The notes under the pieces are model-generated. The model had not been told where the DNA came from. It did not search any database and was given only the letters and a program-made list of their open reading frames with translations. Made by a program: the position numbers and the translations under genes. DNA of 64,000 nt, from contig JALHRJ010000008.1 in NCBI GenBank assembly GCA_022841475.1, positions 1 to 64,000 on the forward strand, written 5' to 3'. Positions 1-64,000 of this stretch are shown in pieces. Source of the stretch: Cyclobacteriaceae bacterium (GTDB taxonomy: Bacteria > Bacteroidota > Bacteroidia > Cytophagales > Cyclobacteriaceae). Within the stretch, counting starts at the first letter, position 1; every line of letters starts with the position of its first letter.

Positions 1-25
1 GTAAAATTTCAGACTTCAGAACTAC

Positions 26-46
26 TTATCCACAGAGTTATTCACA
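26..46. other. pair of DnaA-box-like 9-mers
   Basis: Two 9-mers that both fit TTATNCACA lie 12 bases apart in the same orientation: TTATCCACA at 26-34 and TTATTCACA at 38-46. The sequence to the right is A/T-rich up to about position 90. A close pair in one orientation is what DnaA-binding regions look like, but two boxes at the edge of the window cannot separate an origin from a regulatory or chance site. All nearby genes to the right are on the minus strand, which is not the usual polarity for a replichore starting here. Confidence 0.35.
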
Positions 47-113
47 AATGAATTGATGGCTTATAAATTCAGAAAATTCTAAGAAAAGAGGTAGTCGTGC
101 AACAGCTACTTTT

Positions 114-861
114 GTTGTGGGGCGTTTAATTTCCCCACTTTATAATTCTAGTAATCTCTTTTATCTCCCCTCCAAAAAGTCCCATGTGTCCATGATTATT
201 CATGTCAAATGTGCCTTCAATTAGTACATATTCTTTATTCAATTTTTGAATTTCTTTCTTATCCAACTTGTGGGAGAACTCTACCCAAAACCCATTCGTC
301 AAGAGTGATTTTTCATAGTCTTCTTTGTGAAGGTAGATGGCGTCTCCTTCAAATTCAAGATTCATGTAGCCTGTCACCTGTATCTTTTTGTTGTGATATT
401 TTTCCGGATTGGCAATTAGTCGGACGATTGATACTGAGTAGTCAAAGCCGGAAGTCGTACCTCTTTTCATATGTAACTTATCCGACTTCACACATCCCGA
501 GTCAACAATTTTATCGGGTTGTATCCCTATTTTCTTAACAGTCCAAGTTGTTTGTCCCAAGTCAGGATAGTGAATCGTTTTGTTGTGTAAGAAGGATGTA
601 TCATTTTCAAATCTAATTTTCTTGTTTTCAATTGTCCATTTACCTTTCACTTCTCCACGGCAGCCACCAATACCATAATTGTAAGTAAATCGATTATCCT
701 TTTCGAGTGTCATTGTAGAATAACTCTCAAATTTATTTTCAAGAGAAAAATATTCTCCAATTAGTTCATCAGTACTTGTCTGTCCACGAGTCGTGTCCAG
801 TGTCGAAAGAATTATTACTATGATGGTTAGTACTCTCTTCATAAATTAAATGCCCCACAAC
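114..861 (-). mobile_element. gene cassette A bounded by a private inverted repeat
   Basis: The gene at 126-842 is tightly enclosed by a 17-base inverted repeat, GTTGTGGGGCGTTTAAT at 114-130 and ATTAAATGCCCCACAAC at 845-861, with one mismatch. The stop codon lies inside one arm and the start codon lies two bases from the other. Outside the upstream arm is the hairpin block at 857-903 that recurs at 55236-55282. Outside the downstream arm the sense strand reads ACAACAAAAG, which also follows the second cassette. The arms differ between the two cassettes although they pair within each. No transposase or integrase is visible nearby, so mobility is inferred. Confidence 0.5.
126..842 (-). CDS. secreted hypothetical protein, cassette gene A
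   Basis: A 238-residue protein of unknown function with an N-terminal signal peptide (basic MKR, then a hydrophobic stretch, with likely cleavage near residue 20 after RGQ), so it is exported. Residues 25-110 look like a small beta-rich, lipocalin-like domain (alternating strands, motif KGKWTIENKKIRF). Residues 130-235 form a second domain containing VRLIANPEKYHNKKIQVTGY and KEDYEKSL, a pattern I know only from uncharacterised proteins. The start codon abuts a 17-base inverted repeat and the stop codon lies in the matching arm, so the gene fills its cassette completely. It has no recognisable partner in the flanking genes; the next gene upstream is a permease separated by 226 bases. Confidence 0.7.
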   Translation of the reverse strand: MKRVLTIIVIILSTLDTTRGQTSTDELIGEYFSLENKFESYSTMTLEKDNRFTYNYGIGGCRGEVKGKWTIENKKIRFENDTSFLHNKTIHYPDLGQTTWTVKKIGIQPDKIVDSGCVKSDKLHMKRGTTSGFDYSVSIVRLIANPEKYHNKKIQVTGYMNLEFEGDAIYLHKEDYEKSLLTNGFWVEFSHKLDKKEIQKLNKEYVLIEGTFDMNNHGHMGLFGGEIKEITRIIKWGN

Positions 862-903
862 GTTTGTATATCGGAGACGGAGTCTCCTATATACCCTTAT
901 TGT
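857..903 (-). repeat. cassette leader hairpin block, copy A
   Basis: A 47-base block upstream of cassette gene A that matches 55236-55282 at all but three positions. It folds into a hairpin: outer arms GTATAT (866-871) and ATATAC (889-894), a one-base mismatch, inner arms GGAGAC (873-878) and GTCTCC (882-887), and a three-base loop. In the other copy the inner arms are GGACAC and GTGTCC, so the two changes are compensatory. The block ends in ACAAC (plus strand 857-861), the first bases of the cassette's inverted repeat. Confidence 0.7.
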
Positions 904-1068
904 ATTCTAAGGTAGGGGTATGGATTAAATTATCCAACTGGCCATTTTTCTGTCTTTTTGCCGATTTTGACGGCTTTTGCGCCAGTATCTCATACAATAC
1001 TACCTTCTAAGTCCCGGTAAGGAAAAAAAGTAGCTTTTGTCGAAGAAGACGAGGGTGTAACGAGATTC

Positions 1069-2382
1069 TTACAGGAACAGATTAATCAGCATTACCCCGC
1101 CAAGACCACAAACGGCCACAATGGTTTCCATCAGCGACCACGAGCGTATGGTATCTTTAATACTCAGATTGAAATATTCTTTAAACAGCCAGAAGCCCGC
1201 ATCGTTTACGTGCGAAAACATGAGACTTCCCGCACCAATGGAGAGTACCATCAGATTAGAATCAACTCCGGGCCTTCCAATAAAAGGGATCATAATTCCG
1301 GCCGCAGTAAGACCAGCCACCGTAGCCGAGCCCACACAAACGCGAATAATACACGCAATAATCCAACCCAGTACCAACGGGTGAGCATTTACCCCATCCA
1401 GGACCAGCGCGATGTCTTCACTTACTCCACTATCCACCAGCACCTGCTTCAACGCTCCGGCACCACCCATGATTAATAAGATCATACTTACATCTTTTAC
1501 AGCAAAACCATAACTGTCCATCACACTTTTCATCGATGTGCCTCTTCTTAAACCCAGCGTATACGTAGCAACACCCAAAGAAAGGAGCATCACGATGGCC
1601 GGATCACTAAGAAAGATGAAAATCTTTTTAAAGGACGATGCGTCTGAGATGTAAGGATTCAGGAGCGTGGTGATCGCCAATAATAAAACCGGGAGCAACG
1701 CAGAAAAAAGACTATTGAACATACCCGGAAGCTTTTCTGCAGGAAGATCTTCCGTCTGATACGTCTTTAATAAAGTAGCGTTGATTCCCTTTAATGTTTT
1801 TGAAAAAAGAAGGCCGGCTATTAAAACGGTTGGAACGGCAATTACTAAACCATATAAAAGCGTAGTGCCCATGTTGGCATTGAACTGCGCTACCAACGCT
1901 GTAGGCGATGGGTGTGGGGGTAAAAATCCGTGGGTAACCGAAAGCGCAGCCATCATCGGCAAGCCAACGTAAACGGCCGGAAGTTTATAGCGATAAACAA
2001 CCGAGGCGATCAGCGGAAAAACTAATATGAAACCTACGTTGTAGAAAAGCGGAATGCCAATAATAAAACCTGTTGTCATCAATGCTAATTGGATATTTTT
2101 CTCACCAAAAGCTTTGCTTAATCCCGATGCGATTTGTTGAGCGGCACCACTCTCGGCAACAATTTTTCCAAGCATGGACCCGGCAATAACAACAATCACC
2201 AGCGACCCAAGCATATCTCCAACCCCTTTCTGCACAGAGCCGCTGATCTTCGACACGTCAATACCCAACAGCAACCCTGCTACTATGGAAACTACCAGAA
2301 AGGCAAGAAACGCGTTGAGCTTGACATACGAGATCAAGATCACCAACAATACAATACTCAGGAAGATGATCAGTATTGACAT
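1069..2382 (-). CDS. GntP-family gluconate:H+ symporter
   Basis: A 437-residue polytopic inner-membrane protein of the GntP (gluconate/H+ symporter) family, with about twelve hydrophobic segments from residue 1 to 437. Family features visible are the long N-terminal hydrophobic run, the segment THGFLPPHPSP near residue 150, and the glycine-rich C-terminal half (VGSATVAGLTAAGIMIPF). Length is typical. Members import gluconate or related sugar acids such as D-glycerate or fructuronate; the substrate here cannot be read because no sugar-acid kinase or dehydratase lies next to it. A 74-codon gene ends 25 bases upstream on the same strand and may be cotranscribed. Confidence 0.88.
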   Translation of the reverse strand: MSILIIFLSIVLLVILISYVKLNAFLAFLVVSIVAGLLLGIDVSKISGSVQKGVGDMLGSLVIVVIAGSMLGKIVAESGAAQQIASGLSKAFGEKNIQLALMTTGFIIGIPLFYNVGFILVFPLIASVVYRYKLPAVYVGLPMMAALSVTHGFLPPHPSPTALVAQFNANMGTTLLYGLVIAVPTVLIAGLLFSKTLKGINATLLKTYQTEDLPAEKLPGMFNSLFSALLPVLLLAITTLLNPYISDASSFKKIFIFLSDPAIVMLLSLGVATYTLGLRRGTSMKSVMDSYGFAVKDVSMILLIMGGAGALKQVLVDSGVSEDIALVLDGVNAHPLVLGWIIACIIRVCVGSATVAGLTAAGIMIPFIGRPGVDSNLMVLSIGAGSLMFSHVNDAGFWLFKEYFNLSIKDTIRSWSLMETIVAVCGLGGVMLINLFL

Positions 2383-2407
2383 GAGCGAAGACTGATAAGT
2401 TTACATG

Positions 2408-2632
2408 TCAGAATTTATCAGGAATCTGAACAATCCGTACTACAATCTCATGCGGATCACCATCCTTATCAACCAGACTAAATTTCACCATCGGGTTGTC
2501 GCGGGTAAGATTGGGTTCAATGTGGGTAATCTGATTATTCTGAAGATGCTTTTCTATATCCTTTTGCAGAATAGTTAAAGCATTGGCAAAGTCTACCTCG
2601 AGGGAACTGGGGTTGTAGGAGGTTGTTTTCAT
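2408..2632 (-). CDS. small conserved-looking hypothetical protein
   Basis: A 74-residue soluble protein with no signal peptide or cysteine. The N-terminal half is a predicted amphipathic helix (SLEVDFANALTILQKDIEKHL), followed by a beta-rich part (MVKFSLVDKDGDPHEIVVRI). I do not recognise the family. It lies between fabH and the GntP permease, all on the minus strand, 25 bases before the permease start and 85 bases after the FabH stop. Codon use and acidic, folded-looking composition support a real gene, but its role is unknown. Confidence 0.6.
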   Translation of the reverse strand: MKTTSYNPSSLEVDFANALTILQKDIEKHLQNNQITHIEPNLTRDNPMVKFSLVDKDGDPHEIVVRIVQIPDKF

Positions 2633-2717
2633 TACGAGTTCAAAAATTTAATAGTTAAAATCTTTTAGTTTTATCAGTGATTCAGAGTCGGATCGTGAAG
2701 CTTGCATTGTATATGGA

Positions 2718-3716
2718 TTACCAGCGTATCAAAGCCGAAGCCCACGTAAAACCACTGCCAAACGCAGCCAAACAAATTAAGTCATTTTCTTTGATTTTTC
2801 CTTCGGCCCATGCTTCACTCATGGCAATGGGAATCGAAGCTGCTGTGGTATTTCCATAGCGCATAATGTTGTTATAAACTTTAGCATCCGGAAGTTCCAG
2901 CTTTTGCTGAATAAACTGACTGATGCGAAGGTTTGCCTGGTGTGGCACCAACAAACTAATTTCATCTTTCGTCATTCCGTTGGCGGCAAGGGCCTCATTG
3001 ATCACCTCCATAAATCTTACTACAGCATGCTTAAAAACCTGGCTGCCATTCATCACTACTTTAAAATGGGTAGTATCCAGAATTTGTTCGGGTTGGCGCT
3101 CTTTACGAGGTCTGCTACTACCAGGATCACGTACGTAGAGTTCTTCTGCAAAGCGGCCATCAGAATGTAAATGTGTTGAAAGAATTCCAGGCTTATCCGA
3201 GGGTTGTAAGATCACAGCCCCGGCACCATCCGCAAAAATAACAGCTGTATTCCTGCCGCGGGTAGTAGCGTCAATGGCTGTGGATTGTATCTCGGCTCCA
3301 ACTACCAGAATGGTTTTATACATGCCCGATTTAATGAACTGATCGGCAACGGAAAGTGCATAGATAAATCCGGAGCAGGCATTGCGAATGTCCAACGCCC
3401 CGATACTATCAAGTCCTAATTCTCGCTGTAGTAAAACTCCCGATCCAGGGAAGAAGTAGTCGGGAGTGATGGTAGCAAAAACAATAAACTCAATATCTTT
3501 TTCAGTCAGATTGGCCCGCTGCAGTGCTAGCCTGCTCGCTTTAGCAGCCATGTTCGCCACGGTATCCTTGGCGGGATCAATCCAACGTCTTTCTTTTATA
3601 CCGGTTCGTTCGATAATCCACTCATCGGTAGTATCCATCATGGTGGATAGATGAGCGTTGGTGATTACCGTTTCAGGTACGTGGTGCCCGAGGCCAACAA
3701 TCTTCGAATAGCGCAT
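2718..3716 (-). CDS. fabH: 3-oxoacyl-ACP synthase III (KAS III)
   Basis: A 332-residue beta-ketoacyl-ACP synthase III that condenses an acyl-CoA primer with malonyl-ACP to start fatty acid synthesis in the cytoplasm. The full catalytic triad is visible: Cys114 in RNACSGF, His259 in VPHQAN, and Asn289 in RYGNT. The N-terminal DEWIIERTGI signature and the C-terminal GSGFTWAS end are canonical, and length is normal. It is not next to plsX or acpP as fabH often is, so it may be a second copy that supplies branched or specialised primers; this is only a guess from context. Start at ATG, with no close upstream gene. Confidence 0.92.
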   Translation of the reverse strand: MRYSKIVGLGHHVPETVITNAHLSTMMDTTDEWIIERTGIKERRWIDPAKDTVANMAAKASRLALQRANLTEKDIEFIVFATITPDYFFPGSGVLLQRELGLDSIGALDIRNACSGFIYALSVADQFIKSGMYKTILVVGAEIQSTAIDATTRGRNTAVIFADGAGAVILQPSDKPGILSTHLHSDGRFAEELYVRDPGSSRPRKERQPEQILDTTHFKVVMNGSQVFKHAVVRFMEVINEALAANGMTKDEISLLVPHQANLRISQFIQQKLELPDAKVYNNIMRYGNTTAASIPIAMSEAWAEGKIKENDLICLAAFGSGFTWASALIRW

Positions 3717-3782
3717 AAAAAAGGTTTAAGGTGCGCTAAGTTAAGGAATTGTTACCTAATGGCCGTTCGGTTATTTCACTTT

Positions 3783-4196
3783 TCAAAGTGCCTTTTCAAT
3801 AAATGAAAAGAACTCGCTTTTGAAAGAATGAAAGGTTTTCATGAAAGCACCTAATTCATCCATCAGCTCAAGCTGTTCCTGGTAATATTCGGTATCAGTT
3901 GATTTAAGTTCCTGTAACCGATCGGCTAATTTATGTTCGTGTAATTTAATTTTTTTACGAAGGCTATCGATCAGTTCGCCACCATAGTAGGTAATCACAT
4001 TCTGGAAGTGACTTACTTTCTTTTTGTCTTCGATGGAAGTGAGTTGCGGAGAATACCGGTCTAGTAATTTTTGGAAGAAAGCTACTTCCTGTTTCCATAA
4101 TACGGTAGTGGAGAGCCACTCTAAACTACTGTGGTGCATGTCCAGTAAACTGGGTTGAATAGCGAGTTTTCCGGCAGGTGATAATACGGATTCCAT
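3783..4196 (-). CDS. hypothetical helical protein
   Basis: A 137-residue, highly charged and almost wholly alpha-helical protein without signal peptide or membrane segment. Residues 20-137 read as two or three long amphipathic helices (for example QEVAFFQKLLDRY, then KIKLHEHKLADRLQELK), suggesting a four-helix bundle or coiled coil. I do not recognise a family with confidence; hemerythrin-like or DUF-type bundles would be possible but the iron ligands of hemerythrin are not evident. It stands alone between fabH and the terminator at 4281-4319, so nothing in the context indicates a function. Confidence 0.6.
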   Translation of the reverse strand: MESVLSPAGKLAIQPSLLDMHHSSLEWLSTTVLWKQEVAFFQKLLDRYSPQLTSIEDKKKVSHFQNVITYYGGELIDSLRKKIKLHEHKLADRLQELKSTDTEYYQEQLELMDELGAFMKTFHSFKSEFFSFIEKAL

Positions 4197-4280
4197 AGCT
4201 TTATTGATTTAAGTTTTACATACGGGAAGGTGGGTTATTGAGTGGATGAATGTAATGATTTTCGTCATGTTTCGAAAATA

Positions 4281-4319
4281 AAAAACCCCGGTTTGACTTG
4301 GAGGCAAACCGGGGTTTTC
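4281..4319 (-). terminator. intrinsic terminator of the ABC/M1 operon
   Basis: A perfect 14-base inverted repeat, AAAACCCCGGTTTG (4282-4295) and CAAACCGGGGTTTT (4305-4318), with a nine-base loop. On the minus strand it follows the stop codon at 4341 by about 20 bases and continues into a T-rich run, as expected for a Rho-independent terminator. A/T on both sides may also make it work in the other direction. Confidence 0.85.
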
Positions 4320-4340
4320 GAAAGAGTAATATTTCAATTG

Positions 4341-7300
4341 CTATGCAGCCGGCTCGGTCTTCTTTTTCACCAGCCCTTTCGTATTGTCATCTGAATGCCG
4401 GTCAATTAATTTATGAAGCGGATCAATGCCAGCTTTGCGAGGCCTGGATTTTACAGTGATCTTATATTCATTTTCTTTTTGTGTGATCTTATGTTTTTTC
4501 AAATAGATCAGGCTGTCTTTGCCCGCGTTATTTTTTCCATAAACACCAATGTCGATCCAGTCATTGATGGCAATGGCGGTTTCAAGGCCGGTACTATCGG
4601 CTCTTAATTTTTCAGCAGAAACTTTTAAACTCACTTCAAATTCAGTTTCTGATTTTTCTTCATATTCGGCTACCTCGGTTTTATTTTCAAACAAGGTGAT
4701 CGTTTCAAACATATCGTGAATCAGATATTGTAGACTATCCGGAGTTACCTTACGGATATGTTTTAACAAATCAGCCGAAGTGGGGTAGGGCGAATCTTTA
4801 AAGCGCCACTCTTCATTATACCTCCGGAAGGCAGCATTCACACTGTCTTCGCCAATATAATCCTGCAAGGCAAAAAAGATAAGCGAAGCTTTTTGATAAT
4901 GGATATAACCTTGACCTTCCACAAACTCCAGAGGCTGTTCTTTCTTCCGTTCTGAAGCCCTGCCGCCCAGGTAGCGATCGAGTTCATATTTCAGGTATCG
5001 CTCAATGATTTCAGGGGTGAATTTATTTTTCAGGACCATCAATGCAGAGTACTGCGACATACTTTCACTTAACATCGCGTTACCTTTTACGCGGGCTTCC
5101 ATTACCTGATGTCCCCACCATTGATGCGCTACTTCGTGGGCTGTTACATAATACACAAAGTCAATATCTTTATCAGGATCGTCAATCTTGGCAATAAACC
5201 CGATGCCTTCCGAGAAAGGAATGGTATTCGCAAAGGACTGGGCAAAGGAAGCATAGCGAGGAAATTCCATAATTCGCACCTGCCTATATTGATAGGGACT
5301 GAAATGTTCCGAATAATAGGCGAGGGCATCTTTCATACCTTCCATCATACGATCCGTATTGTATTCATGCCCCGGGTGATAGTAGATTTCGAGATTGACG
5401 TCATTCCACTTATCCTTTTTGATCGCGTAGTTGGCCGAGATCATGGAATAGAAATTGCACATAGGCGCATCCATATCATATTGATAATACACGCGATCGC
5501 CTTCTTCCCATTGTTTTACAAGGTAACCGGGGGCAATGGCAGTCTGACCTTTATCTGTACTGATCTGAATTTTAAAATCTACATGGTCGGCATCATCGCC
5601 AAACAAACTCATGGCGGTGCCGTGCGGATCGTTTCGTTCCATCATACGCTCACGTTCGGGCAAGCCTTTTTCTTTGCGATCGTTATCATTAGCCATCTCG
5701 CCATCGCTACTATAGCCAAGGGAAGGAAAATATTGGTTGTTGAAAAAAGTACCATTGAAAATAACGGAGGTATTAGACCGACCGGTTTCTACAAAGCCTT
5801 GAGTGATAAAAGAAGTTTTGAATTCCATCCGCAAACTGTCGCCCGGTTGCAAAGGTTGCTCCAGTGTGTATATGGTATATTTGAATTTATCAAATCGTTC
5901 TTTAACGCCATTCTTGCGATCAAACTTCAGATACTCGGTTGTGTTGCCCGGTGTAAAATCTTCCTGGATATGAAGATCTGAAATCGGTGCAGCAGTTTTA
6001 TTTTTCAAGATGAAATAGCCTTCCGCCACGAAGTCGCGTTTGGATGGATAGATATCTACCTTTAAATCGACCGCTGTAATTCTGGGCTGTGCAATAAATT
6101 CATATTTCTTTAATGTCTTTTCATAATCCACCTGTAGTTCCTCGCGCTGGTCGGAATTTGAATAGTCGTTGAGGATATTGGTGTTATAAAAGATGAAAAA
6201 CCCAGTTGAGCCAAATAACAACATGGAGCCTGCAATCAGAAACAGGATGGGTCGGGTAATACGCAACTTGCCTGACTTCCAGCGCATGTTCATCACAGAC
6301 TCGGAACCTCGCACCGAAAAGATAACCGCGACAACAAACAGGAACACGACAAACGCAAACCAATAAACCTGCAGCCAGGTGAAAGGTGTTACAAAATGAC
6401 CGTATACATTCATATCTGAATACGTGCCGAGACTCCCACTTCCAAACTGGAAGAGCGGATGTTCAAGACCCATCTGGCCTAAAAATCCTACCAGAATAAA
6501 AAAGGCAATCGCAACAGCAAATCCTAAAAACTTGTTGTTTACCATCACCTGAATAAACATAGAGAGCAAAGAATACAGGACGAGAAAAGCGAGTGTCTCC
6601 GTATACAACGTTCCGAAATAAACACCCAACTCGAATTTATAATATCCATACGATGCCTGGATGATCACACCGCAAACAATAAGCCCGAAGATCAACACAA
6701 GGTAAACAAGGAGCAGTCCCAGAAATTTTGAAATCAAATTGATAAAATCAGGCATAGGCATAGCATCGATAATCAGGTTGAGATTAACCGATCGCTCTTT
6801 CCATACTAACTCACCCGAGTAGAGAACTGCTATAATAACGAAGAATAGATTGAAACCACTGAGCAAACCCAAAATCGAATAAGTGGTAGGATAGGAACTT
6901 GTACCATAGAGTTCATTAAGATTTATAGCATTCAAGAACATCAGCAGCATGCCTGCAATAACAATGGCAAGAAAAGGAATTTCCTTAAACACCATTTTGA
7001 AATAGAACAAGGTTAACTTGGTTAACTGACCGAGGTGTGTTGCCAAACCCGAGAACTGTTGTGCAATGGGGATTCTGGTTTCTTCCGGTTTTATAGTTAA
7101 CCGCTCGTCTTTCAAGGCACGCGTTTTGAAAATGGAACTGCGAACCACATTGAAACTAAATGCAAAGTGATTGATGATGAGCACCAAAACACCCACACCC
7201 GTCCAGATCAACCGGTTGTAGAGAATGTAACCTTCAAACGGAATTTGCAAGGAGTTCCGCTCACCGGGTGTCCAGTATTGAGTGTAGTAGCTGAAGGCAC

Positions 7301-7940
7301 GCACTCCAAATGGATCTAACAAAGCAGCAATTTGTTTCTGTTCAAGATCGCGTAGCATCGATTGGCTGGCGAGATAGAGGACTAACAATAAGATACCCTG
7401 TGTATAAATCACAATGGATTTTCTGCTCAACGCACCACTGGCAAAAAATATCGCCCCCGTGAAAAACATATTGGGTACAACAAAAATCAGAAAGGGGCGC
7501 CAGTAGGTAATAAGATTAAAAGGAAGCATCCTGTCGGCTTCGCGATTCGGAAATAAATCTCCGATCATAAACGCGAGGGGTAAACTCGTGGCGACCAATA
7601 GCAATACAACCAGCGAGCCCCAGTACCGTCCCATCAGGTAAGAGATCTTTTTAATGGGTGTACTAAACAAAATTGCTTCGGTGTTGTGTTCAAAATCACG
7701 GAGTACAGCTACGCCCATAATAGCGGATGCAATCAGCGATAAAAATACCGTCATGATTACAATCATTTGCCCGATAACAATCGGAGCGTTTTCTTTCACC
7801 TGGCCTACACCACCACCAATGCGAACTACATCCGTGGTAACAGCCAGAATGCAGAGCAAAAACATAATGCCGAAATAGATGTAATTGGCTGCACGTGCCT
7901 TTCTGTATTTGAGTTCGAATAGAAATATATCTTTAAACAT
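4341..7940 (-). CDS. ABC permease fused to M1-family aminopeptidase
   Basis: A 1199-residue fusion. Residues 1-580 form an ABC-2-like permease with two groups of membrane segments (about 15-275 and 315-560). Residues 590-1165 are periplasmic or extracellular and resemble an M1 (gluzincin) aminopeptidase, with HEVAH at 935-939, a WWGH segment after it and a glutamate near 959 as the probable third zinc ligand. The gap between the second His and that Glu is 19 residues rather than the usual 18. The ATPase gene lies directly upstream with a 36-base gap, so both probably form one exporter. Such permease/M1 fusions are known in Bacteroidota, but their substrate is not established. Confidence 0.88.
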   Translation of the reverse strand: MFKDIFLFELKYRKARAANYIYFGIMFLLCILAVTTDVVRIGGGVGQVKENAPIVIGQMIVIMTVFLSLIASAIMGVAVLRDFEHNTEAILFSTPIKKISYLMGRYWGSLVVLLLVATSLPLAFMIGDLFPNREADRMLPFNLITYWRPFLIFVVPNMFFTGAIFFASGALSRKSIVIYTQGILLLVLYLASQSMLRDLEQKQIAALLDPFGVRAFSYYTQYWTPGERNSLQIPFEGYILYNRLIWTGVGVLVLIINHFAFSFNVVRSSIFKTRALKDERLTIKPEETRIPIAQQFSGLATHLGQLTKLTLFYFKMVFKEIPFLAIVIAGMLLMFLNAINLNELYGTSSYPTTYSILGLLSGFNLFFVIIAVLYSGELVWKERSVNLNLIIDAMPMPDFINLISKFLGLLLVYLVLIFGLIVCGVIIQASYGYYKFELGVYFGTLYTETLAFLVLYSLLSMFIQVMVNNKFLGFAVAIAFFILVGFLGQMGLEHPLFQFGSGSLGTYSDMNVYGHFVTPFTWLQVYWFAFVVFLFVVAVIFSVRGSESVMNMRWKSGKLRITRPILFLIAGSMLLFGSTGFFIFYNTNILNDYSNSDQREELQVDYEKTLKKYEFIAQPRITAVDLKVDIYPSKRDFVAEGYFILKNKTAAPISDLHIQEDFTPGNTTEYLKFDRKNGVKERFDKFKYTIYTLEQPLQPGDSLRMEFKTSFITQGFVETGRSNTSVIFNGTFFNNQYFPSLGYSSDGEMANDNDRKEKGLPERERMMERNDPHGTAMSLFGDDADHVDFKIQISTDKGQTAIAPGYLVKQWEEGDRVYYQYDMDAPMCNFYSMISANYAIKKDKWNDVNLEIYYHPGHEYNTDRMMEGMKDALAYYSEHFSPYQYRQVRIMEFPRYASFAQSFANTIPFSEGIGFIAKIDDPDKDIDFVYYVTAHEVAHQWWGHQVMEARVKGNAMLSESMSQYSALMVLKNKFTPEIIERYLKYELDRYLGGRASERKKEQPLEFVEGQGYIHYQKASLIFFALQDYIGEDSVNAAFRRYNEEWRFKDSPYPTSADLLKHIRKVTPDSLQYLIHDMFETITLFENKTEVAEYEEKSETEFEVSLKVSAEKLRADSTGLETAIAINDWIDIGVYGKNNAGKDSLIYLKKHKITQKENEYKITVKSRPRKAGIDPLHKLIDRHSDDNTKGLVKKKTEPAA

Positions 7941-7976
7941 AACTGGATGTTGAATGAGGTTTTATGTTACTGCCTA

Positions 7977-8867
7977 TCAGGCAACTTCTTCTTTCTTTGA
8001 ATTACCAAAAATGTGCGTGAAGTACACATCCTCAAGATCGGCATCTGTCCGATCAAATGATGAATCCGGCTGACCCTCATTTAGCACGGTGATTTCCGGC
8101 CGGCCTGCTATCAGTCGTTCAGAAATAATATTAAACGACTTCCGATATTTCTCCAACTCTGGTTTTGTTATGCGCTTCTTCCACACCTTGCCTTCCACAT
8201 CCGCAATGGCATCCATCGGACTTCCCTTGTATAACACCTGGCCTTTGTTGATGATCGCCATATCCGTGCAGAGTTCTTTCACATCTTCTACAATATGCGT
8301 GGAAAGAATCACAATGGTGTTTTCTCCAATTTCAGATAGCAAATTCAGAAAGCGATTACGTTCTGCAGGATCCAATCCTGCTGTGGGTTCATCCACGATA
8401 ATTAGTTTAGGATTAGCAATCAATGCCTGGGCAATACCAAAGCGTTGCTTCATACCACCTGAGAATCCACCAAGATTTTTAGTGCGGGCCTGCCAGAGAT
8501 TGGTTTTGTGAAGTAAAGCTTCCACCAATCCTTTGCGTTCACTTTTATTACGAATACCCTTTAAAACAGCAAGGTGGTCGAGCAAGGTCAAAGCATCTAT
8601 TTTTGGATACACGCCAAACTCTTGTGGCAGGTAGCCCAGAATCTTTCTTACCTCATCTTTTTCGGTGAGCACATCAATATCCCCCAATTGGATGGAGCCG
8701 CTATCGGCCTCCTGCAAGGTGGCGATGGTGCGCATGAGGGATGACTTGCCGGCTCCATTAGGGCCGAGCAAACCAAACATACCCTGGTTGATGGTCAGGT
8801 TTACATCTTTGAGTGCCTGCACACCGTTGGAGTAGGTTTTGTTAAGATTTTGAATGATTAGTTGCAT
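7977..8867 (-). CDS. ABC transporter ATP-binding protein
   Basis: A 296-residue nucleotide-binding subunit for the permease/peptidase fusion downstream. The Walker A motif is GPNGAGKSS (about 35-43), the signature is FSGGMKQR (about 138-145), and Walker B with the catalytic glutamate is LIIVDEPTAGLDP (about 158-170), followed by the switch histidine in STHIVED. The first signature residue is F instead of the usual L. The C-terminal 70 residues after the ATPase core are charged and may contact the permease. It is the first gene of a two-gene unit that ends at the terminator at 4281-4319. Confidence 0.92.
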   Translation of the reverse strand: MQLIIQNLNKTYSNGVQALKDVNLTINQGMFGLLGPNGAGKSSLMRTIATLQEADSGSIQLGDIDVLTEKDEVRKILGYLPQEFGVYPKIDALTLLDHLAVLKGIRNKSERKGLVEALLHKTNLWQARTKNLGGFSGGMKQRFGIAQALIANPKLIIVDEPTAGLDPAERNRFLNLLSEIGENTIVILSTHIVEDVKELCTDMAIINKGQVLYKGSPMDAIADVEGKVWKKRITKPELEKYRKSFNIISERLIAGRPEITVLNEGQPDSSFDRTDADLEDVYFTHIFGNSKKEEVA

Positions 8868-8935
8868 AGTGGGGGTTTCAATAATGGAATAAGTCGAACA
8901 AGAGGTCGAATTGTTACAAGTTCAAATAACAAAAA

Positions 8936-9092
8936 AAAGAAGCTGTCTCAAAGTAATTTTCAATTGTCAGCCTGAGCCTGCCTGCGCGTAGCCACTTCGG
9001 CAAAGACAGGCATGTCGAAGCTATTTTACTTCAATACAAAGGTTTCGACAAGCTCAACCTGACAACTGAGTGGCTTTCGAGGCAGCCTCTTT
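8936..9092. repeat. composite nested palindromic repeat, also leuS terminator
   Basis: Three nested inverted repeats fill the leuS-ABC gap. Outermost arms are AAAGAAGCTGTCTCAAAG (8936-8953) and CTTTCGAGGCAGCCTCTTT (9074-9092). Inside are TTGTCAGCCTGAGC (from 8965) and its partner GCTCAACCTGACAA (to about 9064), with the matching TGTCGAA and TTCGACA next to them. Inserted in the left inner arm, at about 8978-9012, is a third palindrome bounded by TGCCTG and CAGGCA. On the minus strand the outer hairpin follows leuS and ends in a run of eight Ts, so it can terminate leuS. These motifs resemble high-copy intergenic repeats common in Bacteroidota. Confidence 0.7.
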
Positions 9093-9114
9093 AATATTTT
9101 TAATGGATCAGATC

Positions 9115-12100
9115 CTAAAGCACCACGTTCACAATCTTACCAGGCACCACAATCACTTTTTTGGGTGTCTTGCCTTCGGTCCACTTTTGTACGATGTCGG
9201 AAGCGAGCACGGTCTTTTCGATTTCTTCTTTAGGCACATCCAACGCAAATTCCATCTGCGCACGTACTTTACCGTTGATGGAGATGGGATAGCTGAATGA
9301 ACTTTCGATCAGGTATTGCTCCTCGAATTTCGGGAACGATGCATTTAAGATGGTATCCGGATGACCCAGCAACGACCACAATTCTTCTGTAAGATGTGGA
9401 GCAAAAGGGGAGAGGGCAATCACCAGCGGTTCAATGATTTTACGTTTGTTGCATTTCAACGAACTCAATTCATTGGCGCAGATCATAAACTCACTCACGG
9501 AAGTATTGAAGGAAAAGTTCTCAATATCCTGTTCTACTTTCTTCAACGTTTTGTGAAGCACTTTTAATTCCTCGCGAGTAGGTTCTGCCTCACTGACTTT
9601 GAATTTGCCCGTACTGTCGTGGAGCAAATTCCAGAATCTACGTAAGAATTTATACACGCCATCAATGCCGTTGGTGTTCCAGGGTTTCGATTGTTCCAGC
9701 GGCCCGAGAAACATTTCGTACATACGCAGCGTGTCGGCACCATAATCTGTAATGATTTGATCGGGGTTGACTACGTTAAAGTATGACTTGCTCATTTTTT
9801 CGATGGCCGAGCCACAGATGTATTTGCCATCTTCCAAAATGAATTCCGCATTGGCGAAATCAGGTTTCCATTTTTTGAAACCTTCAGTATTTAATTCTAA
9901 TCCATTAACCAAACTGATATCGACATGAAGTTCATCGGTTTCATGCTTGTCTTTAAATCCGGCCGAAACAAATTGATGCGTGCCTCTAATCCGATACACA
10001 AATCTGGAATCACCCGTAATCTTGCCCTGATTAATCAACTTCTTAAACGGCTCATCAAAATTAAGGTAGCCTAAGTCGTGCAGCACTTTTGTCCACAAAC
10101 GTGAGTATAATAAATGGGCAACGGCATGTTCCGAGCCACCTACATAAACATCCACCTGATTCCAGTAGTCGAGTACTTTCTTATCTGCGAAAGCGTGTTC
10201 GTTGTGCGGATCCATGTAACGTAAAAAATACCACGCAGCACCCGCATGCGTAGGCATCGTGTTACTGTCGCGTTTTTGATCAGGCGCAAAATTGATCCAG
10301 TCAGTCAGGTTTGCCAACGGACCTTCACCATTCCCCGAAGGTTTGAAATTATCCGAAGGTGGAAGTTGTAACGGCAATTCACTTTCCTTCATCGCATAGG
10401 GCATACCGTCTTTAAAGACTACGGGAAAGGGTTCGCCCCAATAGCGCTGACGGCTCCAGCCTGCATCGCGCATTTTATAATTCACCTGGCGTTTGCCGAT
10501 GCCCATTTCTTCGAGTTTGGTCGCCACTATATCAATTGCTTTGTGCATCACCATCCCATTCAGGAAATCCGAATTTTCCAGGATGGCATCTTTCGTTGGG
10601 TTAGCTTCTTCACCATTATAATGCGAACCGATGATGTTGGTGATCGGTAGTTTGAAATGTTTGGCAAACTTATGATCGCGCTCATCGCCACACGGCACAC
10701 CCATAATGGCACCGGTTCCATATCCAGCCAATACATACTCACTGATCCAGATTGGAATTTCACGTCCGTTAAATGGATTGATAGCATACGCACCAGTAAA
10801 CGCACCCGTAATCTTTTTTACTTCCGCCATGCGGTCAATCTCTGACCGACTCTCTACGTACTTCAGATATTTTTCTATTTCATCTTTTTGTTCAGGAGTA
10901 GTGATCTTTTTTACAAGATCGTGTTCAGGAGCGATTACCATAAAATCAACACCGAAGATGGTGTCGGGGCGGGTTGTGAAGACGGTGAGGACCTCACCTC
11001 CCGGCCCCTTTTTTTGCGCCTCACCCCGTCCCTCTCCGGGGGAGAGGGTGTTAGAGTCTTTTATGGATAAAGCTTTGTCCAATGATTCTTGGATATCTTT
11101 AAGGACTTTTTTGAGATCACTCTTGACTTGATCGTTGCTAAATCGAATAACAGTAAACCCTTCTGAGTTTAAAAATTCTGTTCTTGCATGATCAAATTCT
11201 TTATTACCTAAATGATAATCACCATCGACTTCAATGACCAATCGCTTATCAAGACACACAAAATCTGCAATGAATACTCCAATGGCATGTTGCCGCCTTA
11301 TTTTATGGCCGAGTTTACTATTTCTAACTTCTTGCCATACGATATCTTCCGATGCTGTTTGATTCTGTCGATTCTCTTTTGAAAACTCTTTCAAATATTT
11401 CCAATATTTTTTTTCCGAAGTCTCAAAGCCCCTCTCCAACGGAGAGGGGTTTGGGGTGAGGCTTGTATTCTCTCCAAGAGAGGGGCTTGCCTCGCCAGAC
11501 GAAGCTTCAGAGTAGGTTGGGGTGAGGTTAAAATTTACCAACGCCCCCACACTCTTCCCAATCCAATTCCGCTGAATCTCTTTCATCGACTCACTGAAGT
11601 CAATCTCATCCAATCCCTTCAGCAAACGCTCGGCATATTCGGTGATGCGCAAACTCCATTGACGCATTTGTTTTTTTACTACCGGAAATCCTCCGCGATA
11701 ACTAACGCCATTAATAACTTCGTCATTGGCCAGCACAGTACCTAACGCTTCGCACCAGTTTACATCGGTATAAGCGAGATAAGCGAGACGATATTCCATT
11801 AAAATCTCCTGCTGTTCTTTTTCAGAGTATGATTTCCAATCGGTTGAACTAAAATTTTGAATTTTGAATTTTGAATTCGGAATAGCGTGATTCACATTCC
11901 CTTCCACCTCAAAAATCTTTATCAGTTCCGAAATGCGTTCGGCCTTTTCTTTTTTACGATTAAACCAGCTATCGAAAATCTGTAAGAAGATCCACTGTGT
12001 CCAGCGATAATATTTTGGGTCGCAGGTTTGAACTTCGCGACTCCAGTCGTAGGAAAAACCTATTTTGCCTAATTGTCTTTTAAAGTTGTTGATGTTATCG

Positions 12101-12426
12101 GCCGTGGAAACAGCGGGATGGATACCATGCTCCAATGCATATTGTTCAGCGGGTAGACCAAACGCATCAAAGCCCATCGGGTGCAACACATTAAAACCTT
12201 TCACACGTTTGAAACGCGCTACAATATCCGAGGCGATATATCCCAGAGGGTGCCCAACGTGTAGTCCTGCCCCGGAAGGATAAGGAAACATATCAAGCAC
12301 GTAATACTTGGGCTTGTCCCGATAGCTATCGGGATTGTTTGAAACTTTATATACCTCCTTTTCAATCCAGGTTTTGCGCCATTTTTCTTCTATTCGCTTG
12401 ATCTCGTCTTTCGTGTATTCGGCCAT
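9115..12426 (-). CDS. leuS: leucyl-tRNA synthetase with inserted DUF559 domain
   Basis: A 1103-residue class Ia leucyl-tRNA synthetase that charges tRNA-Leu in the cytoplasm. HVGH (56-59) and KMSKS (877-881) form the ATP site, and TTRPDT (about 487-492) is the threonine-rich editing motif of the CP1 domain. Without residues about 300-478 it would be 924 residues, normal for the phylum. The extra segment sits between VNFNL and VFTTRPDT and encodes a DUF559 nuclease-like domain flanked by hairpin repeats (see the entry at 10984-11527). A second, shorter oddity is SKFKIQNF near residue 184, encoded by a repeated TTTTGAA run. The frame is intact, and as an essential gene it is presumably functional unless a second leuS exists. 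Confidence 0.93.
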   Translation of the reverse strand: MAEYTKDEIKRIEEKWRKTWIEKEVYKVSNNPDSYRDKPKYYVLDMFPYPSGAGLHVGHPLGYIASDIVARFKRVKGFNVLHPMGFDAFGLPAEQYALEHGIHPAVSTADNINNFKRQLGKIGFSYDWSREVQTCDPKYYRWTQWIFLQIFDSWFNRKKEKAERISELIKIFEVEGNVNHAIPNSKFKIQNFSSTDWKSYSEKEQQEILMEYRLAYLAYTDVNWCEALGTVLANDEVINGVSYRGGFPVVKKQMRQWSLRITEYAERLLKGLDEIDFSESMKEIQRNWIGKSVGALVNFNLTPTYSEASSGEASPSLGENTSLTPNPSPLERGFETSEKKYWKYLKEFSKENRQNQTASEDIVWQEVRNSKLGHKIRRQHAIGVFIADFVCLDKRLVIEVDGDYHLGNKEFDHARTEFLNSEGFTVIRFSNDQVKSDLKKVLKDIQESLDKALSIKDSNTLSPGEGRGEAQKKGPGGEVLTVFTTRPDTIFGVDFMVIAPEHDLVKKITTPEQKDEIEKYLKYVESRSEIDRMAEVKKITGAFTGAYAINPFNGREIPIWISEYVLAGYGTGAIMGVPCGDERDHKFAKHFKLPITNIIGSHYNGEEANPTKDAILENSDFLNGMVMHKAIDIVATKLEEMGIGKRQVNYKMRDAGWSRQRYWGEPFPVVFKDGMPYAMKESELPLQLPPSDNFKPSGNGEGPLANLTDWINFAPDQKRDSNTMPTHAGAAWYFLRYMDPHNEHAFADKKVLDYWNQVDVYVGGSEHAVAHLLYSRLWTKVLHDLGYLNFDEPFKKLINQGKITGDSRFVYRIRGTHQFVSAGFKDKHETDELHVDISLVNGLELNTEGFKKWKPDFANAEFILEDGKYICGSAIEKMSKSYFNVVNPDQIITDYGADTLRMYEMFLGPLEQSKPWNTNGIDGVYKFLRRFWNLLHDSTGKFKVSEAEPTREELKVLHKTLKKVEQDIENFSFNTSVSEFMICANELSSLKCNKRKIIEPLVIALSPFAPHLTEELWSLLGHPDTILNASFPKFEEQYLIESSFSYPISINGKVRAQMEFALDVPKEEIEKTVLASDIVQKWTEGKTPKKVIVVPGKIVNVVL
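10984..11527 (-). mobile_element. DUF559 insertion element inside leuS
   Basis: This segment is absent from ordinary LeuRS. Its ends are inverted: CCTCACCTCC at 10992-11001 and GGTTGGGGTGAGG at 11515-11527. Next to them are hairpins CCCTCTCC/GGAGAGGG (11030-11037 and 11041-11048) and CCCCTCTCC/GGAGAGGGG (11429-11437 and 11441-11449), each joined to a further CCTCACCCC or GGGGTGAGG. GGTGAGG occurs in direct orientation at 10984-10990 and 11521-11527, exactly 537 bases (179 codons) apart, so precise loss restores the frame. The core (about residues 335-455 of LeuS) has ADFVCLDKRLVIEVDGDYH and a following IRFSNDQV, typical of DUF559 proteins with a PD-(D/E)XK-like fold. Confidence 0.85.
11852..11880. 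repeat. short tandem TTTTGAA repeat in leuS
   Basis: On the plus strand the heptad-like unit TTTTGAA is repeated three times in a row, ending GAATTC. In leuS it encodes SKFKIQNF, a stretch not usual for the family at this place. The same low-complexity string is common between genes in Bacteroidota, so it looks like a small in-frame addition from an intergenic repeat, next to position 184 of the protein. Confidence 0.55.
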
Positions 12427-12453
12427 TTTTGAACAGGTTCACAATTTGAACCG

Positions 12454-12461
12454 CAAAAATA
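12454..12461 (-). promoter_or_regulatory. probable leuS promoter, -7 element
   Basis: On the minus strand the sequence TATTTTTG is an exact match to the Bacteroidota -7 element TAnnTTTG, 28 bases before the leuS start codon. No perfect TTTG stands 19-21 bases further up; the closest is a GTGTTTC stretch. The assignment rests on the -7 match and position. Confidence 0.45.
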
Positions 12462-12505
12462 GTGTAAAGAGCTGAAACACCCATCTAGAATTGTGAACCA
12501 ACAAA

Positions 12506-12531
12506 AAAGTCAGGCCGACAGACCTGACTTT
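12506..12531 (-). terminator. intrinsic terminator after the Gfo/Idh gene
   Basis: Arms AAAGTCAGG (12506-12514) and CCTGACTTT (12523-12531) form a nine-base stem with an eight-base loop, 23 bases past the stop codon of the oxidoreductase gene. On the minus strand it runs into TTTTTTG. It separates that gene from leuS. Confidence 0.8.
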
Positions 12532-12553
12532 AAACAAGTGTTTCATTTTTCAA

Positions 12554-13633
12554 TTATCCCAACCATAAGTCCACCGGCTTTTTAACTACCGGAGTAAATG
12601 GTAATTCAATTTTCTTTCCTTGCCCAGCAGATGCATAAGCAGCATAGATTACTTCAAGTACTTTCCGACCTAATTCTCCGGTCACCAAGGGTTCTTTATT
12701 GTTTCGCACACAATCGATAAAGTGCTTCAACTCATGCGGATAACCCTGGTTGAATGCTTCTTCAAAAATCGGGAAACTCCAGCCGGCAGTTGTGTCTGCC
12801 TTCTCCATAGCATATCCAAACCCTTTTTTGCTATAAGCAAGGGCTGCGTTGCCGCGGAATAAATCAGCTTGCATCAAACCTTCAGTACCATACACTTCGC
12901 AATGGTCGTCCATACCTCCGTGTTGGGCCCAACTGTTTTCGGCCACGCCAATGGTGCCATTCTCAAATTCCACTATCACCACCGAGTTATCTTCGCCTTT
13001 GGTTCTTCCTTTGTGCAGCACGGTGTTCATCGAAGCTAACACGCTTTTTACCTTGGCATTATTCAACATCCAGAAAAACCATCCAAAGGCATGACAACCC
13101 ATGTCCATCAGCACACCGCCACCGGCAAGGTTAATATCATAAAACCAGTCGGAGTGTGGACCAGAATGTTTCTCCGCTTGCTTGAGCATGTAGATATCTC
13201 CGATGGCACCTTCTTTCACCAGACTTCTAACCCGCTCATATTTAGGTGCGAAACAAAGTTCTTCAGCATACATCAGTTTTACGCCTTGTTGTTTGCAGAC
13301 CTTTATCATTTCATCTGCTTCTTCGATGGTCACTGCTAGTGGCTTTTCGATGATGATATGCTTTTTTGCCATTGCAGCTTTGATGGTTGCCTGGGCATGT
13401 AAAAAGTTAGGCAGGCAGACATCCACCACTTCGCACCCCGATTCGTTGATAATGGCATCCATTGAATCGTACCATTTTTGAATATGATGTTTTTCGGCAA
13501 AGGCTTTTGCTTTGTTGATGTCGCGACTATACACTGCAACTATTTCGGCTTCCGGTACAAATCGTTCATAACTCTCCACGTGGATGTCGGAGATGAATCC
13601 ACAGCCAAGGATGGCAACTTTTGTTTTACTCAT
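12554..13633 (-). CDS. Gfo/Idh/MocA-family oxidoreductase
   Basis: A 359-residue NAD(P)-dependent sugar or cyclitol dehydrogenase. The N-terminal Rossmann fold begins VAILGCGFISDIHVESY (6-22), and EKPLAVTIEEAD (about 96-107) carries the conserved lysine of the EKP motif. The C-terminal half has GGGVLMDMGCHAFGW near 171-185, where the catalytic-site Asp and His of the family occur. No signal peptide, so cytoplasmic, in contrast to the many Tat-exported members in this phylum. The substrate cannot be deduced: the nearest gene on the same strand is an M28 peptidase 27 bases upstream, which could be cotranscribed but is functionally unrelated. Confidence 0.88.
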   Translation of the reverse strand: MSKTKVAILGCGFISDIHVESYERFVPEAEIVAVYSRDINKAKAFAEKHHIQKWYDSMDAIINESGCEVVDVCLPNFLHAQATIKAAMAKKHIIIEKPLAVTIEEADEMIKVCKQQGVKLMYAEELCFAPKYERVRSLVKEGAIGDIYMLKQAEKHSGPHSDWFYDINLAGGGVLMDMGCHAFGWFFWMLNNAKVKSVLASMNTVLHKGRTKGEDNSVVIVEFENGTIGVAENSWAQHGGMDDHCEVYGTEGLMQADLFRGNAALAYSKKGFGYAMEKADTTAGWSFPIFEEAFNQGYPHELKHFIDCVRNNKEPLVTGELGRKVLEVIYAAYASAGQGKKIELPFTPVVKKPVDLWLG

Positions 13634-13660
13634 ATTATTTTTATAGGTAGTTAGTAATAT

Positions 13661-14968
13661 TTATCTCACCGTTGCTTTATCAATTCGTTTGGGTGTATCG
13701 GCACCGCTTACGATAGACTTCGCACTCAAGGCTATGGCCCGAATGGTAGAAGTAATATTCTTCATGTCCAGAGTTTCCACTTCATCATCTACCGTATGGT
13801 AGAACTTGTCGATATCAATTTCATCGGTGGAGATCGTATGTGCAGGAACTCCCAAACGAGCCAGCGTTGCATTGTCCGATCGGTAGAAAAGATTTTGCTG
13901 CGGATAAGGATCAGGCCTGAACTCAAATTGGGTTCCTTTTAAATTCTTCTGAAGTATTTCTCCAAAGTCGGAACGTTCATAACCTGTAATGAATGCAAAA
14001 TTTTGTCCCCACTTCGATGGCTTACCTATCATTTCAATATTAAACATGGCCATCACCTTATCGGGATTGAGTTGTTCTGAAAAATATTTTGAACCGTAGC
14101 CGCCAATTTCTTCAGCCGTAAAGGCGACAAAGATCAACGTGCGGTTATTGTTTTTGATTTTATTAAAGTATCGGGCTAATTCAATTACAGCCGTAGTACC
14201 TGAAGCATCATCATCCGCTCCATTAGCGATGGAGTCGCCCGCTACGGAAGGTCTGATGCCAATGTGATCATAATGACCTGAGAAGACGACAAACTCATCG
14301 GGCTTCGTTTTGCCGGGAATTATTCCCATTACATTGGCCATGGTTACAGTTTCAATTTTTTGGGTTGCTTTCACTGCGTAGGATAATACAGAAGTAACAC
14401 CCACAACAAATATTTTATTTGATTTACGTTGTGTCACGAATCGCCTTCCAAAATATCCTTTTAACTCGGCAAGATGTCCTTTAAATTCGGGTGCCACCAA
14501 CACAATGGCAGAGGAGGTGTCGCGTGTCAGGTTAAAAGCCTTGCTGAGAAAATGTTGTCTTACATTAGCAATCGAAGTATCGTAGGGGATAAGAATTACC
14601 CCGAGACCTTTCGTATAGTTCGCCTCCGTTTTTTCTGAAACAAATAAGGTATTTTCAGCAGGAATTTTCTGGCCGTTGATAACCACCTCCAGGGTTTGTG
14701 GCACAATCATGTCTTTTTTAAACTCCTGACGGTAAGAATTAAGTCCGGCAAAGTTTTTAAGACCAATTTTTTTGAATTCACTTTCAATGAAGGCAGTTGC
14801 TTTTTCAATGTGTTTCGGTTCAGTGGCCGAGCGGCCCATCATATCATCCGCAGCCAGCGTTTTGATTACGCGAGTGATACTTTCTTCTTTAATGAATTTT
14901 TGTTCGGGTTGACCAAGCGCAAGCTGAGAGGATATGCCAAGGGCAACCATTACAAGATATCTTTTCAT
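13661..14968 (-). CDS. exported M28-family zinc aminopeptidase
   Basis: A 435-residue exported metallopeptidase with signal peptide (residues 1-19, ALGQ). The M28 zinc site is complete: His232 in SGHYDHIG, the bridging aspartate in NGADDDASG (about 252-254), Glu286-Glu287 in AFTAEEIGGYGS, and later Asp and His ligands (IEMIGKPS region and HTVDDE). It removes N-terminal residues from peptides outside the inner membrane. An insert of about 90 residues between 105 and 200 looks like a PA-type domain, common in this family. The start is ATG with a clear signal peptide; the gene is divergent from the TonB receptor at 15161. Confidence 0.9.
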   Translation of the reverse strand: MKRYLVMVALGISSQLALGQPEQKFIKEESITRVIKTLAADDMMGRSATEPKHIEKATAFIESEFKKIGLKNFAGLNSYRQEFKKDMIVPQTLEVVINGQKIPAENTLFVSEKTEANYTKGLGVILIPYDTSIANVRQHFLSKAFNLTRDTSSAIVLVAPEFKGHLAELKGYFGRRFVTQRKSNKIFVVGVTSVLSYAVKATQKIETVTMANVMGIIPGKTKPDEFVVFSGHYDHIGIRPSVAGDSIANGADDDASGTTAVIELARYFNKIKNNNRTLIFVAFTAEEIGGYGSKYFSEQLNPDKVMAMFNIEMIGKPSKWGQNFAFITGYERSDFGEILQKNLKGTQFEFRPDPYPQQNLFYRSDNATLARLGVPAHTISTDEIDIDKFYHTVDDEVETLDMKNITSTIRAIALSAKSIVSGADTPKRIDKATVR

Positions 14969-15119
14969 TTTAACAAGTTATTTGTTGCCAAATTATTGAT
15001 AAGAACCGCTAAATCCAATCGGGGATTTTTAAGCGGTAAATCGGTAGGTGTTGGTTTTCTACAATTCATCACGCAAGTCTTACACTTCAGCAACCTTCTT
15101 TATTAAAAGCTCTCTAGCC

Positions 15120-15158
15120 GAGCCACTTTTGACGTGTAATCGCCATAAAAAGTGACTC
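15120..15158. promoter_or_regulatory. leader hairpin before the TonB receptor
   Basis: Arms GAGCCACTTTT (15120-15130) and AAAAGTGACTC (15148-15158) pair with one mismatch across a 17-base loop, and the second arm ends two bases before the ATG at 15161. In the transcript the hairpin would cover the ribosome-binding region; as DNA it could be an operator. There is no T tract, so it is not a terminator. Confidence 0.4.
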
Positions 15159-15160
15159 GT

Positions 15161-17320
15161 ATGAAGTTTATCGCACTTATTCTGTTTTCAATGATCTCCC
15201 AGATCTCCTGGTCTCAAACCAAAATTTCGGGAGTAGTTAGGGATGTAAAAGGAGAGCCCATTCCGGGCGCTAATATTATGATCAAGGATTCGTATGATGG
15301 TACCAGTTCAGGTGTGGATGGTACATTTTCATTTATCACTGAGGAAAGTGGTACCCAGGTGTTGAACATAACTTTTGTTGGATATAAGTTTTTTGCTCAA
15401 GAGGTTGAACTTACCGGCAAGCCTATAATAATCGAAGTGCTTCTCAAAGAAGAGATCAACCAACTCGATGGTGTGGTGATATCGGCAGGGTCATTTACAG
15501 CCGGTGAGGAAAAGCGCAGAACAATTTTAAAGGCTGTTGACATTGCTACTACGGCTGGTGCTACAGCAGATATTGCCGGTGCACTGAATACGTTACCCGG
15601 TACACAAAAAGTTGGTGAAACCGGCCGCTTGTTTGTTCGTGGTGGTGATGATTCTGAAACCCGCACTTTCATCGATGGCATGGTCGTGCTGGATGCTTAC
15701 GGTCCGGCAGCACCTAATACACCTTCGCGTGGACGTTTTCTTCCTTTTATGTTTAAGGGAACAAGTTTCAGTACCGGAGGGTATTCCGCAGAATACGGTC
15801 AGGCGCTTTCGTCTGCGCTCGTCCTTAATTCCAAAGATATTGCGGAAATGAACCAAACTGATATCGGCATTCTTTCAGTGGGTGCAGATGTAGCGCACAC
15901 GCAGGTTTGGGATCGGGCCTCGGTATCAGGCAAAATACAATACACCAACATTCGGCCCTACTTCGGTTTGATTAATCAGGAAGTCGATTGGAGAATTCCT
16001 CCGGCATCGGGTGAGGGCAGTTTTGCCTATCGGCAGAAATCCGGAAAAGATGGCCTGTTTAAATTTTTTGGTAATGTTAATCATTCCTCATTCTCCTTGT
16101 ATAATCATAACATACTTGATCCTTCCATCAGGCAACAGGTTGACCTTACCAATAACTATGGATATGGCAATGGATCGTACCAACAATCGCTAAATGCAAA
16201 TTGGTCATTACGCACGGGCATTGCCTATTCTTTTAATCAGAACAAAACCAAGGTAGATGGTTTACCCTTGAACGAAACTGAAGAAGGAATTCATGCCAAA
16301 GTAGTATTTGAACATTCTGCCCATGATCAACTCGAGTTGCGAATGGGAGGTGAGATCATAAACCGCTTCTACGAAGCCACGCGCTATAATATTGTTTCGG
16401 ATGCCACTGAATCGCTTAGTTTATCTGAGCCTTTATCGTCTGCTTTCGCGGAAGCTGAATACTATGTAAGTAATCATTTTGTTGCCAAGGCTGGCGGCCG
16501 ATTTGAATACAACGGACTTAACAATGAAGCGAATGTTGATCCTCGTCTTTCATTGGCCTACAAGCCCGGTAAGCAAGGTCAGTTTTCTTTTGCTTACGGT
16601 ACTTTCCGCCAATCACCCTTGAATCAATATCTAAGAACTCATAATCAACTTGATGCGCAACGGGCCGAACATTTTATTCTTAACTACCAGATCCTCACGG
16701 ATCGCAAAACGTTCCGCATCGAAACGTATTATAAAAAGTATAGCGACCTGATTAAATTTAATGGTGCGCCAACCATGCTTACCAATTCCGGTACTGGGTA
16801 CGCAAAAGGCATCGAACTTTTCTGGCGCGATAATGAAACCATTAAGAATGTTGACTATTGGATTTCCTATTCCTTTCTGGATACGAAACGCGATTACCTG
16901 AACTTCCCTGCATCAGCCGTTCCATCTTTTGCCTCAGCGCATAATTTCTCTTTCGTCTATAAACATTTCGTTACGGCTATCAAATCTCAACTGGGGTTTA
17001 CGTATAGCTATAGCAGTGGTCGCACGTACTTTAATCCGAACAAACCTGCAGATCAATTTAACTCAGACAAAACTCCTTCTTACCAGGATATGAGTGCAAA
17101 CATTGCCTACCTGCCTAAGAATAATCTGATCATCTATTTGTCGTGTACCAACCTGCTCGGTCGTGATAATATTTTTGGTTATGAATACAGCGTACTTCCT
17201 AATACGGCTGGGGTTTATGAGAGCCGACCTATTCGCCAGCCTGCACCACGCTTTTTATTCATAGGAGTTTTTATCACCATCAGTAAAAATAAATCGATCA
17301 ATCAATTACCGAATCTCTAA
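15161..17320 (+). CDS. TonB-dependent outer-membrane receptor
   Basis: A 719-residue receptor that takes up a substrate through the outer membrane with energy from TonB/ExbBD. After the signal peptide (MKFIALILFSMISQISWSQ) comes a carboxypeptidase-regulatory-like beta-sandwich (about 22-105, GVVRDVKGEPIPGANIMI), then the plug (about 110-225, GRLFVRGGDDSETRTFIDG) and a beta-barrel to the C-terminus. I chose ATG 15161 rather than GTG 15152, because it gives a clean signal peptide and lies just after the hairpin. The next genes are a TPR-like protein 29 bases downstream and a LytS/LytTR pair. Substrate unknown; the barrel is shorter than in SusC proteins. Confidence 0.9.
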   Translation: MKFIALILFSMISQISWSQTKISGVVRDVKGEPIPGANIMIKDSYDGTSSGVDGTFSFITEESGTQVLNITFVGYKFFAQEVELTGKPIIIEVLLKEEINQLDGVVISAGSFTAGEEKRRTILKAVDIATTAGATADIAGALNTLPGTQKVGETGRLFVRGGDDSETRTFIDGMVVLDAYGPAAPNTPSRGRFLPFMFKGTSFSTGGYSAEYGQALSSALVLNSKDIAEMNQTDIGILSVGADVAHTQVWDRASVSGKIQYTNIRPYFGLINQEVDWRIPPASGEGSFAYRQKSGKDGLFKFFGNVNHSSFSLYNHNILDPSIRQQVDLTNNYGYGNGSYQQSLNANWSLRTGIAYSFNQNKTKVDGLPLNETEEGIHAKVVFEHSAHDQLELRMGGEIINRFYEATRYNIVSDATESLSLSEPLSSAFAEAEYYVSNHFVAKAGGRFEYNGLNNEANVDPRLSLAYKPGKQGQFSFAYGTFRQSPLNQYLRTHNQLDAQRAEHFILNYQILTDRKTFRIETYYKKYSDLIKFNGAPTMLTNSGTGYAKGIELFWRDNETIKNVDYWISYSFLDTKRDYLNFPASAVPSFASAHNFSFVYKHFVTAIKSQLGFTYSYSSGRTYFNPNKPADQFNSDKTPSYQDMSANIAYLPKNNLIIYLSCTNLLGRDNIFGYEYSVLPNTAGVYESRPIRQPAPRFLFIGVFITISKNKSINQLPNL

Positions 17321-17349
17321 TTCAACTCAACAATTAACTAACAACACTT

Positions 17350-17985
17350 ATGAAAACAATCAATCTAATCTTCCTGATGATCATCGCGGTAACTTCCTGG
17401 GCCAATGATGATAAGTATTATGAGCAAATTGGAAAACAAATTCAGGCTGTGTATACGGCAAAAACCACGGATGAATACCAGGTTGCCATTAATGCATTGG
17501 ATCGGATTGCCAGTGCAGAGAAGACCAGGTGGGAGCCGTATTATTACAGTGCCTTTGGTAATATTATGATTGCTACCCGGGAAAAAGAAAGTTCAAAAAA
17601 AGATTCCTATCTCGACCTCGCATTGACAGCAATTGAAAAGGGAAAATCACTTGCACCCGGAGAATCTGAGCTGATTGCACTCGAAGGATTTGTACACATG
17701 ATCCGGGTTACGGTAGATCCGGCATCCCGCGGACAGCAATATTCTGGTTTGGCTATGCAAACTTTTGGTAAAGCTTTAGGTATGAATCCTACCAATCCCA
17801 GGGCTCTAGCACTCATGGCACAGATGCAGTATGGTACGGCTCAATTTTTTGGTGCATCTACTGCAGAAGCATGTAGTATGGCCCGCAAAGCACAAGATCA
17901 ATTTGGTATCAGCAAAAGTCAAAATCCCATTGCCCCTGCATGGGGTAAAGAGATGAATGTGGAATTGCTTAAAACCTGTAACTAA
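17350..17985 (+). CDS. secreted TPR-like protein
   Basis: A 211-residue exported protein with signal peptide MKTINLIFLMIIAVTSWAN. The mature part is helical with TPR-like spacing (for example AINALDRIASAEKTRWEPYYYSA, then ALTAIEKGKSLAPGESELIAL and FGKALGMNPTNPRALALMA). It follows the TonB receptor by 29 bases and is probably cotranscribed; such proteins of Bacteroidota often accompany receptors. A likely role is binding a partner in the periplasm, but this is an inference. Two cysteines only (near 181 and at the penultimate residue). Confidence 0.78.
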   Translation: MKTINLIFLMIIAVTSWANDDKYYEQIGKQIQAVYTAKTTDEYQVAINALDRIASAEKTRWEPYYYSAFGNIMIATREKESSKKDSYLDLALTAIEKGKSLAPGESELIALEGFVHMIRVTVDPASRGQQYSGLAMQTFGKALGMNPTNPRALALMAQMQYGTAQFFGASTAEACSMARKAQDQFGISKSQNPIAPAWGKEMNVELLKTCN

Positions 17986-18072
17986 GTGATATTACCACCT
18001 GAGCATCTGCTATCTTAGGTTTTCCTGTGATAGCAGTTGTTAAGTCATTGACTATATTCGCAACTCATAGCC

Positions 18073-19083
18073 ATGTTAAAATATTTTACAAAAGACCTTG
18101 CGAAGACTGCACTCTGGATGGTTGTAGTTGGTATTGGCATGACTTACTTTATTCAGCGAGGCCATGATTGGCCTTATTCCGTCATTTTGAAGGTTGGTAG
18201 TTTTACGGTTTTGTTATGGATTTTTCTCTGGATTGGAAATGCAGTGCTAAGCGTTGCACTTGATCAAAAAATATCCTGGCAAGAAAAACCAGTGCAGCGA
18301 CTGGCATTGGGTTTTTTTGCTATGATCGTTTACTCTCTTGGGTCGGTTTACTTTCTCGTTTTTTTTTATCGTTGGGTTTTAAAATTTAATGTGGGCGATG
18401 ACCTCGGTGGAATGCTGTATTCCACCCTCATCATCACCACCCTTATTAGCATGTTTATGACGAGCCGTTCGTTTCTATTAAATTGGAAAGAGGCGGCCGT
18501 AGACGCGGAGCGATTAAAGAAAGAAAGTGTAGAAGCGCAATACAATACTCTGCGCAATCAGGTAAACCCACACTTTCTGTTTAATAGTCTCAATGCGCTT
18601 ACCAATCTTGTTTATCAAGATCAGGAACAGGCTGTGAAGTTTATCAAACAATTATCAGAAGTGTATCGCTATCTATTGGATACCCGCAATCGCGAAGTGG
18701 TTGCATTAGCGGAAGAAGTTAAATTTTTAGATTCTTATATTTTCTTGCAGCGGATTCGTTTTGGTAACAAATTACAAGTTGATATGAACCTCGGTGGAGT
18801 AAGCACTATGGTAGCTCCGCTTGCTCTTCAGATGTTGGTTGAAAACGCCATAAAACATAACGTGATTTCCGAAGAGCATCCTTTATTGGTGAAGGTGTAT
18901 GAACAGTTGGGCTATCTGGTGGTTGAAAATAATCTTCAGCGAAAAGCAATTTTAGACGAAGATTCCTCGGGCCTCGGATTGGAGAACATTAAAAAGAGAT
19001 ATGAATTCCTAAGCGATAAATCGGTGGAAGCAACTGAAAGTGATTCTTCCTTTATAGTTAAGTTGCCAATTCTTGCCAGTTAG
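18073..19083 (+). CDS. LytS-type sensor histidine kinase
   Basis: A 336-residue membrane histidine kinase of the LytS/YehU class. Four hydrophobic segments fill residues 12-130, followed by a short linker helix. The phosphoacceptor is His167 in NPHFLFN (His_kinase family), and the ATPase domain has LVENAIKHN (N box) and GLGLENIKKRYE (G box). There is no separate sensor domain, so signals must be read by the membrane part. The LytTR regulator gene follows by 18 bases and is surely its partner. The TonB receptor and TPR gene just upstream are candidate targets. Confidence 0.92.
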   Translation: MLKYFTKDLAKTALWMVVVGIGMTYFIQRGHDWPYSVILKVGSFTVLLWIFLWIGNAVLSVALDQKISWQEKPVQRLALGFFAMIVYSLGSVYFLVFFYRWVLKFNVGDDLGGMLYSTLIITTLISMFMTSRSFLLNWKEAAVDAERLKKESVEAQYNTLRNQVNPHFLFNSLNALTNLVYQDQEQAVKFIKQLSEVYRYLLDTRNREVVALAEEVKFLDSYIFLQRIRFGNKLQVDMNLGGVSTMVAPLALQMLVENAIKHNVISEEHPLLVKVYEQLGYLVVENNLQRKAILDEDSSGLGLENIKKRYEFLSDKSVEATESDSSFIVKLPILAS

Positions 19084-19101
19084 AATTAATAACGTTGAAA
19101 T

Positions 19102-19863
19102 ATGAACGTGCTGATAATTGAAGATGAGCCGCTTGCTGCAGAACGATTAGCTTCGCTGGTGAAAGGTCTTCAACCGGATGTACAGATACATGCCATCCTG
19201 GATTCTGTAAAACGCTCGGTCGAATGGTTTTCCAAAAATCCTTCTGTCGACCTCATCTTTATGGATATCCAACTAGCCGATGGATTGAGCTTTGAGATTT
19301 TTGAAAAAGTGGAAGTTACCGCTCCGGTAATTTTCACTACCGCTTATAATGAATATGCCCTTAAGGCATTTAAGGTAAATAGTATTGACTACATACTGAA
19401 ACCGATTGATAAAAGTGAACTTGAGGCCGCATTTAAAAAGTATCAAACGCTTACAATACAACGTTCAGCGCCTGATAAAATGATGGAGAGCATTGGATAT
19501 GCCATGCAGATGCTCACCAAAAAATACAAAGAACGATTTGTTATCAAGGTGGGTGAACATCTCAAGTCTGTGGAGGTAAGTGAAATCCTTTTCTTCTTTA
19601 GCCTCGAGAAAACTACGTTTGCTCAAACGAAAGATGGCCGCAAACATATTCTGGACTTTACACTTGATCAATTGGACGGCCTGGTTGATCCTGCCCGATA
19701 TTTCAGAATCAATCGTAAATATATTGTGAGTATAGACTCCATTCAGGATATGATCAGTTATACGAATAGCCGCCTCAAACTAGTATTAAAAACCAGTGAT
19801 GACAGCGATGTGATTGTTGCCCGCGAACGGGTGCAGGAATTTAAGGAATGGTTGGATCGCTGA
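19102..19863 (+). CDS. LytTR-family response regulator
   Basis: A 253-residue response regulator. The receiver domain (1-120) has acidic residues EDEP near the start, phosphoacceptor Asp55 in IFMDIQLADG, and the conserved lysine in YILKPID. The C-terminal LytTR DNA-binding domain (about 150-253) starts RFVIKVGEHLKSVEVSEI and contains RYFRINRKYIVS. It binds direct repeats upstream of target promoters in known members. The stop codon touches that of the carotenoid gene on the opposite strand. Coupled to the kinase at 18073-19083. Confidence 0.93.
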   Translation: MNVLIIEDEPLAAERLASLVKGLQPDVQIHAILDSVKRSVEWFSKNPSVDLIFMDIQLADGLSFEIFEKVEVTAPVIFTTAYNEYALKAFKVNSIDYILKPIDKSELEAAFKKYQTLTIQRSAPDKMMESIGYAMQMLTKKYKERFVIKVGEHLKSVEVSEILFFFSLEKTTFAQTKDGRKHILDFTLDQLDGLVDPARYFRINRKYIVSIDSIQDMISYTNSRLKLVLKTSDDSDVIVARERVQEFKEWLDR

Positions 19864-20520
19864 TCAGCGAATGGCAATATTTAAAATCAGAAAGAAGAAG
19901 AGTTGCGTAAAATAGAAGGGGAGTGCTAATTTATTTTCAGCTTTTACTCTTAGCAAGTGATAGGCACCTTGCATCATGGCTGACGTAATAAACCAACTTA
20001 CATAATTTTGGAATGGCACCACATTGTCTTTCCAACTCCAGAAATCAAAATGCATGGCGACTGGTTCAATCAGCCAATCAACGGCAACGGCCAACGTAGC
20101 ACCTGCAATAATTTTTACTACTACTGGAATTTTTAAACTATCGGTCAGGCAGGCGATGCAATACATCACCAATAGCCAATTGAGTCCGATGATGATCGGT
20201 ACATTAAATAGTTTTGGACCTAAGGTGGCTCCATATGAATATTCTCCGAAAATAACACCGGACCAAACGCCCAAAAACTCGATTGCGAACCCAAGTGCAA
20301 AAATTAATACTGAGTACGCTAAAATTTCAAGATTGCGCTCCCGGTGATTAGCCCACAACAGGATGGCACTCATGATTAAATTGAATGGAGTTAATAGCCG
20401 AAAATATTCCTGAAAAGGAGATAGCATACCGATTATTCCAACGAGATGGAGAAGTCCTATTATCCAGATTGAATAGGATGTGAGGAGTGTCGAAACTCTA
20501 CTATAATAGTACTTAAGCAT
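19864..20520 (-). CDS. carotenoid biosynthesis membrane protein, CruF-like
   Basis: A 218-residue membrane protein of the carotenoid biosynthesis (DUF422) family with six or seven hydrophobic segments, a conserved EFLGVWSGVIFGEYSYGATLGPKLFNVP-type region near 80-110 and a tryptophan-rich WLIEPVAMHFDFWSWK patch near 150. CruF-type members hydrate the C-1,2 double bond of psi-ends of carotenoids in the membrane. I set the start at MLKYYY, which leaves 17 bases after the crtI-like stop; a longer frame from 20592 would overlap it. The two genes are likely one operon. Confidence 0.8.
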   Translation of the reverse strand: MLKYYYSRVSTLLTSYSIWIIGLLHLVGIIGMLSPFQEYFRLLTPFNLIMSAILLWANHRERNLEILAYSVLIFALGFAIEFLGVWSGVIFGEYSYGATLGPKLFNVPIIIGLNWLLVMYCIACLTDSLKIPVVVKIIAGATLAVAVDWLIEPVAMHFDFWSWKDNVVPFQNYVSWFITSAMMQGAYHLLRVKAENKLALPFYFTQLFFFLILNIAIR

Positions 20521-20537
20521 GTTTGATAAACACACAT

Positions 20538-22010
20538 TTAACCAAACTGTTCTGAGATAATTGCAGAAGTTATCCGTCCCGATTGCAGGCAAAGTGGAAT
20601 ACCTCCCCCCGGATGCGCGCTTCCGCCACAGAAAAACAGGTTTTTAAATTCACCTGAGATGTTGGGATGACGGAGAAACGCTGCAAATTTGTTGTTGGAG
20701 CTGGTGCCGTATAGCGATCCCTGGTAGGAGGAGGTTCGAAGTTCGATAGATCGTGGATCCAGAATGGCTTCGGTTTCAATAAGAGATTCGATATCTGATT
20801 GTAGCAGGCGATTTAGTTTCCTGATAATATTTGCTCTTGACTCAGCAATGAGAGTATCCCAATCCTGGCCTGTATTTGCCGGTACATTAATCATGACGAA
20901 CCAGTTTTCGCAGCCTGCGGGAGCATCTGATACACAATATTTGGAAGTAATGTTAACGTAGACGGTAGGATCATCATGTAACGAATGGGTTTTGAAGAGT
21001 GTGCTAAACTCTTGCTTGTAATCGTTTGCAAAGAAGATGTTGTGCAGGTTCAATTGCGGAAATTCTTTTTTTATGCCCCAATAAAAGATTAAGGCTGAAC
21101 TGGATCGCTCTTGTGCGAGGATTTTTTTGGGACGCTTTGCGTGGGGGAGAAGTTTCATATAAGTGGGATACACGTCCATGTTGCTGACAACCACATCGGC
21201 TAAAAGAATTTCAGTTTCTGTTTTTACTCCCGTAGCCCGCTGTTGATCAGTTATTATTTCGATTGCGCGGGTCTTAAATCGAAACTCTACACCCAGTTCA
21301 CGAGCTAGTTTAAAGAGTGCTTGTGTTATCGAGTGCATGCCACCGTGCGGAAAAAATGTACCAACATTAAATTCCAGATGCGGTATGGATGTAAGGATGC
21401 CAGGTGCCTGGTACGGGTCGGAGCCATTATACGTAGCATACCGGTCAAACAACTGGATAAGTCGTGGATCGGTTAGTAAACGATCATTGCGCTGATGCAT
21501 CGTCTCAAACAATCCGAAACTTGTAATGTGGGGTAGTGCCCGCGCTACTGATTTGCTTAGCCACGTCTTGATTTTGTGTAGAGAATTCTCCAGAAAAATG
21601 TGTGATACGGTGGAGTAAATATGTTTTGATTTTTGGAGATAATTTTTGGTTGTATTTGCTGAAACGTGCAGGTTGGATTCCACTTCTTTGGCAAACTTGT
21701 CAACGTTTGCATAGGCTGTTAGGCGCGTACCATCTTCATAGAAGTATTCACAAGTCGTTTCCAGCTTTTGATACGTGTAAAAGTCGCGTGGATTTTTACC
21801 ACACGCTATGAAAATATCATCCAGAAATTGGGGCATCGTAAACAAGGACGGCCCCGCATCAAAGCGATATCCGCGTTGAGTGATTTCGGTAAGCTTACCA
21901 CCGGGGTAGGCATTTGCTTCTAATACAATAACCCGAAAGCCCTTCGATTGCAACCTGCATGCGGCAGTCATACCGGCAATACCCGATCCTATTATGACAA
22001 TGGTTTTCAT
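20538..22010 (-). CDS. phytoene desaturase-family FAD enzyme (CrtI/CrtD type)
   Basis: A 490-residue FAD-dependent carotenoid desaturase. The N-terminal dinucleotide fold is GSGIAGMTAACRL followed by VIVLEANAYPGGKLTE; the C-terminal signature is FFCGGSAHPGGGIPLCLQSG, close to the end. Members dehydrogenate phytoene stepwise or, as CrtD, introduce 3,4-desaturation after hydration. With the CruF-like gene directly downstream, the CrtD role is plausible (as in flexixanthin or saproxanthin making relatives), but sequence alone does not separate CrtI from CrtD. It is divergent from the DUF3667 gene. Confidence 0.87.
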   Translation of the reverse strand: MKTIVIIGSGIAGMTAACRLQSKGFRVIVLEANAYPGGKLTEITQRGYRFDAGPSLFTMPQFLDDIFIACGKNPRDFYTYQKLETTCEYFYEDGTRLTAYANVDKFAKEVESNLHVSANTTKNYLQKSKHIYSTVSHIFLENSLHKIKTWLSKSVARALPHITSFGLFETMHQRNDRLLTDPRLIQLFDRYATYNGSDPYQAPGILTSIPHLEFNVGTFFPHGGMHSITQALFKLARELGVEFRFKTRAIEIITDQQRATGVKTETEILLADVVVSNMDVYPTYMKLLPHAKRPKKILAQERSSSALIFYWGIKKEFPQLNLHNIFFANDYKQEFSTLFKTHSLHDDPTVYVNITSKYCVSDAPAGCENWFVMINVPANTGQDWDTLIAESRANIIRKLNRLLQSDIESLIETEAILDPRSIELRTSSYQGSLYGTSSNNKFAAFLRHPNISGEFKNLFFCGGSAHPGGGIPLCLQSGRITSAIISEQFG

Positions 22011-22090
22011 GGTTGAGAGTTCAACAAATTGTGTCTGGTATAGTTTTGAGAATGTTTGTTTTTAAGTATTTTTCAACTTTCGATTATTGC

Positions 22091-22921
22091 ATGGTGCCAT
22101 CTGATTCTATTGTTTCAACCGCCCGCTGTGTAAATTGTGATAAAGATTTTACTGGTAATTTTTGTGCCGCGTGTGGGCAACGCGCAAATGTAAAACGAAT
22201 AACTTTCAAAGAAGCATGGATTGATTTTTGGGCTCGCGTTTATGGCTTTGATGGAATGATGCCCAGAACCCTTCGTGACCTTACGCTTCGGCCAGGAGCG
22301 GCCTCACGTAGGTACATGGAAGGAAACAGAGTATCCTATTACGGACCTGTTGGATATTTCTTTTTAATGATCACATTGCTTTATCTGGTTGCCGCCTTGC
22401 TGGATATAAGCATCGTTGATTTCCTTAAGCATGGAGCTGATTCCGGATTGCAACCTGCACCACGGAAAGGGACAGGTCAGGAACAATTTATGCAATCTAC
22501 CTTTCAAGTGGTATCAGATAATTTGAAGCTTGTTTCCTTTGTATTAATTCCCATTCAAGCCTTTGCTTCTAAATTTATATTCTTCAGAAAAAGTGGTTTA
22601 AATTTTTTAGAGCATACTGTTTTGCCATTCTATGTTCTGGGCCATATGTATTGGTTAAGTATTTTGAGTTTGCTTATATTCGCCATTACGGGCGATTTTC
22701 TGCCCAACTTGATTCAGCTTGTTATAGCAATTTTGTACTTCAGTTATGCGTATGCGAATTTGTTTCAGTATCAGTCAAGAATAAAAGCATTTGCAAAAGG
22801 ATTTGGAGTTTATATCACCACGCAACTTTTATTTGGACTGTTAGTAGCAATTATAGTATTTATACTTCTCCTGTTTAATCAGGAAGCTTTTGAAATGATC
22901 AAGCCCTCCAATAACCGGTAA
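22091..22921 (+). CDS. DUF3667 zinc-ribbon membrane protein
   Basis: A 276-residue membrane protein of the DUF3667 kind. A zinc ribbon, CVNCDKDFTGNFCAACGQ, occupies residues 13-30, followed by a cytoplasmic-looking stretch and four to five membrane helices (about 90-115, 155-175, 185-225, 240-265). I use ATG 22091; the longer open frame from 22013 begins with TTG and lacks a ribosome-binding site. Function is unknown. The family is frequent in Bacteroidota, in various contexts. It is followed 78 bases later by a DoxX-like gene. Confidence 0.82.
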   Translation: MVPSDSIVSTARCVNCDKDFTGNFCAACGQRANVKRITFKEAWIDFWARVYGFDGMMPRTLRDLTLRPGAASRRYMEGNRVSYYGPVGYFFLMITLLYLVAALLDISIVDFLKHGADSGLQPAPRKGTGQEQFMQSTFQVVSDNLKLVSFVLIPIQAFASKFIFFRKSGLNFLEHTVLPFYVLGHMYWLSILSLLIFAITGDFLPNLIQLVIAILYFSYAYANLFQYQSRIKAFAKGFGVYITTQLLFGLLVAIIVFILLLFNQEAFEMIKPSNNR

Positions 22922-22999
22922 CCATAGTATAGTTCTGTCAGGTAGTTGACAATCTTTACTCAACTTTGCACGTATACTGCGCTTACTAAATAATGTGAG

Positions 23000-23407
23000 A
23001 TGAAAACTGGTCAACTATTGTATTGGGGCGCGCGCCTGGTGGCCGCAATAATCATGATTCAGACACTGTTTTTTAAATTTAGTGCCTCGGAAGAATCCGT
23101 ATTTATTTTTACTACTGTTGGTATGGAACCCTGGGGCCGGCTAGCGGTGGGATCAATGGAATTGGTGGCTTCCGTATTGATATTAATTCCTTCTTTGGTG
23201 TGGTTAGGGTCCCTTTTGGCCATTGGCTTAATGGCGGGCGCAATTATGATGCACGCAACAATTTTAGGAATTGAAGTGAAAGGCGATGGTGGTCAGCTTT
23301 TTATTTACGCAATCTTGGTACTACTTTGTGCTGCATATTCTTTTTGGATTAGCCGTAAAAGCATACCTGTTTCATTCAGCAAATTCCTGCCCTCATTTCT
23401 TCAATAA
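23000..23407 (+). CDS. DoxX-like small membrane protein
   Basis: A 135-residue membrane protein with four helices spanning nearly its whole length, similar to the DoxX/DoxX-like family (N-terminal RLVAAIIMIQTLFFKFS; central GMEPWGRLAVGSMELVASVLIL; glycine-rich third helix LLAIGLMAGAIMMHA). Some members of the family work with membrane redox enzymes, but no redox partner is next to it here. The stop codon overlaps the end of the minus-strand gene at 23393 by 15 bases, a convergent tail overlap. Confidence 0.75.
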   Translation: MKTGQLLYWGARLVAAIIMIQTLFFKFSASEESVFIFTTVGMEPWGRLAVGSMELVASVLILIPSLVWLGSLLAIGLMAGAIMMHATILGIEVKGDGGQLFIYAILVLLCAAYSFWISRKSIPVSFSKFLPSFLQ

Positions 23408-24160
23408 TTCAAGCAAATTCTCCAGGTCAACGGTAATGGAGGGAACATTACTTAAATAGGATTTTAATCCTTCACTTAAGTAGTTAGGAATGGTTTCATT
23501 TTTACTTGCTTTTGTTTGTATATCACGCAACAAGTCGAGTGCATCTTTTTTGGTGCTAAAATCTTCAGCTTCAACTTTATTGATCAGGGATTCAATCGCG
23601 ATAGTTTTTTCATTTTGTGCCTGAACGGGTTCTGTAACAACTGGTGGCCGCACATTATTTTTTACTTCTGCAATGCAAATGTTGTAGTCATCAATAATTT
23701 TATCAAGTTCTTTTTTAACCAGGTCCCCATTTTTAACTTGGTTAGCTACTGTCTCACAATCTTCGAGAAAAGTGCCTAAAATCTTTTTAAATCCGATATT
23801 GGGTACTTCGATAGAAGTGCCATCCAGCCGCACAAGAAAACGACCATCATAAAAATTTTTATCAGGTAAACGAAATGCATAAAGACTCATATAGCCAGGT
23901 TTTAGTAATTTCATCAACATGACTTTCCTATCATATTGAATGGGTTTATAAACCTGACTATCTATTTCCACGGTAAGCACCTGCAGCGCAGTATACATTT
24001 CTTTTTTCTTATCCGTTTCAATTTGCACCCGATCAATCAAATCATAGGAGAGAATGCGAATTTTTCCATAAAGAGTATCTGCTTTTGAGGTGATGAGGTA
24101 ATTCTTTTGTGCACTTGCAGTACACGAAAGAAGCATGAAAGCCAGAAATGTCCGTAACAT
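23393..24160 (-). CDS. secreted hypothetical protein
   Basis: A 255-residue exported protein with a signal peptide (MLRTFLAFMLLSCTASAQ), which is why I start at 24160 and not at the longer open frame from 24283. Residues 20-125 are beta-rich (ITSKADTLYGKIRILSYDLIDRV), a start seen in many uncharacterised Bacteroidota proteins that begin with a remark on 'ITLKNGDTIYGKI'-like motifs. Residues 140-255 are helical and charged. Function unknown. The 51-codon RHH gene ends 71 bases upstream on the same strand. Confidence 0.7.
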   Translation of the reverse strand: MLRTFLAFMLLSCTASAQKNYLITSKADTLYGKIRILSYDLIDRVQIETDKKKEMYTALQVLTVEIDSQVYKPIQYDRKVMLMKLLKPGYMSLYAFRLPDKNFYDGRFLVRLDGTSIEVPNIGFKKILGTFLEDCETVANQVKNGDLVKKELDKIIDDYNICIAEVKNNVRPPVVTEPVQAQNEKTIAIESLINKVEAEDFSTKKDALDLLRDIQTKASKNETIPNYLSEGLKSYLSNVPSITVDLENLLELLKK

Positions 24161-24231
24161 GATTAAAATTTTGGTTCGAAATACGTTAATAACCACATTA
24201 CGGACAAGATGTAATTTTATTTTACACGCTT

Positions 24232-24387
24232 CTATTTTTGTTTTAGCCGGCCTGATTCTTTTAAAGCCTTGCTGATAATCCATTCCAGCTGCCCATTGGT
24301 ACTTCTAAATTCATCGCTGCCCCATTTTTCAACAGCCTTCAGAATTTCCGGATCGAGCCGAAGAACAAAAGGTTTCTTTTGGGCCAT
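24232..24387 (-). CDS. 51-residue Arc/ribbon-helix-helix-like protein
   Basis: A very short gene read directly from the bases: ATG at 24385-24387 and TAG at 24232-24234, giving MAQKKPFVLRLDPEILKAV and so on to 51 residues, ending GRLKQK. The N-terminal strand KPFVLRLDPEIL followed by two helices (EILKAVEKWGSDEF and NGQLEWIISKALKESG) is the ribbon-helix-helix layout of Arc-like DNA-binding proteins. It starts two bases after the stop codon of the SPFH gene, so the two are translationally coupled. It may be a regulator or a small partner of the SPFH protein. Confidence 0.8.
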   Translation of the reverse strand: MAQKKPFVLRLDPEILKAVEKWGSDEFRSTNGQLEWIISKALKESGRLKQK

Positions 24388-24389
24388 AG

Positions 24390-25241
24390 TTATTGATGCA
24401 AGGTGCCGGCATTTACCACAGGGCTCACATCTTTATCACCACAAAGCACAACCATCAGGTTGCTCACCATGGCAGCTTTTTTCTCATCATCAAACTCTAT
24501 AATCTGTTGCTTTGAAAGATGGTCCAGCGCCATTTGCACCATACTCACTGCCCCTTCTACAATTTTAAATCGTGCAGCTACCACAGCAGTAGCTTGTTGT
24601 CTTCGTAACATAGCTCCGGCTATCTCAGAAGCGTAGGCCAGATAACCAATACGAGCTTCAATAACATGAATTCCGGCTATCTCAAGTCTGCTTTTAAGAA
24701 ATTCCTCCAGCGCATGATTTACTTCATTATGGCCTGACCGCAATGTCAGTTCCGCATCGTTTTCGAAATTATCATAAGGATAAGAACCTGCCAGTGTGCG
24801 CACTGCCGAGTCGCTTTGAATCCGTACGAAGTTCTCATAATTGTCTACTTCAAAGGCTGCTTTAAAGGTATCGCGCACTTGCCAAACAAGGATAACTCCA
24901 ATCTGGATTGGGTTCCCGACTTTATCATTCACTTTTATTTTTTCACTGTCAAAATTACGGGCGCGTAAAGAAATCCGCTTCTTACTATAGAATGGATTTA
25001 CCCAATAAAAGCCATTTGTCTTTACGGTTCCCTTGTATTCCCCAAAAAGTACAAGCACGACCGAGTCGTTTGGGTTTACAAAGAAAAAACCGAACATGCA
25101 CAGCACGCCAATGCCCAGCGAAATGAAGAGCAAAAAATTGCGGGTAACCAAAGGACCGGCAATACCTGTCAGAACCAAAACGAACACAATCAACAACATC
25201 AGGTAGCCTGATAGCGGGGAATTTGATTTTTCTGTATTCAT
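24390..25241 (-). CDS. SPFH/Band 7 domain membrane protein
   Basis: A 283-residue membrane-anchored SPFH (stomatin/prohibitin/flotillin) protein. Two hydrophobic segments at about 12-32 and 35-55 anchor it, then a Band 7 domain (about 60-220) with GTVKTNGFYWVNPFYSKKRI and SLRARNFDSEKIKVNDKVGNP-type strands. The C-terminal helix (EGAVSMVQMALDHLSKQQIIEF) probably oligomerises. Such proteins organise membrane microdomains or quality control. Its downstream partner is the 51-residue RHH-like gene; this pairing also occurs in other genomes as far as I recall. Confidence 0.88.
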   Translation of the reverse strand: MNTEKSNSPLSGYLMLLIVFVLVLTGIAGPLVTRNFLLFISLGIGVLCMFGFFFVNPNDSVVLVLFGEYKGTVKTNGFYWVNPFYSKKRISLRARNFDSEKIKVNDKVGNPIQIGVILVWQVRDTFKAAFEVDNYENFVRIQSDSAVRTLAGSYPYDNFENDAELTLRSGHNEVNHALEEFLKSRLEIAGIHVIEARIGYLAYASEIAGAMLRRQQATAVVAARFKIVEGAVSMVQMALDHLSKQQIIEFDDEKKAAMVSNLMVVLCGDKDVSPVVNAGTLHQ

Positions 25242-25306
25242 AGATATGATATTAAAATGATATTATATTGATAAATGTAACGGATTTTCTTTTATCCGGT
25301 TACTAC

Positions 25307-25334
25307 TTTGACTTCTTTTTTTTGAATAGGTTTG
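25307..25334 (+). promoter_or_regulatory. possible bestrophin promoter
   Basis: TAGGTTTG at 25327-25334 is an exact TAnnTTTG match and ends 22 bases before the bestrophin start codon. TTTG at 25307-25310 lies 16 bases before it, shorter than the usual 19-21, so the -33 part is uncertain. Confidence 0.4.
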
Positions 25335-25356
25335 TTGGCTCGTTTTAAAGCCCCCT

Positions 25357-26238
25357 ATGGTTACCTACAATCCCAAAGTCTGGTTTTCACTGATATTTCA
25401 TGCCTATAGCCGGGGCGTAATGCGCACCTTAACTCCGGCAATCATCTTTATGGCTCTTTATTCTACAGGAGCATGCTATTTATTACTGGATGTGCTAAAG
25501 TTCCATGAAGAGGACTTTCATACCACGATTTCTATGCACTCGTTGCTGGGTATTGTGCTCGGTTTGTTTCTTGTGTTTCGCACCAATTCTTCTTACGATC
25601 GGTGGTGGGAGGGTCGAAAACTTTGGGGTAGTATGGTTAATAACACCCGCAATCTATCTCATAAACTGAATGCGTTTTTGGATACGGATGATGTTGAAAA
25701 CAGACGTTGGTTCGCCTTGATGATTCCCAATTTTGTTTTTTCCGTTAAGGAGCATTTACGCAAAGGTGCAAAGTTGAGCGAACTGGAGGCAGTTGATGAA
25801 AATTTTATTAATGACCTCAAGTCGGTTAAACATGTGCCAAACAGGCTATCGTCTTTGATGTATATCCGGGTAAATGATTTTTATAAAAGAAACATAATTA
25901 CTGGCGATCAGCTTTTTCTGATCGATAAAGAACTAAAGGAATTTTCTGATATTCTGGGGGCTTGCGAGCGCATTAAGAATACACCCATCCCCTACAACTA
26001 TAGCATGTATATCAAGCAATTTATTTTTGTGTACCTTATTACGTTGCCGATGGCCTTTGTTACCACGTCAGGCTATTTAACAATACCAATCGTCATGCTG
26101 GTAACGTTTGTTCTGTTAAGTGTTGAATTAATTGCTGAGGAAATTGAAGATCCGTTTGGTCGGGATATTAATGACTTACCTACCGATGATTTGGCCAATA
26201 AGATTTCTGAAAACGTGAAAGAGATTTTGAGATACTAG
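25357..26238 (+). CDS. bestrophin-family (UPF0187) ion channel
   Basis: A 293-residue integral membrane protein of the bestrophin family, homopentameric channels for anions or cations. Segments visible are VMRTLTPAIIFMALYSTGACYLL (start of the first helices), the SLLGIVLGLFLVFRTNSSYDRWWEGRKLWG signature near 65-95, and the C-terminal DPFGRDINDLPTDDL. Length is normal for bacterial members. A 41-codon membrane peptide is encoded convergently, 15 bases past the stop. Confidence 0.9.
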   Translation: MVTYNPKVWFSLIFHAYSRGVMRTLTPAIIFMALYSTGACYLLLDVLKFHEEDFHTTISMHSLLGIVLGLFLVFRTNSSYDRWWEGRKLWGSMVNNTRNLSHKLNAFLDTDDVENRRWFALMIPNFVFSVKEHLRKGAKLSELEAVDENFINDLKSVKHVPNRLSSLMYIRVNDFYKRNIITGDQLFLIDKELKEFSDILGACERIKNTPIPYNYSMYIKQFIFVYLITLPMAFVTTSGYLTIPIVMLVTFVLLSVELIAEEIEDPFGRDINDLPTDDLANKISENVKEILRY

Positions 26239-26253
26239 AAATTAAAACGAAAG

Positions 26254-26379
26254 TTAATCAGCCAAAACCGTGTAAATAAAGTAGAGAATAATTAACAAAA
26301 TCATAACCGCATACATCACCAGGTCTACCCGCACGTAGGCCTTATAGGCGCGATACATTTCTTTTATTTTTTTGAACAT
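26254..26379 (-). CDS. 41-residue membrane peptide
   Basis: Read directly from the bases: start ATG at 26377-26379, stop TAA at 26254-26256. The peptide begins MFKKIKEMYRAYKAYVRVDL, a basic amphipathic part, and continues into a single hydrophobic helix (about 22-38) that ends in VLAD. The basic-in, helix-out layout fits a small inner-membrane protein; the codon choices look normal. Function unknown. The gene lies between the bestrophin and a TonB receptor and occupies most of that gap. Confidence 0.65.
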   Translation of the reverse strand: MFKKIKEMYRAYKAYVRVDLVMYAVMILLIILYFIYTVLAD

Positions 26380-26473
26380 TATTGCCGCAAAACCTCTTTA
26401 TAAAAGGTAGTTATTTGGTTTTTGGTAAAAGTAACCATTTGACCACTTTTTTCGTCTTTCCTCTTTTGAAATT

Positions 26474-28855
26474 ATGTTTATTCGATCTCTGATTACAATT
26501 CTTTGTCTGGTTCAGGTGTCTGTACAGGCTCAATCTAAATATACCATTAGCGGCTATATTAAAGATGCTGCCAATGGGGAAGCCTTAATTGGAGCAACCG
26601 TCTATATTAAGTCGCTCGCCACAGGTGCAACTACCAACGTATATGGGTTCTATTCACTCACGCTTGAGTCTGACAAGTATAATATAGACATAAGTTATAT
26701 TGGGTTTGCCACGCTTTCGCGAACTGTTGAGCTGAATCAAAATATTCGCCTGGATATAGAATTACAGGCTGAAGGAAAACAACTCGAGGAGGTAGTGGTG
26801 AGTTCCACCAAGGATCAGGAAGGTGTGAAAGCTTTGGAAATGAGCACTAACCGCCTGGATATAAAAACCATCCTTAAAATTCCAGCATTCCTTGGGGAGG
26901 CCGATGTAATAAAAAGTTTACAACAATTGCCGGGGGTTTCGACCGTTGGCGAAGGGGCTTCGGGTTTCAATGTGCGTGGGGGTAGTGTGGGTCAAAATCT
27001 CATTCTACTGGATGAAGCAACGGTATATAATTCCTCTCACTTGCTGGGATTCTTTTCAGTGTTCAACCCAGATGCAGTTAAAGACACAAAATTATATAAG
27101 GGAGCAATTCCCGCTCAGTTTGGGGGCCGAATTGCATCGTTGCTGGATGTGCGCATGAAAGAAGGCAACAATAAAGATTATGAAGTAAATGGCGGTGTCG
27201 GTACTATTTTTAGTCGTGCGGCAGTAGAAGGACCCTTGTTCAAAGGCGATGGTTCGTTTATCGTGGCCGGCAGACGATCTTATGCCGATGTATTAGCGCG
27301 ACCTTTTGTTGAAGTTCTTCAGGATGGTGGCGCACTTAATTTTTATGACCTTACGGGAAAAGCCAATTACAACATCAACAGTCGGAACCGGATTTTTGTA
27401 TCTGGATACACCGGTCGCGATCAGTTTTTCTTTGATAAGAATCAAGGGTTTTCATGGGGTAATAATACCGGTACGATTCGTTGGAATAAAATCTTTAATG
27501 ATCGGTTATTCGCCAACTTCTCGGGTGTGTTTAGTCGATATGATTACTCCTTACAGTTTGGAGAAAATGACCGCGACAATTTCAGATGGAAATCTTCCAT
27601 TCGTAACCTGACCTTTAAACCCGCCTTCAGTTATTTTATAAACACGAACAATGAAATCTCTTTCGGTGCAGAAGTAAACTACTATTCCTTTGAACCGGCT
27701 AATGCGTTTGGTACCTCCAATGGAAGTCAAATTGATATCAGCATCCCTGAAAAGTACAATTTAGAATCTGCCTTGTATGTGGGAAACAGTCAACAACTTT
27801 CATCCAGAATTTCAGTTGAGTATGGTCTCCGGTATTCTTATTTCGCTGGCCTGGGTCCCGGCACTCAATATACTTACAACGATACAATCCCGGGAAATCG
27901 CAAAACTCCCATAGCCGAAGAGAGCTTTGCGCGAGGTGAAGTAGCCTCTACCTACCAGAATTTTGAACCCAGGTTGTCCATGAAAGCGGAGTTAAATGAT
28001 GTGAGTTCAATAAAAGCGAGTTATACCCGCATGGTTCAATACCTGCATTTGATCTCTAACACTACGGCTTCCAATCCATTGGATGTCTGGACACCCAGCA
28101 GCAACAACATAAAGCCCGAACTGGGTGATCAGTGGGTAATCGGATATTTCCGCAATTTCGGGAAGGACCAGATGTTTGAGTTTTCTGCGGAAGCTTATTA
28201 TCGCAAAACTCAAAATCAGATTGATTATATCGATGGGGCTGATTTATTGATCAATGAGTTTTTAGAAGGGGACTTGCTTACCGGACAAGGACGTGCTTAT
28301 GGATTGGAATTTTATCTGCAAAAAAAAGTGGGCAGGTTTACAGGTTGGACGGCTTATACAATTGCCCGCACGGAATTACGGGTAGATGGAATAAATCGAA
28401 ATGAATGGTATGCTGCCCGTTTTGATCAAACTCATAATGTAAAGGTTAGTGGTTTCTATGATATAAATAAAAGGTGGTCTGCGTCTGCAAACTTTACCTT
28501 GGTTACGGGTACCCCTTCAACCTTTCCCACATCCAGGTATGTAGTTCAAGGAATGCTTATTCCTTATAACGCTGCTGATAGTCGTAACAACGTGCGTTTG
28601 CCAGCCTATCATCGGTTAGATGTTTCCTTCCGCCTGGAAGGCAAAACCGTAAAACGCAATGGCAATGCCCGTAAGAATTCAGACTATTGGGTGTTTGGAG
28701 TTTATAATCTTTATGCACGCAGAAATCCATTTTCGATTTATTTCACGCAAGGTTCAGAACGAGTGGCGCAAGGTTCTCCGATTAATAGTGAAGCACGCCA
28801 GTTATCAATCATTGGCACAGTGATACCTTCTGTTTCGTATAACTTTAAATTTTGA
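26474..28855 (+). CDS. TonB-dependent receptor with DUF4249 partner
   Basis: A 793-residue outer-membrane receptor: signal peptide (to VQAQ, about residue 19), carboxypeptidase-regulatory-like domain (22-105, SGYIKDAANGEALIGATVYI), plug (about 120-220, GFNVRGGSVGQNLILLDEA) and a C-terminal 22-strand-type barrel. The last residues, SVSYNFKF, end in an aromatic residue as barrel proteins do. The DUF4249 lipoprotein gene follows seven bases later, so both form one uptake unit. Such pairs are common in the phylum, with unknown substrates that are often thought to be small molecules or metal complexes. Confidence 0.9.
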   Translation: MFIRSLITILCLVQVSVQAQSKYTISGYIKDAANGEALIGATVYIKSLATGATTNVYGFYSLTLESDKYNIDISYIGFATLSRTVELNQNIRLDIELQAEGKQLEEVVVSSTKDQEGVKALEMSTNRLDIKTILKIPAFLGEADVIKSLQQLPGVSTVGEGASGFNVRGGSVGQNLILLDEATVYNSSHLLGFFSVFNPDAVKDTKLYKGAIPAQFGGRIASLLDVRMKEGNNKDYEVNGGVGTIFSRAAVEGPLFKGDGSFIVAGRRSYADVLARPFVEVLQDGGALNFYDLTGKANYNINSRNRIFVSGYTGRDQFFFDKNQGFSWGNNTGTIRWNKIFNDRLFANFSGVFSRYDYSLQFGENDRDNFRWKSSIRNLTFKPAFSYFINTNNEISFGAEVNYYSFEPANAFGTSNGSQIDISIPEKYNLESALYVGNSQQLSSRISVEYGLRYSYFAGLGPGTQYTYNDTIPGNRKTPIAEESFARGEVASTYQNFEPRLSMKAELNDVSSIKASYTRMVQYLHLISNTTASNPLDVWTPSSNNIKPELGDQWVIGYFRNFGKDQMFEFSAEAYYRKTQNQIDYIDGADLLINEFLEGDLLTGQGRAYGLEFYLQKKVGRFTGWTAYTIARTELRVDGINRNEWYAARFDQTHNVKVSGFYDINKRWSASANFTLVTGTPSTFPTSRYVVQGMLIPYNAADSRNNVRLPAYHRLDVSFRLEGKTVKRNGNARKNSDYWVFGVYNLYARRNPFSIYFTQGSERVAQGSPINSEARQLSIIGTVIPSVSYNFKF

Positions 28856-28862
28856 TTTTACT

Positions 28863-29795
28863 ATGCATCGCATTTCAAACTATATAATTGCCTTACTTTC
28901 AACAACGCTTTTATTTTCCTCGTGTGAAGAGGTTATCAATCCAGACCTTGAATTGGCAGAACCCGTGTTGGTGATTGATGCGTGGCTTAACAATGCACCA
29001 GGTAATCAGCAGATACAATTAACACGATCGCAACCCTATTTCGAAAACGTTCTGCCAGCAGGCGTTTCCGGTGCTGTTGTAAATGTTACGGATAACGAAG
29101 GCAACGTTTTTGCATTCGCTGAAACAGAACCGGGAATCTACACCTGGACTCCGATAGGCAACGAAGTTTTTGGCGTGGTTGGATTAACCTATCAATTATC
29201 GGTGCAGGTTGGTACAGAGGAATTTAGTGCTGAAGCCCGTATGGGCCGGGTACCTGCCATCGACAGTATTACTTTTTTCTTGCAAGAAGGCGGGCAATTT
29301 TTTGATGATCTTTATCAGGCCGAGTTTTGGTCTACCGATCCGATAGAACCTAATGATGCCTATTGGATTAAAACGTTTAAAAATGGTGAGCAACTTCTTA
29401 AACCCAGTGAAATCCTGACAGCCTATGATGCAGGTTTTTCCAAAGGCAGCAATTTTAACGGTGTTCCATTTATCGCACCTATACGCAGGGCTATAAATCC
29501 TTTTGATGAAGCTGATGACGGCACCATCAAATCTCCCTATGCCCTTGGTGACTCGGTTTATGTTGAACTACAATCTGTAACCGAGGCTGCGTTTAACTTT
29601 CTAAATCAGGTGAGTATTCAGACTAACCGCCCCGGTGGTTTTGGCGAATTATTTGCAACTCCGCTGGCCAACGTTGCTACCAACATAAGAAACGCGAATC
29701 CGGCTGGTTCAAAAGTCTTAGGTTTCTTTAATGTAGGCGCTGTAACGGGCTTAGGCCGAAAGTTTGAAAGTCTCGATGATTTAAGCGAGAATTAA
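28863..29795 (+). CDS. DUF4249 outer-membrane lipoprotein
   Basis: A 310-residue lipoprotein: hydrophobic start and lipobox LLFSSC, giving Cys20 as the lipidated residue. The mature part has the DUF4249 pattern VIDAWLNNAPGNQQIQLTRS (residues 39-58), a beta-sandwich that is followed by a C-terminal half with IRRAINPFDEADDGTIKSP. It probably sits on the receptor encoded just upstream as its surface partner. Length is slightly short for the family, but the frame is intact and ends naturally. Confidence 0.85.
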   Translation: MHRISNYIIALLSTTLLFSSCEEVINPDLELAEPVLVIDAWLNNAPGNQQIQLTRSQPYFENVLPAGVSGAVVNVTDNEGNVFAFAETEPGIYTWTPIGNEVFGVVGLTYQLSVQVGTEEFSAEARMGRVPAIDSITFFLQEGGQFFDDLYQAEFWSTDPIEPNDAYWIKTFKNGEQLLKPSEILTAYDAGFSKGSNFNGVPFIAPIRRAINPFDEADDGTIKSPYALGDSVYVELQSVTEAAFNFLNQVSIQTNRPGGFGELFATPLANVATNIRNANPAGSKVLGFFNVGAVTGLGRKFESLDDLSEN

Positions 29796-29866
29796 AACTC
29801 CTGTTTATTTCCAGGGTGTTCCCATTCCGAATTCAGTAGTAAAATTCCTGATCGTGATGTAGCTTT

Positions 29867-29885
29867 CCACATTATTGTAATGTGG
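29867..29885. promoter_or_regulatory. palindrome just before the start of the peptidase-barrel gene
   Basis: A perfect inverted repeat CCACATTA (29867-29874) and TAATGTGG (29878-29885) with a three-base loop TTG, ending four bases before the ATG at 29890. In the transcript it would be an 8-bp hairpin over the ribosome-binding site; in DNA a candidate operator. No T tract follows. Confidence 0.45.
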
Positions 29886-29889
29886 ATTT

Positions 29890-32850
29890 ATGTTGCGTTA
29901 CCTCTGGGTCTTAGTCTTTTGTTTTTTCTTTTCATTTTACGGAAAAGGCCAATCAACTGCTGTGTTGGAAAACAATCCGCATTTGAAATGGCGACAATTA
30001 AAAACTGAAAATTTCAGAGTACTTTATCCGGTTGGTTTTGAGGTGCAGGCTCAACGAATGGCTAACACGCTGGAACACATTCGCACCCCCGAAGCTAAAA
30101 CCATGGGCCCTGAGCCTGGAAAAATTTCAATCATCCTGCAGAATCAATCGTCTATCAGCAATGGCTTTGTTTCCATCACACCACGTAGATCAGAATTTTT
30201 TGGGATGCCTTCCCAGAACTATAATTTTTTAGGCAACAATGATTGGCTGGATTTATTGGCCACGCATGAGTATCGTCACATAGTTCAGTTTCAGCATGCC
30301 AATCGTGGATTTAATAAGGCACTCTATTACTTGTTTGGTGGCAGTACGTTAGCAGCTATGTCGTATGTAGCGGTGCCGCAGTGGTTTTGGGAAGGCGATG
30401 CTGTGGCAACGGAGACAGCTTTCACATCAAGTGGCCGGGGCCGGATTCCTAATTTTAATTTACTTTTTCGAACCAACTTACAGGAAGGGAGAACTTTTAA
30501 TTACAACAAACAATATCTGCGATCATACAAACACAACATTCCGGATCATTATGTATTAGGCTATAACATGGTGTCGTATCTGCGCAAGAAAACGGGCAAC
30601 CCCGAAGTATGGGAAAATATTACCCGCAGAGCCTGGAGTGTTCCTTTTATGCCCTTTACATTTTCGCGCGCTATAAAAAAGGAGGCTGGACTTTATGTGA
30701 ATGATCTCTATAAAGAAATGGCTTCGGATCTTCAGAAGGAGTGGAGCGATCAGGAATCAAAATTGACATTTACTCCCTTTGAGTTAATTCATAAACGAAA
30801 ATTGAAGGCGTATACAGATTATCGCTTTCCCCATGAATTTGCTAAAGACTCTGTTCTCGTTTTGAAATCGGGGATAGGCGATATTGAAGAACTTACCATG
30901 ATGGTGAATGGCAAAGAGAAAAAAATCATGACGCCCGGAGTTATTAACACGTCCGGAATGCTTTCTGTTGCCAACAACCGAATCGTGTGGAATGAATATA
31001 GATATGACCCACGTTGGCGCATGAAAACCTACTCCGTTATTGTTGGGTATGATCTGAAAACAAAAGATAGAAAGTTTGTCTCCTTGAATTCGCGCTACGC
31101 CTCGGCTGCGCTTTCACCGGATGGAACAAAAGTAGCAACTGTTGAAACAGGAACCGATTATCAAACCAAATTAGTAGTGATTGATTATGAAAGTGGCGCG
31201 GTATTAAAAGAGTTTGAAAATCCTGCCAACGATTTCATTTCGATGCCCCGGTGGAGTGAAAATGGAAACGAAATCATTGCATTAGCTACTAACCGGCAAG
31301 GGAAGGCACTAATAATCATTGATTTTAAAACAGGGTTAACAAAACCTGTAACTGATTTTTCTGATGAGAACATTGGATATCCGGTTCCTTCCGGAAAATA
31401 TATTCTTTACAATTCTCCATTGACAGGTATTGATAATGTGTATGCATTAGATACTTTCTCAGGTCTACGTTACCAGATTACGTCCAGTCGGTATGGGGCT
31501 TACAATCCATCGGTAAGCCTTGATGGAAAATTAATGTATTACAATGAGCAAGGTAAAGATGGCATGGATGTAGTGAAGATTCCGTTTGATACCGCATCAT
31601 GGAAACCGGTTGATGGGGTTGTTAAACAGCCAGATATGTTCGTTGATCATTTAGTGGAACAAGAAGGACAACCCGATTTATTAGATAACATTCCAGCTCA
31701 AAAATATTCTATCAGCAAATATTCCCAACTTACTCACCTGATCAATCCGTATAGTTGGGGTGCATACATTGATAATTCCCTAACGGAAGTGAATGTGGGT
31801 ATCACTTCGCGGGATGTTTTGAGCACAACAGCTCTTAGTGCCGGATATTTATTTGACATCAATGAACGCACCGGGTCCTGGAATGCGGGCATCAGCTACC
31901 AGGGATTTTATCCGATCATTGATGTGAACTTTTTGTCAGGAAATCGTTCGGTCAACGAAGGTGATCTTGAGTATGATAAAATAGTTGGAACCGACACTAC
32001 AACGGTTGTAGAGAATCTTACTTTTGACTGGAAGGAACGAACTGTAGAAGCCGGGTTACGAATTCCATTAATCACAACGAGTTCTCGATTTCTAGGAAGT
32101 TTTACTGTAGGCAACTATATAGGCTTTACCAAGATATCGGAATTTACCAACAGCCTGGATGGTGGCGGTCGATTATTACCTGCCAACTACCCACAGTACT
32201 TCTTTCGTAACTATGCAGACGGAGGTGATCTGATTTATAATCATTTCTCGATGTCGGCCTATCGTTTATTGAAACAAAGTAGAAGGGATATTAACAGCAA
32301 ATGGGGGCAGGCTTTTTTTCTCGATCTGTATGGAACTCCTTATAAAGGAGATTATAGTGGAAGTTTGTTTGCTTTTCAGGGCCGGCTTTTTTTTCCTGGT
32401 TTCTTTAAGCATCATTCCTTCTGGGGATATTGGGCTTATCAGAAAACGGATATTGCGGATGTACGTGTAAACACCGGAGAAGGTCTTGACAATTATACAT
32501 TCAGAAATCAGATACCCCTGCCTCGAGGTCAAGCGGTAAGCAGGTTTCAGAATTTTTATTCTATGTCAGCAAACTATGCGTTGCCCATCTGGTACCCAGA
32601 TTTAAATGTGGGACCTCTGGTTAATGTGCAACGGGTGCGCGCTAATGCATTTCTGGATTATGGTTTCGGGAACAGTGAAATAAATCAACAGGTTATAAAT
32701 CAAAGTTATTTATCAACAGGGGTAGAGGTAAAATTTGACATCAATGTGCTGCGGCTGCTTCCGCAGTTTGATATTGGATTTCGCTACGCTTATGGCATTA
32801 GCCCCTCAGCAAGCAAGTTTGAGTTGTTGTTGGGTACACTTAATTTCTAA
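29890..32850 (+). CDS. peptidase-like/propeller/beta-barrel surface protein
   Basis: A 986-residue protein with a signal peptide (to GKGQ, about 21). Residues 25-300 contain HEYRH (126-130), preceded by LLAT and followed by WFWEGDAVATETAF, as in gluzincin-type zinc peptidases where a downstream Glu is the third ligand. Residues 300-590 look like a TolB/PD40-type propeller (repeats such as SPDGTKVATVETGTDYQTKLVVID). Residues 625-986 form an outer-membrane beta-barrel ending LLLGTLNF. Such an arrangement suggests a barrel-anchored protease exposed at one face. Similar proteins are usually annotated hypothetical. Zinc binding is inferred from the motif. Confidence 0.8.
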   Translation: MLRYLWVLVFCFFFSFYGKGQSTAVLENNPHLKWRQLKTENFRVLYPVGFEVQAQRMANTLEHIRTPEAKTMGPEPGKISIILQNQSSISNGFVSITPRRSEFFGMPSQNYNFLGNNDWLDLLATHEYRHIVQFQHANRGFNKALYYLFGGSTLAAMSYVAVPQWFWEGDAVATETAFTSSGRGRIPNFNLLFRTNLQEGRTFNYNKQYLRSYKHNIPDHYVLGYNMVSYLRKKTGNPEVWENITRRAWSVPFMPFTFSRAIKKEAGLYVNDLYKEMASDLQKEWSDQESKLTFTPFELIHKRKLKAYTDYRFPHEFAKDSVLVLKSGIGDIEELTMMVNGKEKKIMTPGVINTSGMLSVANNRIVWNEYRYDPRWRMKTYSVIVGYDLKTKDRKFVSLNSRYASAALSPDGTKVATVETGTDYQTKLVVIDYESGAVLKEFENPANDFISMPRWSENGNEIIALATNRQGKALIIIDFKTGLTKPVTDFSDENIGYPVPSGKYILYNSPLTGIDNVYALDTFSGLRYQITSSRYGAYNPSVSLDGKLMYYNEQGKDGMDVVKIPFDTASWKPVDGVVKQPDMFVDHLVEQEGQPDLLDNIPAQKYSISKYSQLTHLINPYSWGAYIDNSLTEVNVGITSRDVLSTTALSAGYLFDINERTGSWNAGISYQGFYPIIDVNFLSGNRSVNEGDLEYDKIVGTDTTTVVENLTFDWKERTVEAGLRIPLITTSSRFLGSFTVGNYIGFTKISEFTNSLDGGGRLLPANYPQYFFRNYADGGDLIYNHFSMSAYRLLKQSRRDINSKWGQAFFLDLYGTPYKGDYSGSLFAFQGRLFFPGFFKHHSFWGYWAYQKTDIADVRVNTGEGLDNYTFRNQIPLPRGQAVSRFQNFYSMSANYALPIWYPDLNVGPLVNVQRVRANAFLDYGFGNSEINQQVINQSYLSTGVEVKFDINVLRLLPQFDIGFRYAYGISPSASKFELLLGTLNF

Positions 32851-32874
32851 CCAAAATAGAGAACCAGAAAGCGC

Positions 32875-32904
32875 TTGAAAATCGCACAAATAGGCCTATT
32901 TTTG
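32875..32904 (+). promoter_or_regulatory. promoter of the pdhC-hslV run
   Basis: TTG at 32875-32877 and TATTTTTG at 32897-32904 (exact TAnnTTTG), with a 19-base spacer, the standard spacing for the primary sigma factor of Bacteroidota. The predicted transcript starts about 30 bases before the ATG at 32945. Confidence 0.7.
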
Positions 32905-32944
32905 AACTTCAACTACTAAAAATCGTCACATAATCTAAATCGAG

Positions 32945-34573
32945 ATGGCAGAGATCGTACAGATGCCTAAAATGAGCGACACCATGACCGAAGGGGTGAT
33001 TGCAAAATGGCATAAAAAGGTGGGTGATACAGTGAAATCGGGAGAACTAATGGCCGAGATTGAAACCGATAAGGCAACCATGGACTATGAGTCGTTTCAT
33101 ACAGGAACTGTACTACACCTGGGTGCAAAAGAAGGCGAAGCTGTTAAAGTAAATGATGTGCTTGCGATTGTGGGAAATAAAGGTGAAGACTTTTCTAGTC
33201 TCTTGACAGGTAGTGGCAATTCTACAAAGGCTGTTGCCAGTGGTAAATCTGAACCTGTTAAGGAAGAACCTGCATTGGCTGTAGCCGAAGCGACCATCGA
33301 TACTTCAGGTATCAAAGCAGAATTGGTGTTTATGCCAAAAATGAGTGACACCATGAACGAAGGTGTGATTGCTGCCTGGCATAAGAAGGTTGGTGATAGT
33401 GTTAAGACCGGTGAATTGCTTGCCGAAGTTGAGACAGATAAAGCCACCATGGAATATGAATCGTATAACACAGGTACCCTACTCTATATAGGCGCAAAAG
33501 AAAAAGAAGCTGTTGCTGTGAATGGCGTGCTGGCCATTATAGGTGAGAAAGATGCCGATTGGCAAACCTTGTTGAAGGCACATCAAGCTAAAGCATCGGG
33601 TGGTTCTAAGCCTGCTGTTGCGGCAGAAAGTAAACCAGCAACAACTCAAACTCCGGTTCAAACCACTTCTAATGGTTCAGCTTCGGAAGCTAACGGCCGG
33701 GTGAAGGCTTCACCGCTGGCCAAGAAGATGGCCAAAGACCTGGGCTTTGACATTAGTAAAATTAAGGGAAGTGGTGAAGGCGGTCGTATTACGAAACAAG
33801 ATGTAGAAACGTATAAACCATCGGCAAGTCCTGCAGGAGGCTCAGCAGCTAAAACTTCTTCACCAGTTGTGTTACCTAAGGTGGTAGGAGAGGAAAGTTT
33901 CGAGGAGGTAGCGGTTTCGCAAATGCGCAAAACTATTGCGCGCAGGTTGGCCGAAAGTAAATTCTCGGCACCGCATTTCTACCTTACCATGGAGATCAAC
34001 ATGGATAAGGCAATTGAAGCACGAAAGAGCATCAATGAAATTTCTCCGGTAAAAGTTTCTTTTAATGATCTTGTTTTAAAAGCAACTGCCGCAGCGCTCC
34101 GTCAAAATCCAGATGTGAACGTGAGTTGGTTGGGTGACAAAATGCGCAAGAACCATCATATTCATATTGGGGTTGCCGTAGCCGTAAAAGATGGATTGGT
34201 TGTTCCGGTAGTTCGCTTTGCAGATAATAAATCGTTATCGCACATTGCGGCTGAAGTCAAAGATCTTGCACAAAAAGCGCAGGATAAAAAATTACAACCC
34301 AGTGATTGGGAGGGGAGCACATTCACCATTTCTAATCTGGGAATGTTTGGTATCGAAGAATTTACGGCCATCATTAATCCTCCCGATGCTTGTATTCTCG
34401 CTGTTGGCGGAATAAAAGAAACTGCTATTGTTAAAAACGGACAACTGGCTGTGGGCAACGTAATGAAGGTAACTTTATCGTGCGATCACCGGGCTGTGGA
34501 TGGTGCGGTAGGATCAGCATTCCTCAAAACGTTGAAAGGACTTTTGGAAGATCCGGTAAGGATACTGATTTAA
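32945..34573 (+). CDS. pdhC: pyruvate dehydrogenase E2, dihydrolipoyl acetyltransferase
   Basis: A 542-residue E2 subunit of the pyruvate dehydrogenase complex that transfers acetyl groups to CoA. It has two lipoyl domains, with lipoylated lysines Lys43 and Lys166, both in ETDKATM, joined by Ala/Ser/Pro/Thr-rich linkers. A peripheral-subunit-binding domain (about 251-286, ASPLAKKMAKDLGFDISKI) follows. The catalytic domain (about 315-542) ends with the DHRAVDG active-site motif. The E1 and E3 genes are not adjacent. A canonical promoter lies upstream. Confidence 0.95.
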   Translation: MAEIVQMPKMSDTMTEGVIAKWHKKVGDTVKSGELMAEIETDKATMDYESFHTGTVLHLGAKEGEAVKVNDVLAIVGNKGEDFSSLLTGSGNSTKAVASGKSEPVKEEPALAVAEATIDTSGIKAELVFMPKMSDTMNEGVIAAWHKKVGDSVKTGELLAEVETDKATMEYESYNTGTLLYIGAKEKEAVAVNGVLAIIGEKDADWQTLLKAHQAKASGGSKPAVAAESKPATTQTPVQTTSNGSASEANGRVKASPLAKKMAKDLGFDISKIKGSGEGGRITKQDVETYKPSASPAGGSAAKTSSPVVLPKVVGEESFEEVAVSQMRKTIARRLAESKFSAPHFYLTMEINMDKAIEARKSINEISPVKVSFNDLVLKATAAALRQNPDVNVSWLGDKMRKNHHIHIGVAVAVKDGLVVPVVRFADNKSLSHIAAEVKDLAQKAQDKKLQPSDWEGSTFTISNLGMFGIEEFTAIINPPDACILAVGGIKETAIVKNGQLAVGNVMKVTLSCDHRAVDGAVGSAFLKTLKGLLEDPVRILI

Positions 34574-34582
34574 TCCTGGCTA

Positions 34583-35311
34583 ATGCAAAAGGTAAGAACA
34601 CCAATAACAATCGATGGTAAAAGTCGTTTCACGGTTGAAGAGTATATTGCCTTTGAAAATAGTTCTATCGAAAAACATGAGTTCTATCAAGGCGAAATAT
34701 TTCCTTTGAATGAAGGCACAGATATGGAAGTAGAAGATCCGGAGGCTGCTTATCATAAACGACTCATGACCGAGGAAGAATATCTTGCCTTTGAAGATGC
34801 ATCTGAGCAAAAGCATGAATATTTTCAAGGCGAAGTGTTTGCCATGGCCGGAGCCAGCGATCAGCATAATGAAATATTTACAAACCTGTTTGGTGAGTTG
34901 ACTTTCCGTCTAAAAAGCAAGAAGTGTCGGCCTTATGGAAGCGATAAGCGCTTAAAAATTCCTCAAAACCGACTTTACACATATCCTGATATTTCCATTT
35001 ACTGTAATACAAATACACCTTTTGAAGCAGCGAACTCCTCACAAGAGCCTACCGTGTTGATTGAGATTTTATCTGAGAGTACGAAAGATTATGACCGGGG
35101 CAGGAAGTTTAAGTTTTACCGCGACATAGGAACATTGAAAGAATATATTTTAATTGATTCCGAATCGATCAGTGTTGAAAACTTTCGACTTAATTCTTCT
35201 AACCATTGGGAACTGGAAGAGTTTAAGTCGATTGAACAAAACCTAGTGATTGCTACATTAGACATCGTGATTCCGCTTAGTGAAATTTATGCCCATACTG
35301 AACTGCGCTAA
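34583..35311 (+). CDS. Uma2-family nuclease-like protein with doubled N-terminus
   Basis: A 242-residue protein of the Uma2 (DUF820) PD-(D/E)XK nuclease-like family. The core is residues 62-242: PDISIYC near 136-142 and [16 protein letters not shown] near 156-171, which carry the acidic metal site, plus the lysine in KEYILID. Residues 16-45 ([20 protein letters not shown] and on) repeat the core's own N-terminus at 62-91 ([20 protein letters not shown] and on), so the gene contains a partial tandem duplication. It sits between pdhC and hslV, with a 9-base and a 0-base gap. Function unclear. Confidence 0.82.
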
Positions 35312-35848
35312 ATGATTGAAATACATTCTACCACCATTCTTGCCGTACTTCACAATGGAAAAGTTTCTATTGGTGGTGATGGGCAAGCCACGATGGGAAA
35401 TACTATTGCTAAAAGCAATGTGAAGAAGATTCGTAAACTACAGGAAGGCAAAGTGATTGTTGGTTTTGCCGGCTCTACAGCCGATGCCTTTACGTTGCTC
35501 GACCGCTTTGATGAAAAACTCAACGCGTATGGTGGCAATATGAAACGTGCGGCTATCGAACTTGCGAAAGACTGGCGCATGGATCGGTTTCTTCGCAGAC
35601 TTGAAGCCATGTTGATTGCAGCTAATAAGGACGAGATTTTGGTAATCTCCGGAACAGGAGATGTTTTGGAACCTGATAACCAGGTTGCAGCCATTGGATC
35701 AGGCGCAATGTTTGCGCAAGCCTCCGCATTGGCTTTGAAAAAACACGCACCCCACTTATCGGCTGAAGAAATGGTACGAGATAGCCTGAACATAGCGGCT
35801 GATATTTGCATTTACACCAATCATAATTTAGTAGTGGAGAGTTTATGA
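35312..35848 (+). CDS. hslV: ATP-dependent protease subunit HslV
   Basis: A 178-residue proteasome-like threonine peptidase that degrades proteins when capped by the HslU ATPase. The N-terminal threonine is expected after cleavage before TTILAV (residue 7); the [10 protein letters not shown] and [16 protein letters not shown] motifs are canonical, as is [14 protein letters not shown]. The usual arginine after TTILAV is leucine here. Length is normal. Start codon immediately follows the Uma2 stop, and hslU is not adjacent, as in many genomes of the phylum. Confidence 0.92.
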
Positions 35849-36513
35849 TGAGATTTTTACGATTAATTTTAGTCGTATTCATATCATTCAATTGCTTAAA
35901 AGCGCAACACTCCGATATTTTCTCCGCAGCTCAATTCTCAAAAGGAATTTATTTTACTTATTCAGACTTTAAAAGCAATACTCCTGATACCTTGGTAGAT
36001 TTTACAATCGAAACAAGCAAGAAAAGGAGCCATTCACTTTTGAATAATGGATTTTTTAATCAATTAAGGGAGGAGGATACAGTGCAACTAGTTTTTTATT
36101 TGCGAAATAAAAAGGGTAAGCTCATAAATCGTGTTTATGGGTTTTCGGATGGAAAGGCTTTATACATTAATTCTGCTTTGTACCAAAATCATAGTGACTA
36201 TTATTTGCGTGTCCTTGAGGTCGGTAAAATTATGCTCTTCAAAGACCCCATTATGAACATGGCAGAAAGTGTTAACAATACTGTCCTGCTGGGAGCATTG
36301 GGCTTGCTTGCATCATTAGCCAATAATGCAGATACTATCGTATTATTTTATCAAGATGAGGGAGTACCCTATTTACTTAGTGAGAGAACATTGAAAGCCA
36401 TATTAAAACAAGGAGATCAGGACCTATATTCAAAATTTATGTCTATTGAGAAAGCAAATCGGAATAGTGTATTGGAAAAGTTTGTTATGGAATTTAATAA
36501 CCGCCACCGATAG
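35845..36513 (+). CDS. secreted hypothetical protein
   Basis: A 222-residue protein with a signal peptide ([21 protein letters not shown], residues 1-21). The ATG overlaps the hslV stop codon as ATGA, so translation is probably coupled. The mature part has a beta-rich first half ([20 protein letters not shown]) and a segment of small hydrophobic residues near 140-155 ([16 protein letters not shown]) that may be a membrane helix. I do not recognise the family. Codon use is like its neighbours. Confidence 0.7.
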
Positions 36514-36514
36514 A

Positions 36515-37840
36515 TTACTTGACCTTCCTTCCTGGTATGACACCGCCATTCTGATACAAAACTAACTTTTCAACAACGGCTGTGCTGTCGCTGATAAACT
36601 CAATCTGGGCAGGGACAACCTTCAAATAGAATTTTGTTTCTGATTCAGCATAGATGGCAGCCTTCGGTTGGCCTGTGGCCTGTATCGAGAGTTGATCTTT
36701 ATCAAGTGTAACTTCAATGTTGAACCCGGGGGAGAGTTCATACGTCCCTACATATTTCTTCAAAGTTTCTTCAGTGACTGAAAAAGGTTTCTTTAATTCT
36801 TTCAAGGCTAACTTTTCGTCCAGCAAATGAAATCCTAAATCATCGGCACCAGTCGTTGAATTAGTTAATATCACCACGGCTTTATTTTTTGTTTTGTCAA
36901 ATCCTGCAAAAGAACGGAAGCCTCCGGTGCCACCGTTGTGCCAAACTATATTTTCATCGCGAATGTGCCAGCCATAACCAATTTTCATTGAGCCGGCATC
37001 GGCACGAGCTACATGGGTAAGTGCAAAAGCCTGGGAGAGTTGTGTATTGGTGGATGTTAATTGAGCGATCAAAAATTTCATCATGTCTTCTGCATTGGAA
37101 ATTATTCCTCCTGCACCGGTCAGTACACTTTCATTATCCCACGTCCAGGCCTTTACCGCGTTTTTATCAGAATACCCGATGGCTAGTAGTTTATCATTAC
37201 GCATGCCACTTACGAACGTGTGATTCATTTCAAGTGGCTTAATGATTCTGTCAGTGACAAGTTTGGGATACGGCTTTTCTTCTACCCGTGTTATGATATA
37301 GCCGAGCAACCCCATACCTAGATTAGAATATTCATATTCACTGCCCGGATCGCGTGTGAGTTCAACATTATTCAAGAATAAGGTAAGTGCGTCTTCGCGA
37401 TAGTCTATGTATGGATTGTTGATATCAACAGGTGTAAAATTTTTGGGCATTCGTGGCAATCCGGAGTGCGCAGTGGCAAGATGTTCTATGGTTATAGCCT
37501 TGCCATCCTTTTCAGGGAGCACTGCTTTTGAGGGCAAATACTTTTGCGCTTTATCTGAAAAGCTGATTTTATTTTCAAGACTTAGCAAGGCTGCCAGGCT
37601 GGTGGTGAATACTTTTGAAATAGAACCGATTTCAAACAGAGTTTTAGAACTCACTGGTTCATTTTTCTGAATATCCGCAACCCCATAAGCATAATAGGTG
37701 ATCTTGCCACTCTCATAGATTCCTACTACAATACCTGGCGTTTCCTGGTATTCGATACGTTGTTTTATTTTTTCGTCTACGGATTGTCCATAGGTAATGG
37801 TTGCCAGTAGCAGTGAGAAACTTATTAATATTAAACGCAT
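36515..37840 (-). CDS. serine beta-lactamase-like hydrolase (class C fold)
   Basis: A 441-residue secreted serine hydrolase of the beta-lactamase/DD-peptidase family (Pfam Beta-lactamase). The signal peptide ends at YGQ (about 19). Active-site motifs are complete: SISK at 73-76 (SxxK), YSN at 171-173, and HNG at 301-303. A C-terminal beta-sandwich of about 90 residues (360-441) follows, typical for non-resistance members of Bacteroidota. It could be an esterase or a peptidase; I see no reason to call it a resistance enzyme. The AI-2E-type gene is three bases upstream on the same strand. Confidence 0.85.
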   Translation of the reverse strand: MRLILISFSLLLATITYGQSVDEKIKQRIEYQETPGIVVGIYESGKITYYAYGVADIQKNEPVSSKTLFEIGSISKVFTTSLAALLSLENKISFSDKAQKYLPSKAVLPEKDGKAITIEHLATAHSGLPRMPKNFTPVDINNPYIDYREDALTLFLNNVELTRDPGSEYEYSNLGMGLLGYIITRVEEKPYPKLVTDRIIKPLEMNHTFVSGMRNDKLLAIGYSDKNAVKAWTWDNESVLTGAGGIISNAEDMMKFLIAQLTSTNTQLSQAFALTHVARADAGSMKIGYGWHIRDENIVWHNGGTGGFRSFAGFDKTKNKAVVILTNSTTGADDLGFHLLDEKLALKELKKPFSVTEETLKKYVGTYELSPGFNIEVTLDKDQLSIQATGQPKAAIYAESETKFYLKVVPAQIEFISDSTAVVEKLVLYQNGGVIPGRKVK

Positions 37841-37843
37841 AAA

Positions 37844-38920
37844 TTATTCAGGTTTATTTTCTGAAGGTTCCAATAGCTCGGGCTGAGGTTTTTCGATCGG
37901 TGTATCTTCAATCAAGATAACGAAAGCTTTGAGATGCCGGGTATGAGACAAAATGATCTTAAATAATCCTAATGCTGGAATAGCCAGAATCATACCTGCA
38001 ATCCCCAAAATTTTTCCACCGATCAATAATGCAATAATGGCTGCCAATGCATTGATGCTCACCCTTGAACCTGTAATTCGAGGGGTAATGAAATTGCCTT
38101 CCAGAAACTGTACGATTGAAAAAATGATAACCACACCAATTGGATACCACAAACTATCTTTGGTGAGAAAGGCCATTAACACGGGCAACGTAGCGCCAAT
38201 AAAAATTCCAACATAAGGAATGATGGTGAGGATGCCGGAAATTATCCCAAAGAATATGGCATGGTCAATACCCAATGCCAGGAGCCCTACGCTGTTTAGT
38301 ACGGCAATGATGAGGGTTACAAGCAACAAGCCAGAGGTATATCCCTGAACAACATTTTCAACATCTTTTTTCCATAGAATTTCATCAGTATCCGGGAGGA
38401 GTTCGAGAATAAAGGCCCGGAAGCGATCCCGATAGATCAGGAATAGAAAGATATAAATTGGAACTTGAATAATGAGCGAGATAATATTGGTGGTAGCGGA
38501 TAACAATTCGGTAGCATAGCTACTTAAGGTGGTGATTCCGTTTTTCAACAATTGATTTTGCTCTTTGGCACTCATATCAAAGGTTTGCTGAAGTGTGTTA
38601 CTGATTCTATCTATCAAAGCATTGTATTTGGACTCCAGGTTGGGTAAGTCCCGAACGAGAGAACTCATTTGATTGATCGTTAACCAACCCAGCGAAACAA
38701 AAAGAAGAAAGGCAACTATTAACACCAATGTGATCGAAAGTGCGCTGGACAATTTTCTTTCTAAACGTTTTACAGCCGGTAATAATACAATGGATAGAAT
38801 CGCGGCAATCAGAATAGGTACCACAATTTCTCTTGCCAGGATACAGGTGGCGATGATAATAGCGGCTACTACCAGCAATTTATAGGAGTAGTCTAAGCGG
38901 TTGAAAGATTTATTTTCCAT
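37844..38920 (-). CDS. AI-2E-family membrane transporter
   Basis: A 358-residue integral membrane protein of the AI-2E (PerM/TqsA) family with about eight hydrophobic segments. Family signatures seen are the C-terminal GIISGILTIIPYVGIFIGATLP (the IPYxG motif) and GNFITPRITG, plus the extended amphipathic region near 90-150. Members export small molecules such as AI-2, or move sodium and cadmium. The start is three bases after nothing recognisable; it is followed closely by the serine hydrolase. Class-III aminotransferase lies nine bases upstream. Confidence 0.87.
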   Translation of the reverse strand: MENKSFNRLDYSYKLLVVAAIIIATCILAREIVVPILIAAILSIVLLPAVKRLERKLSSALSITLVLIVAFLLFVSLGWLTINQMSSLVRDLPNLESKYNALIDRISNTLQQTFDMSAKEQNQLLKNGITTLSSYATELLSATTNIISLIIQVPIYIFLFLIYRDRFRAFILELLPDTDEILWKKDVENVVQGYTSGLLLVTLIIAVLNSVGLLALGIDHAIFFGIISGILTIIPYVGIFIGATLPVLMAFLTKDSLWYPIGVVIIFSIVQFLEGNFITPRITGSRVSINALAAIIALLIGGKILGIAGMILAIPALGLFKIILSHTRHLKAFVILIEDTPIEKPQPELLEPSENKPE

Positions 38921-38929
38921 GGGGTTAGG

Positions 38930-40114
38930 TTAAGCCTGATTAATTGCTTCTAAAATAATGGCGCACCCTTTTTTTATTTCGTCTTCGGTGATGGTTAACG
39001 GGGGTGCAATTCTAAAACTGTACGGATGCGAAAGAAACCAATAACAAATCACTCCGTGGTCTTTCGCATAGTTGACAATGTTGTTGACAACTGTTTCTGA
39101 TTCAAAGTCAAACGCAAACATCAACCCAATTCTACGCACTTCTTTGATTTTCGGATGCCTTACTAACTGTTCAATAAGTTTACCCTTACTTTCTACATTA
39201 GTTAGCAGATTCTCTTTTTCAATTACCTCCAAAGTAGCAAGTGCGGAAGCACAGCAAACCGGATTTCCGCCAAAGGTAGTAATGTGACCTAATAGGGGAT
39301 CGTGTGAAAGTGACCTCATTTTTTCTTCGGAGCTAATAAAGGCGCCAATGGGCAAACCGCCTCCAAACGCTTTGGCAAGGGTGAGTATATCCGGCACAAT
39401 ATCAAAATGTTCAAAGGCAAATAACTTTCCGGTCCTACCCATACCGCATTGAATTTCATCGAGGATAAGCAGTGTTCCGGTTTCATCACAACGTTTTCGA
39501 ACTGCCTGCAAATACGTTTTGTCTGGAATCCGAACCCCGGCATCACCCTGTATGGTTTCCATAATGACACACGCAGTGCGCGTAGTAATCTGATCGAGAT
39601 CAGAGATTTTATTGAAATCTATAAATCGAACATCAGGCAATAGGGGACGAAATGCTTGCTTCTTTACTTCATTACCCGATACGCTCAATGAGCCATGTGT
39701 ACTACCATGATAGGATTTGCGGCACGAAATGATTTCGGTTCTGCCGGTATAACGTTTGGCTAGTTTAAGCGCGGCTTCGTTCGCTTCGGTTCCGGAGTTT
39801 ACAAAATAACAACAGTTTAGCTGTGCGGGTAGAAGACTCGTTAATTTTTTAGCAAGCTCATTGGATGCACTTTGTATATATTCTCCATACACCATAACGT
39901 GCATGTGTTTGTCAAGTTGATTTTTGATGGCTTGCATAACGTGGGGATGTCGATGCCCCAGTGCACTTACTCCGATACCTGAGATCAGGTCCATATAGGT
40001 TTTGCCATCCGGACCATACAGGTAAACTCCTTCAGCCCGTTCAATAGGAATAAGGAAGGGGTAAGGCGAAGTTTGGGCCATTCTATGCAGAAAAACTTCC
40101 TGAGAAAAATCCAT
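38930..40114 (-). CDS. class-III aminotransferase (aspartate aminotransferase family)
   Basis: A 394-residue PLP-dependent class-III aminotransferase that moves an amino group between an omega-amino acid or ornithine-like donor and a keto acid. The PLP lysine is Lys248 in TLAKAFGGGLP; the family motifs GIGVSALGH, NSGTEANEAALKLAK and LILDEIQCGMGRTG are intact, the last containing the Asp that pairs with the ring nitrogen. The substrate is open (acetylornithine, 4-aminobutyrate or ornithine). It starts the minus-strand run with the AI-2E-type and serine hydrolase genes, with gaps of nine and three bases. Confidence 0.88.
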   Translation of the reverse strand: MDFSQEVFLHRMAQTSPYPFLIPIERAEGVYLYGPDGKTYMDLISGIGVSALGHRHPHVMQAIKNQLDKHMHVMVYGEYIQSASNELAKKLTSLLPAQLNCCYFVNSGTEANEAALKLAKRYTGRTEIISCRKSYHGSTHGSLSVSGNEVKKQAFRPLLPDVRFIDFNKISDLDQITTRTACVIMETIQGDAGVRIPDKTYLQAVRKRCDETGTLLILDEIQCGMGRTGKLFAFEHFDIVPDILTLAKAFGGGLPIGAFISSEEKMRSLSHDPLLGHITTFGGNPVCCASALATLEVIEKENLLTNVESKGKLIEQLVRHPKIKEVRRIGLMFAFDFESETVVNNIVNYAKDHGVICYWFLSHPYSFRIAPPLTITEDEIKKGCAIILEAINQA

Positions 40115-40154
40115 AAGACAAATCTACAACAGGATTTGAAACAGCCTAAAAAAG

Positions 40155-40185
40155 AAAACCCCCGCAGTTTCCTGCGGAGGCTTTA
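40155..40185 (-). terminator. intrinsic terminator of the small gene at 40209
   Basis: Stem arms CCCCCGCAG (40159-40167) and CTGCGGAGG (40172-40180) with one internal mismatch and a four-base loop. On the minus strand it follows the stop at 40209 by about 30 bases and runs into a TTTTCTTTTTT tract. Confidence 0.75.
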
Positions 40186-40208
40186 CCAAACACCCTGTCT
40201 TTAAGATT

Positions 40209-40403
40209 TTATTTTCGTGCTGGAGTCTGAGAGTTTAAATCAGTCTCCAGGTGAAGTTTCGTTTTTATTTTTTGCTGGCTGGCAGGGTCCGTGGACAATG
40301 CAAATAAGATTCCGCCTAGAATAAACGCAATAAGAATCAAAAACTGTTTCATTCTGGTATTGATACTGACGTTCGACATGCCCCGCATTCCCATAATCAT
40401 CAT
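40209..40403 (-). CDS. small membrane-anchored hypothetical protein
   Basis: A 64-residue protein with a single hydrophobic helix (MKQFLILIAFILGGILFALS, residues 18-37) and a short polar C-terminal tail. Several Met codons exist; the one at residue 18 (40352) gives a signal-anchor directly at the N-terminus and would yield 47 residues, so the true start is uncertain. It is followed by a good terminator, which supports real transcription. I do not recognise a family. Confidence 0.5.
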   Translation of the reverse strand: MMIMGMRGMSNVSINTRMKQFLILIAFILGGILFALSTDPASQQKIKTKLHLETDLNSQTPARK

Positions 40404-40637
40404 GTTTAATCCTGATTCAAATGTGAGTGCTTTGCATTTAACATTTTGACCAATTCCGGATCAAAACATACATCCGTAAAAAAATCTACGAGGTAAGGTT
40501 TCGTCTTATGAATATCAGAACGTATGCGTAGTGTGTTGATTTTCAATCTTCTGCATTTAATGATGTGTTTTTTTTATGAATATATGGCTGATTTGTCTGC
40601 CTTCTGACTTCCTGCCGGGATTGTATTTTCTTTATTT

Positions 40638-41582
40638 ATGGTCACAATTAAACGCATGAGAAGTCGAATCCTATACTTACTGGTTTTTTCACTACTGGGT
40701 GGTTGCATAGGCGTAGATTATGAAGACGACCCCATTGTTGGAGAACGTATTGAACTTGATCTTGTACAAGTTCCCTTGCGTGTGGGTGATACCCATCAGG
40801 TAACGGCTATTTTTTATGATCAATATGGGTTACAAAAACCAACAACTTTTGTTTGGACATCATCCCAGCCACAAATAGCAACGGTCAATGAAGGTGGCCT
40901 GATTACAGCTCAATCGGTTGGGCAGGCATCTGTTGTTGTAACGGCCAGTGGAGTGGAGGCAACAATTTCTGTTAATGTAATTTTAGATGAGAATCAGGTT
41001 GCTTCAGTAGTTATTTCATCACCCGCAAATCAGACTTCCCTGCGAATTGCGGAGATGGTATCGCTTTCTGCAGTGGTCAATAACATTGACAATGAGCCTT
41101 TACCCGGCAGAACCATCGAATGGTTTAGTGAAAACTCAGCACTTGCAACAGTGAATCAAAATGGTGTCGTAACGGGCACCGGTATAGGTATGGTGGATAT
41201 TCACGCCAAATCAGAAGGAGTAAAAAGCAACATCATAACGTTTTCGGTTGGGCAGGGGCTAACCGGAAATTTTATAGCTGCTGGTGGTTATAAGGCAGTG
41301 GGCATGGCTACCTTAAGTGTTATGGATAACAAATTGATCTTGCAATTAAGCAACAACTTTGAAACAAGCTTTGCCCTCGGCACTTTCATTTACCTGGCTA
41401 ACTCAACAAACGGAGCGCAAGTGAGGGCCAGTGGACTGGAGATTGCTCAGATCTCAACCAATGGTGCTAAAACGTTTGATATTTCTGCCATCAGTCCAAC
41501 AACCGGCTTGCTCGACTATAAATATGTTATCATCTTATGTAAACCAGCCAGTCTTACGTTTGGCTATGCTGAATTAAAATGA
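40638..41582 (+). CDS. lipoprotein with Ig-like (Big_2) domains
   Basis: A 314-residue lipoprotein: hydrophobic segment then lipobox LLGGC (Cys23). Two bacterial Ig-like domains of the Big_2 kind follow (about 38-118 and 122-205), recognisable by WTSSQPQIATVNEGGLITAQ and WFSENSALATVNQNGVVTGT. Residues 210-314 form a further beta domain. Such domains are common in surface proteins that adhere to polysaccharides. The ATG at 40656 is an alternative. It overlaps the start of the next gene by four bases, so the two form an operon. Confidence 0.82.
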   Translation: MVTIKRMRSRILYLLVFSLLGGCIGVDYEDDPIVGERIELDLVQVPLRVGDTHQVTAIFYDQYGLQKPTTFVWTSSQPQIATVNEGGLITAQSVGQASVVVTASGVEATISVNVILDENQVASVVISSPANQTSLRIAEMVSLSAVVNNIDNEPLPGRTIEWFSENSALATVNQNGVVTGTGIGMVDIHAKSEGVKSNIITFSVGQGLTGNFIAAGGYKAVGMATLSVMDNKLILQLSNNFETSFALGTFIYLANSTNGAQVRASGLEIAQISTNGAKTFDISAISPTTGLLDYKYVIILCKPASLTFGYAELK

Positions 41583-42415
41583 AGAAATATATTGTTGTAG
41601 TTTTTGTTTTCATTGCTGCACAAACTTTCGCTGGAGGAGGTTGGCCGCAACCTAAGAAAAGTGGGTACTTTAAATTGTCTCAAAACTTCATTCGCTCGCC
41701 TTTCTTTTTTGCGCCTGATGGTAGCATCGTGGATATCACCACTATTCAATTATTTACAACAAGTGTATATGGTGAGTATGGATTTACTAACCGGCTAACC
41801 GGTTTGATCTATTTTCCATTTTTTGTCAGGAATACGCTGAATGAAATTCAATACAATCAAAGTGGAAACACGGTGCCAGGAGATGCATTTCAATCCATGG
41901 GCGATACGGATATCGGTATAAAATATGGTTTGATTGTTAATAAACCCATTGTGGTTAGTGCTTCATTAATTTTCGGATTGCCATTGGGCGAACCAGTAGG
42001 TGGCTCAAGCCAGATTTTACAAACCGGAGATGGCGAGTTTAATCAGATGATAAAATTCGATGCGAGCTATTCACTTTATCCGAAGCCTGTTTATGTTTCG
42101 GGGTATGCTGCCTTTAATAACCGAACGAATGGTTTTTCGGATGAAGTACGTTTTGGTGGCGAAGTTGGAGTAACACTTAAAAAATTTATACCCATTCTTA
42201 AATTGAATGTTGTTCAGTCTCTTTACAACGGCAATGCTGAAGAAGCGCAGAACGGAATTTTTTCTAACAACACGGAATATGTTTCTCCAACTCTTGAGTT
42301 GAACTATCAGTTTACAGACAAGACTGGTATCTCGTGTTCGGGGGGCTTTGCCTTTGCAGGAAAGAATATACTGGCTGCTCCTAACTGGAGTTTGGGTGTT
42401 TATTGGAAGCTCTAA
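41579..42415 (+). CDS. outer-membrane beta-barrel-like protein
   Basis: A 278-residue exported protein with signal peptide (MKKYIVVVFVFIAAQTFAGG). The mature part has alternating beta-strand patterns with aromatic girdles and ends ...NWSLGVYWKL, like outer-membrane barrels, and includes GLIYFPFFVRNTLNEI. Resembles transporter-type barrels of the phylum (phenol-degradation or MetA-pathway type), but I cannot name a family. It overlaps the preceding Ig-like lipoprotein gene, which may be its partner. Confidence 0.7.
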   Translation: MKKYIVVVFVFIAAQTFAGGGWPQPKKSGYFKLSQNFIRSPFFFAPDGSIVDITTIQLFTTSVYGEYGFTNRLTGLIYFPFFVRNTLNEIQYNQSGNTVPGDAFQSMGDTDIGIKYGLIVNKPIVVSASLIFGLPLGEPVGGSSQILQTGDGEFNQMIKFDASYSLYPKPVYVSGYAAFNNRTNGFSDEVRFGGEVGVTLKKFIPILKLNVVQSLYNGNAEEAQNGIFSNNTEYVSPTLELNYQFTDKTGISCSGGFAFAGKNILAAPNWSLGVYWKL

Positions 42416-42442
42416 ACTGTTCGCAGCTCAATGGACGCGGTG

Positions 42443-42475
42443 AAAAAAAAAGGGCGTCCCTCTGGGCGCCCTTCT
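42443..42475 (-). terminator. intrinsic terminator after gap
   Basis: Arms AGGGCGTCC (42451-42459) and GGGCGCCCT (42464-42472) form a nine-base stem (one G-T pair) with a four-base loop. On the minus strand it lies 21 bases past the gap stop and continues into eight Ts. Confidence 0.85.
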
Positions 42476-42492
42476 CTGCGTGTTTTACTTAA

Positions 42493-43497
<1,005 letters not shown>

Positions 43498-43521
43498 TTA
43501 TTGTTTAATAATTTGCGATGT

Positions 43522-43552
43522 CAAAAATAGACTTCTCGCCTGCCAAAACCAA
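43522..43552 (-). promoter_or_regulatory. gap promoter
   Basis: On the minus strand TTG (43550-43552) and TATTTTTG (43522-43529, exact TAnnTTTG) are separated by 20 bases, the usual spacing in Bacteroidota. The start codon lies 31 bases further on. Confidence 0.7.
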
Positions 43553-43592
43553 TGATATAGAGGGTGAGAATCCAACTTTTTTATCGGTTACG

Positions 43593-43623
43593 TTTGCAAA
43601 TGCAGTTCCTGGATTTATCTTTG
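43593..43623 (+). promoter_or_regulatory. tRNA-Glu promoter
   Basis: TTTG at 43593-43596 and TATCTTTG at 43616-43623 are exact matches to the Bacteroidota -33 and -7 elements, with a 19-base spacer. The tRNA starts 18 bases after the -7 element. Confidence 0.8.
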
Positions 43624-43640
43624 CACCTCCATTTTAGAAC

Positions 43641-43715
43641 GGTCTGTTCGTCTAGGGGTTAGGACACCAGATTTTCATTCTGGTAACACGGGTTCGATTC
43701 CCGTACAGACTACCA
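43641..43715 (+). tRNA. tRNA-Glu (anticodon TTC)
   Basis: A 75-base tRNA with encoded CCA (43713-43715). The acceptor stem pairs GGTCTGT with ACAGACT (one G-T pair). The anticodon stem CCAGA/TCTGG encloses the loop TTTTCAT, with anticodon TTC at 43674-43676. The T arm is CGGGTTCGATTCCCG. Flanked by a strong promoter and a terminator, so it is a single-gene unit. Confidence 0.96.
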
Positions 43716-43750
43716 AGCCTTTGACTTTCAATAAGTTAAAGGCTTTTTTA
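43715..43750 (+). terminator. terminator after tRNA-Glu
   Basis: The arms AAGCCTTTGACTT (43715-43727) and AGTTAAAGGCTT (from 43734) pair with one bulge, starting at the CCA end, and run into seven Ts. Between 43751 and 43926 I see no gene, promoter or repeat; the stretch is A/T-rich spacer before the BASS gene. Confidence 0.8.
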
Positions 43751-43926
43751 TTTCTATCTTAGGGTCAATTGTTAAGCCCTATATTAGAAGCCGATACCAG
43801 ACTTTCTCTCTTTGCAGTATTCGTTCCTGGTAATCTTTGAAGCTTAATGGCTCTCCTTTCAAATTGGATTCATGTTCTTTTCAATATCTTCATGATGTGA
43901 TCACGTAGTGAAATAAATTCTAAAGG

Positions 43927-44787
43927 ATGGAACAAAATATACTTACTGCAGTCTTTTTGCCGCTGGCGCTTGCCTTTATTATGCTGGGCATGGGGCTATC
44001 GCTCACTCTTGATGATTTTAAAAGAGTCTTCGTGTATCCAAAAGGGATGATCGTTGGATTGTGTGCTCAGTTGATTGTGTTACCACTAATTGGATTTCTC
44101 CTGATCATCGCGTTTGGTGTAACAGGCACGATGGCCGTTGGCATTATGATTCTGGCAGCTTGCCCGGGTGGTCCGACTTCCAATTTAATTACTCACCTAG
44201 CTAAAGGCGACATTGCACTGTCGATCAGTCTTACTTCGGTTAGTTCAGTGATAACAGTTGTGACGATTCCAATCATCGTTAACTACTCAATCTTGTATTT
44301 TGGAGAGGAAGGTAGTGTGACACTTCCTGTACTGCAAACTATAGGACAGATAATGGGGGTTACGATTATCCCGGTCGCGATTGGTATGATCATTCGTAAA
44401 CTCCGGCCTCAACTTTCCTTTGCGGCAGAACGGCCCTTCAAGATTGCATCAGGAATATTTTTCACGCTGATTCTTCTTGCAGCCATTTTCAAAGAGCGTG
44501 AGAACATTGTTACTTACTTTACACTTGTTGGCCCCATCACAACTTTGCTCAACCTAGCAACCATGGCTGCAGCGTTCGTACTCGCTAAACTTTTCTTGCT
44601 ACCCGTAAGGCAACAAATTTCCATTTCAATTGAAGGTGGAATTCAAAATGGAACACTCGGAATTATGATAGCTGCGACCTTGCTTAACAATTCTGCGATG
44701 ACCATTCCGATTGTAATCTATAGCCTCGTTATGTTTATCACGGCCATTGGGGTGATCTTTGTAGGGAATAGGCTGGTTAAGGATTGA
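43927..44787 (+). CDS. bile acid:sodium symporter family (BASS) protein
   Basis: A 286-residue polytopic membrane protein of the BASS family (Na+-coupled organic acid uptake), with eight to ten membrane segments. Visible family motifs are MLGMGLSLTLDDFKRV near 20, LAACPGGPTSNLITHLAKGD near 76-96, and EGGIQNGTLGIMIAATLL near 237-255. Length is normal. No metabolic gene is adjacent, so the substrate (pantoate, pyruvate, bile-acid-like) is open. Confidence 0.9.
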   Translation: MEQNILTAVFLPLALAFIMLGMGLSLTLDDFKRVFVYPKGMIVGLCAQLIVLPLIGFLLIIAFGVTGTMAVGIMILAACPGGPTSNLITHLAKGDIALSISLTSVSSVITVVTIPIIVNYSILYFGEEGSVTLPVLQTIGQIMGVTIIPVAIGMIIRKLRPQLSFAAERPFKIASGIFFTLILLAAIFKERENIVTYFTLVGPITTLLNLATMAAAFVLAKLFLLPVRQQISISIEGGIQNGTLGIMIAATLLNNSAMTIPIVIYSLVMFITAIGVIFVGNRLVKD

Positions 44788-44885
44788 TTATTTTTAATGA
44801 TCTTTTATTACTCTGTTAATCATGATACCGACAATAACAGAACGAAACAGGTTTCCTTATAAGTTTAAATTTCTAACTTGAGGCC

Positions 44886-47693
44886 ATGGTGAAGCTATGG
44901 TTACTCTTGATTTTGATGGGGATCAGTTCTATGTCGATGGCCCAGTCGGTTGCGTTAAATCCTACAATAACTCCTTCGTTGTTTCAGCACAACAGCCAGA
45001 TAACGGTTACGTACGATGTAACCGGCACATCTCTGGCCAACCTATCGAATGCATGGATTTGGGTTTGGATTCCCGGCAAGAGTATAGATGCCAAGTATAA
45101 TGTTAATCCAGCTACGGCCGCAGCCGATCCCGCTAAATTTACAAAGTCAGTTTCCGGTGGTATTACCAAGTTCTCCATTACCTTCAAACCATCCGATTTC
45201 TTTTCATCAGATATCGGTTCAGAAGTTCAATTGGGAATGTTATTGAAAGCAAACGACTGGCCCAATGGACAAACTACTGACTATCTAGTCAATTTTGGTT
45301 TTAAGATTTCATTGGTAGCACCAACCGTGTTTCCGGTAGCCACGCAAGAAGGAAATATAATTAATATCAATGCGACAGCTCCGGCTTCTGCTAATTTCCA
45401 ACTGTTCGTAAACGATGTGCTCACAAATTCTCAAAGTGCAATTATGAATTATGCCTACGCGTATGCAGTGCCCGCAACACCGCTTGATGCTTCTATAAAA
45501 ATTGTAGCCACCGCAGTCACCGGTGGAGCCACCAGCGAAGTATCCTTTCAATACGTGGTTAAGCAAAACAGCCCAGTTGTTTCAAGGCCTGCAGGAATTA
45601 TAGCGGGTATCAATTACAACGAGGATCCGACCAAAGTTACCTTATGTCTTTGGGCTCCTGATAAAACCTCGGTGTATACATTGGGTGATTTCAGTAACTG
45701 GGATGTGAAGTCTGAAAACCTGATGAACAGAGATGGGGAATATTTCTGGAAAGAACTTACCGGATTAACACCCGGACAGGAATATGGATTTCAATATTGG
45801 CTGGAAGGAACTTTGCGAATAGCTGAACCCTTTGCGGATAAGATTCTTGACCCAGACGACCAATACATACCAGCGGCATCTTATCCAAATCTGAAACCAT
45901 ATCCTGCTAAGGCCTTATCATCAAATTGGTACGAGAATAGGGTAGCGGTGTTCCAAACCGATCAGCCAGAGTATGAGTGGCAGGTGTCTAATTTTGTGAA
46001 GCCAAAAAAAGAAAGCCTGGTAGTATATGAATTGCTGTTACGCGATTATTTTGATCCTGGCAATCGCAATTATCAAAATCTGATCGACACACTTTCTTAT
46101 CTGAAAAGACTGGGTGTTAACGCCATTGAGTTAATGCCGGTGATGGAGTTTAATGGTAACGAGAGTTGGGGCTACAACCCCACCTTTATGTTTGCACCTG
46201 ATAAATTTTATGGTACAAAAAATAAACTCAAGGAGTTTATTGATAAGTGTCATCAACATGGCATTGCGGTAATATTCGATATCGCCATGAATCATCAGGA
46301 CATTCCCAATTCCTTTGCGATGCAGGATTTCAATTTTTCCACGTTCAAACCAAATCCAACAAACCGATGGTTTAATGTAAATCCTACACATCCGTTTAAT
46401 GTGTTTAATGATATGAACCATGAAAGTTTATATACCAGGCAATACCTGGACACAGTAAACTACTATTGGTTAAACGAGTACAAAATAGATGGGTATCGGT
46501 TTGATTTAACCAAAGGGTTTACCCAAACCAATAACCCTAATAATGTCGATGCCTGGTCGGCTTATGATGCCAGCCGGATTGCATTGTTGAAACGCATGTC
46601 GGATAAAATCTGGGCGCATTCACCCAATGCCTATGTAATTTTTGAACACCTGGGTGTAAACCCGGAAGAGAAGGAGTTGGCGGAGTATCGTGCTGATGAG
46701 GGCAAGGGAATTCTGTTTTGGGGAAAAATGACCGATGAGTATAATCAGAATACAATGGGATATGTGTCGGGGTCGGATATTACCAGAGTATATCATGGCA
46801 CGCGGGGGTGGTCGGTACCAAACCTGATTGGGTATATGGAAAGTCATGATGAAGAGCGATTGATGTATAAAAATCTTCAGTTTGGAAATTCAGCTACCGG
46901 CTACAATGTAAAAGATCTTGCAACAGCCTTGAAGCGAATGGAGACTGCATCTGTTATGTTTTTCACCATCCCGGGACCTAAAATGTTATGGCAGTTTGGT
47001 GAACTCGGTTTTGATTATAGTATCAACCGATGTGACAACGGAACCATAAACAATGATTGTCGCCTTTCCATTAAACCTGCGGTGTGGGACTATCAGGATG
47101 AAGGGCCGCGCAGAAAATTGTACAAACTCACGGCCGACCTGATTAAACTGAAAAAAGAAGCTAATGTATTTCAGGATGGTGTTGCCACGTTTGCCAGCGA
47201 CAATTTGATCAAGGCTGTCGTAATTAAAAATAAAAATTACACCGTCACTCCGGCTGACGCTACTGAGATGAGTGCCGTTGTTGTTGCTAACTTTGATCTG
47301 GGCACCAAGAGTTACGCGCTCAGTTTTCCGCACACAGGTACCTGGTACGAATATTATTCCCGTACTTCTATTGAAGTGACAAGTCCCGCGGTTAGCGTTA
47401 CACTGCTGGCTGGTGAGTTCAAAATGTTTACGAATGTGACGCTGGCAAGCTCGTTGATTACAACGGTTAATGAAAGTGCTTCGTTCAGTGTATACCCAAA
47501 CCCGGTGGGTGACTATATAGAAAGTGGCGAAGCGCTGGATCAGCTTTCGTTGGTCAGCGTAACAGGGATAAAATATTCCCTCAGCAGATTGAATTTATTC
47601 CAATGGGATGTTTCATCAATCCCAGCAGGATTGTATATCGCTGTTTCGGCAAAGGATGGAAAAGTATCGAAGAGTAAAATTCTGAAGCGCTAA
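44886..47693 (+). CDS. secreted GH13 alpha-amylase-type enzyme with T9SS tail
   Basis: A 935-residue secreted glycosidase. Signal peptide to SMAQ (about 20), an N-terminal beta domain (about 25-215), a CBM48-like starch-binding domain (about 235-330, CLWAPDKTSVYTLGDFSNWD), then a GH13 catalytic barrel with nucleophile Asp540 in YRFDL, acid/base Glu587 in IFEHL and Asp655 in ESHDEERL. Residues 870-935 are a T9SS type-A sorting domain (YPNPVGDYI ... KILKR). It should degrade alpha-glucans outside the cell. No carbohydrate-uptake genes are adjacent. Confidence 0.92.
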   Translation: MVKLWLLLILMGISSMSMAQSVALNPTITPSLFQHNSQITVTYDVTGTSLANLSNAWIWVWIPGKSIDAKYNVNPATAAADPAKFTKSVSGGITKFSITFKPSDFFSSDIGSEVQLGMLLKANDWPNGQTTDYLVNFGFKISLVAPTVFPVATQEGNIININATAPASANFQLFVNDVLTNSQSAIMNYAYAYAVPATPLDASIKIVATAVTGGATSEVSFQYVVKQNSPVVSRPAGIIAGINYNEDPTKVTLCLWAPDKTSVYTLGDFSNWDVKSENLMNRDGEYFWKELTGLTPGQEYGFQYWLEGTLRIAEPFADKILDPDDQYIPAASYPNLKPYPAKALSSNWYENRVAVFQTDQPEYEWQVSNFVKPKKESLVVYELLLRDYFDPGNRNYQNLIDTLSYLKRLGVNAIELMPVMEFNGNESWGYNPTFMFAPDKFYGTKNKLKEFIDKCHQHGIAVIFDIAMNHQDIPNSFAMQDFNFSTFKPNPTNRWFNVNPTHPFNVFNDMNHESLYTRQYLDTVNYYWLNEYKIDGYRFDLTKGFTQTNNPNNVDAWSAYDASRIALLKRMSDKIWAHSPNAYVIFEHLGVNPEEKELAEYRADEGKGILFWGKMTDEYNQNTMGYVSGSDITRVYHGTRGWSVPNLIGYMESHDEERLMYKNLQFGNSATGYNVKDLATALKRMETASVMFFTIPGPKMLWQFGELGFDYSINRCDNGTINNDCRLSIKPAVWDYQDEGPRRKLYKLTADLIKLKKEANVFQDGVATFASDNLIKAVVIKNKNYTVTPADATEMSAVVVANFDLGTKSYALSFPHTGTWYEYYSRTSIEVTSPAVSVTLLAGEFKMFTNVTLASSLITTVNESASFSVYPNPVGDYIESGEALDQLSLVSVTGIKYSLSRLNLFQWDVSSIPAGLYIAVSAKDGKVSKSKILKR

Positions 47694-47757
47694 AATATTG
47701 TTGTTGTAATTTTCGGCCTGTTTCTTTATAATCTTCGATATTAAACTATTTTTTTTA

Positions 47758-48489
47758 TCAGTCCGGATCATTTCCTACAGCGGCTAATCTTTTTATAACA
47801 AGTGCCTGTTCACCAGGAATGGTATCCGAAACGGAATAGGCTAATCCCTTTAGATAGATGCCTTCATATTTTTCTCTGGCCAACCGGTTATACAGTTCCC
47901 TAAGTTGATCATATTCTCCTAAATCCGTTACTCGCCAGCGTTCGCGCGTATTTCGCTCGAAAAAACTTACGGAGTCATTTTCTAAAGTCAGGTATCCTTC
48001 CACTGTAAACTGCTTAGATCTTTTATGTAGAGTATACCGTCTGTCTGTGGTAAGTGGTTTAAAGGAATCGTCACTGGGGAGTAATTCACTTTCTCCGCGT
48101 GTTAAAAAAAACATTTCTTCTGGCATGTCTTGTGATTTTTGATACCGCAAGGCCACACTATATTCATACCGACCTAAATCACGCAAGCAAATTCCTACTT
48201 CTTTATTATTTGATCCATAAAATGTGGAATATCGACCGTGGCTTGTTGTACCATGCGATAAAGAATCTGACCTAAATGACTCCCGGAGTACGTAATAGGA
48301 ATCCATCCCCAAGGGGCCAGTCTTTAAGGACAATTCAAAATGAATAGTTCCTCCCTTTGTTAACCATCGTCCTTCATAGGTAGCCCATTCATCTTCAACG
48401 ATGTTTAAAATGGGAAACAGGATTGTCTTCTCTTGCTCGGTGGACACACATGCAGACATGACCAGGAGTAAACAGAAAAATTTTCTCAT
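47758..48489 (-). CDS. lipoprotein, NlpE/lipocalin-like hypothetical
   Basis: A 243-residue lipoprotein with a short signal ending at the lipobox VMSAC (Cys14). The mature part is beta-rich, with EGRWLTKGGTIHFELSLKTG (about 40-59) and a C-terminal half ending in EGIYLKGLAYSV, resembling copper-resistance NlpE-like or META-type domains. Function unknown. It is 16 bases downstream of the nitrilase gene on the same strand and may be cotranscribed. Confidence 0.72.
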   Translation of the reverse strand: MRKFFCLLLVMSACVSTEQEKTILFPILNIVEDEWATYEGRWLTKGGTIHFELSLKTGPLGMDSYYVLRESFRSDSLSHGTTSHGRYSTFYGSNNKEVGICLRDLGRYEYSVALRYQKSQDMPEEMFFLTRGESELLPSDDSFKPLTTDRRYTLHKRSKQFTVEGYLTLENDSVSFFERNTRERWRVTDLGEYDQLRELYNRLAREKYEGIYLKGLAYSVSDTIPGEQALVIKRLAAVGNDPD

Positions 48490-48504
48490 TTTTGATTAAT
48501 TAGT

Positions 48505-49425
48505 TCAAGACATTTTCTTAACCCGCAACTCAAACACATCCGGCCGTGCATAGTGCCCAATCGGATCAAAGTCCATTTTTGCTTTGATGATTTCACGGTG
48601 ATCAATTTCAGCTGTTAAGATTCCCTCCTGATCATACAGTGGTCCTGCCAGTTGCTTCCCTAACGGAGAGATGATGCAACTACCACCACTGCTGGGTAGA
48701 GAAGGATGTGTTGTTGACAGCGTAGATTTCAATTCTAGCGGATAATGTTCCTGCGTGAGGTATTGATTGCAACCTAATACAAAGCACCGGCCTTCACAGG
48801 CGATATGTTCGAGTGATGATTGCCACGTGCCGCGACAATCTGCAGTAGGAGCGAGGTAAATTTCAATACCTTGCTGATAAAGGGCCGTGCGCGCAAGGGG
48901 CATATAATTTTCCCAACAAATTAGTCCGCCTACCTTGCCAAGGTTGGTGTCCAACACATTCAGGTCACTGCCATCGCCTTCACCCCAGAGAATACGTTCG
49001 GCCGCAGTGGGTTTTAGTTTCCGATGCTTGTGCACGAGTTGTCCTGCGGGTGAAAAATAAAGTAATGTGCAATACAGTGTGTCGCTGATATTATCTTTCT
49101 CGGTAACGCCTACCACCAGCCAGGCGTTCGCTTGTTTAGCAGAGCGTGCAAGTAGTTCAGTTTCTGGTCCGGGCACAAGTACAGAGTTTTCCCAATAGCG
49201 CAGAAACATTTCTCTGCCTTCGGGTGTACGGCCTCCCACCGTGGTGCCAAAGATTAATCCACGCGGATAGCCGGGAATAAAAACTTCAGGAAATAAAATG
49301 AGTGAAGCTTTTTCCCTAGCGGCTTGTGTTGTCAAACTTTGAATCTTATCAACCGTTTGAGCTTTGTTAAAGAAAACAGGTGCTGCCTGTACTACCGCAG
49401 CGATAAAAGGATTGGGAGTTTCCAT
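48505..49425 (-). CDS. nitrilase-family carbon-nitrogen hydrolase
   Basis: A 306-residue cytoplasmic C-N hydrolase of the nitrilase type. The catalytic triad is Glu47 in LFPEVFIPGYP, Lys136 in HRKLKPT and Cys169 in GLICWENYMPL. The CWENYMPL context is that of true nitrilases (branch 1), which turn nitriles into acids; an amidase activity cannot be excluded. Length is normal. It lies with a lipoprotein gene downstream and an ion channel gene upstream, with nine- and sixteen-base gaps. Confidence 0.9.
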   Translation of the reverse strand: METPNPFIAAVVQAAPVFFNKAQTVDKIQSLTTQAAREKASLILFPEVFIPGYPRGLIFGTTVGGRTPEGREMFLRYWENSVLVPGPETELLARSAKQANAWLVVGVTEKDNISDTLYCTLLYFSPAGQLVHKHRKLKPTAAERILWGEGDGSDLNVLDTNLGKVGGLICWENYMPLARTALYQQGIEIYLAPTADCRGTWQSSLEHIACEGRCFVLGCNQYLTQEHYPLELKSTLSTTHPSLPSSGGSCIISPLGKQLAGPLYDQEGILTAEIDHREIIKAKMDFDPIGHYARPDVFELRVKKMS

Positions 49426-49433
49426 TCAGGAAT

Positions 49434-50264
49434 TTAATTAAGTTTTCCACTACAATACTTACAAAATTTAGCATCCACATCATGGCCTTCTTTCAGGCAA
49501 TGCGGGCAGACTTGTGTAGTAATTTTTGAGGAATGTTTAAGATGCATCATTTCTGCAGAAACAATTCCGGTGGGCACGGCAATAATTCCATAGCCCATTA
49601 TCATAATCATGGAGGCGAGAGTTTGTCCCGCAGGAGTTTGGGGTGCAAGGTCGCCATAGCCTACCGTGGTCATCGTTACGATAGCCCAATAGATACTTGT
49701 AGGTATGCTGGTAAATCCATGTTCGGGTCCTTCTATGAGATACATGAGGGTGCCGGCAACAATCACAGAGGTAGAAATCGTCATCATGAACACAATAATT
49801 TTATACTTACTGGAGCGAAGGGCGATCATTAGATTCTGACTTTCTCCAACAAACCGAACCATTTTCAAGATTCTGAAAATTCGTAGTAACCGAATACTAC
49901 GAATGACAAGAAGGGATTGCGAGCCCGGAATAAAAAATGCCAGGTAGGTGGGTAAAATAGACAGCAGGTCGATGATGCCGAAGAAGCTCAGTACATATTT
50001 GCGCCTTTCCGAAACAACATAAATGCGGGCGATATATTCGAGTGAAAAAATGATGGTGAAGAACCACTCCGCACGGATCAGCCAAACATGAATCTGTTCT
50101 CTGACAGAATCCACGCTTTCCAGCATCACCACCAAAACGCTTAACAGAATGCAAACAAGAACAATGATATCAAACAGGCGGCCTTTTGGGGTATCGGCCT
50201 CAAAGATTATTTCATACCATTTCAGTCGCCAACCTGATAAATTTTGCTTTGATTTCATGCACAC
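49434..50264 (-). CDS. voltage-gated K+ channel-like protein with zinc-ribbon tail
   Basis: A 276-residue ion channel of the voltage-gated potassium family. Residues 20-160 hold S1-S4, the S4 being RSIRLLRIFRILKMVRF (arginine every third residue). The pore helix and the filter TMTTVGYGD (about 194-202) follow, then S6. The C-terminal 30 residues contain two CxxC motifs (CPHCLKEGHDVDAKFCKYCSGK), a zinc-ribbon, unusual for a channel. It may gate by metal or redox state; this is inference. The gene is three genes of a minus-strand unit with nitrilase. Confidence 0.88.
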   Translation of the reverse strand: MCMKSKQNLSGWRLKWYEIIFEADTPKGRLFDIIVLVCILLSVLVVMLESVDSVREQIHVWLIRAEWFFTIIFSLEYIARIYVVSERRKYVLSFFGIIDLLSILPTYLAFFIPGSQSLLVIRSIRLLRIFRILKMVRFVGESQNLMIALRSSKYKIIVFMMTISTSVIVAGTLMYLIEGPEHGFTSIPTSIYWAIVTMTTVGYGDLAPQTPAGQTLASMIMIMGYGIIAVPTGIVSAEMMHLKHSSKITTQVCPHCLKEGHDVDAKFCKYCSGKLN

Positions 50265-50361
50265 CCTTAGATGAATTAAAATTAACGAATCATTCTGGAT
50301 TTAAATGAATTCTGGTGTTGAGGTTAGTCTTCATAGTATAAACTATTTGTACCTTGAGCCA

Positions 50362-50835
50362 ATGAAAACAGCCTCGCTCCATGAGATTAAAACCGAATTA
50401 CATAGCCTCGACCCGGAGACACTGGCAGGTTTGTGTTTACGGCTAGCGAAGTATAAAAAGGAAAACAAAGAGTTGTTGACGTACTTGCTTTTTGAAGCGC
50501 ATAACGAGCAGAGTTATGTAGAAGGTGTGAAAGCAGAGGTAGATGAACTTTTTACTACTCTTCCGCCTCAAAATCTCTATCTTATAAAAAAAGTATTGCG
50601 AAAAATTCTTCGCTTTGTAAATAGGCAAGTGAAGTATTCAGGAATAAAGCAGACCGAAATTGAGCTACGGATTTATTTCTGTTCGAAGGTTAACGAAGCC
50701 CACATTCCACTTACCACTGGTACTGTGCTGTTTAATCTTTATCAGCAACAGCTTGCCAAGATAAGAGCTACGTTGGTTAAATTGCCTGAAGATCTGCAAT
50801 TTGATTATGAGCAGGATCTAGAAAAGATATCATGA
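50362..50835 (+). CDS. hypothetical helical protein
   Basis: A 157-residue soluble, helical protein from the ATG at 50362 (an open frame continues upstream to 50305, but MKTASLHEI is the more likely start). The sequence has many Leu and Lys ([20 protein letters not shown]), typical of helical repeats, and a central [18 protein letters not shown] part. I do not recognise a family. Its stop overlaps the VF530 start (ATGA), so it is coupled to that small DNA-binding-like gene. Confidence 0.65.
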
Positions 50836-51050
50836 AAGAAAGTCAACCGAACAACCCACTGCACGGAATTACGCTTGAAACCATAGTAACTCAGCTGGCC
50901 GACCGCTATGGTTGGGAAGAGCTAGGTGAACGGATTCCAATCAATTGTTTCCTCAATAATCCCAGTATTAAATCAACGCTTACTTTTTTAAGAAAAACAC
51001 CCTGGGCCCGCAAGAAGGTGGAGGACTTATATCTGGAGAGTCTGGAATGA
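50832..51050 (+). CDS. VF530-family (DUF2132) small DNA-binding protein
   Basis: A 72-residue protein of the VF530/DUF2132 family, known for its signature PLHGITLE (9-16) and for [19 protein letters not shown] near the end. The compact helical fold is believed to bind DNA. The gene overlaps the preceding one by four bases, so both are translated together. Length is standard. Confidence 0.88.
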
Positions 51051-51056
51051 TGTGAA

Positions 51057-53312
51057 TCATCGAATGAGATGGACCCAGCCATTTACAACTCCGGACTTGT
51101 TGTTTTTGCCAATAAATCTAATTCGATAATAGTACACTCCTGCTTGGGTGCTTCCACCATTCCAACCTGCAGGTACATCACCCGACCGAAAAATTTCCAT
51201 TCCCCATCGGTCAACAACCTGGATTTCTGCTATCAAAACATCGTCATATCTTTTTGGCGTAAACATCGGATTATAAGCGTCCCCATCAGGTGTAAACACA
51301 TTGGGCATTTCTATAACCGCATCGGGATATTCTTTAACAAACAAATCCACGACTTCCGACATCTTACTTTCACAATCATCTAGAATTAGCTTTACAGAAT
51401 ACAAACCTGAAACAAGAGGTTTGTAGGTTGATTGAGTTGCTCCGGCTATTGGTGAGTCATTTAAAAACCATTGGTTGCCTTCTGGTGAATCAGAGACCAG
51501 CGTAGAGTCGTTGGGTGCATTGCCGATTACGGAAATGTTAGGTCGTGGTGGTTCGATACAAGAAACCCACACTCCATGGGCTTCGGTACCAGCAAACAAA
51601 TGGTTTCGATAAATCAGCAAGGATTCAATTCCTGATGGAGAACTTAACAGAGGAAGTTGTTCATTGTAGAACGGACTCCAATCAAAGCCATTGGTTGAAG
51701 TAAAAATACCTTTGTTACCGGCAACAAAAATATTTTGCTGGTCCGTAGCAAATGAAGTAGTGAGCGTTGCATCGCTAAAACCTTTAGAAACACTCTGCCA
51801 GGGTAAGGTTATTGCTTCCCTAAAATAGATGGGAGCTGCGTTTTCTGCGCTTACTAATGTGAGACCTTGAAAGGTTGTTAAGGAAGTGGGTCGGGCTGAT
51901 GGTGGGATGCCTTCATTGATATAATTCCATGACTGCCCATTATTTACGGAAAAACTTACACCATAATCCGGAGAAATTATAAAAAGTGTATCTCCTTGAT
52001 CAAATAACTTTTGCTTTTGTACTGACTGTGGTGAGTTGGTGAGCCGCAACCAGGTTCGGCCTATATCGGAAGAAATAAATATGCCACTTGCGCCACCTGC
52101 GACTAATTGATTTCTATGTTTAACAAAGCTGGTAATTCGTGCAATGCCAGTCGCCAATGACCACGACCCTCCCTCATTGTCTGACCGGTAGATTCCATAA
52201 TTCAAGAGTGCTACAAGCAATGTATTATCAAAATATCCGATCGTTGTAATCTGATCTAACGGCAAGCCCTTTGAGATTGAAGCCCAGGTTTTACCCGTAT
52301 TGTTGGAACGTAATACATCGCCTGTCCTGGTGGCACAAAAAATATTATTGCTAGAAGATGCAAATCCAACAATACGTGAGTTGGTGAGTTTGTTGTAATT
52401 ACTGCGAGTCCATGGAAATGAATTTTGCGATCTGTAAATTCCATATTGATTTCCTGCAATCAAGGTTGCACCGCTGATGATTAAATCGCGGGCTCCGGGA
52501 AGATTTCTAACCTGCTCCCAGATTTTTCCCTGATTCTCAGAGTAATACGCCCGAAATTCATAAGCTGCGTAAAGAATATTGTTAAACTCAACCAACTTGA
52601 AACTTCCACCTTCCAGCTGTGCCAAAGACCAGTTTAATCCAAGATTATCAGAAAAAAAAGTTACGCCAGACCGGGCATTGGCAATAACATAGTTGTTGAC
52701 GGCTGAGATTGAATAAATAGAATTCTCAATTAAGCCTGTATTCCTCTCACTCCAATTCAATCCCTTATCCGTTGATAAATAGATACCGTTATTGGTTGCT
52801 GCAAATAAGTTTTCACCAGAGGCGGAAATCGAATTTATCAGGCCAAAACCAGTATTGATCGTTGTCCATGATGTATTTCCTTCAGTCAATGTAAAAAGTA
52901 AGCCGGTATTGGTTATTCCAAAAACCTGGTTTTTCACAACAGCTAAAGTGGTTAACGGATTTTCGGTAAGGCCTGCATGTAAAGTGGTCCATTCAGTGAA
53001 GGGTGCGGAAGTAGCAAACACACGATTACCTCCCTGTGTAGCAACGAATAGTTTACCGTTTTTCGAAATTGCTAATGAGTTAATAAACGTGTTATCTAAC
53101 CCGGCATTAAGTTGTTTCCAGGTAAATCCATTATCATTGGAATGGTAAACGCCACCCCATGTTCCGGCAAATACATTGCCGTTGTAGTTTGCCAGTGAAG
53201 TTATCGTGCCACCATAAATTCCGTTGTTCGATTCGACCCACTGTGCAACGGCTGAATGGCAGATGAAGGAGAGTAATAACCAAGATGACCAACTACACTT
53301 CATGATCGGCAA
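51057..53312 (-). CDS. secreted beta-propeller protein with T9SS type-B tail
   Basis: A 751-residue exported protein with a signal peptide (MPIMKCSWSSWLLLSFICHSAVAQ). Residues 25-570 form repeated propeller blades of the sialidase/photosystem-stability kind, with the recurring motif GIYRSDNEGGSW or like it about every 42 residues. Residues 585-660 form an Ig-like domain, and the last 90 residues are the gliding-motility-associated C-terminal domain (NVFTPDGDAYNPMF; VDRWGMEIFRS), which sends it through T9SS. Role: surface or secreted, of unknown binding partner. Confidence 0.9.
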   Translation of the reverse strand: MPIMKCSWSSWLLLSFICHSAVAQWVESNNGIYGGTITSLANYNGNVFAGTWGGVYHSNDNGFTWKQLNAGLDNTFINSLAISKNGKLFVATQGGNRVFATSAPFTEWTTLHAGLTENPLTTLAVVKNQVFGITNTGLLFTLTEGNTSWTTINTGFGLINSISASGENLFAATNNGIYLSTDKGLNWSERNTGLIENSIYSISAVNNYVIANARSGVTFFSDNLGLNWSLAQLEGGSFKLVEFNNILYAAYEFRAYYSENQGKIWEQVRNLPGARDLIISGATLIAGNQYGIYRSQNSFPWTRSNYNKLTNSRIVGFASSSNNIFCATRTGDVLRSNNTGKTWASISKGLPLDQITTIGYFDNTLLVALLNYGIYRSDNEGGSWSLATGIARITSFVKHRNQLVAGGASGIFISSDIGRTWLRLTNSPQSVQKQKLFDQGDTLFIISPDYGVSFSVNNGQSWNYINEGIPPSARPTSLTTFQGLTLVSAENAAPIYFREAITLPWQSVSKGFSDATLTTSFATDQQNIFVAGNKGIFTSTNGFDWSPFYNEQLPLLSSPSGIESLLIYRNHLFAGTEAHGVWVSCIEPPRPNISVIGNAPNDSTLVSDSPEGNQWFLNDSPIAGATQSTYKPLVSGLYSVKLILDDCESKMSEVVDLFVKEYPDAVIEMPNVFTPDGDAYNPMFTPKRYDDVLIAEIQVVDRWGMEIFRSGDVPAGWNGGSTQAGVYYYRIRFIGKNNKSGVVNGWVHLIR

Positions 53313-53516
53313 ACTATGTGCACAAATTTAACAAATCTAACGGCCGATTGGTTATAGCATTATTTTCTAACGAATGGAGGCAGATCACTTCTTTCTCGAT
53401 CATTACAATAAATACCTATCGCTTTCGACTTTGGTTAAAGTATCGAGCCATTTCCTCAATTAAGAACCATAGTTCGTATATTTAATCCCTTCAAATCATT
53501 AAACTAATTAACACAC

Positions 53517-54059
53517 ATGAAAAAGAAAATCTTTATCGGCCTGGGTCTGCTTCTCCTTGCTTTTGTTGGCTGGGTAGCCTACGGTTTGCTGTTTCCGAAA
53601 AGTCCGAAAGCAAGCGCTTCCTTTAATGAGGGTGATGTGAATATTGTTGTTTCCTATTCCCAACCTTTTAAACGTGGCAGAGTAATTTTTGGAGAGGCGT
53701 CAACAGGTGCGTTGCAACCCTACGGAAAATACTGGCGGCTTGGGGCTAACGCGCCAACTGAAATTACTTTCAATAAGAATGTCACTTTTGCAGGTAAACC
53801 TGTAAACGCGGGTACGTATCGCATGTATGCAGTGCCTGGCGCCCAGTCATTTCAGATTTCATTGAATAGTGAAATTGATTCTTTTTCAGGTGCGGGCGAG
53901 CCAGATTATTCATTGGATGTAGTGAAAGTTGAGATTCCGGTGGCTATTGTTTCAGAGACAGAACAATTCACTATCACTTTTGCGAAAGATGCTGACGTTA
54001 TTAATATGGATTTAGTCTGGGACAAAACACAGATCAGGGTTCCGATTACCATTCGATAG
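53517..54059 (+). CDS. DUF2911 membrane-anchored protein
   Basis: A 180-residue protein with an N-terminal signal-anchor (5-27) and the DUF2911 beta-sandwich, visible as KYWRLGANAPTEITFNKNVT (about 73-92) and NAGTYRMYAVPG. These proteins are common in Bacteroidota, with unknown function, often near peptidases or amidohydrolases. The amidohydrolase gene follows 12 bases later. Confidence 0.86.
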   Translation: MKKKIFIGLGLLLLAFVGWVAYGLLFPKSPKASASFNEGDVNIVVSYSQPFKRGRVIFGEASTGALQPYGKYWRLGANAPTEITFNKNVTFAGKPVNAGTYRMYAVPGAQSFQISLNSEIDSFSGAGEPDYSLDVVKVEIPVAIVSETEQFTITFAKDADVINMDLVWDKTQIRVPITIR

Positions 54060-54071
54060 AAATTTTAGCGA

Positions 54072-55217
54072 ATGGCATTTTCAAAAAGAAAGTGGATTCT
54101 CCTACCGCTGGGGGTGCTCTTATTCCTGAGCATCACCTATTGGGTCATTGGTAAAATTCAATATCGTCTCAATGTAATGGATGTGGAGGAGTATGAACCA
54201 ACCTCTACGTTAAGAGTACCTGAACAGAAACTCAAGCATGCTAAGTTTCCCTTCATTGATGTACACAATCATCAGTGGACCATGCCCGTACAGGATCTGG
54301 ATAAGCTGGTGGCCGAGATGGATTCGTTGAACATGGGCGTGATGGTAAATCTGAGTGGCTTTCGTGGAAAGTACCTGGAATGGTCACTCGACAATGTAAA
54401 TGAGAATCATCCTAACAGGTTTATTATTTTCTTAAACATAGACTTTGAAAAACTGGATGATGCAGGTTGGCCGCAAGATGCACTTACGTTGCTTGAAGAA
54501 GGCGTGAAGCAAGGCGTGAAAGGTCTGAAGGTGTACAAAGGGCTAGGATTGACAGATAAAGACAATGAAGGTAATCGCATTGCTATCGATGATACACGAC
54601 TCGATCCGATCTGGGCAAAATGCGGTGAGTTGGGGATTCCGATATTGATCCACTCGGGTGAGCCCAATTCATTCTGGAACCCTAAAGACAAACACAACGA
54701 ACGTTGGCTTGAGTTAAAGCAGGAGCCTGGCCGCTACCGCGATCCAGAAAAATATCCTTCGTTTGAAGAAGTAATGGCTGAGCAACATCGCGTATTTAGG
54801 AAACATCCGCAAACAAAATTCATCAATGCTCACCTCGGTTGGTTTGGTAATGATCTTGAGCGGTTAGGAAAATTGTTCGATGAACTACCGAATGTTTACA
54901 CCGAACTGGGCGCTGTATTGGCCGAACTTGGTCGCCAGCCAAAGTTCGCACGATCATGGATGATACAATATCAGGATCGGGTGATGTTTGGAAAGGACAC
55001 GTATAAGAAAGAAGAGTATTATACCTACTTCCGCGTGCTGGAAACGGGGGATGAATATTTTGATTATTATCGCAAACGTCATGCACACTGGAAAATGTAT
55101 GGGTTGGAGCTGCCTGATTCGGTGTTGCGGAAGGTGTATTTTGAAAATGCCTTGCGGGTGATACCGGACATTGACAAGGGCTTGTTTCAAGGCCAGATTA
55201 GTGAAATTATCGAATAA
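54072..55217 (+). CDS. membrane-anchored amidohydrolase-family protein
   Basis: A 381-residue protein of the amidohydrolase (Amidohydro_2) family, with an N-terminal membrane segment (7-30). The metal-site pattern begins DVHNHQW (about 64-70, HxH-like), followed by GVMVNLSG and HSGEPNSFWN (His near 195), then NAHLGWFG (about 255) and an FGKDTY aspartate near 300. It acts at the periplasmic side. The DUF2911 gene directly upstream may belong to the same function. The cassette B leader begins 18 bases downstream of its stop. Confidence 0.85.
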   Translation: MAFSKRKWILLPLGVLLFLSITYWVIGKIQYRLNVMDVEEYEPTSTLRVPEQKLKHAKFPFIDVHNHQWTMPVQDLDKLVAEMDSLNMGVMVNLSGFRGKYLEWSLDNVNENHPNRFIIFLNIDFEKLDDAGWPQDALTLLEEGVKQGVKGLKVYKGLGLTDKDNEGNRIAIDDTRLDPIWAKCGELGIPILIHSGEPNSFWNPKDKHNERWLELKQEPGRYRDPEKYPSFEEVMAEQHRVFRKHPQTKFINAHLGWFGNDLERLGKLFDELPNVYTELGAVLAELGRQPKFARSWMIQYQDRVMFGKDTYKKEEYYTYFRVLETGDEYFDYYRKRHAHWKMYGLELPDSVLRKVYFENALRVIPDIDKGLFQGQISEIIE

Positions 55218-55235
55218 AGTGGGTATTTTTAATTT

Positions 55236-55282
55236 ACAATAAGGGTATATAGGACACTCCGTGTCCGATATACAAATGTTGT
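55236..55282 (+). repeat. cassette leader hairpin block, copy B
   Basis: A 47-base block matching 857-903 (in the other orientation) at all but three positions. Hairpin: outer arms GTATAT (55245-55250) and ATATAC (55268-55273), a mismatch, inner arms GGACAC (55252-55257) and GTGTCC (55261-55266), loop TCC. Two of the three differences are paired in the inner stem; the third is next to the GTTGT end at 55278-55282. Confidence 0.7.
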
Positions 55283-55973
55283 AGCTCATGCGCTCGGACA
55301 AAAGAGATAATTAACAATGGAGAAATTTGTTGCATTCATTTTTATTGTACTATTGACATGTTGTCAAGGCAGACAAGATGTTAATACTGACAATAAAAAA
55401 GAGAATCAGACTAGCGACCATTTAGTTGGAACTTGGAATAATGGTTTCGACAGCGCTTCATTCATAATAACACAAGACTCAATTTACGATTTTGAGCATT
55501 TCAAGTGGACAACATACACTCAAAATGGAGACACAGCGACATTCTATTATCTCCCAGGCGAAGAATTTAAAACAAGACTATATAAAATTCACGAGGACAC
55601 ATTGATTCATGAAGTTGGAGTTTCAAAAACCAAGTATTGGAGACGCGGTGAACTCACCGACAAATCCTTAAACGGATTTTGGACTGACGGTTCTCGACCA
55701 AACGCAACATTTACCATTCAGGGTGACATATTTCGTGACGTTGAGCACGACACTAGGACAAAATTTGTTACGCATGGGGACAGCGTGACATTTTTAGCTC
55801 CAGATCCCAAGGAAGTATACAGTGCAAAGATGTACTTGATTCATGCTGACACCTTAGTGTATGAATTCAGTGAAACAAAAACTAAATACTGGAGATTTAA
55901 GGACTAATCGGATTATTGAAGCGGACGTTGGAACAGTCCAAACAAATAACGGTAGACGCGCACGAGCTACAAC
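55278..55973 (+). mobile_element. gene cassette B bounded by a private inverted repeat
   Basis: Cassette with the layout of the one at 114-861: arms GTTGTAGCTCATGCGC (55278-55293) and GCGCACGAGCTACAAC (55958-55973), one mismatch in 16. Only the first and last five bases (GTTGT, ACAAC) are shared with cassette A; the inner part differs. After the right arm the sequence continues AAAAG, as it does past cassette A. The leader hairpin precedes the left arm. Confidence 0.5.
55317..55907 (+). CDS. lipoprotein with two internal repeats, cassette gene B
   Basis: A 196-residue lipoprotein, signal and lipobox LLTCC (lipidation at Cys15 or Cys16). Two homologous beta-rich repeats of about 75 residues each (38-110 and 117-194): each has a TxYxIHxDTL-like segment (YKIHEDTLIHE and YLIHADTLVYE) and ends KTKYWR. 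Lipocalin-like folding is possible. Function unknown, and no link to the neighbours, which fits an inserted cassette. Low G+C by eye compared with the adjacent amidohydrolase. Confidence 0.72.
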   Translation: MEKFVAFIFIVLLTCCQGRQDVNTDNKKENQTSDHLVGTWNNGFDSASFIITQDSIYDFEHFKWTTYTQNGDTATFYYLPGEEFKTRLYKIHEDTLIHEVGVSKTKYWRRGELTDKSLNGFWTDGSRPNATFTIQGDIFRDVEHDTRTKFVTHGDSVTFLAPDPKEVYSAKMYLIHADTLVYEFSETKTKYWRFKD

Positions 55974-56109
55974 AAAAGCTACATGAAATGGCGGGGGAGG
56001 TGTAAGCTACCTTGCACCTGATTGAGAAGAAATAAGAATTGTTTCGATTCGTTTGGAGATAGATGTAAAACTGTTGCCTATCTTAGATGGATAATAAACC
56101 AACTACATT

Positions 56110-56520
56110 ATGAAACGAACTGCGACTGCCAATTGGAAGGGGACCGGCAAAGAGGGCAAGGGAGTCTTGTCAACCGCCAGCACGGTTTTGAACAAAACAC
56201 AATATTCATTTAACTCACGCTTTGCCGAAGGTGTGGGCACCAATCCCGAAGAATTAATTGCGGCTGCTCATTCAGGTTGCTTTGCCATGAAACTTAGTTT
56301 TATTTTGAATGAAGCTGGCTTTACAGCCGATGATCTCACCGTTACGTGTGCTATTAACTTTGTTGATGGTGTGATTACAGGAAGTCATCTCGATCTTAAA
56401 GCAACTGTACCAGGTATTTCGAAAGAAAAGTTTGATGTCAGTGCGGCCGATGCTAAAGAGAATTGTCCGATTAGCAAACTTTTGAATACAAAAATCACCC
56501 TCGAAGCTGTTTTGCTTTAG
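56110..56520 (+). CDS. OsmC-family peroxiredoxin
   Basis: A 136-residue peroxiredoxin of the OsmC/Ohr family that reduces organic hydroperoxides. The peroxidatic Cys57 in HSGCFAM and the resolving Cys119 in ENCPIS are both present, as is the EELIAAAHS helix start. Length is normal. It follows the region of cassette B but lies outside its arms and has no cassette features. The ATG is preceded by an A/T-rich stretch. Confidence 0.92.
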   Translation: MKRTATANWKGTGKEGKGVLSTASTVLNKTQYSFNSRFAEGVGTNPEELIAAAHSGCFAMKLSFILNEAGFTADDLTVTCAINFVDGVITGSHLDLKATVPGISKEKFDVSAADAKENCPISKLLNTKITLEAVLL

Positions 56521-56598
56521 GTATTATTCCGTCAATTCTGTGACCTGAATTCCTTGCGGATGAACTCAACAAGTAATTCAGGTCTACAGATTACTTAT

Positions 56599-57219
56599 TT
56601 AAAATCCGAACGAAAGTCCGGCTGTCAATCCAAAAGCACTGTTGTTAACATTTCCATTGGCTATGGTTATATCTGATAAACCATGCGTGTAACGGGCATC
56701 AATAATTAAATAAGTTTCGGTTGCAACAAGAAAGTTGAGACCCAAACCCCCGGTTACACCAAAATCAAAATTGTTGAAGATGTTCTTATATCCATCAATG
56801 GCTACGCGATCGCTGCTACCAACCTTATTGGTTGCACCCGCCAGAAATCCGAAGGAAGGACCTACAAAAATGTTAGGACGAAAATCACCTTCTTTGTTAA
56901 GGAAGAACCGACCTATAACAGGTACTTCAATGTAGTTAAGCGTTTGTTTTGTATCAATCGATTCGAACGAAGCTCCCTTTTGAGAATAAAGAAGTTTAGT
57001 AGTGATTGCAAAGGAATTCAGGATACTATAGGTCAGGAACATCCCACCAATGGCACCCGATTTAAACTCATTCGTAATGGCATCCTTGCCGTATTTGGAA
57101 ACGCTGACCCCAACCTCAGGACCAACACTCCAGACCCTGGTTTGTGCGGCTGCCTGAAAACACATCATAAAAGAGAGGGTAGTTACTCCTGTAGCGACAA
57201 TAAGATTTTTTAATTTCAT
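56599..57219 (-). CDS. outer-membrane beta-barrel protein (PorT-like)
   Basis: A 206-residue exported protein with a signal peptide (to AAAQ, about 26) and an eight-strand barrel pattern (outer_membrane_beta-barrel type), with VGPEVGVSVSKYGKD near the start, FVGPSFGFLAG in the middle and a terminal strand ending GLSFGF. Such small barrels are widespread in the phylum; function unknown. Single-gene unit, convergent with OsmC. Confidence 0.85.
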   Translation of the reverse strand: MKLKNLIVATGVTTLSFMMCFQAAAQTRVWSVGPEVGVSVSKYGKDAITNEFKSGAIGGMFLTYSILNSFAITTKLLYSQKGASFESIDTKQTLNYIEVPVIGRFFLNKEGDFRPNIFVGPSFGFLAGATNKVGSSDRVAIDGYKNIFNNFDFGVTGGLGLNFLVATETYLIIDARYTHGLSDITIANGNVNNSAFGLTAGLSFGF

Positions 57220-57423
57220 ATAATGGTAAATATTTAGAAACTCTACCAGTTCAATAATTGCGCCTTATATTGGTCTCTTAAACCTGTGAAAAATGCAACC
57301 ATTGGATGATGGTCCTTAACGTTTGGGGAAAAGGTGTAGAATATTATCCACACTAATTAGATTTGTCTTCTATCAGGACCTATTAAATAAGTGGTTTTTG
57401 TTATAATCATCTAATCATATTTT

Positions 57424-57813
57424 ATGAAAATGATCCCCAAATCTCAATTACCTAAAACGGTGGATGAATACTTATCTGCTCTCCCGGAGGAAATTCGATC
57501 TGTTCTTATCCATTTGCGGAAAACAATTAAATCAACTGCGCCAAAGGCTGAAGAGGTAATCAGTTATGGAATGCCAGGCTATAAGTATTATGGTGCGTTG
57601 GTTTACTTTGCTGCTTTTAAAAATCATTGTAGCTTCTTCCCAGGGAGTTCACAAGTCATTAAGTTGTATGAAGAACTGAAATCATTCAAGACTGCGAAGG
57701 GTACCATCCAGTTTACAATTGATAAACCATTACCGGCAACACTGGTTAAAAAGATAGTGAAGGCAAGAATGAAAGAAAATGAAGAAAGATTTATGATGAA
57801 AAAGGCAAAGTAG
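57424..57813 (+). CDS. DUF1801 (YdhG-like) protein
   Basis: A 129-residue soluble protein of the DUF1801 family, with VDEYLSALPEEIRSVLIHLR (13-32) and ISYGMPGYKYYGALVYFAAFK (about 47-67) as signatures, and an aromatic core FFPGSS. Members have a frataxin-like fold and have been linked to iron handling (iron chaperone type); specific function is open. Normal length, own transcription unit. Confidence 0.88.
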   Translation: MKMIPKSQLPKTVDEYLSALPEEIRSVLIHLRKTIKSTAPKAEEVISYGMPGYKYYGALVYFAAFKNHCSFFPGSSQVIKLYEELKSFKTAKGTIQFTIDKPLPATLVKKIVKARMKENEERFMMKKAK

Positions 57814-57863
57814 AGTTATTTGTGACACAGTGTTAATCGGAGGTTCTGGTCAACCATGGGTAG

Positions 57864-59825
57864 ATGCCGTTGCCATATTTTTTTCGATCTTTATACATTG
57901 ATGCAAGAGTTTATCCTGTGAAGAAATTTGTACTTCTGTTTTTATGGTTTAGCCTGCCGGTTTTTTCATTGGCTCAAACTACAGAGGTCGATGATTCTGT
58001 GGACGAGCGAGTTTTTCTATTGAAAGATCTGGAGTTCTTTATTGACACTACCAATTTACTGACTTTTTCTCAAATCTCGAATCCCCTTTTTGAACAAGAA
58101 TTTCAGCAAAGAGAATCCTATCAAAATAAAGATTATCAATCCGGGGCCTCTTACTGGATTCGGTTTTCAGTGAAGCATAATCCATCTGAAAAAGTTTGGT
58201 TAGTCGAATTTTACGATCAAACGATTGATTTAATTGAAGCGTATGTTCCAAAAATAGATGGCACTTACAGTCAATCCATTATGGGGGATGGACTCCCATT
58301 TTACCAACGCAAGTTTGCGCATAAAAATTTTGAAGTTCAATTAGATCCACATCCTGCCTCTGTGCTGCATTATTATTTCAGGGTACAATCACATGAGTTT
58401 GCTGATATCCGCATTGCATTCCGATCGGTTGACAGGCTATTATTTTATGCCCTCAATGAATATTTTCTTTTCGGGACTTTTTATGGAATGATCTTAATCA
58501 TTGCACTCTATAATTTTCTGGTTTTTCTAGCTATCCGTGAGATTAAGAATATCTATTATATCTTTTATATAATTAGTGTTGCGCTGTATGCCATGAGTTT
58601 AGATGGGGTAGGGTTTCAGTATCTGTGGCCCAACTATCCGCAGTGGAATGACTACATGGCGGGCATATTTCTGTACTCCTTAATTTTATGGGCGCTCATC
58701 TTTACCCGAAGATTTTTGAGCACCAAGGCCAAAGCTCCCATCCTTGACAAAGCATTGAAGGGGATGATTGTGGTGAGAACCCTCATGTTTGTATTTGAAT
58801 TTTTCTTCTACCCTGAATTCTTCTCGTTCCGGTTTATTGAAATTATTCCGCTCTCCTTAATTTTTTATACAGGGGTGCAGGTTTGGCTTCGTGGCTATAG
58901 ACCCGCCCGGTATTTTGTAATTGCGTATGGTTTATTATTGATCGGTTTCTTTTTGCGTTCACTCGTTTTTTTCAACCTTATAGAACTGACAACGATCTCA
59001 CATTATAGCCTGCATTTTAGTTTTGTCATTGAAATGTTGTTTTTGACTTTTGCCTTGGGTGATCGGATTACCACCTTAAAGGATAATCGTGATCGCGCGT
59101 TGCGCAGAATCATTCATCAGCATGAATTGAACATGCAGTTGAAAGACAAGGTGAATAAAGAGTTAGAACAGAAAGTACAGGAACGCACGATAGAGTTAAA
59201 TCAAAAAAATAGTGAGTTGGCAGAAAGCAACACACGTTTAATCTGGCAAACCAATGAAATCAATCAGATCAATTCAGTGTTAGACCTGGATAATTGGAAA
59301 CTTAAGAACAAAATAAAGGAAGTGCTGGAAGAGAGGCTGATGGAAAAGGCCATGGACTATGAGGAATTTAAAACCTTGTATCCGGACACGCTTTCCTGTT
59401 ATCGCTTTCTCGAAGAATTAAAATGGGAGCGCGGATTTCATTGTCGAAAATGTAAAAATGAAAAATTTTTTAATGGGGCTCAGAAATTCTCGAAAAGGTG
59501 CTCTCGCTGTGGTTACAACGAATCCATCACAGCATATACGATTTTTCACAACCTTAAATTCCCGATCGATAAAGCGTTCTTTATTACCTACCTCTCGGTT
59601 ATAGAAAAAAAGACCTACACACTGGAATCCCTGTCATCGATTCTCGATTTGCGGATCAATACAATCTGGGCATTTAAGCGGAAAGTGCAGGGTCAAATTG
59701 CTGAACTGGAGCTCAAGGGAAAAAGACCTTCCATTTCAAAGTGGCACGAGGTGGTTCTCACCGAAGAGAATAATTCAAGCCACCTTCAAAAATCACTAAA
59801 ACAATCAGCCCAGAAGAATTCCTGA
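57864..59825 (+). CDS. 7TM-DISM receptor with transposase-type zinc-ribbon tail
   Basis: A 653-residue protein. If translated from GTG 57918 it begins with a clean signal peptide (VKKFVLLFLWFSLPVFSLAQ), so that start is more likely than ATG 57864. Residues 40-200 form a 7TMR-DISMED2-like extracellular domain, then seven helices (about 205-410), a coiled coil (about 420-515), and a cytoplasmic tail from 520 with CRKC (527-530) and CSRC (546-549), followed by ITAYTIFHNLKFPIDKAFF. The tail matches the IS1595/ISXO2 transposase zinc ribbon; the transposase catalytic domain is absent. It is 269 bases upstream of susC. Confidence 0.85.
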   Translation: MPLPYFFRSLYIDARVYPVKKFVLLFLWFSLPVFSLAQTTEVDDSVDERVFLLKDLEFFIDTTNLLTFSQISNPLFEQEFQQRESYQNKDYQSGASYWIRFSVKHNPSEKVWLVEFYDQTIDLIEAYVPKIDGTYSQSIMGDGLPFYQRKFAHKNFEVQLDPHPASVLHYYFRVQSHEFADIRIAFRSVDRLLFYALNEYFLFGTFYGMILIIALYNFLVFLAIREIKNIYYIFYIISVALYAMSLDGVGFQYLWPNYPQWNDYMAGIFLYSLILWALIFTRRFLSTKAKAPILDKALKGMIVVRTLMFVFEFFFYPEFFSFRFIEIIPLSLIFYTGVQVWLRGYRPARYFVIAYGLLLIGFFLRSLVFFNLIELTTISHYSLHFSFVIEMLFLTFALGDRITTLKDNRDRALRRIIHQHELNMQLKDKVNKELEQKVQERTIELNQKNSELAESNTRLIWQTNEINQINSVLDLDNWKLKNKIKEVLEERLMEKAMDYEEFKTLYPDTLSCYRFLEELKWERGFHCRKCKNEKFFNGAQKFSKRCSRCGYNESITAYTIFHNLKFPIDKAFFITYLSVIEKKTYTLESLSSILDLRINTIWAFKRKVQGQIAELELKGKRPSISKWHEVVLTEENNSSHLQKSLKQSAQKNS

Positions 59826-60094
59826 TTTCGCCTAAAATATATAATGTTTTCAAAGCGATAATTGGATTCCCTAAAATGACTAAAATAGGCCAGTAATCGT
59901 TTGAAATCAATGTTTTTTAAGCGTAAAAAGAACCTCTTATTTGCCAGCCTGTAAACAACGTTTATTATCACTTAAAGCCGAAAAAAAGTCTAATGTTGAA
60001 TTGACTTAAGTAAATTACTTTCATAGAGAAAGGTGATTTTAATGCTTCTCTGGGTGTTTTCTTAGTACAAGTAACTGTAAACCAAAAAGTTAGT

Positions 60095-63067
60095 ATGACA
60101 AAAAAGTTACTATTGTTAGTCTTTTTCTTCTTGCCATCCCTACTTATAGCTCAAAACCGCACTGTTTCAGGCAAAGTGTCGGGAGATGATGATAATTTAG
60201 GTATACCAGGGGCAAGCGTGTTAGTGCAAGGTACCTCAAAAGGCGTGGCAACTGATGCTGATGGAAATTTTAGTCTGGAGTTGCAGGCCGGAGAAACGGT
60301 ATTAATTATTTCTTCGATTGGATATAAAACCCAGACAATCGCACTCGGTGATAGAACCTCTATTAATGTTGTTTTGGAATCGGATGCAGTTAGCCTCGAA
60401 GAAGTAGTTGTGATCGGGTATGGTACTGTACGAAAATCTGATTTAACAGGCTCGGTTTCGAGTATCCGGGGTAAAGAACTAAATACAGTTCCCTCCATTA
60501 ACCCCATGCAGTCCTTACAAGGTAAGATAGCGGGTGTACAGGTTGCCAGTTCATCGGGTGCGCCCGGAGCCGGGACTTATGTGCGTATCCGGGGGATTGG
60601 AACGTTTAATGATTCTTCTCCGATCTATGTAGTGGATGGAGTGATTTTACAAAATATTGACTACCTCAATTCGGCCGACATCGAATCGATGGAGGTGTTG
60701 AAGGATGCTTCGGCTACAGCCATCTATGGTGCTCGTGGTGCTAATGGGGTTATTATAGTAACAACAAAAAAAGGAGCTACCTCAGGAAATAATTTCCCAA
60801 CCATTAACTTAACAGTTGATTATAGCGTTCAGCAACTCGCTAAGAAAATTGATTTACTCAATGGCCGAGACTATGCCATCGTAAGAAACAAGATCAACCC
60901 GGGTACATTCAATAATATTGATGCATTACCCAATACAGATTGGCAAGACGAGATTTTTAGAACGGCTCCTATTCAGAACTATCAGCTTTCAATTGCCGGT
61001 GGATCTGAGAAGTTTCAATACTATACTTCATTCGGTTACTTCAAACAAGACGGTATAATTTCAAAATCAGAATACGAGAGGGTGTCATTAAAATTCAACA
61101 ACATTCTTCATCTCTCAAAAGACGTTCGATTGGGAAGTAATTTATCCTTTACACCTTTTACACAGCAAAACACCAATGGCAACTCAGTCTTTGTTGTTTA
61201 TCGCGCCTGGCCAACCATCACGCCATTTCAATCTGATGGTTCGTACTCAGAAGTGCCCGGGGTTGGTAATGTGCTAGCCGACATTGACAATACAAATAGC
61301 TTTAATAAAGGACTGCGCAGCGTAAACAATATTTATGCAGAGGTTGATTTTCTTAAGGGATTTACCTTCAAAACCAGTTTTGGCGCTGATATTGAGTATG
61401 GTAAATCAAGAAGTTATACACCTATATTTTTTGTTAGCCCTCAACAACAAAATGCAACTGATGATTTAGGCAAAGGTTATTCGGATCGCATTGATTGGCT
61501 TTGGGAGAATACGGTTAACTATCAAAAGGAAATGGGTGTTCACCGCGTGAATGCGGTTGTTGGCTACACCTTACAGGAGTCTTCTTCTGAAAATGTTTTC
61601 TTGGGTGCACAGAATTTATTACGTCCGGGGGAAGACTTTTGGTATGTCAATATTTTCCCTAACCTGGTAAGTCCAAATTTTGCCAATAACTCAGTCGGTT
61701 CAAACTTTTCGATGATCTCTTATTTAGCCAGAGCAAACTACACGTATAACGACCGGTATTTGTTTACGGCTACGTTTCGAAGAGATGGTTCTTCAAAATT
61801 CACAGAGTCAAATCGCTTTGCAAATTTCCCATCTCTTGCTGTAGGGTGGAATGCCATCAATGAAAGTTTCATGCAAAACAACAAAACCCTCAGCAACCTG
61901 AAAGTGCGGGCCAGCTGGGGAACTATAGGCAATGAGAAGATTAATTATCAACGACAGTATTCGCTCGTACAAAATGGAATCAACGCCTTGTTTGGTCAAG
62001 ATGTATTATATTCAGGTGCTACCTATGGCGTTTCCGGAAATCCCAATTTGAAATGGGAAACAACAGAACAGATTGATATTGGCATTGAGGCAGGATTTTT
62101 AAATGACCGGCTTACTGCTGAAATAGATTATTATCATCGCACCACCAGCGATATTCTTATTGATTTGCCTGTGCCGGGTTATTATGGCAATGGCGATGGT
62201 GCAGTCATTACCTTTAATGCCGGTGAAGTTTTGAACAAAGGGTTTGAACTAAACCTGGGTTGGAACGGTGAAGCAGGCGAACTGAAGTATAGTGTTGGTC
62301 TTGTCGGCACCACAATTCACAACGAAGTATTAAAAGTAAGTGGAACGGGTGAGTCTGATGAGGAGTTGGTGGGGCTATTCAATGGCCGCCAGGTAACACG
62401 CACGGTTCCGGGTTTGCCGATAGGTTCATTCTTTGGCTATAATGTTCTCGGTGTATTCCAAAATGCTTCCGAGTTAAATGCCTATCCACACTTGTCAAGT
62501 ACAGAGGTGGGTGATTTAAAATTTGAAGATGTTAATCAAGATGGTATTCTCAACAGCGAGGATCGCACAAATTTAGGTTCACCCATTCCCACCTATCTGT
62601 TTGGATTAAATTTAAATCTTACCTACAAGAATTTTGATTTTACTTCAGATTTTCAAGGTCAGGGCGGTAATAAAATTTTCAATGGAAAGGAAATTATACG
62701 ACCCGATCCATACAACTTTGAAAGCAGGTATCTGAATTTTTGGAATGGTGATGGAACAAGCAACAGTGAGCCAAGACCCAGTAACGGTGGCGTAAACTAT
62801 GAGCCCTCCTCACGATATATTTACGATGGCTCCTTCATTAGGTTGAGAAATATTTCGTTGGGCTGTACATTGCCTCAAGCTCTCGTGGATAAAGGAGGCA
62901 TGAAGTCGGTGCGAGCCTATGTGCGCGTTACCAACTTATTTACCATTAGTAAGTTTACAGGCTATACCCCAGAAATTGTTAGCGGCAATCCCGTTCTAAA
63001 TGCGATTGATGTTGCTACGTATCCAGTTCCCAGAATATTCTCAGTTGGTTTAAATATGACTTTCTAA
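60095..63067 (+). CDS. SusC/RagA-family TonB-dependent receptor
   Basis: A 990-residue outer-membrane receptor of the SusC type. Signal peptide (to LIAQ, about 19), carboxypeptidase-regulatory-like domain (22-105), the SusC motif VVVIGYGTVRKSDLTG (about 104-119), plug (120-235) with VASSSGAPGAGTYVRIRGI, and a large barrel. It takes up oligosaccharides or peptides together with the SusD lipoprotein gene, which follows six bases later. The upstream sensor with zinc-ribbon tail is a candidate regulator. Confidence 0.94.
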   Translation: MTKKLLLLVFFFLPSLLIAQNRTVSGKVSGDDDNLGIPGASVLVQGTSKGVATDADGNFSLELQAGETVLIISSIGYKTQTIALGDRTSINVVLESDAVSLEEVVVIGYGTVRKSDLTGSVSSIRGKELNTVPSINPMQSLQGKIAGVQVASSSGAPGAGTYVRIRGIGTFNDSSPIYVVDGVILQNIDYLNSADIESMEVLKDASATAIYGARGANGVIIVTTKKGATSGNNFPTINLTVDYSVQQLAKKIDLLNGRDYAIVRNKINPGTFNNIDALPNTDWQDEIFRTAPIQNYQLSIAGGSEKFQYYTSFGYFKQDGIISKSEYERVSLKFNNILHLSKDVRLGSNLSFTPFTQQNTNGNSVFVVYRAWPTITPFQSDGSYSEVPGVGNVLADIDNTNSFNKGLRSVNNIYAEVDFLKGFTFKTSFGADIEYGKSRSYTPIFFVSPQQQNATDDLGKGYSDRIDWLWENTVNYQKEMGVHRVNAVVGYTLQESSSENVFLGAQNLLRPGEDFWYVNIFPNLVSPNFANNSVGSNFSMISYLARANYTYNDRYLFTATFRRDGSSKFTESNRFANFPSLAVGWNAINESFMQNNKTLSNLKVRASWGTIGNEKINYQRQYSLVQNGINALFGQDVLYSGATYGVSGNPNLKWETTEQIDIGIEAGFLNDRLTAEIDYYHRTTSDILIDLPVPGYYGNGDGAVITFNAGEVLNKGFELNLGWNGEAGELKYSVGLVGTTIHNEVLKVSGTGESDEELVGLFNGRQVTRTVPGLPIGSFFGYNVLGVFQNASELNAYPHLSSTEVGDLKFEDVNQDGILNSEDRTNLGSPIPTYLFGLNLNLTYKNFDFTSDFQGQGGNKIFNGKEIIRPDPYNFESRYLNFWNGDGTSNSEPRPSNGGVNYEPSSRYIYDGSFIRLRNISLGCTLPQALVDKGGMKSVRAYVRVTNLFTISKFTGYTPEIVSGNPVLNAIDVATYPVPRIFSVGLNMTF

Positions 63068-63072
63068 AAAAA

Positions 63073-64000
63073 ATGGCAATGAAGAATAGAAAATTATATC
63101 AGCTTATTTGGTTGTTCATCTTTATTCCTCTGGCGTGTGAAGATTTTTTAGAAAAGCCGCCACAGGGTGAATTAACTCAATCAAACTTTCCGAGTACATC
63201 GGGCGATGCGTTGTTGGCTACTAATGCAGTGTATAACACCATGCGTGAATCTAATTTCAGCTCCGGTCTTTTCCCGTTACACGATATCATGTCCGATGAT
63301 GCCAATAAAGGCAGCAACCCGGATGATGCGGCAGCATCCATTGGACCTTTCGATCGTTTTGAACATGTAAAGACAGAGCCTGCAATTTTGCGCTGGTGGA
63401 ATACGCTTTATAAAGCGGTACGAAGAGCCAATGTAGTAATTGAGCGCGTTCCAACCATTGCTATGGATGAAACCCTCCGTAATCGGTATGTTGGGGAAGC
63501 CAAATTTCTGCGGGCGTTTTTCTACTTCGACCTTGTGCGTGCGTGGGGTGGAGTACCCATGTTAACTGATCTTGAACCGAAAGTATTGCCACGCAGCAGC
63601 AAAGATGAAATCTATGATCTTATTGAAGAAGATTTACTATTTGCGATCACAGCCTTACCAGAAAAAACTCAATATGGTTCGGCCGATATAGGAAGGGCTT
63701 CAAAAGGTGCAGCGAAAGCTTTGCTGGCTAAAGTATATTTATTCAGAGGAAATTTTGCAGGCGCAGCCACCTATGCATTGGAAGTAATTAATTCAGGAAT
63801 ATATAATCTCGAACCGGACTTTGACAATGCCAATAGCGTGAGTGGTGAGCAAGGTATTGAGTCCGTATTTGAAGTTGCTGCCTTTGGTGAAGAAGGTCTT
63901 GAAAATGGTGGAAACCAATATGGTAATGTGCAAGGTGTGCGGGGTTCACCCAATCGTGGTTGGGGTTTTAATCGCCCTACACTTAGTCTCAGAAATAGTT
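63073..64000 (+). CDS. RagB/SusD-family lipoprotein (truncated by window end)
   Basis: The 5' part (309 codons) of a SusD-type lipoprotein: signal and lipobox IPLAC (Cys22), then EDFLEKPPQGELTQSNF, the standard start of RagB/SusD proteins, and later AKFLRAFFYFDLVRAWGGVPML (about 147-168), the conserved TPR-like helices. The gene runs off the window at position 64000 while open, so it is simply incomplete here. It should be the surface glycan- or peptide-binding partner of the receptor. ATG 63073 and ATG 63079 are both possible. Confidence 0.92.
   Translation, partial: MAMKNRKLYQLIWLFIFIPLACEDFLEKPPQGELTQSNFPSTSGDALLATNAVYNTMRESNFSSGLFPLHDIMSDDANKGSNPDDAAASIGPFDRFEHVKTEPAILRWWNTLYKAVRRANVVIERVPTIAMDETLRNRYVGEAKFLRAFFYFDLVRAWGGVPMLTDLEPKVLPRSSKDEIYDLIEEDLLFAITALPEKTQYGSADIGRASKGAAKALLAKVYLFRGNFAGAATYALEVINSGIYNLEPDFDNANSVSGEQGIESVFEVAAFGEEGLENGGNQYGNVQGVRGSPNRGWGFNRPTLSLRNS

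Follow-up and report, generated by a model that had tools for sequence, protein, structure and literature searches.

A DUF559 nuclease domain between palindromic ends in leucyl-tRNA synthetase: a probable mobile element family of Bacteroidota

The leucyl-tRNA synthetase (LeuRS) gene of a Cyclobacteriaceae bacterium contains an in-frame insert that encodes a DUF559 nuclease domain between palindromic ends. The insert lies in a stretch of 64,000 nucleotides (assembly GCA_022841475.1, contig JALHRJ010000008.1, positions 1 to 64,000), hereafter called the window. With a probability of roughly 0.7, it is interpreted as belonging to a family of mobile elements in Bacteroidota that measure about 0.4-0.55 kb and have inverted palindromic ends and a DUF559 nuclease of the Vsr/PD-(D/E)XK-like type; homing-like or hairpin-directed copying is inferred for them. 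Sequence comparison established the in-frame insertion, the unrelated hosts, the patchiness and the use of shared sites by different nuclease lineages, as well as the paired ends, the solo palindromes of the same type, the purifying selection and the lack of a detectable target-site duplication. The mode of movement is an inference, no movement having been observed, and DNA cleavage by the nuclease is likewise inferred.

An additional domain in the LeuRS reading frame

A first-pass annotation of the window had described a LeuRS about 180 residues too long, in which the extra part encodes a DUF559-type domain and the frame remains unbroken across the insertion. All three points were borne out. 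The open frame of leuS is uninterrupted over its 1103 codons, and the insert accounts for 179 of them, at coordinates within a few bases of the originally proposed 10984-11527 (Table 1). With 931 bits, the protein lies far above the cut-off of 548 set for the NCBIfam leuS_bact model. Pfam recognizes a class I synthetase core, an editing domain that begins at residue 478 and, at residues 344-449, a DUF559 domain (PF04480, E 1.5e-32) that separates the catalytic core from the editing domain. The suggested check for a second leuS was carried out with a LeuRS query against the same genome and revealed none among the four listed of seven matches, which are leuS itself, two further DUF559 copies and one weak synthetase paralogue.

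The assembly comprises 282 contigs and is 94.44% complete with 4.85% contamination, and two of the 80 best named loci, ranked by likeness to the leuS copies, are labelled as non-Bacteroidota metagenome-assembled genomes (Limnohabitans and Paceibacterota), which may be misbinned. These features could speak for an assembly or binning artefact, an explanation that is barely credible given that leuS copies at the same site are present in the one-contig genome G024 and in the isolates Cellulophaga baltica DSM 24729 and Gillisia mitskevichiae DSM 19839.

An AlphaFold model of the whole window LeuRS, computed with 28 LeuRS sequences as input (mean pLDDT 77.6, pTM 0.65), matches solved LeuRS structures. 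It contains the extra domain and two linkers with a pLDDT below 50 (residues 305-336 and 456-477), which are the palindrome-encoded flanks of the insert; further short stretches of low confidence occur elsewhere in the model. The strands on either side of the insert (residues 291-302 and 479-484) are preserved, and the flanks are predicted to be read through as disordered linkers. An intein or a self-splicing intron would commonly look like this, with a nuclease lodged in an essential gene. Pfam detected no intein domain, however, no splicing apparatus was found, and a scan of window positions 9000-12600 for RNA families yielded neither an intron nor any other credible candidate, with a single match at chance level. 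As the insertion is also located in a variable loop with flanks that appear to be read through, hardly any weight remains for this explanation.

Table 1. Position and architecture of the insert in the leuS gene of the window
Feature	Position	Strand	Description	Basis
leuS, host gene	9115..12426	minus	LeuRS of 1103 codons; the in-frame insert covers residues ~301-479	frame, Pfam, NCBIfam
Whole insert (element with doubled ends)	10992..11527	minus	179 codons, 536 bp	comparison with insert-free loci; alignment of filled loci
Outer left end, interrupted	11462..11527	minus	CCTCACCCC arm (11519-11527), 26-base repeat (11489-11514), short CCCCTCTCTTGGAGAG hairpin	sequence, alignment
Inner left end, A-type	11426..11461	minus	CCTCACCCC arm and CCCCTCTCC/GGAGAGGGG hairpin	DNA fold; matches to G024 and G008
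DUF559 nuclease domain	11080..11397	minus		Pfam; conserved E, D, H and R columns; structure model
Inner right end, A-type	11019..11051	minus	CCCTCTCC/GGAGAGGG hairpin and GGGGTGAGG arm	alignment
Outer right end remnant	10992..11008	minus	GGGGCCGGGAGGTGAGG, similar to the right ends of B-type copies in G020 and G017	alignment

Read in gene direction, the insert is composed of the outer left end, the inner left end, the nuclease, the inner right end, which mirrors the inner left one, and the outer right end. The inner left end starts with CCTCACCCC, followed by a hairpin in which CCCCTCTCC and GGAGAGGGG enclose a loop. Two matches to the palindrome CCTCACCCC..CCCTCTCC were found in the window, compared to none in each of 100 dinucleotide shuffles. 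As single-stranded DNA, the inner left end folds with -11.7 kcal/mol (z -3.8); the fold of the inner right end is unexceptional when taken alone (z -0.8). Both inner ends align with those of the A-type copies of G024 and G008, while the outer right end is of B-type appearance. The window copy thus appears to be an A element nested inside the ends of a B element, an arrangement that would be expected if the sister lineage (G020) kept B. The insertion boundaries are not exact, as far as alignments can define them, because the host loops are variable.

Several repeats were noted in and around these structures. The 26-base repeat nested in the outer left end is read as SEASSGEA; it also adjoins the right end in leuS of G011 (L008/L039) and occurs at no other place among 387 loci. 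A tandem repeat of seven bases, (AAAATTC)n, is present in leuS at window positions 11853-11880, where it is read in frame as NSKFKIQ, and in six genomes (G013, G009, G018, G007, G026 and G043) the same repeat occupies the exact loop that holds the DUF559 element in other genomes. In leuS of G112 (L140), the right end is present in three in-frame tandem copies (QNSLTSGEGWGGAK x3), so that ends can also expand.

Patchy presence and turnover

As had been proposed, the segment was compared with the LeuRS of related genomes, and relatives that lack it were identified. The distance from the WIG(K/R)S motif to the end of the TTRPDT-type motif is 72-117 nt without the insert and 495-615 nt in filled loci, with 591 nt in the window and 126 nt at one locus that contains palindromes only. 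The LeuRS query gave matches in all 39 genomes; LeuRS itself was found in 37 and the insert in only some of them. The two others (G004 and G022, 77-78% complete) match only via DUF559 copies. On a LeuRS tree of 42 rows, from which poorly filled columns and hence the insert were left out, the presence or absence of the element changes at least 12 times. The filled G024 is the sister of the empty G013 (support 98, branch lengths 0.024 and 0.027), and the window's own genome, with an insert of lineage A, is the sister of G020, which has lineage B (support 98). The two nuclease lineages are separate clades (support 95 and 98, A including two copies at another leuS site) and both make use of the same leuS site.

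Similar patterns were found in other genes. In another genus, uvrA is filled in 2 of 13 genomes, and the UvrA of G357, which is devoid of the element, is 97-99% identical to that of a carrier over its two parts. A third genus has filled metH loci in 7 of 10 genomes. A different AT-rich, repeat-like stretch occupies the position in uvrA of G357 and G414 at which G383 and G412 have the element.

Judged by these comparisons, the window insert behaves like a mobile element and not like a fixed domain. The pattern that had been named as a refutation, a domain present in every orthologue at the same site and without repeats, was not seen in the order; leuS of the Flavobacteriaceae comes closer to it. 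The idea that an essential host protects the element from deletion found no support, since the site is often gained, lost or replaced, and since G021 retains both palindromes without the nuclease at this leuS site (a complete A-type element resides at another leuS site of this genome). The dS values between leuS copies are mostly saturated, for insert and host alike, and a recent transfer within a genus is therefore not shown for leuS. The dN values of insert and host rise together, which would also fit vertical descent with losses and replacements; such descent may explain part of the leuS pattern.

The nuclease domain

The DUF559 domain scores 112 bits against a family cut-off of 20.6 (PF04480). 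Its E-x-D-G-x-x-H motif is kept in 176 of 177 copies, or in 96 of 97 when the set retrieved by a pattern that holds part of the motif is excluded. The E, D, H and R columns are conserved in DUF559 alignments, and the residues of the motif constitute the putative active site. With dN/dS ratios of 0.01-0.17 wherever dS is finite, the nuclease is, by this estimate, under purifying selection. A structure model of the domain (mean pLDDT 87.4) was compared with known structures by Foldseek. It matches the DUF559-like protein 3hrl (E 2.2e-7) and the catalytic domain of the homing endonuclease I-Bth0305I (E 1.4e-4, probability 1.00, TM 0.73-0.74 by target), and only weakly Vsr (E 0.4-0.6). A profile search returned 3hrl with E 6.1e-31 and I-Bth0305I with E 6.9e-6.

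An in-frame ATG within 45 codons upstream of the domain is present in 49 of 107 embedded copies compared to 34 of 36 free copies (34 of the 177 copies fall in neither class), and the translation of the window insert is devoid of methionine codons. For this reason, many embedded copies can presumably be made only within the host protein if neither GTG nor TTG is used as start codon; some ATG, GTG or TTG is located upstream in 89 of the 107.

Other origins of the domain were considered and rejected. Relatives on viral contigs do not exceed 48% identity across the whole domain and phage records gave no DNA match, which does not support a phage origin. Forty plasmid records match, all below 60% identity; the ten named genera include no Bacteroidota, and eight more are unnamed. 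A role as a defence system was discarded because only a weak match to AbiO (E 0.0014) was obtained; matches to PHROGs were weak and mostly of unknown function.

Hosts and taxonomic spread

DUF559 was detected in 223 of 390 genomes in a sample of the order and in 170 of 296 genomes in a sample of the phylum. Among the best 150 hits of each search, which are the top-scoring rows and no random sample, 65 (order) and 43 (phylum) reside in frames of at least 300 codons. From the 65 order loci, 60 were fetched, G000 and G020 were already included and G044, G116 and G326 were not included. Frames of this length also harbour 63 of the best 80 named loci mentioned above, whose labels include Cyclobacteriaceae, Hymenobacter, Rufibacter, Flavobacteriaceae genera, Prevotellaceae and Chitinophagaceae and which comprise isolates.

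A search of Bacteroidota for DUF559 with flanking hairpins in other genes, likewise proposed at the outset, thus revealed many unrelated hosts. Pfam identified elements inside or at the end of four class I tRNA synthetases, specific for Leu, Ile, Val and Met (leuS, ileS, valS and metG), and of enzymes acting on DNA, including UvrA, RecG, RecQ, a UvrD-like helicase and DNA methylases. Metabolic hosts include B12-dependent methionine synthase (metH), a GATase_5 protein (PurQ-like), CoA transferase, chorismate synthase, acetyl-CoA synthetase (acs), aconitase, methylmalonyl-CoA mutase and a GH31 enzyme, and an ABC-F-like protein is a further host. In LeuRS and ValRS, the copies directly precede the TTRPDT/TTRPET motif of the editing domain. 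No host domain was found by Pfam in the long-frame loci L098, L112 and L120.

On the nuclease tree, 28 host-site changes were counted among 97 copies, compared to a mean of 66 in shuffles. By this measure the host sites are clustered, yet there were many moves from host to host. The tree rests on a short alignment, and 40 of its 94 inner branches lack resolution. One genome, G109, contains sister copies in leuS and metH, with a support of only 86.

Two further observations concern individual loci. In G200 (L092), the methionine synthase frame of metH is lost after the right palindrome, and the gene seems to be split by the element. DUF559 copies also recur near a gene pair for N-formylglutamate amidohydrolase and amidohydrolase in several genomes of the family (L003 in G000, L014, L015, L090 and L139).

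The range of hosts bears on the possibility of a functional domain fusion, in which the nuclease would be useful to LeuRS or other hosts and would be kept for their benefit. Strong purifying selection on the nuclease and the occurrence of several Flavobacteriaceae genera with the same leuS site and weak ends are compatible with such a role. It is nevertheless improbable in view of hosts as unrelated as synthetases and aconitase, the patchiness among close relatives and the different nuclease lineages at one site.

Paired ends and solo palindromes

The ends of one element are inverted copies of each other. Over 97 elements, the left and right ends of the same element matched with a mean score of 48.7, compared to 25.0 against the ends of other elements; the own partner was best or tied in 30 cases and among the top three in 55. 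A second set, which consisted of 76 of the 80 named loci after four with short flanks were dropped, gave 42.1 for the own partner and 23.1 for others, with 25 partners best or tied and 34 among the top three. Weak paired ends (score 17-24) were found in leuS of Cellulophaga, Gillisia, Maribacter, Marixanthotalea and Hyunsoonleella and also in recG copies. Such weak-ended copies, mainly from Flavobacteriaceae, may be old fixed domains.

The palindromes are also widespread on their own. In the window's genome, the pattern occurs 22 times, 3 times at DUF559 copies and 19 times alone, and a reversed-pattern control gave no match. Across the order, it was found in 155 of 390 genomes, the richest of which has 182 copies, and the reversed pattern yielded 4 matches in total. 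Palindromes and DUF559 are both present in 133 genomes, DUF559 only in 89, palindromes only in 21 and neither in 146, which corresponds to an odds ratio of about 10; this count excludes G000 and is uncorrected for relatedness. Palindromes without DUF559 are mostly located outside long frames, as inferred from the own genome and 20 hand-picked stretches. The 'NPSPLERG'-like flanks on which the first-pass annotation had remarked belong to the palindrome family found around elements and alone. With relatives that lack the segment and elements of the same kind in frame in other genes, its proposal of an element that spreads in frame in Bacteroidota gains support, the movement being inferred from comparison.

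Palindromes without a nuclease were also observed in frame at one loop of what we take to be a gcvP-like gene in three members of the genus: the window's genome (L164/L388), G011 (L391) and G196 (L425), in the last of which they form a left-right pair. This comparison displayed 7 of 17 loci.

A target-site duplication was not detected. Direct repeats of at least 4 bases flank 2 of 89 elements, compared to 3.3% expected from mismatched pairs; the test covered 89 of the 177 elements, with approximate boundaries. By this criterion, the element does not match a transposon with DDE-type chemistry.

It is conceivable that mobility belongs to the palindromes and depends on a different enzyme, for example a Y1 transposase of the RAYT-like type, with DUF559 as a passenger or in some other job. 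The layout is like that of REPtrons, Y1_Tnp is encoded in all 13 palindrome-rich genomes checked, and in the 21 genomes without DUF559 palindromes reach up to 55 copies (G349). Y1_Tnp was, however, also detected in 11 of 13 genomes that had been selected for the absence of DUF559, and its numbers are not larger in the palindrome-rich ones. Moreover, DUF559 and palindromes co-occur, and the protein between the paired ends is a nuclease under purifying selection and not a Y1 protein; within the insert, Pfam recognized only DUF559 and the related, sub-threshold MTES_1575, and no Y1 HUH transposase. That a Y1 transposase is the actual mover is thus neither supported nor excluded, and the idea as a whole is considered unlikely.

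Relation to known systems

Three known systems share features with the element. Rickettsia palindromic elements (RPEs) are palindromic repeats of about 150 bp that are inserted in frame in unrelated protein genes and translated with the host; in-frame selfish palindromes have been known since this work, and an own enzyme is not mentioned in the accessible portions of these papers (PMC10969869, PMC3733652). In-frame palindromes in protein genes are common to both, and the palindrome-only loci in the gcvP-like gene and in leuS of G021 look RPE-like. The Bacteroidota element differs in its size of 536 bp and its nuclease domain, as far as the available descriptions of RPEs allow and without a comparison of RPE sequences.

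In REPtrons (RAYT), an enzyme gene is placed between inverted palindromes, many solo palindromes accompany it, and REPs inside genes have been reported (PMC3733652, available in part). The same layout of an enzyme between inverted palindromes is found here, together with solo palindromes. Unlike in the REPtrons described there, DUF559 replaces the Y1 HUH transposase and the embedded copies form part of the host proteins as in-frame domains.

EDxHD homing endonucleases such as I-Bth0305I resemble the present nuclease in their catalytic fold and in their occurrence at recurrent sites. On the basis of a partly accessible account (PMC3943268), they differ from the Bacteroidota element, which lacks an intron or intein, has inverted palindromic ends and uses many host sites, and whose cleavage activity is inferred. 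Free-standing DUF559 proteins (3hrl and VsrA of Caulobacter) belong to the same domain family. VsrA has been reported to underlie the SOS response in a methyltransferase mutant (PMC12907096), which is in line with DNA damage. These proteins are encoded by separate genes, whereas the Bacteroidota domain is carried between palindromes and often inside other genes.

By analogy, and within the limits of the partly available sources, the nearest phenomenon is the in-frame palindromes of Rickettsia, the nearest layout that of REPtrons and the nearest mobility enzyme the EDxHD homing endonucleases. The element can be likened to an RPE with an enzyme and is, on this analogy, not a member of the RPEs, REPtrons or homing endonucleases. 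A search of open-licence PMC titles and abstracts gave no description of DUF559 in LeuRS or of such an element, although absence in print is not proven by this.

A proposed mode of spread

In the favoured interpretation, the nuclease would cut DNA at target sequences or at hairpins formed by palindromes already in place, and the element would then be copied in during repair by a homing-like or hairpin-directed process. Copies in frame in permissive loops or at protein ends would survive, since such a host remains functional and produces the nuclease as one of its domains. Intergenic copies would mostly rely on their own ATG. Loss of the middle would leave a palindrome-only scar of the RPE type, and copying into the palindromes of an existing element could explain the nesting, the recurrent sites and the missing duplications. 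The chances are about even that this holds in its widest form, with autonomous, phylum-wide elements that live as unspliced domains in essential enzymes, keep the host frame open through their palindromic ends, obtain their Vsr/EDxHD-like nuclease from the start codon of the host, home into loops or older copies and seed solo palindromes.

Implications

The family pairs in-frame palindromes with a conserved nuclease in one element, in common and partly cultivated bacteria. Since palindromes and nuclease are part of the same element, the movement of in-frame palindromes can be addressed by direct tests. Some Bacteroidota sequences of LeuRS, IleRS, MetH, UvrA, RecG and PurQ-type proteins come with an extra nuclease domain, and this is relevant to their annotation, to structural work and to the study of protein evolution. 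If the wider interpretation is true, the phylum-wide class would stand beside the RPE-type in-frame palindromes as their autonomous counterpart equipped with an enzyme.
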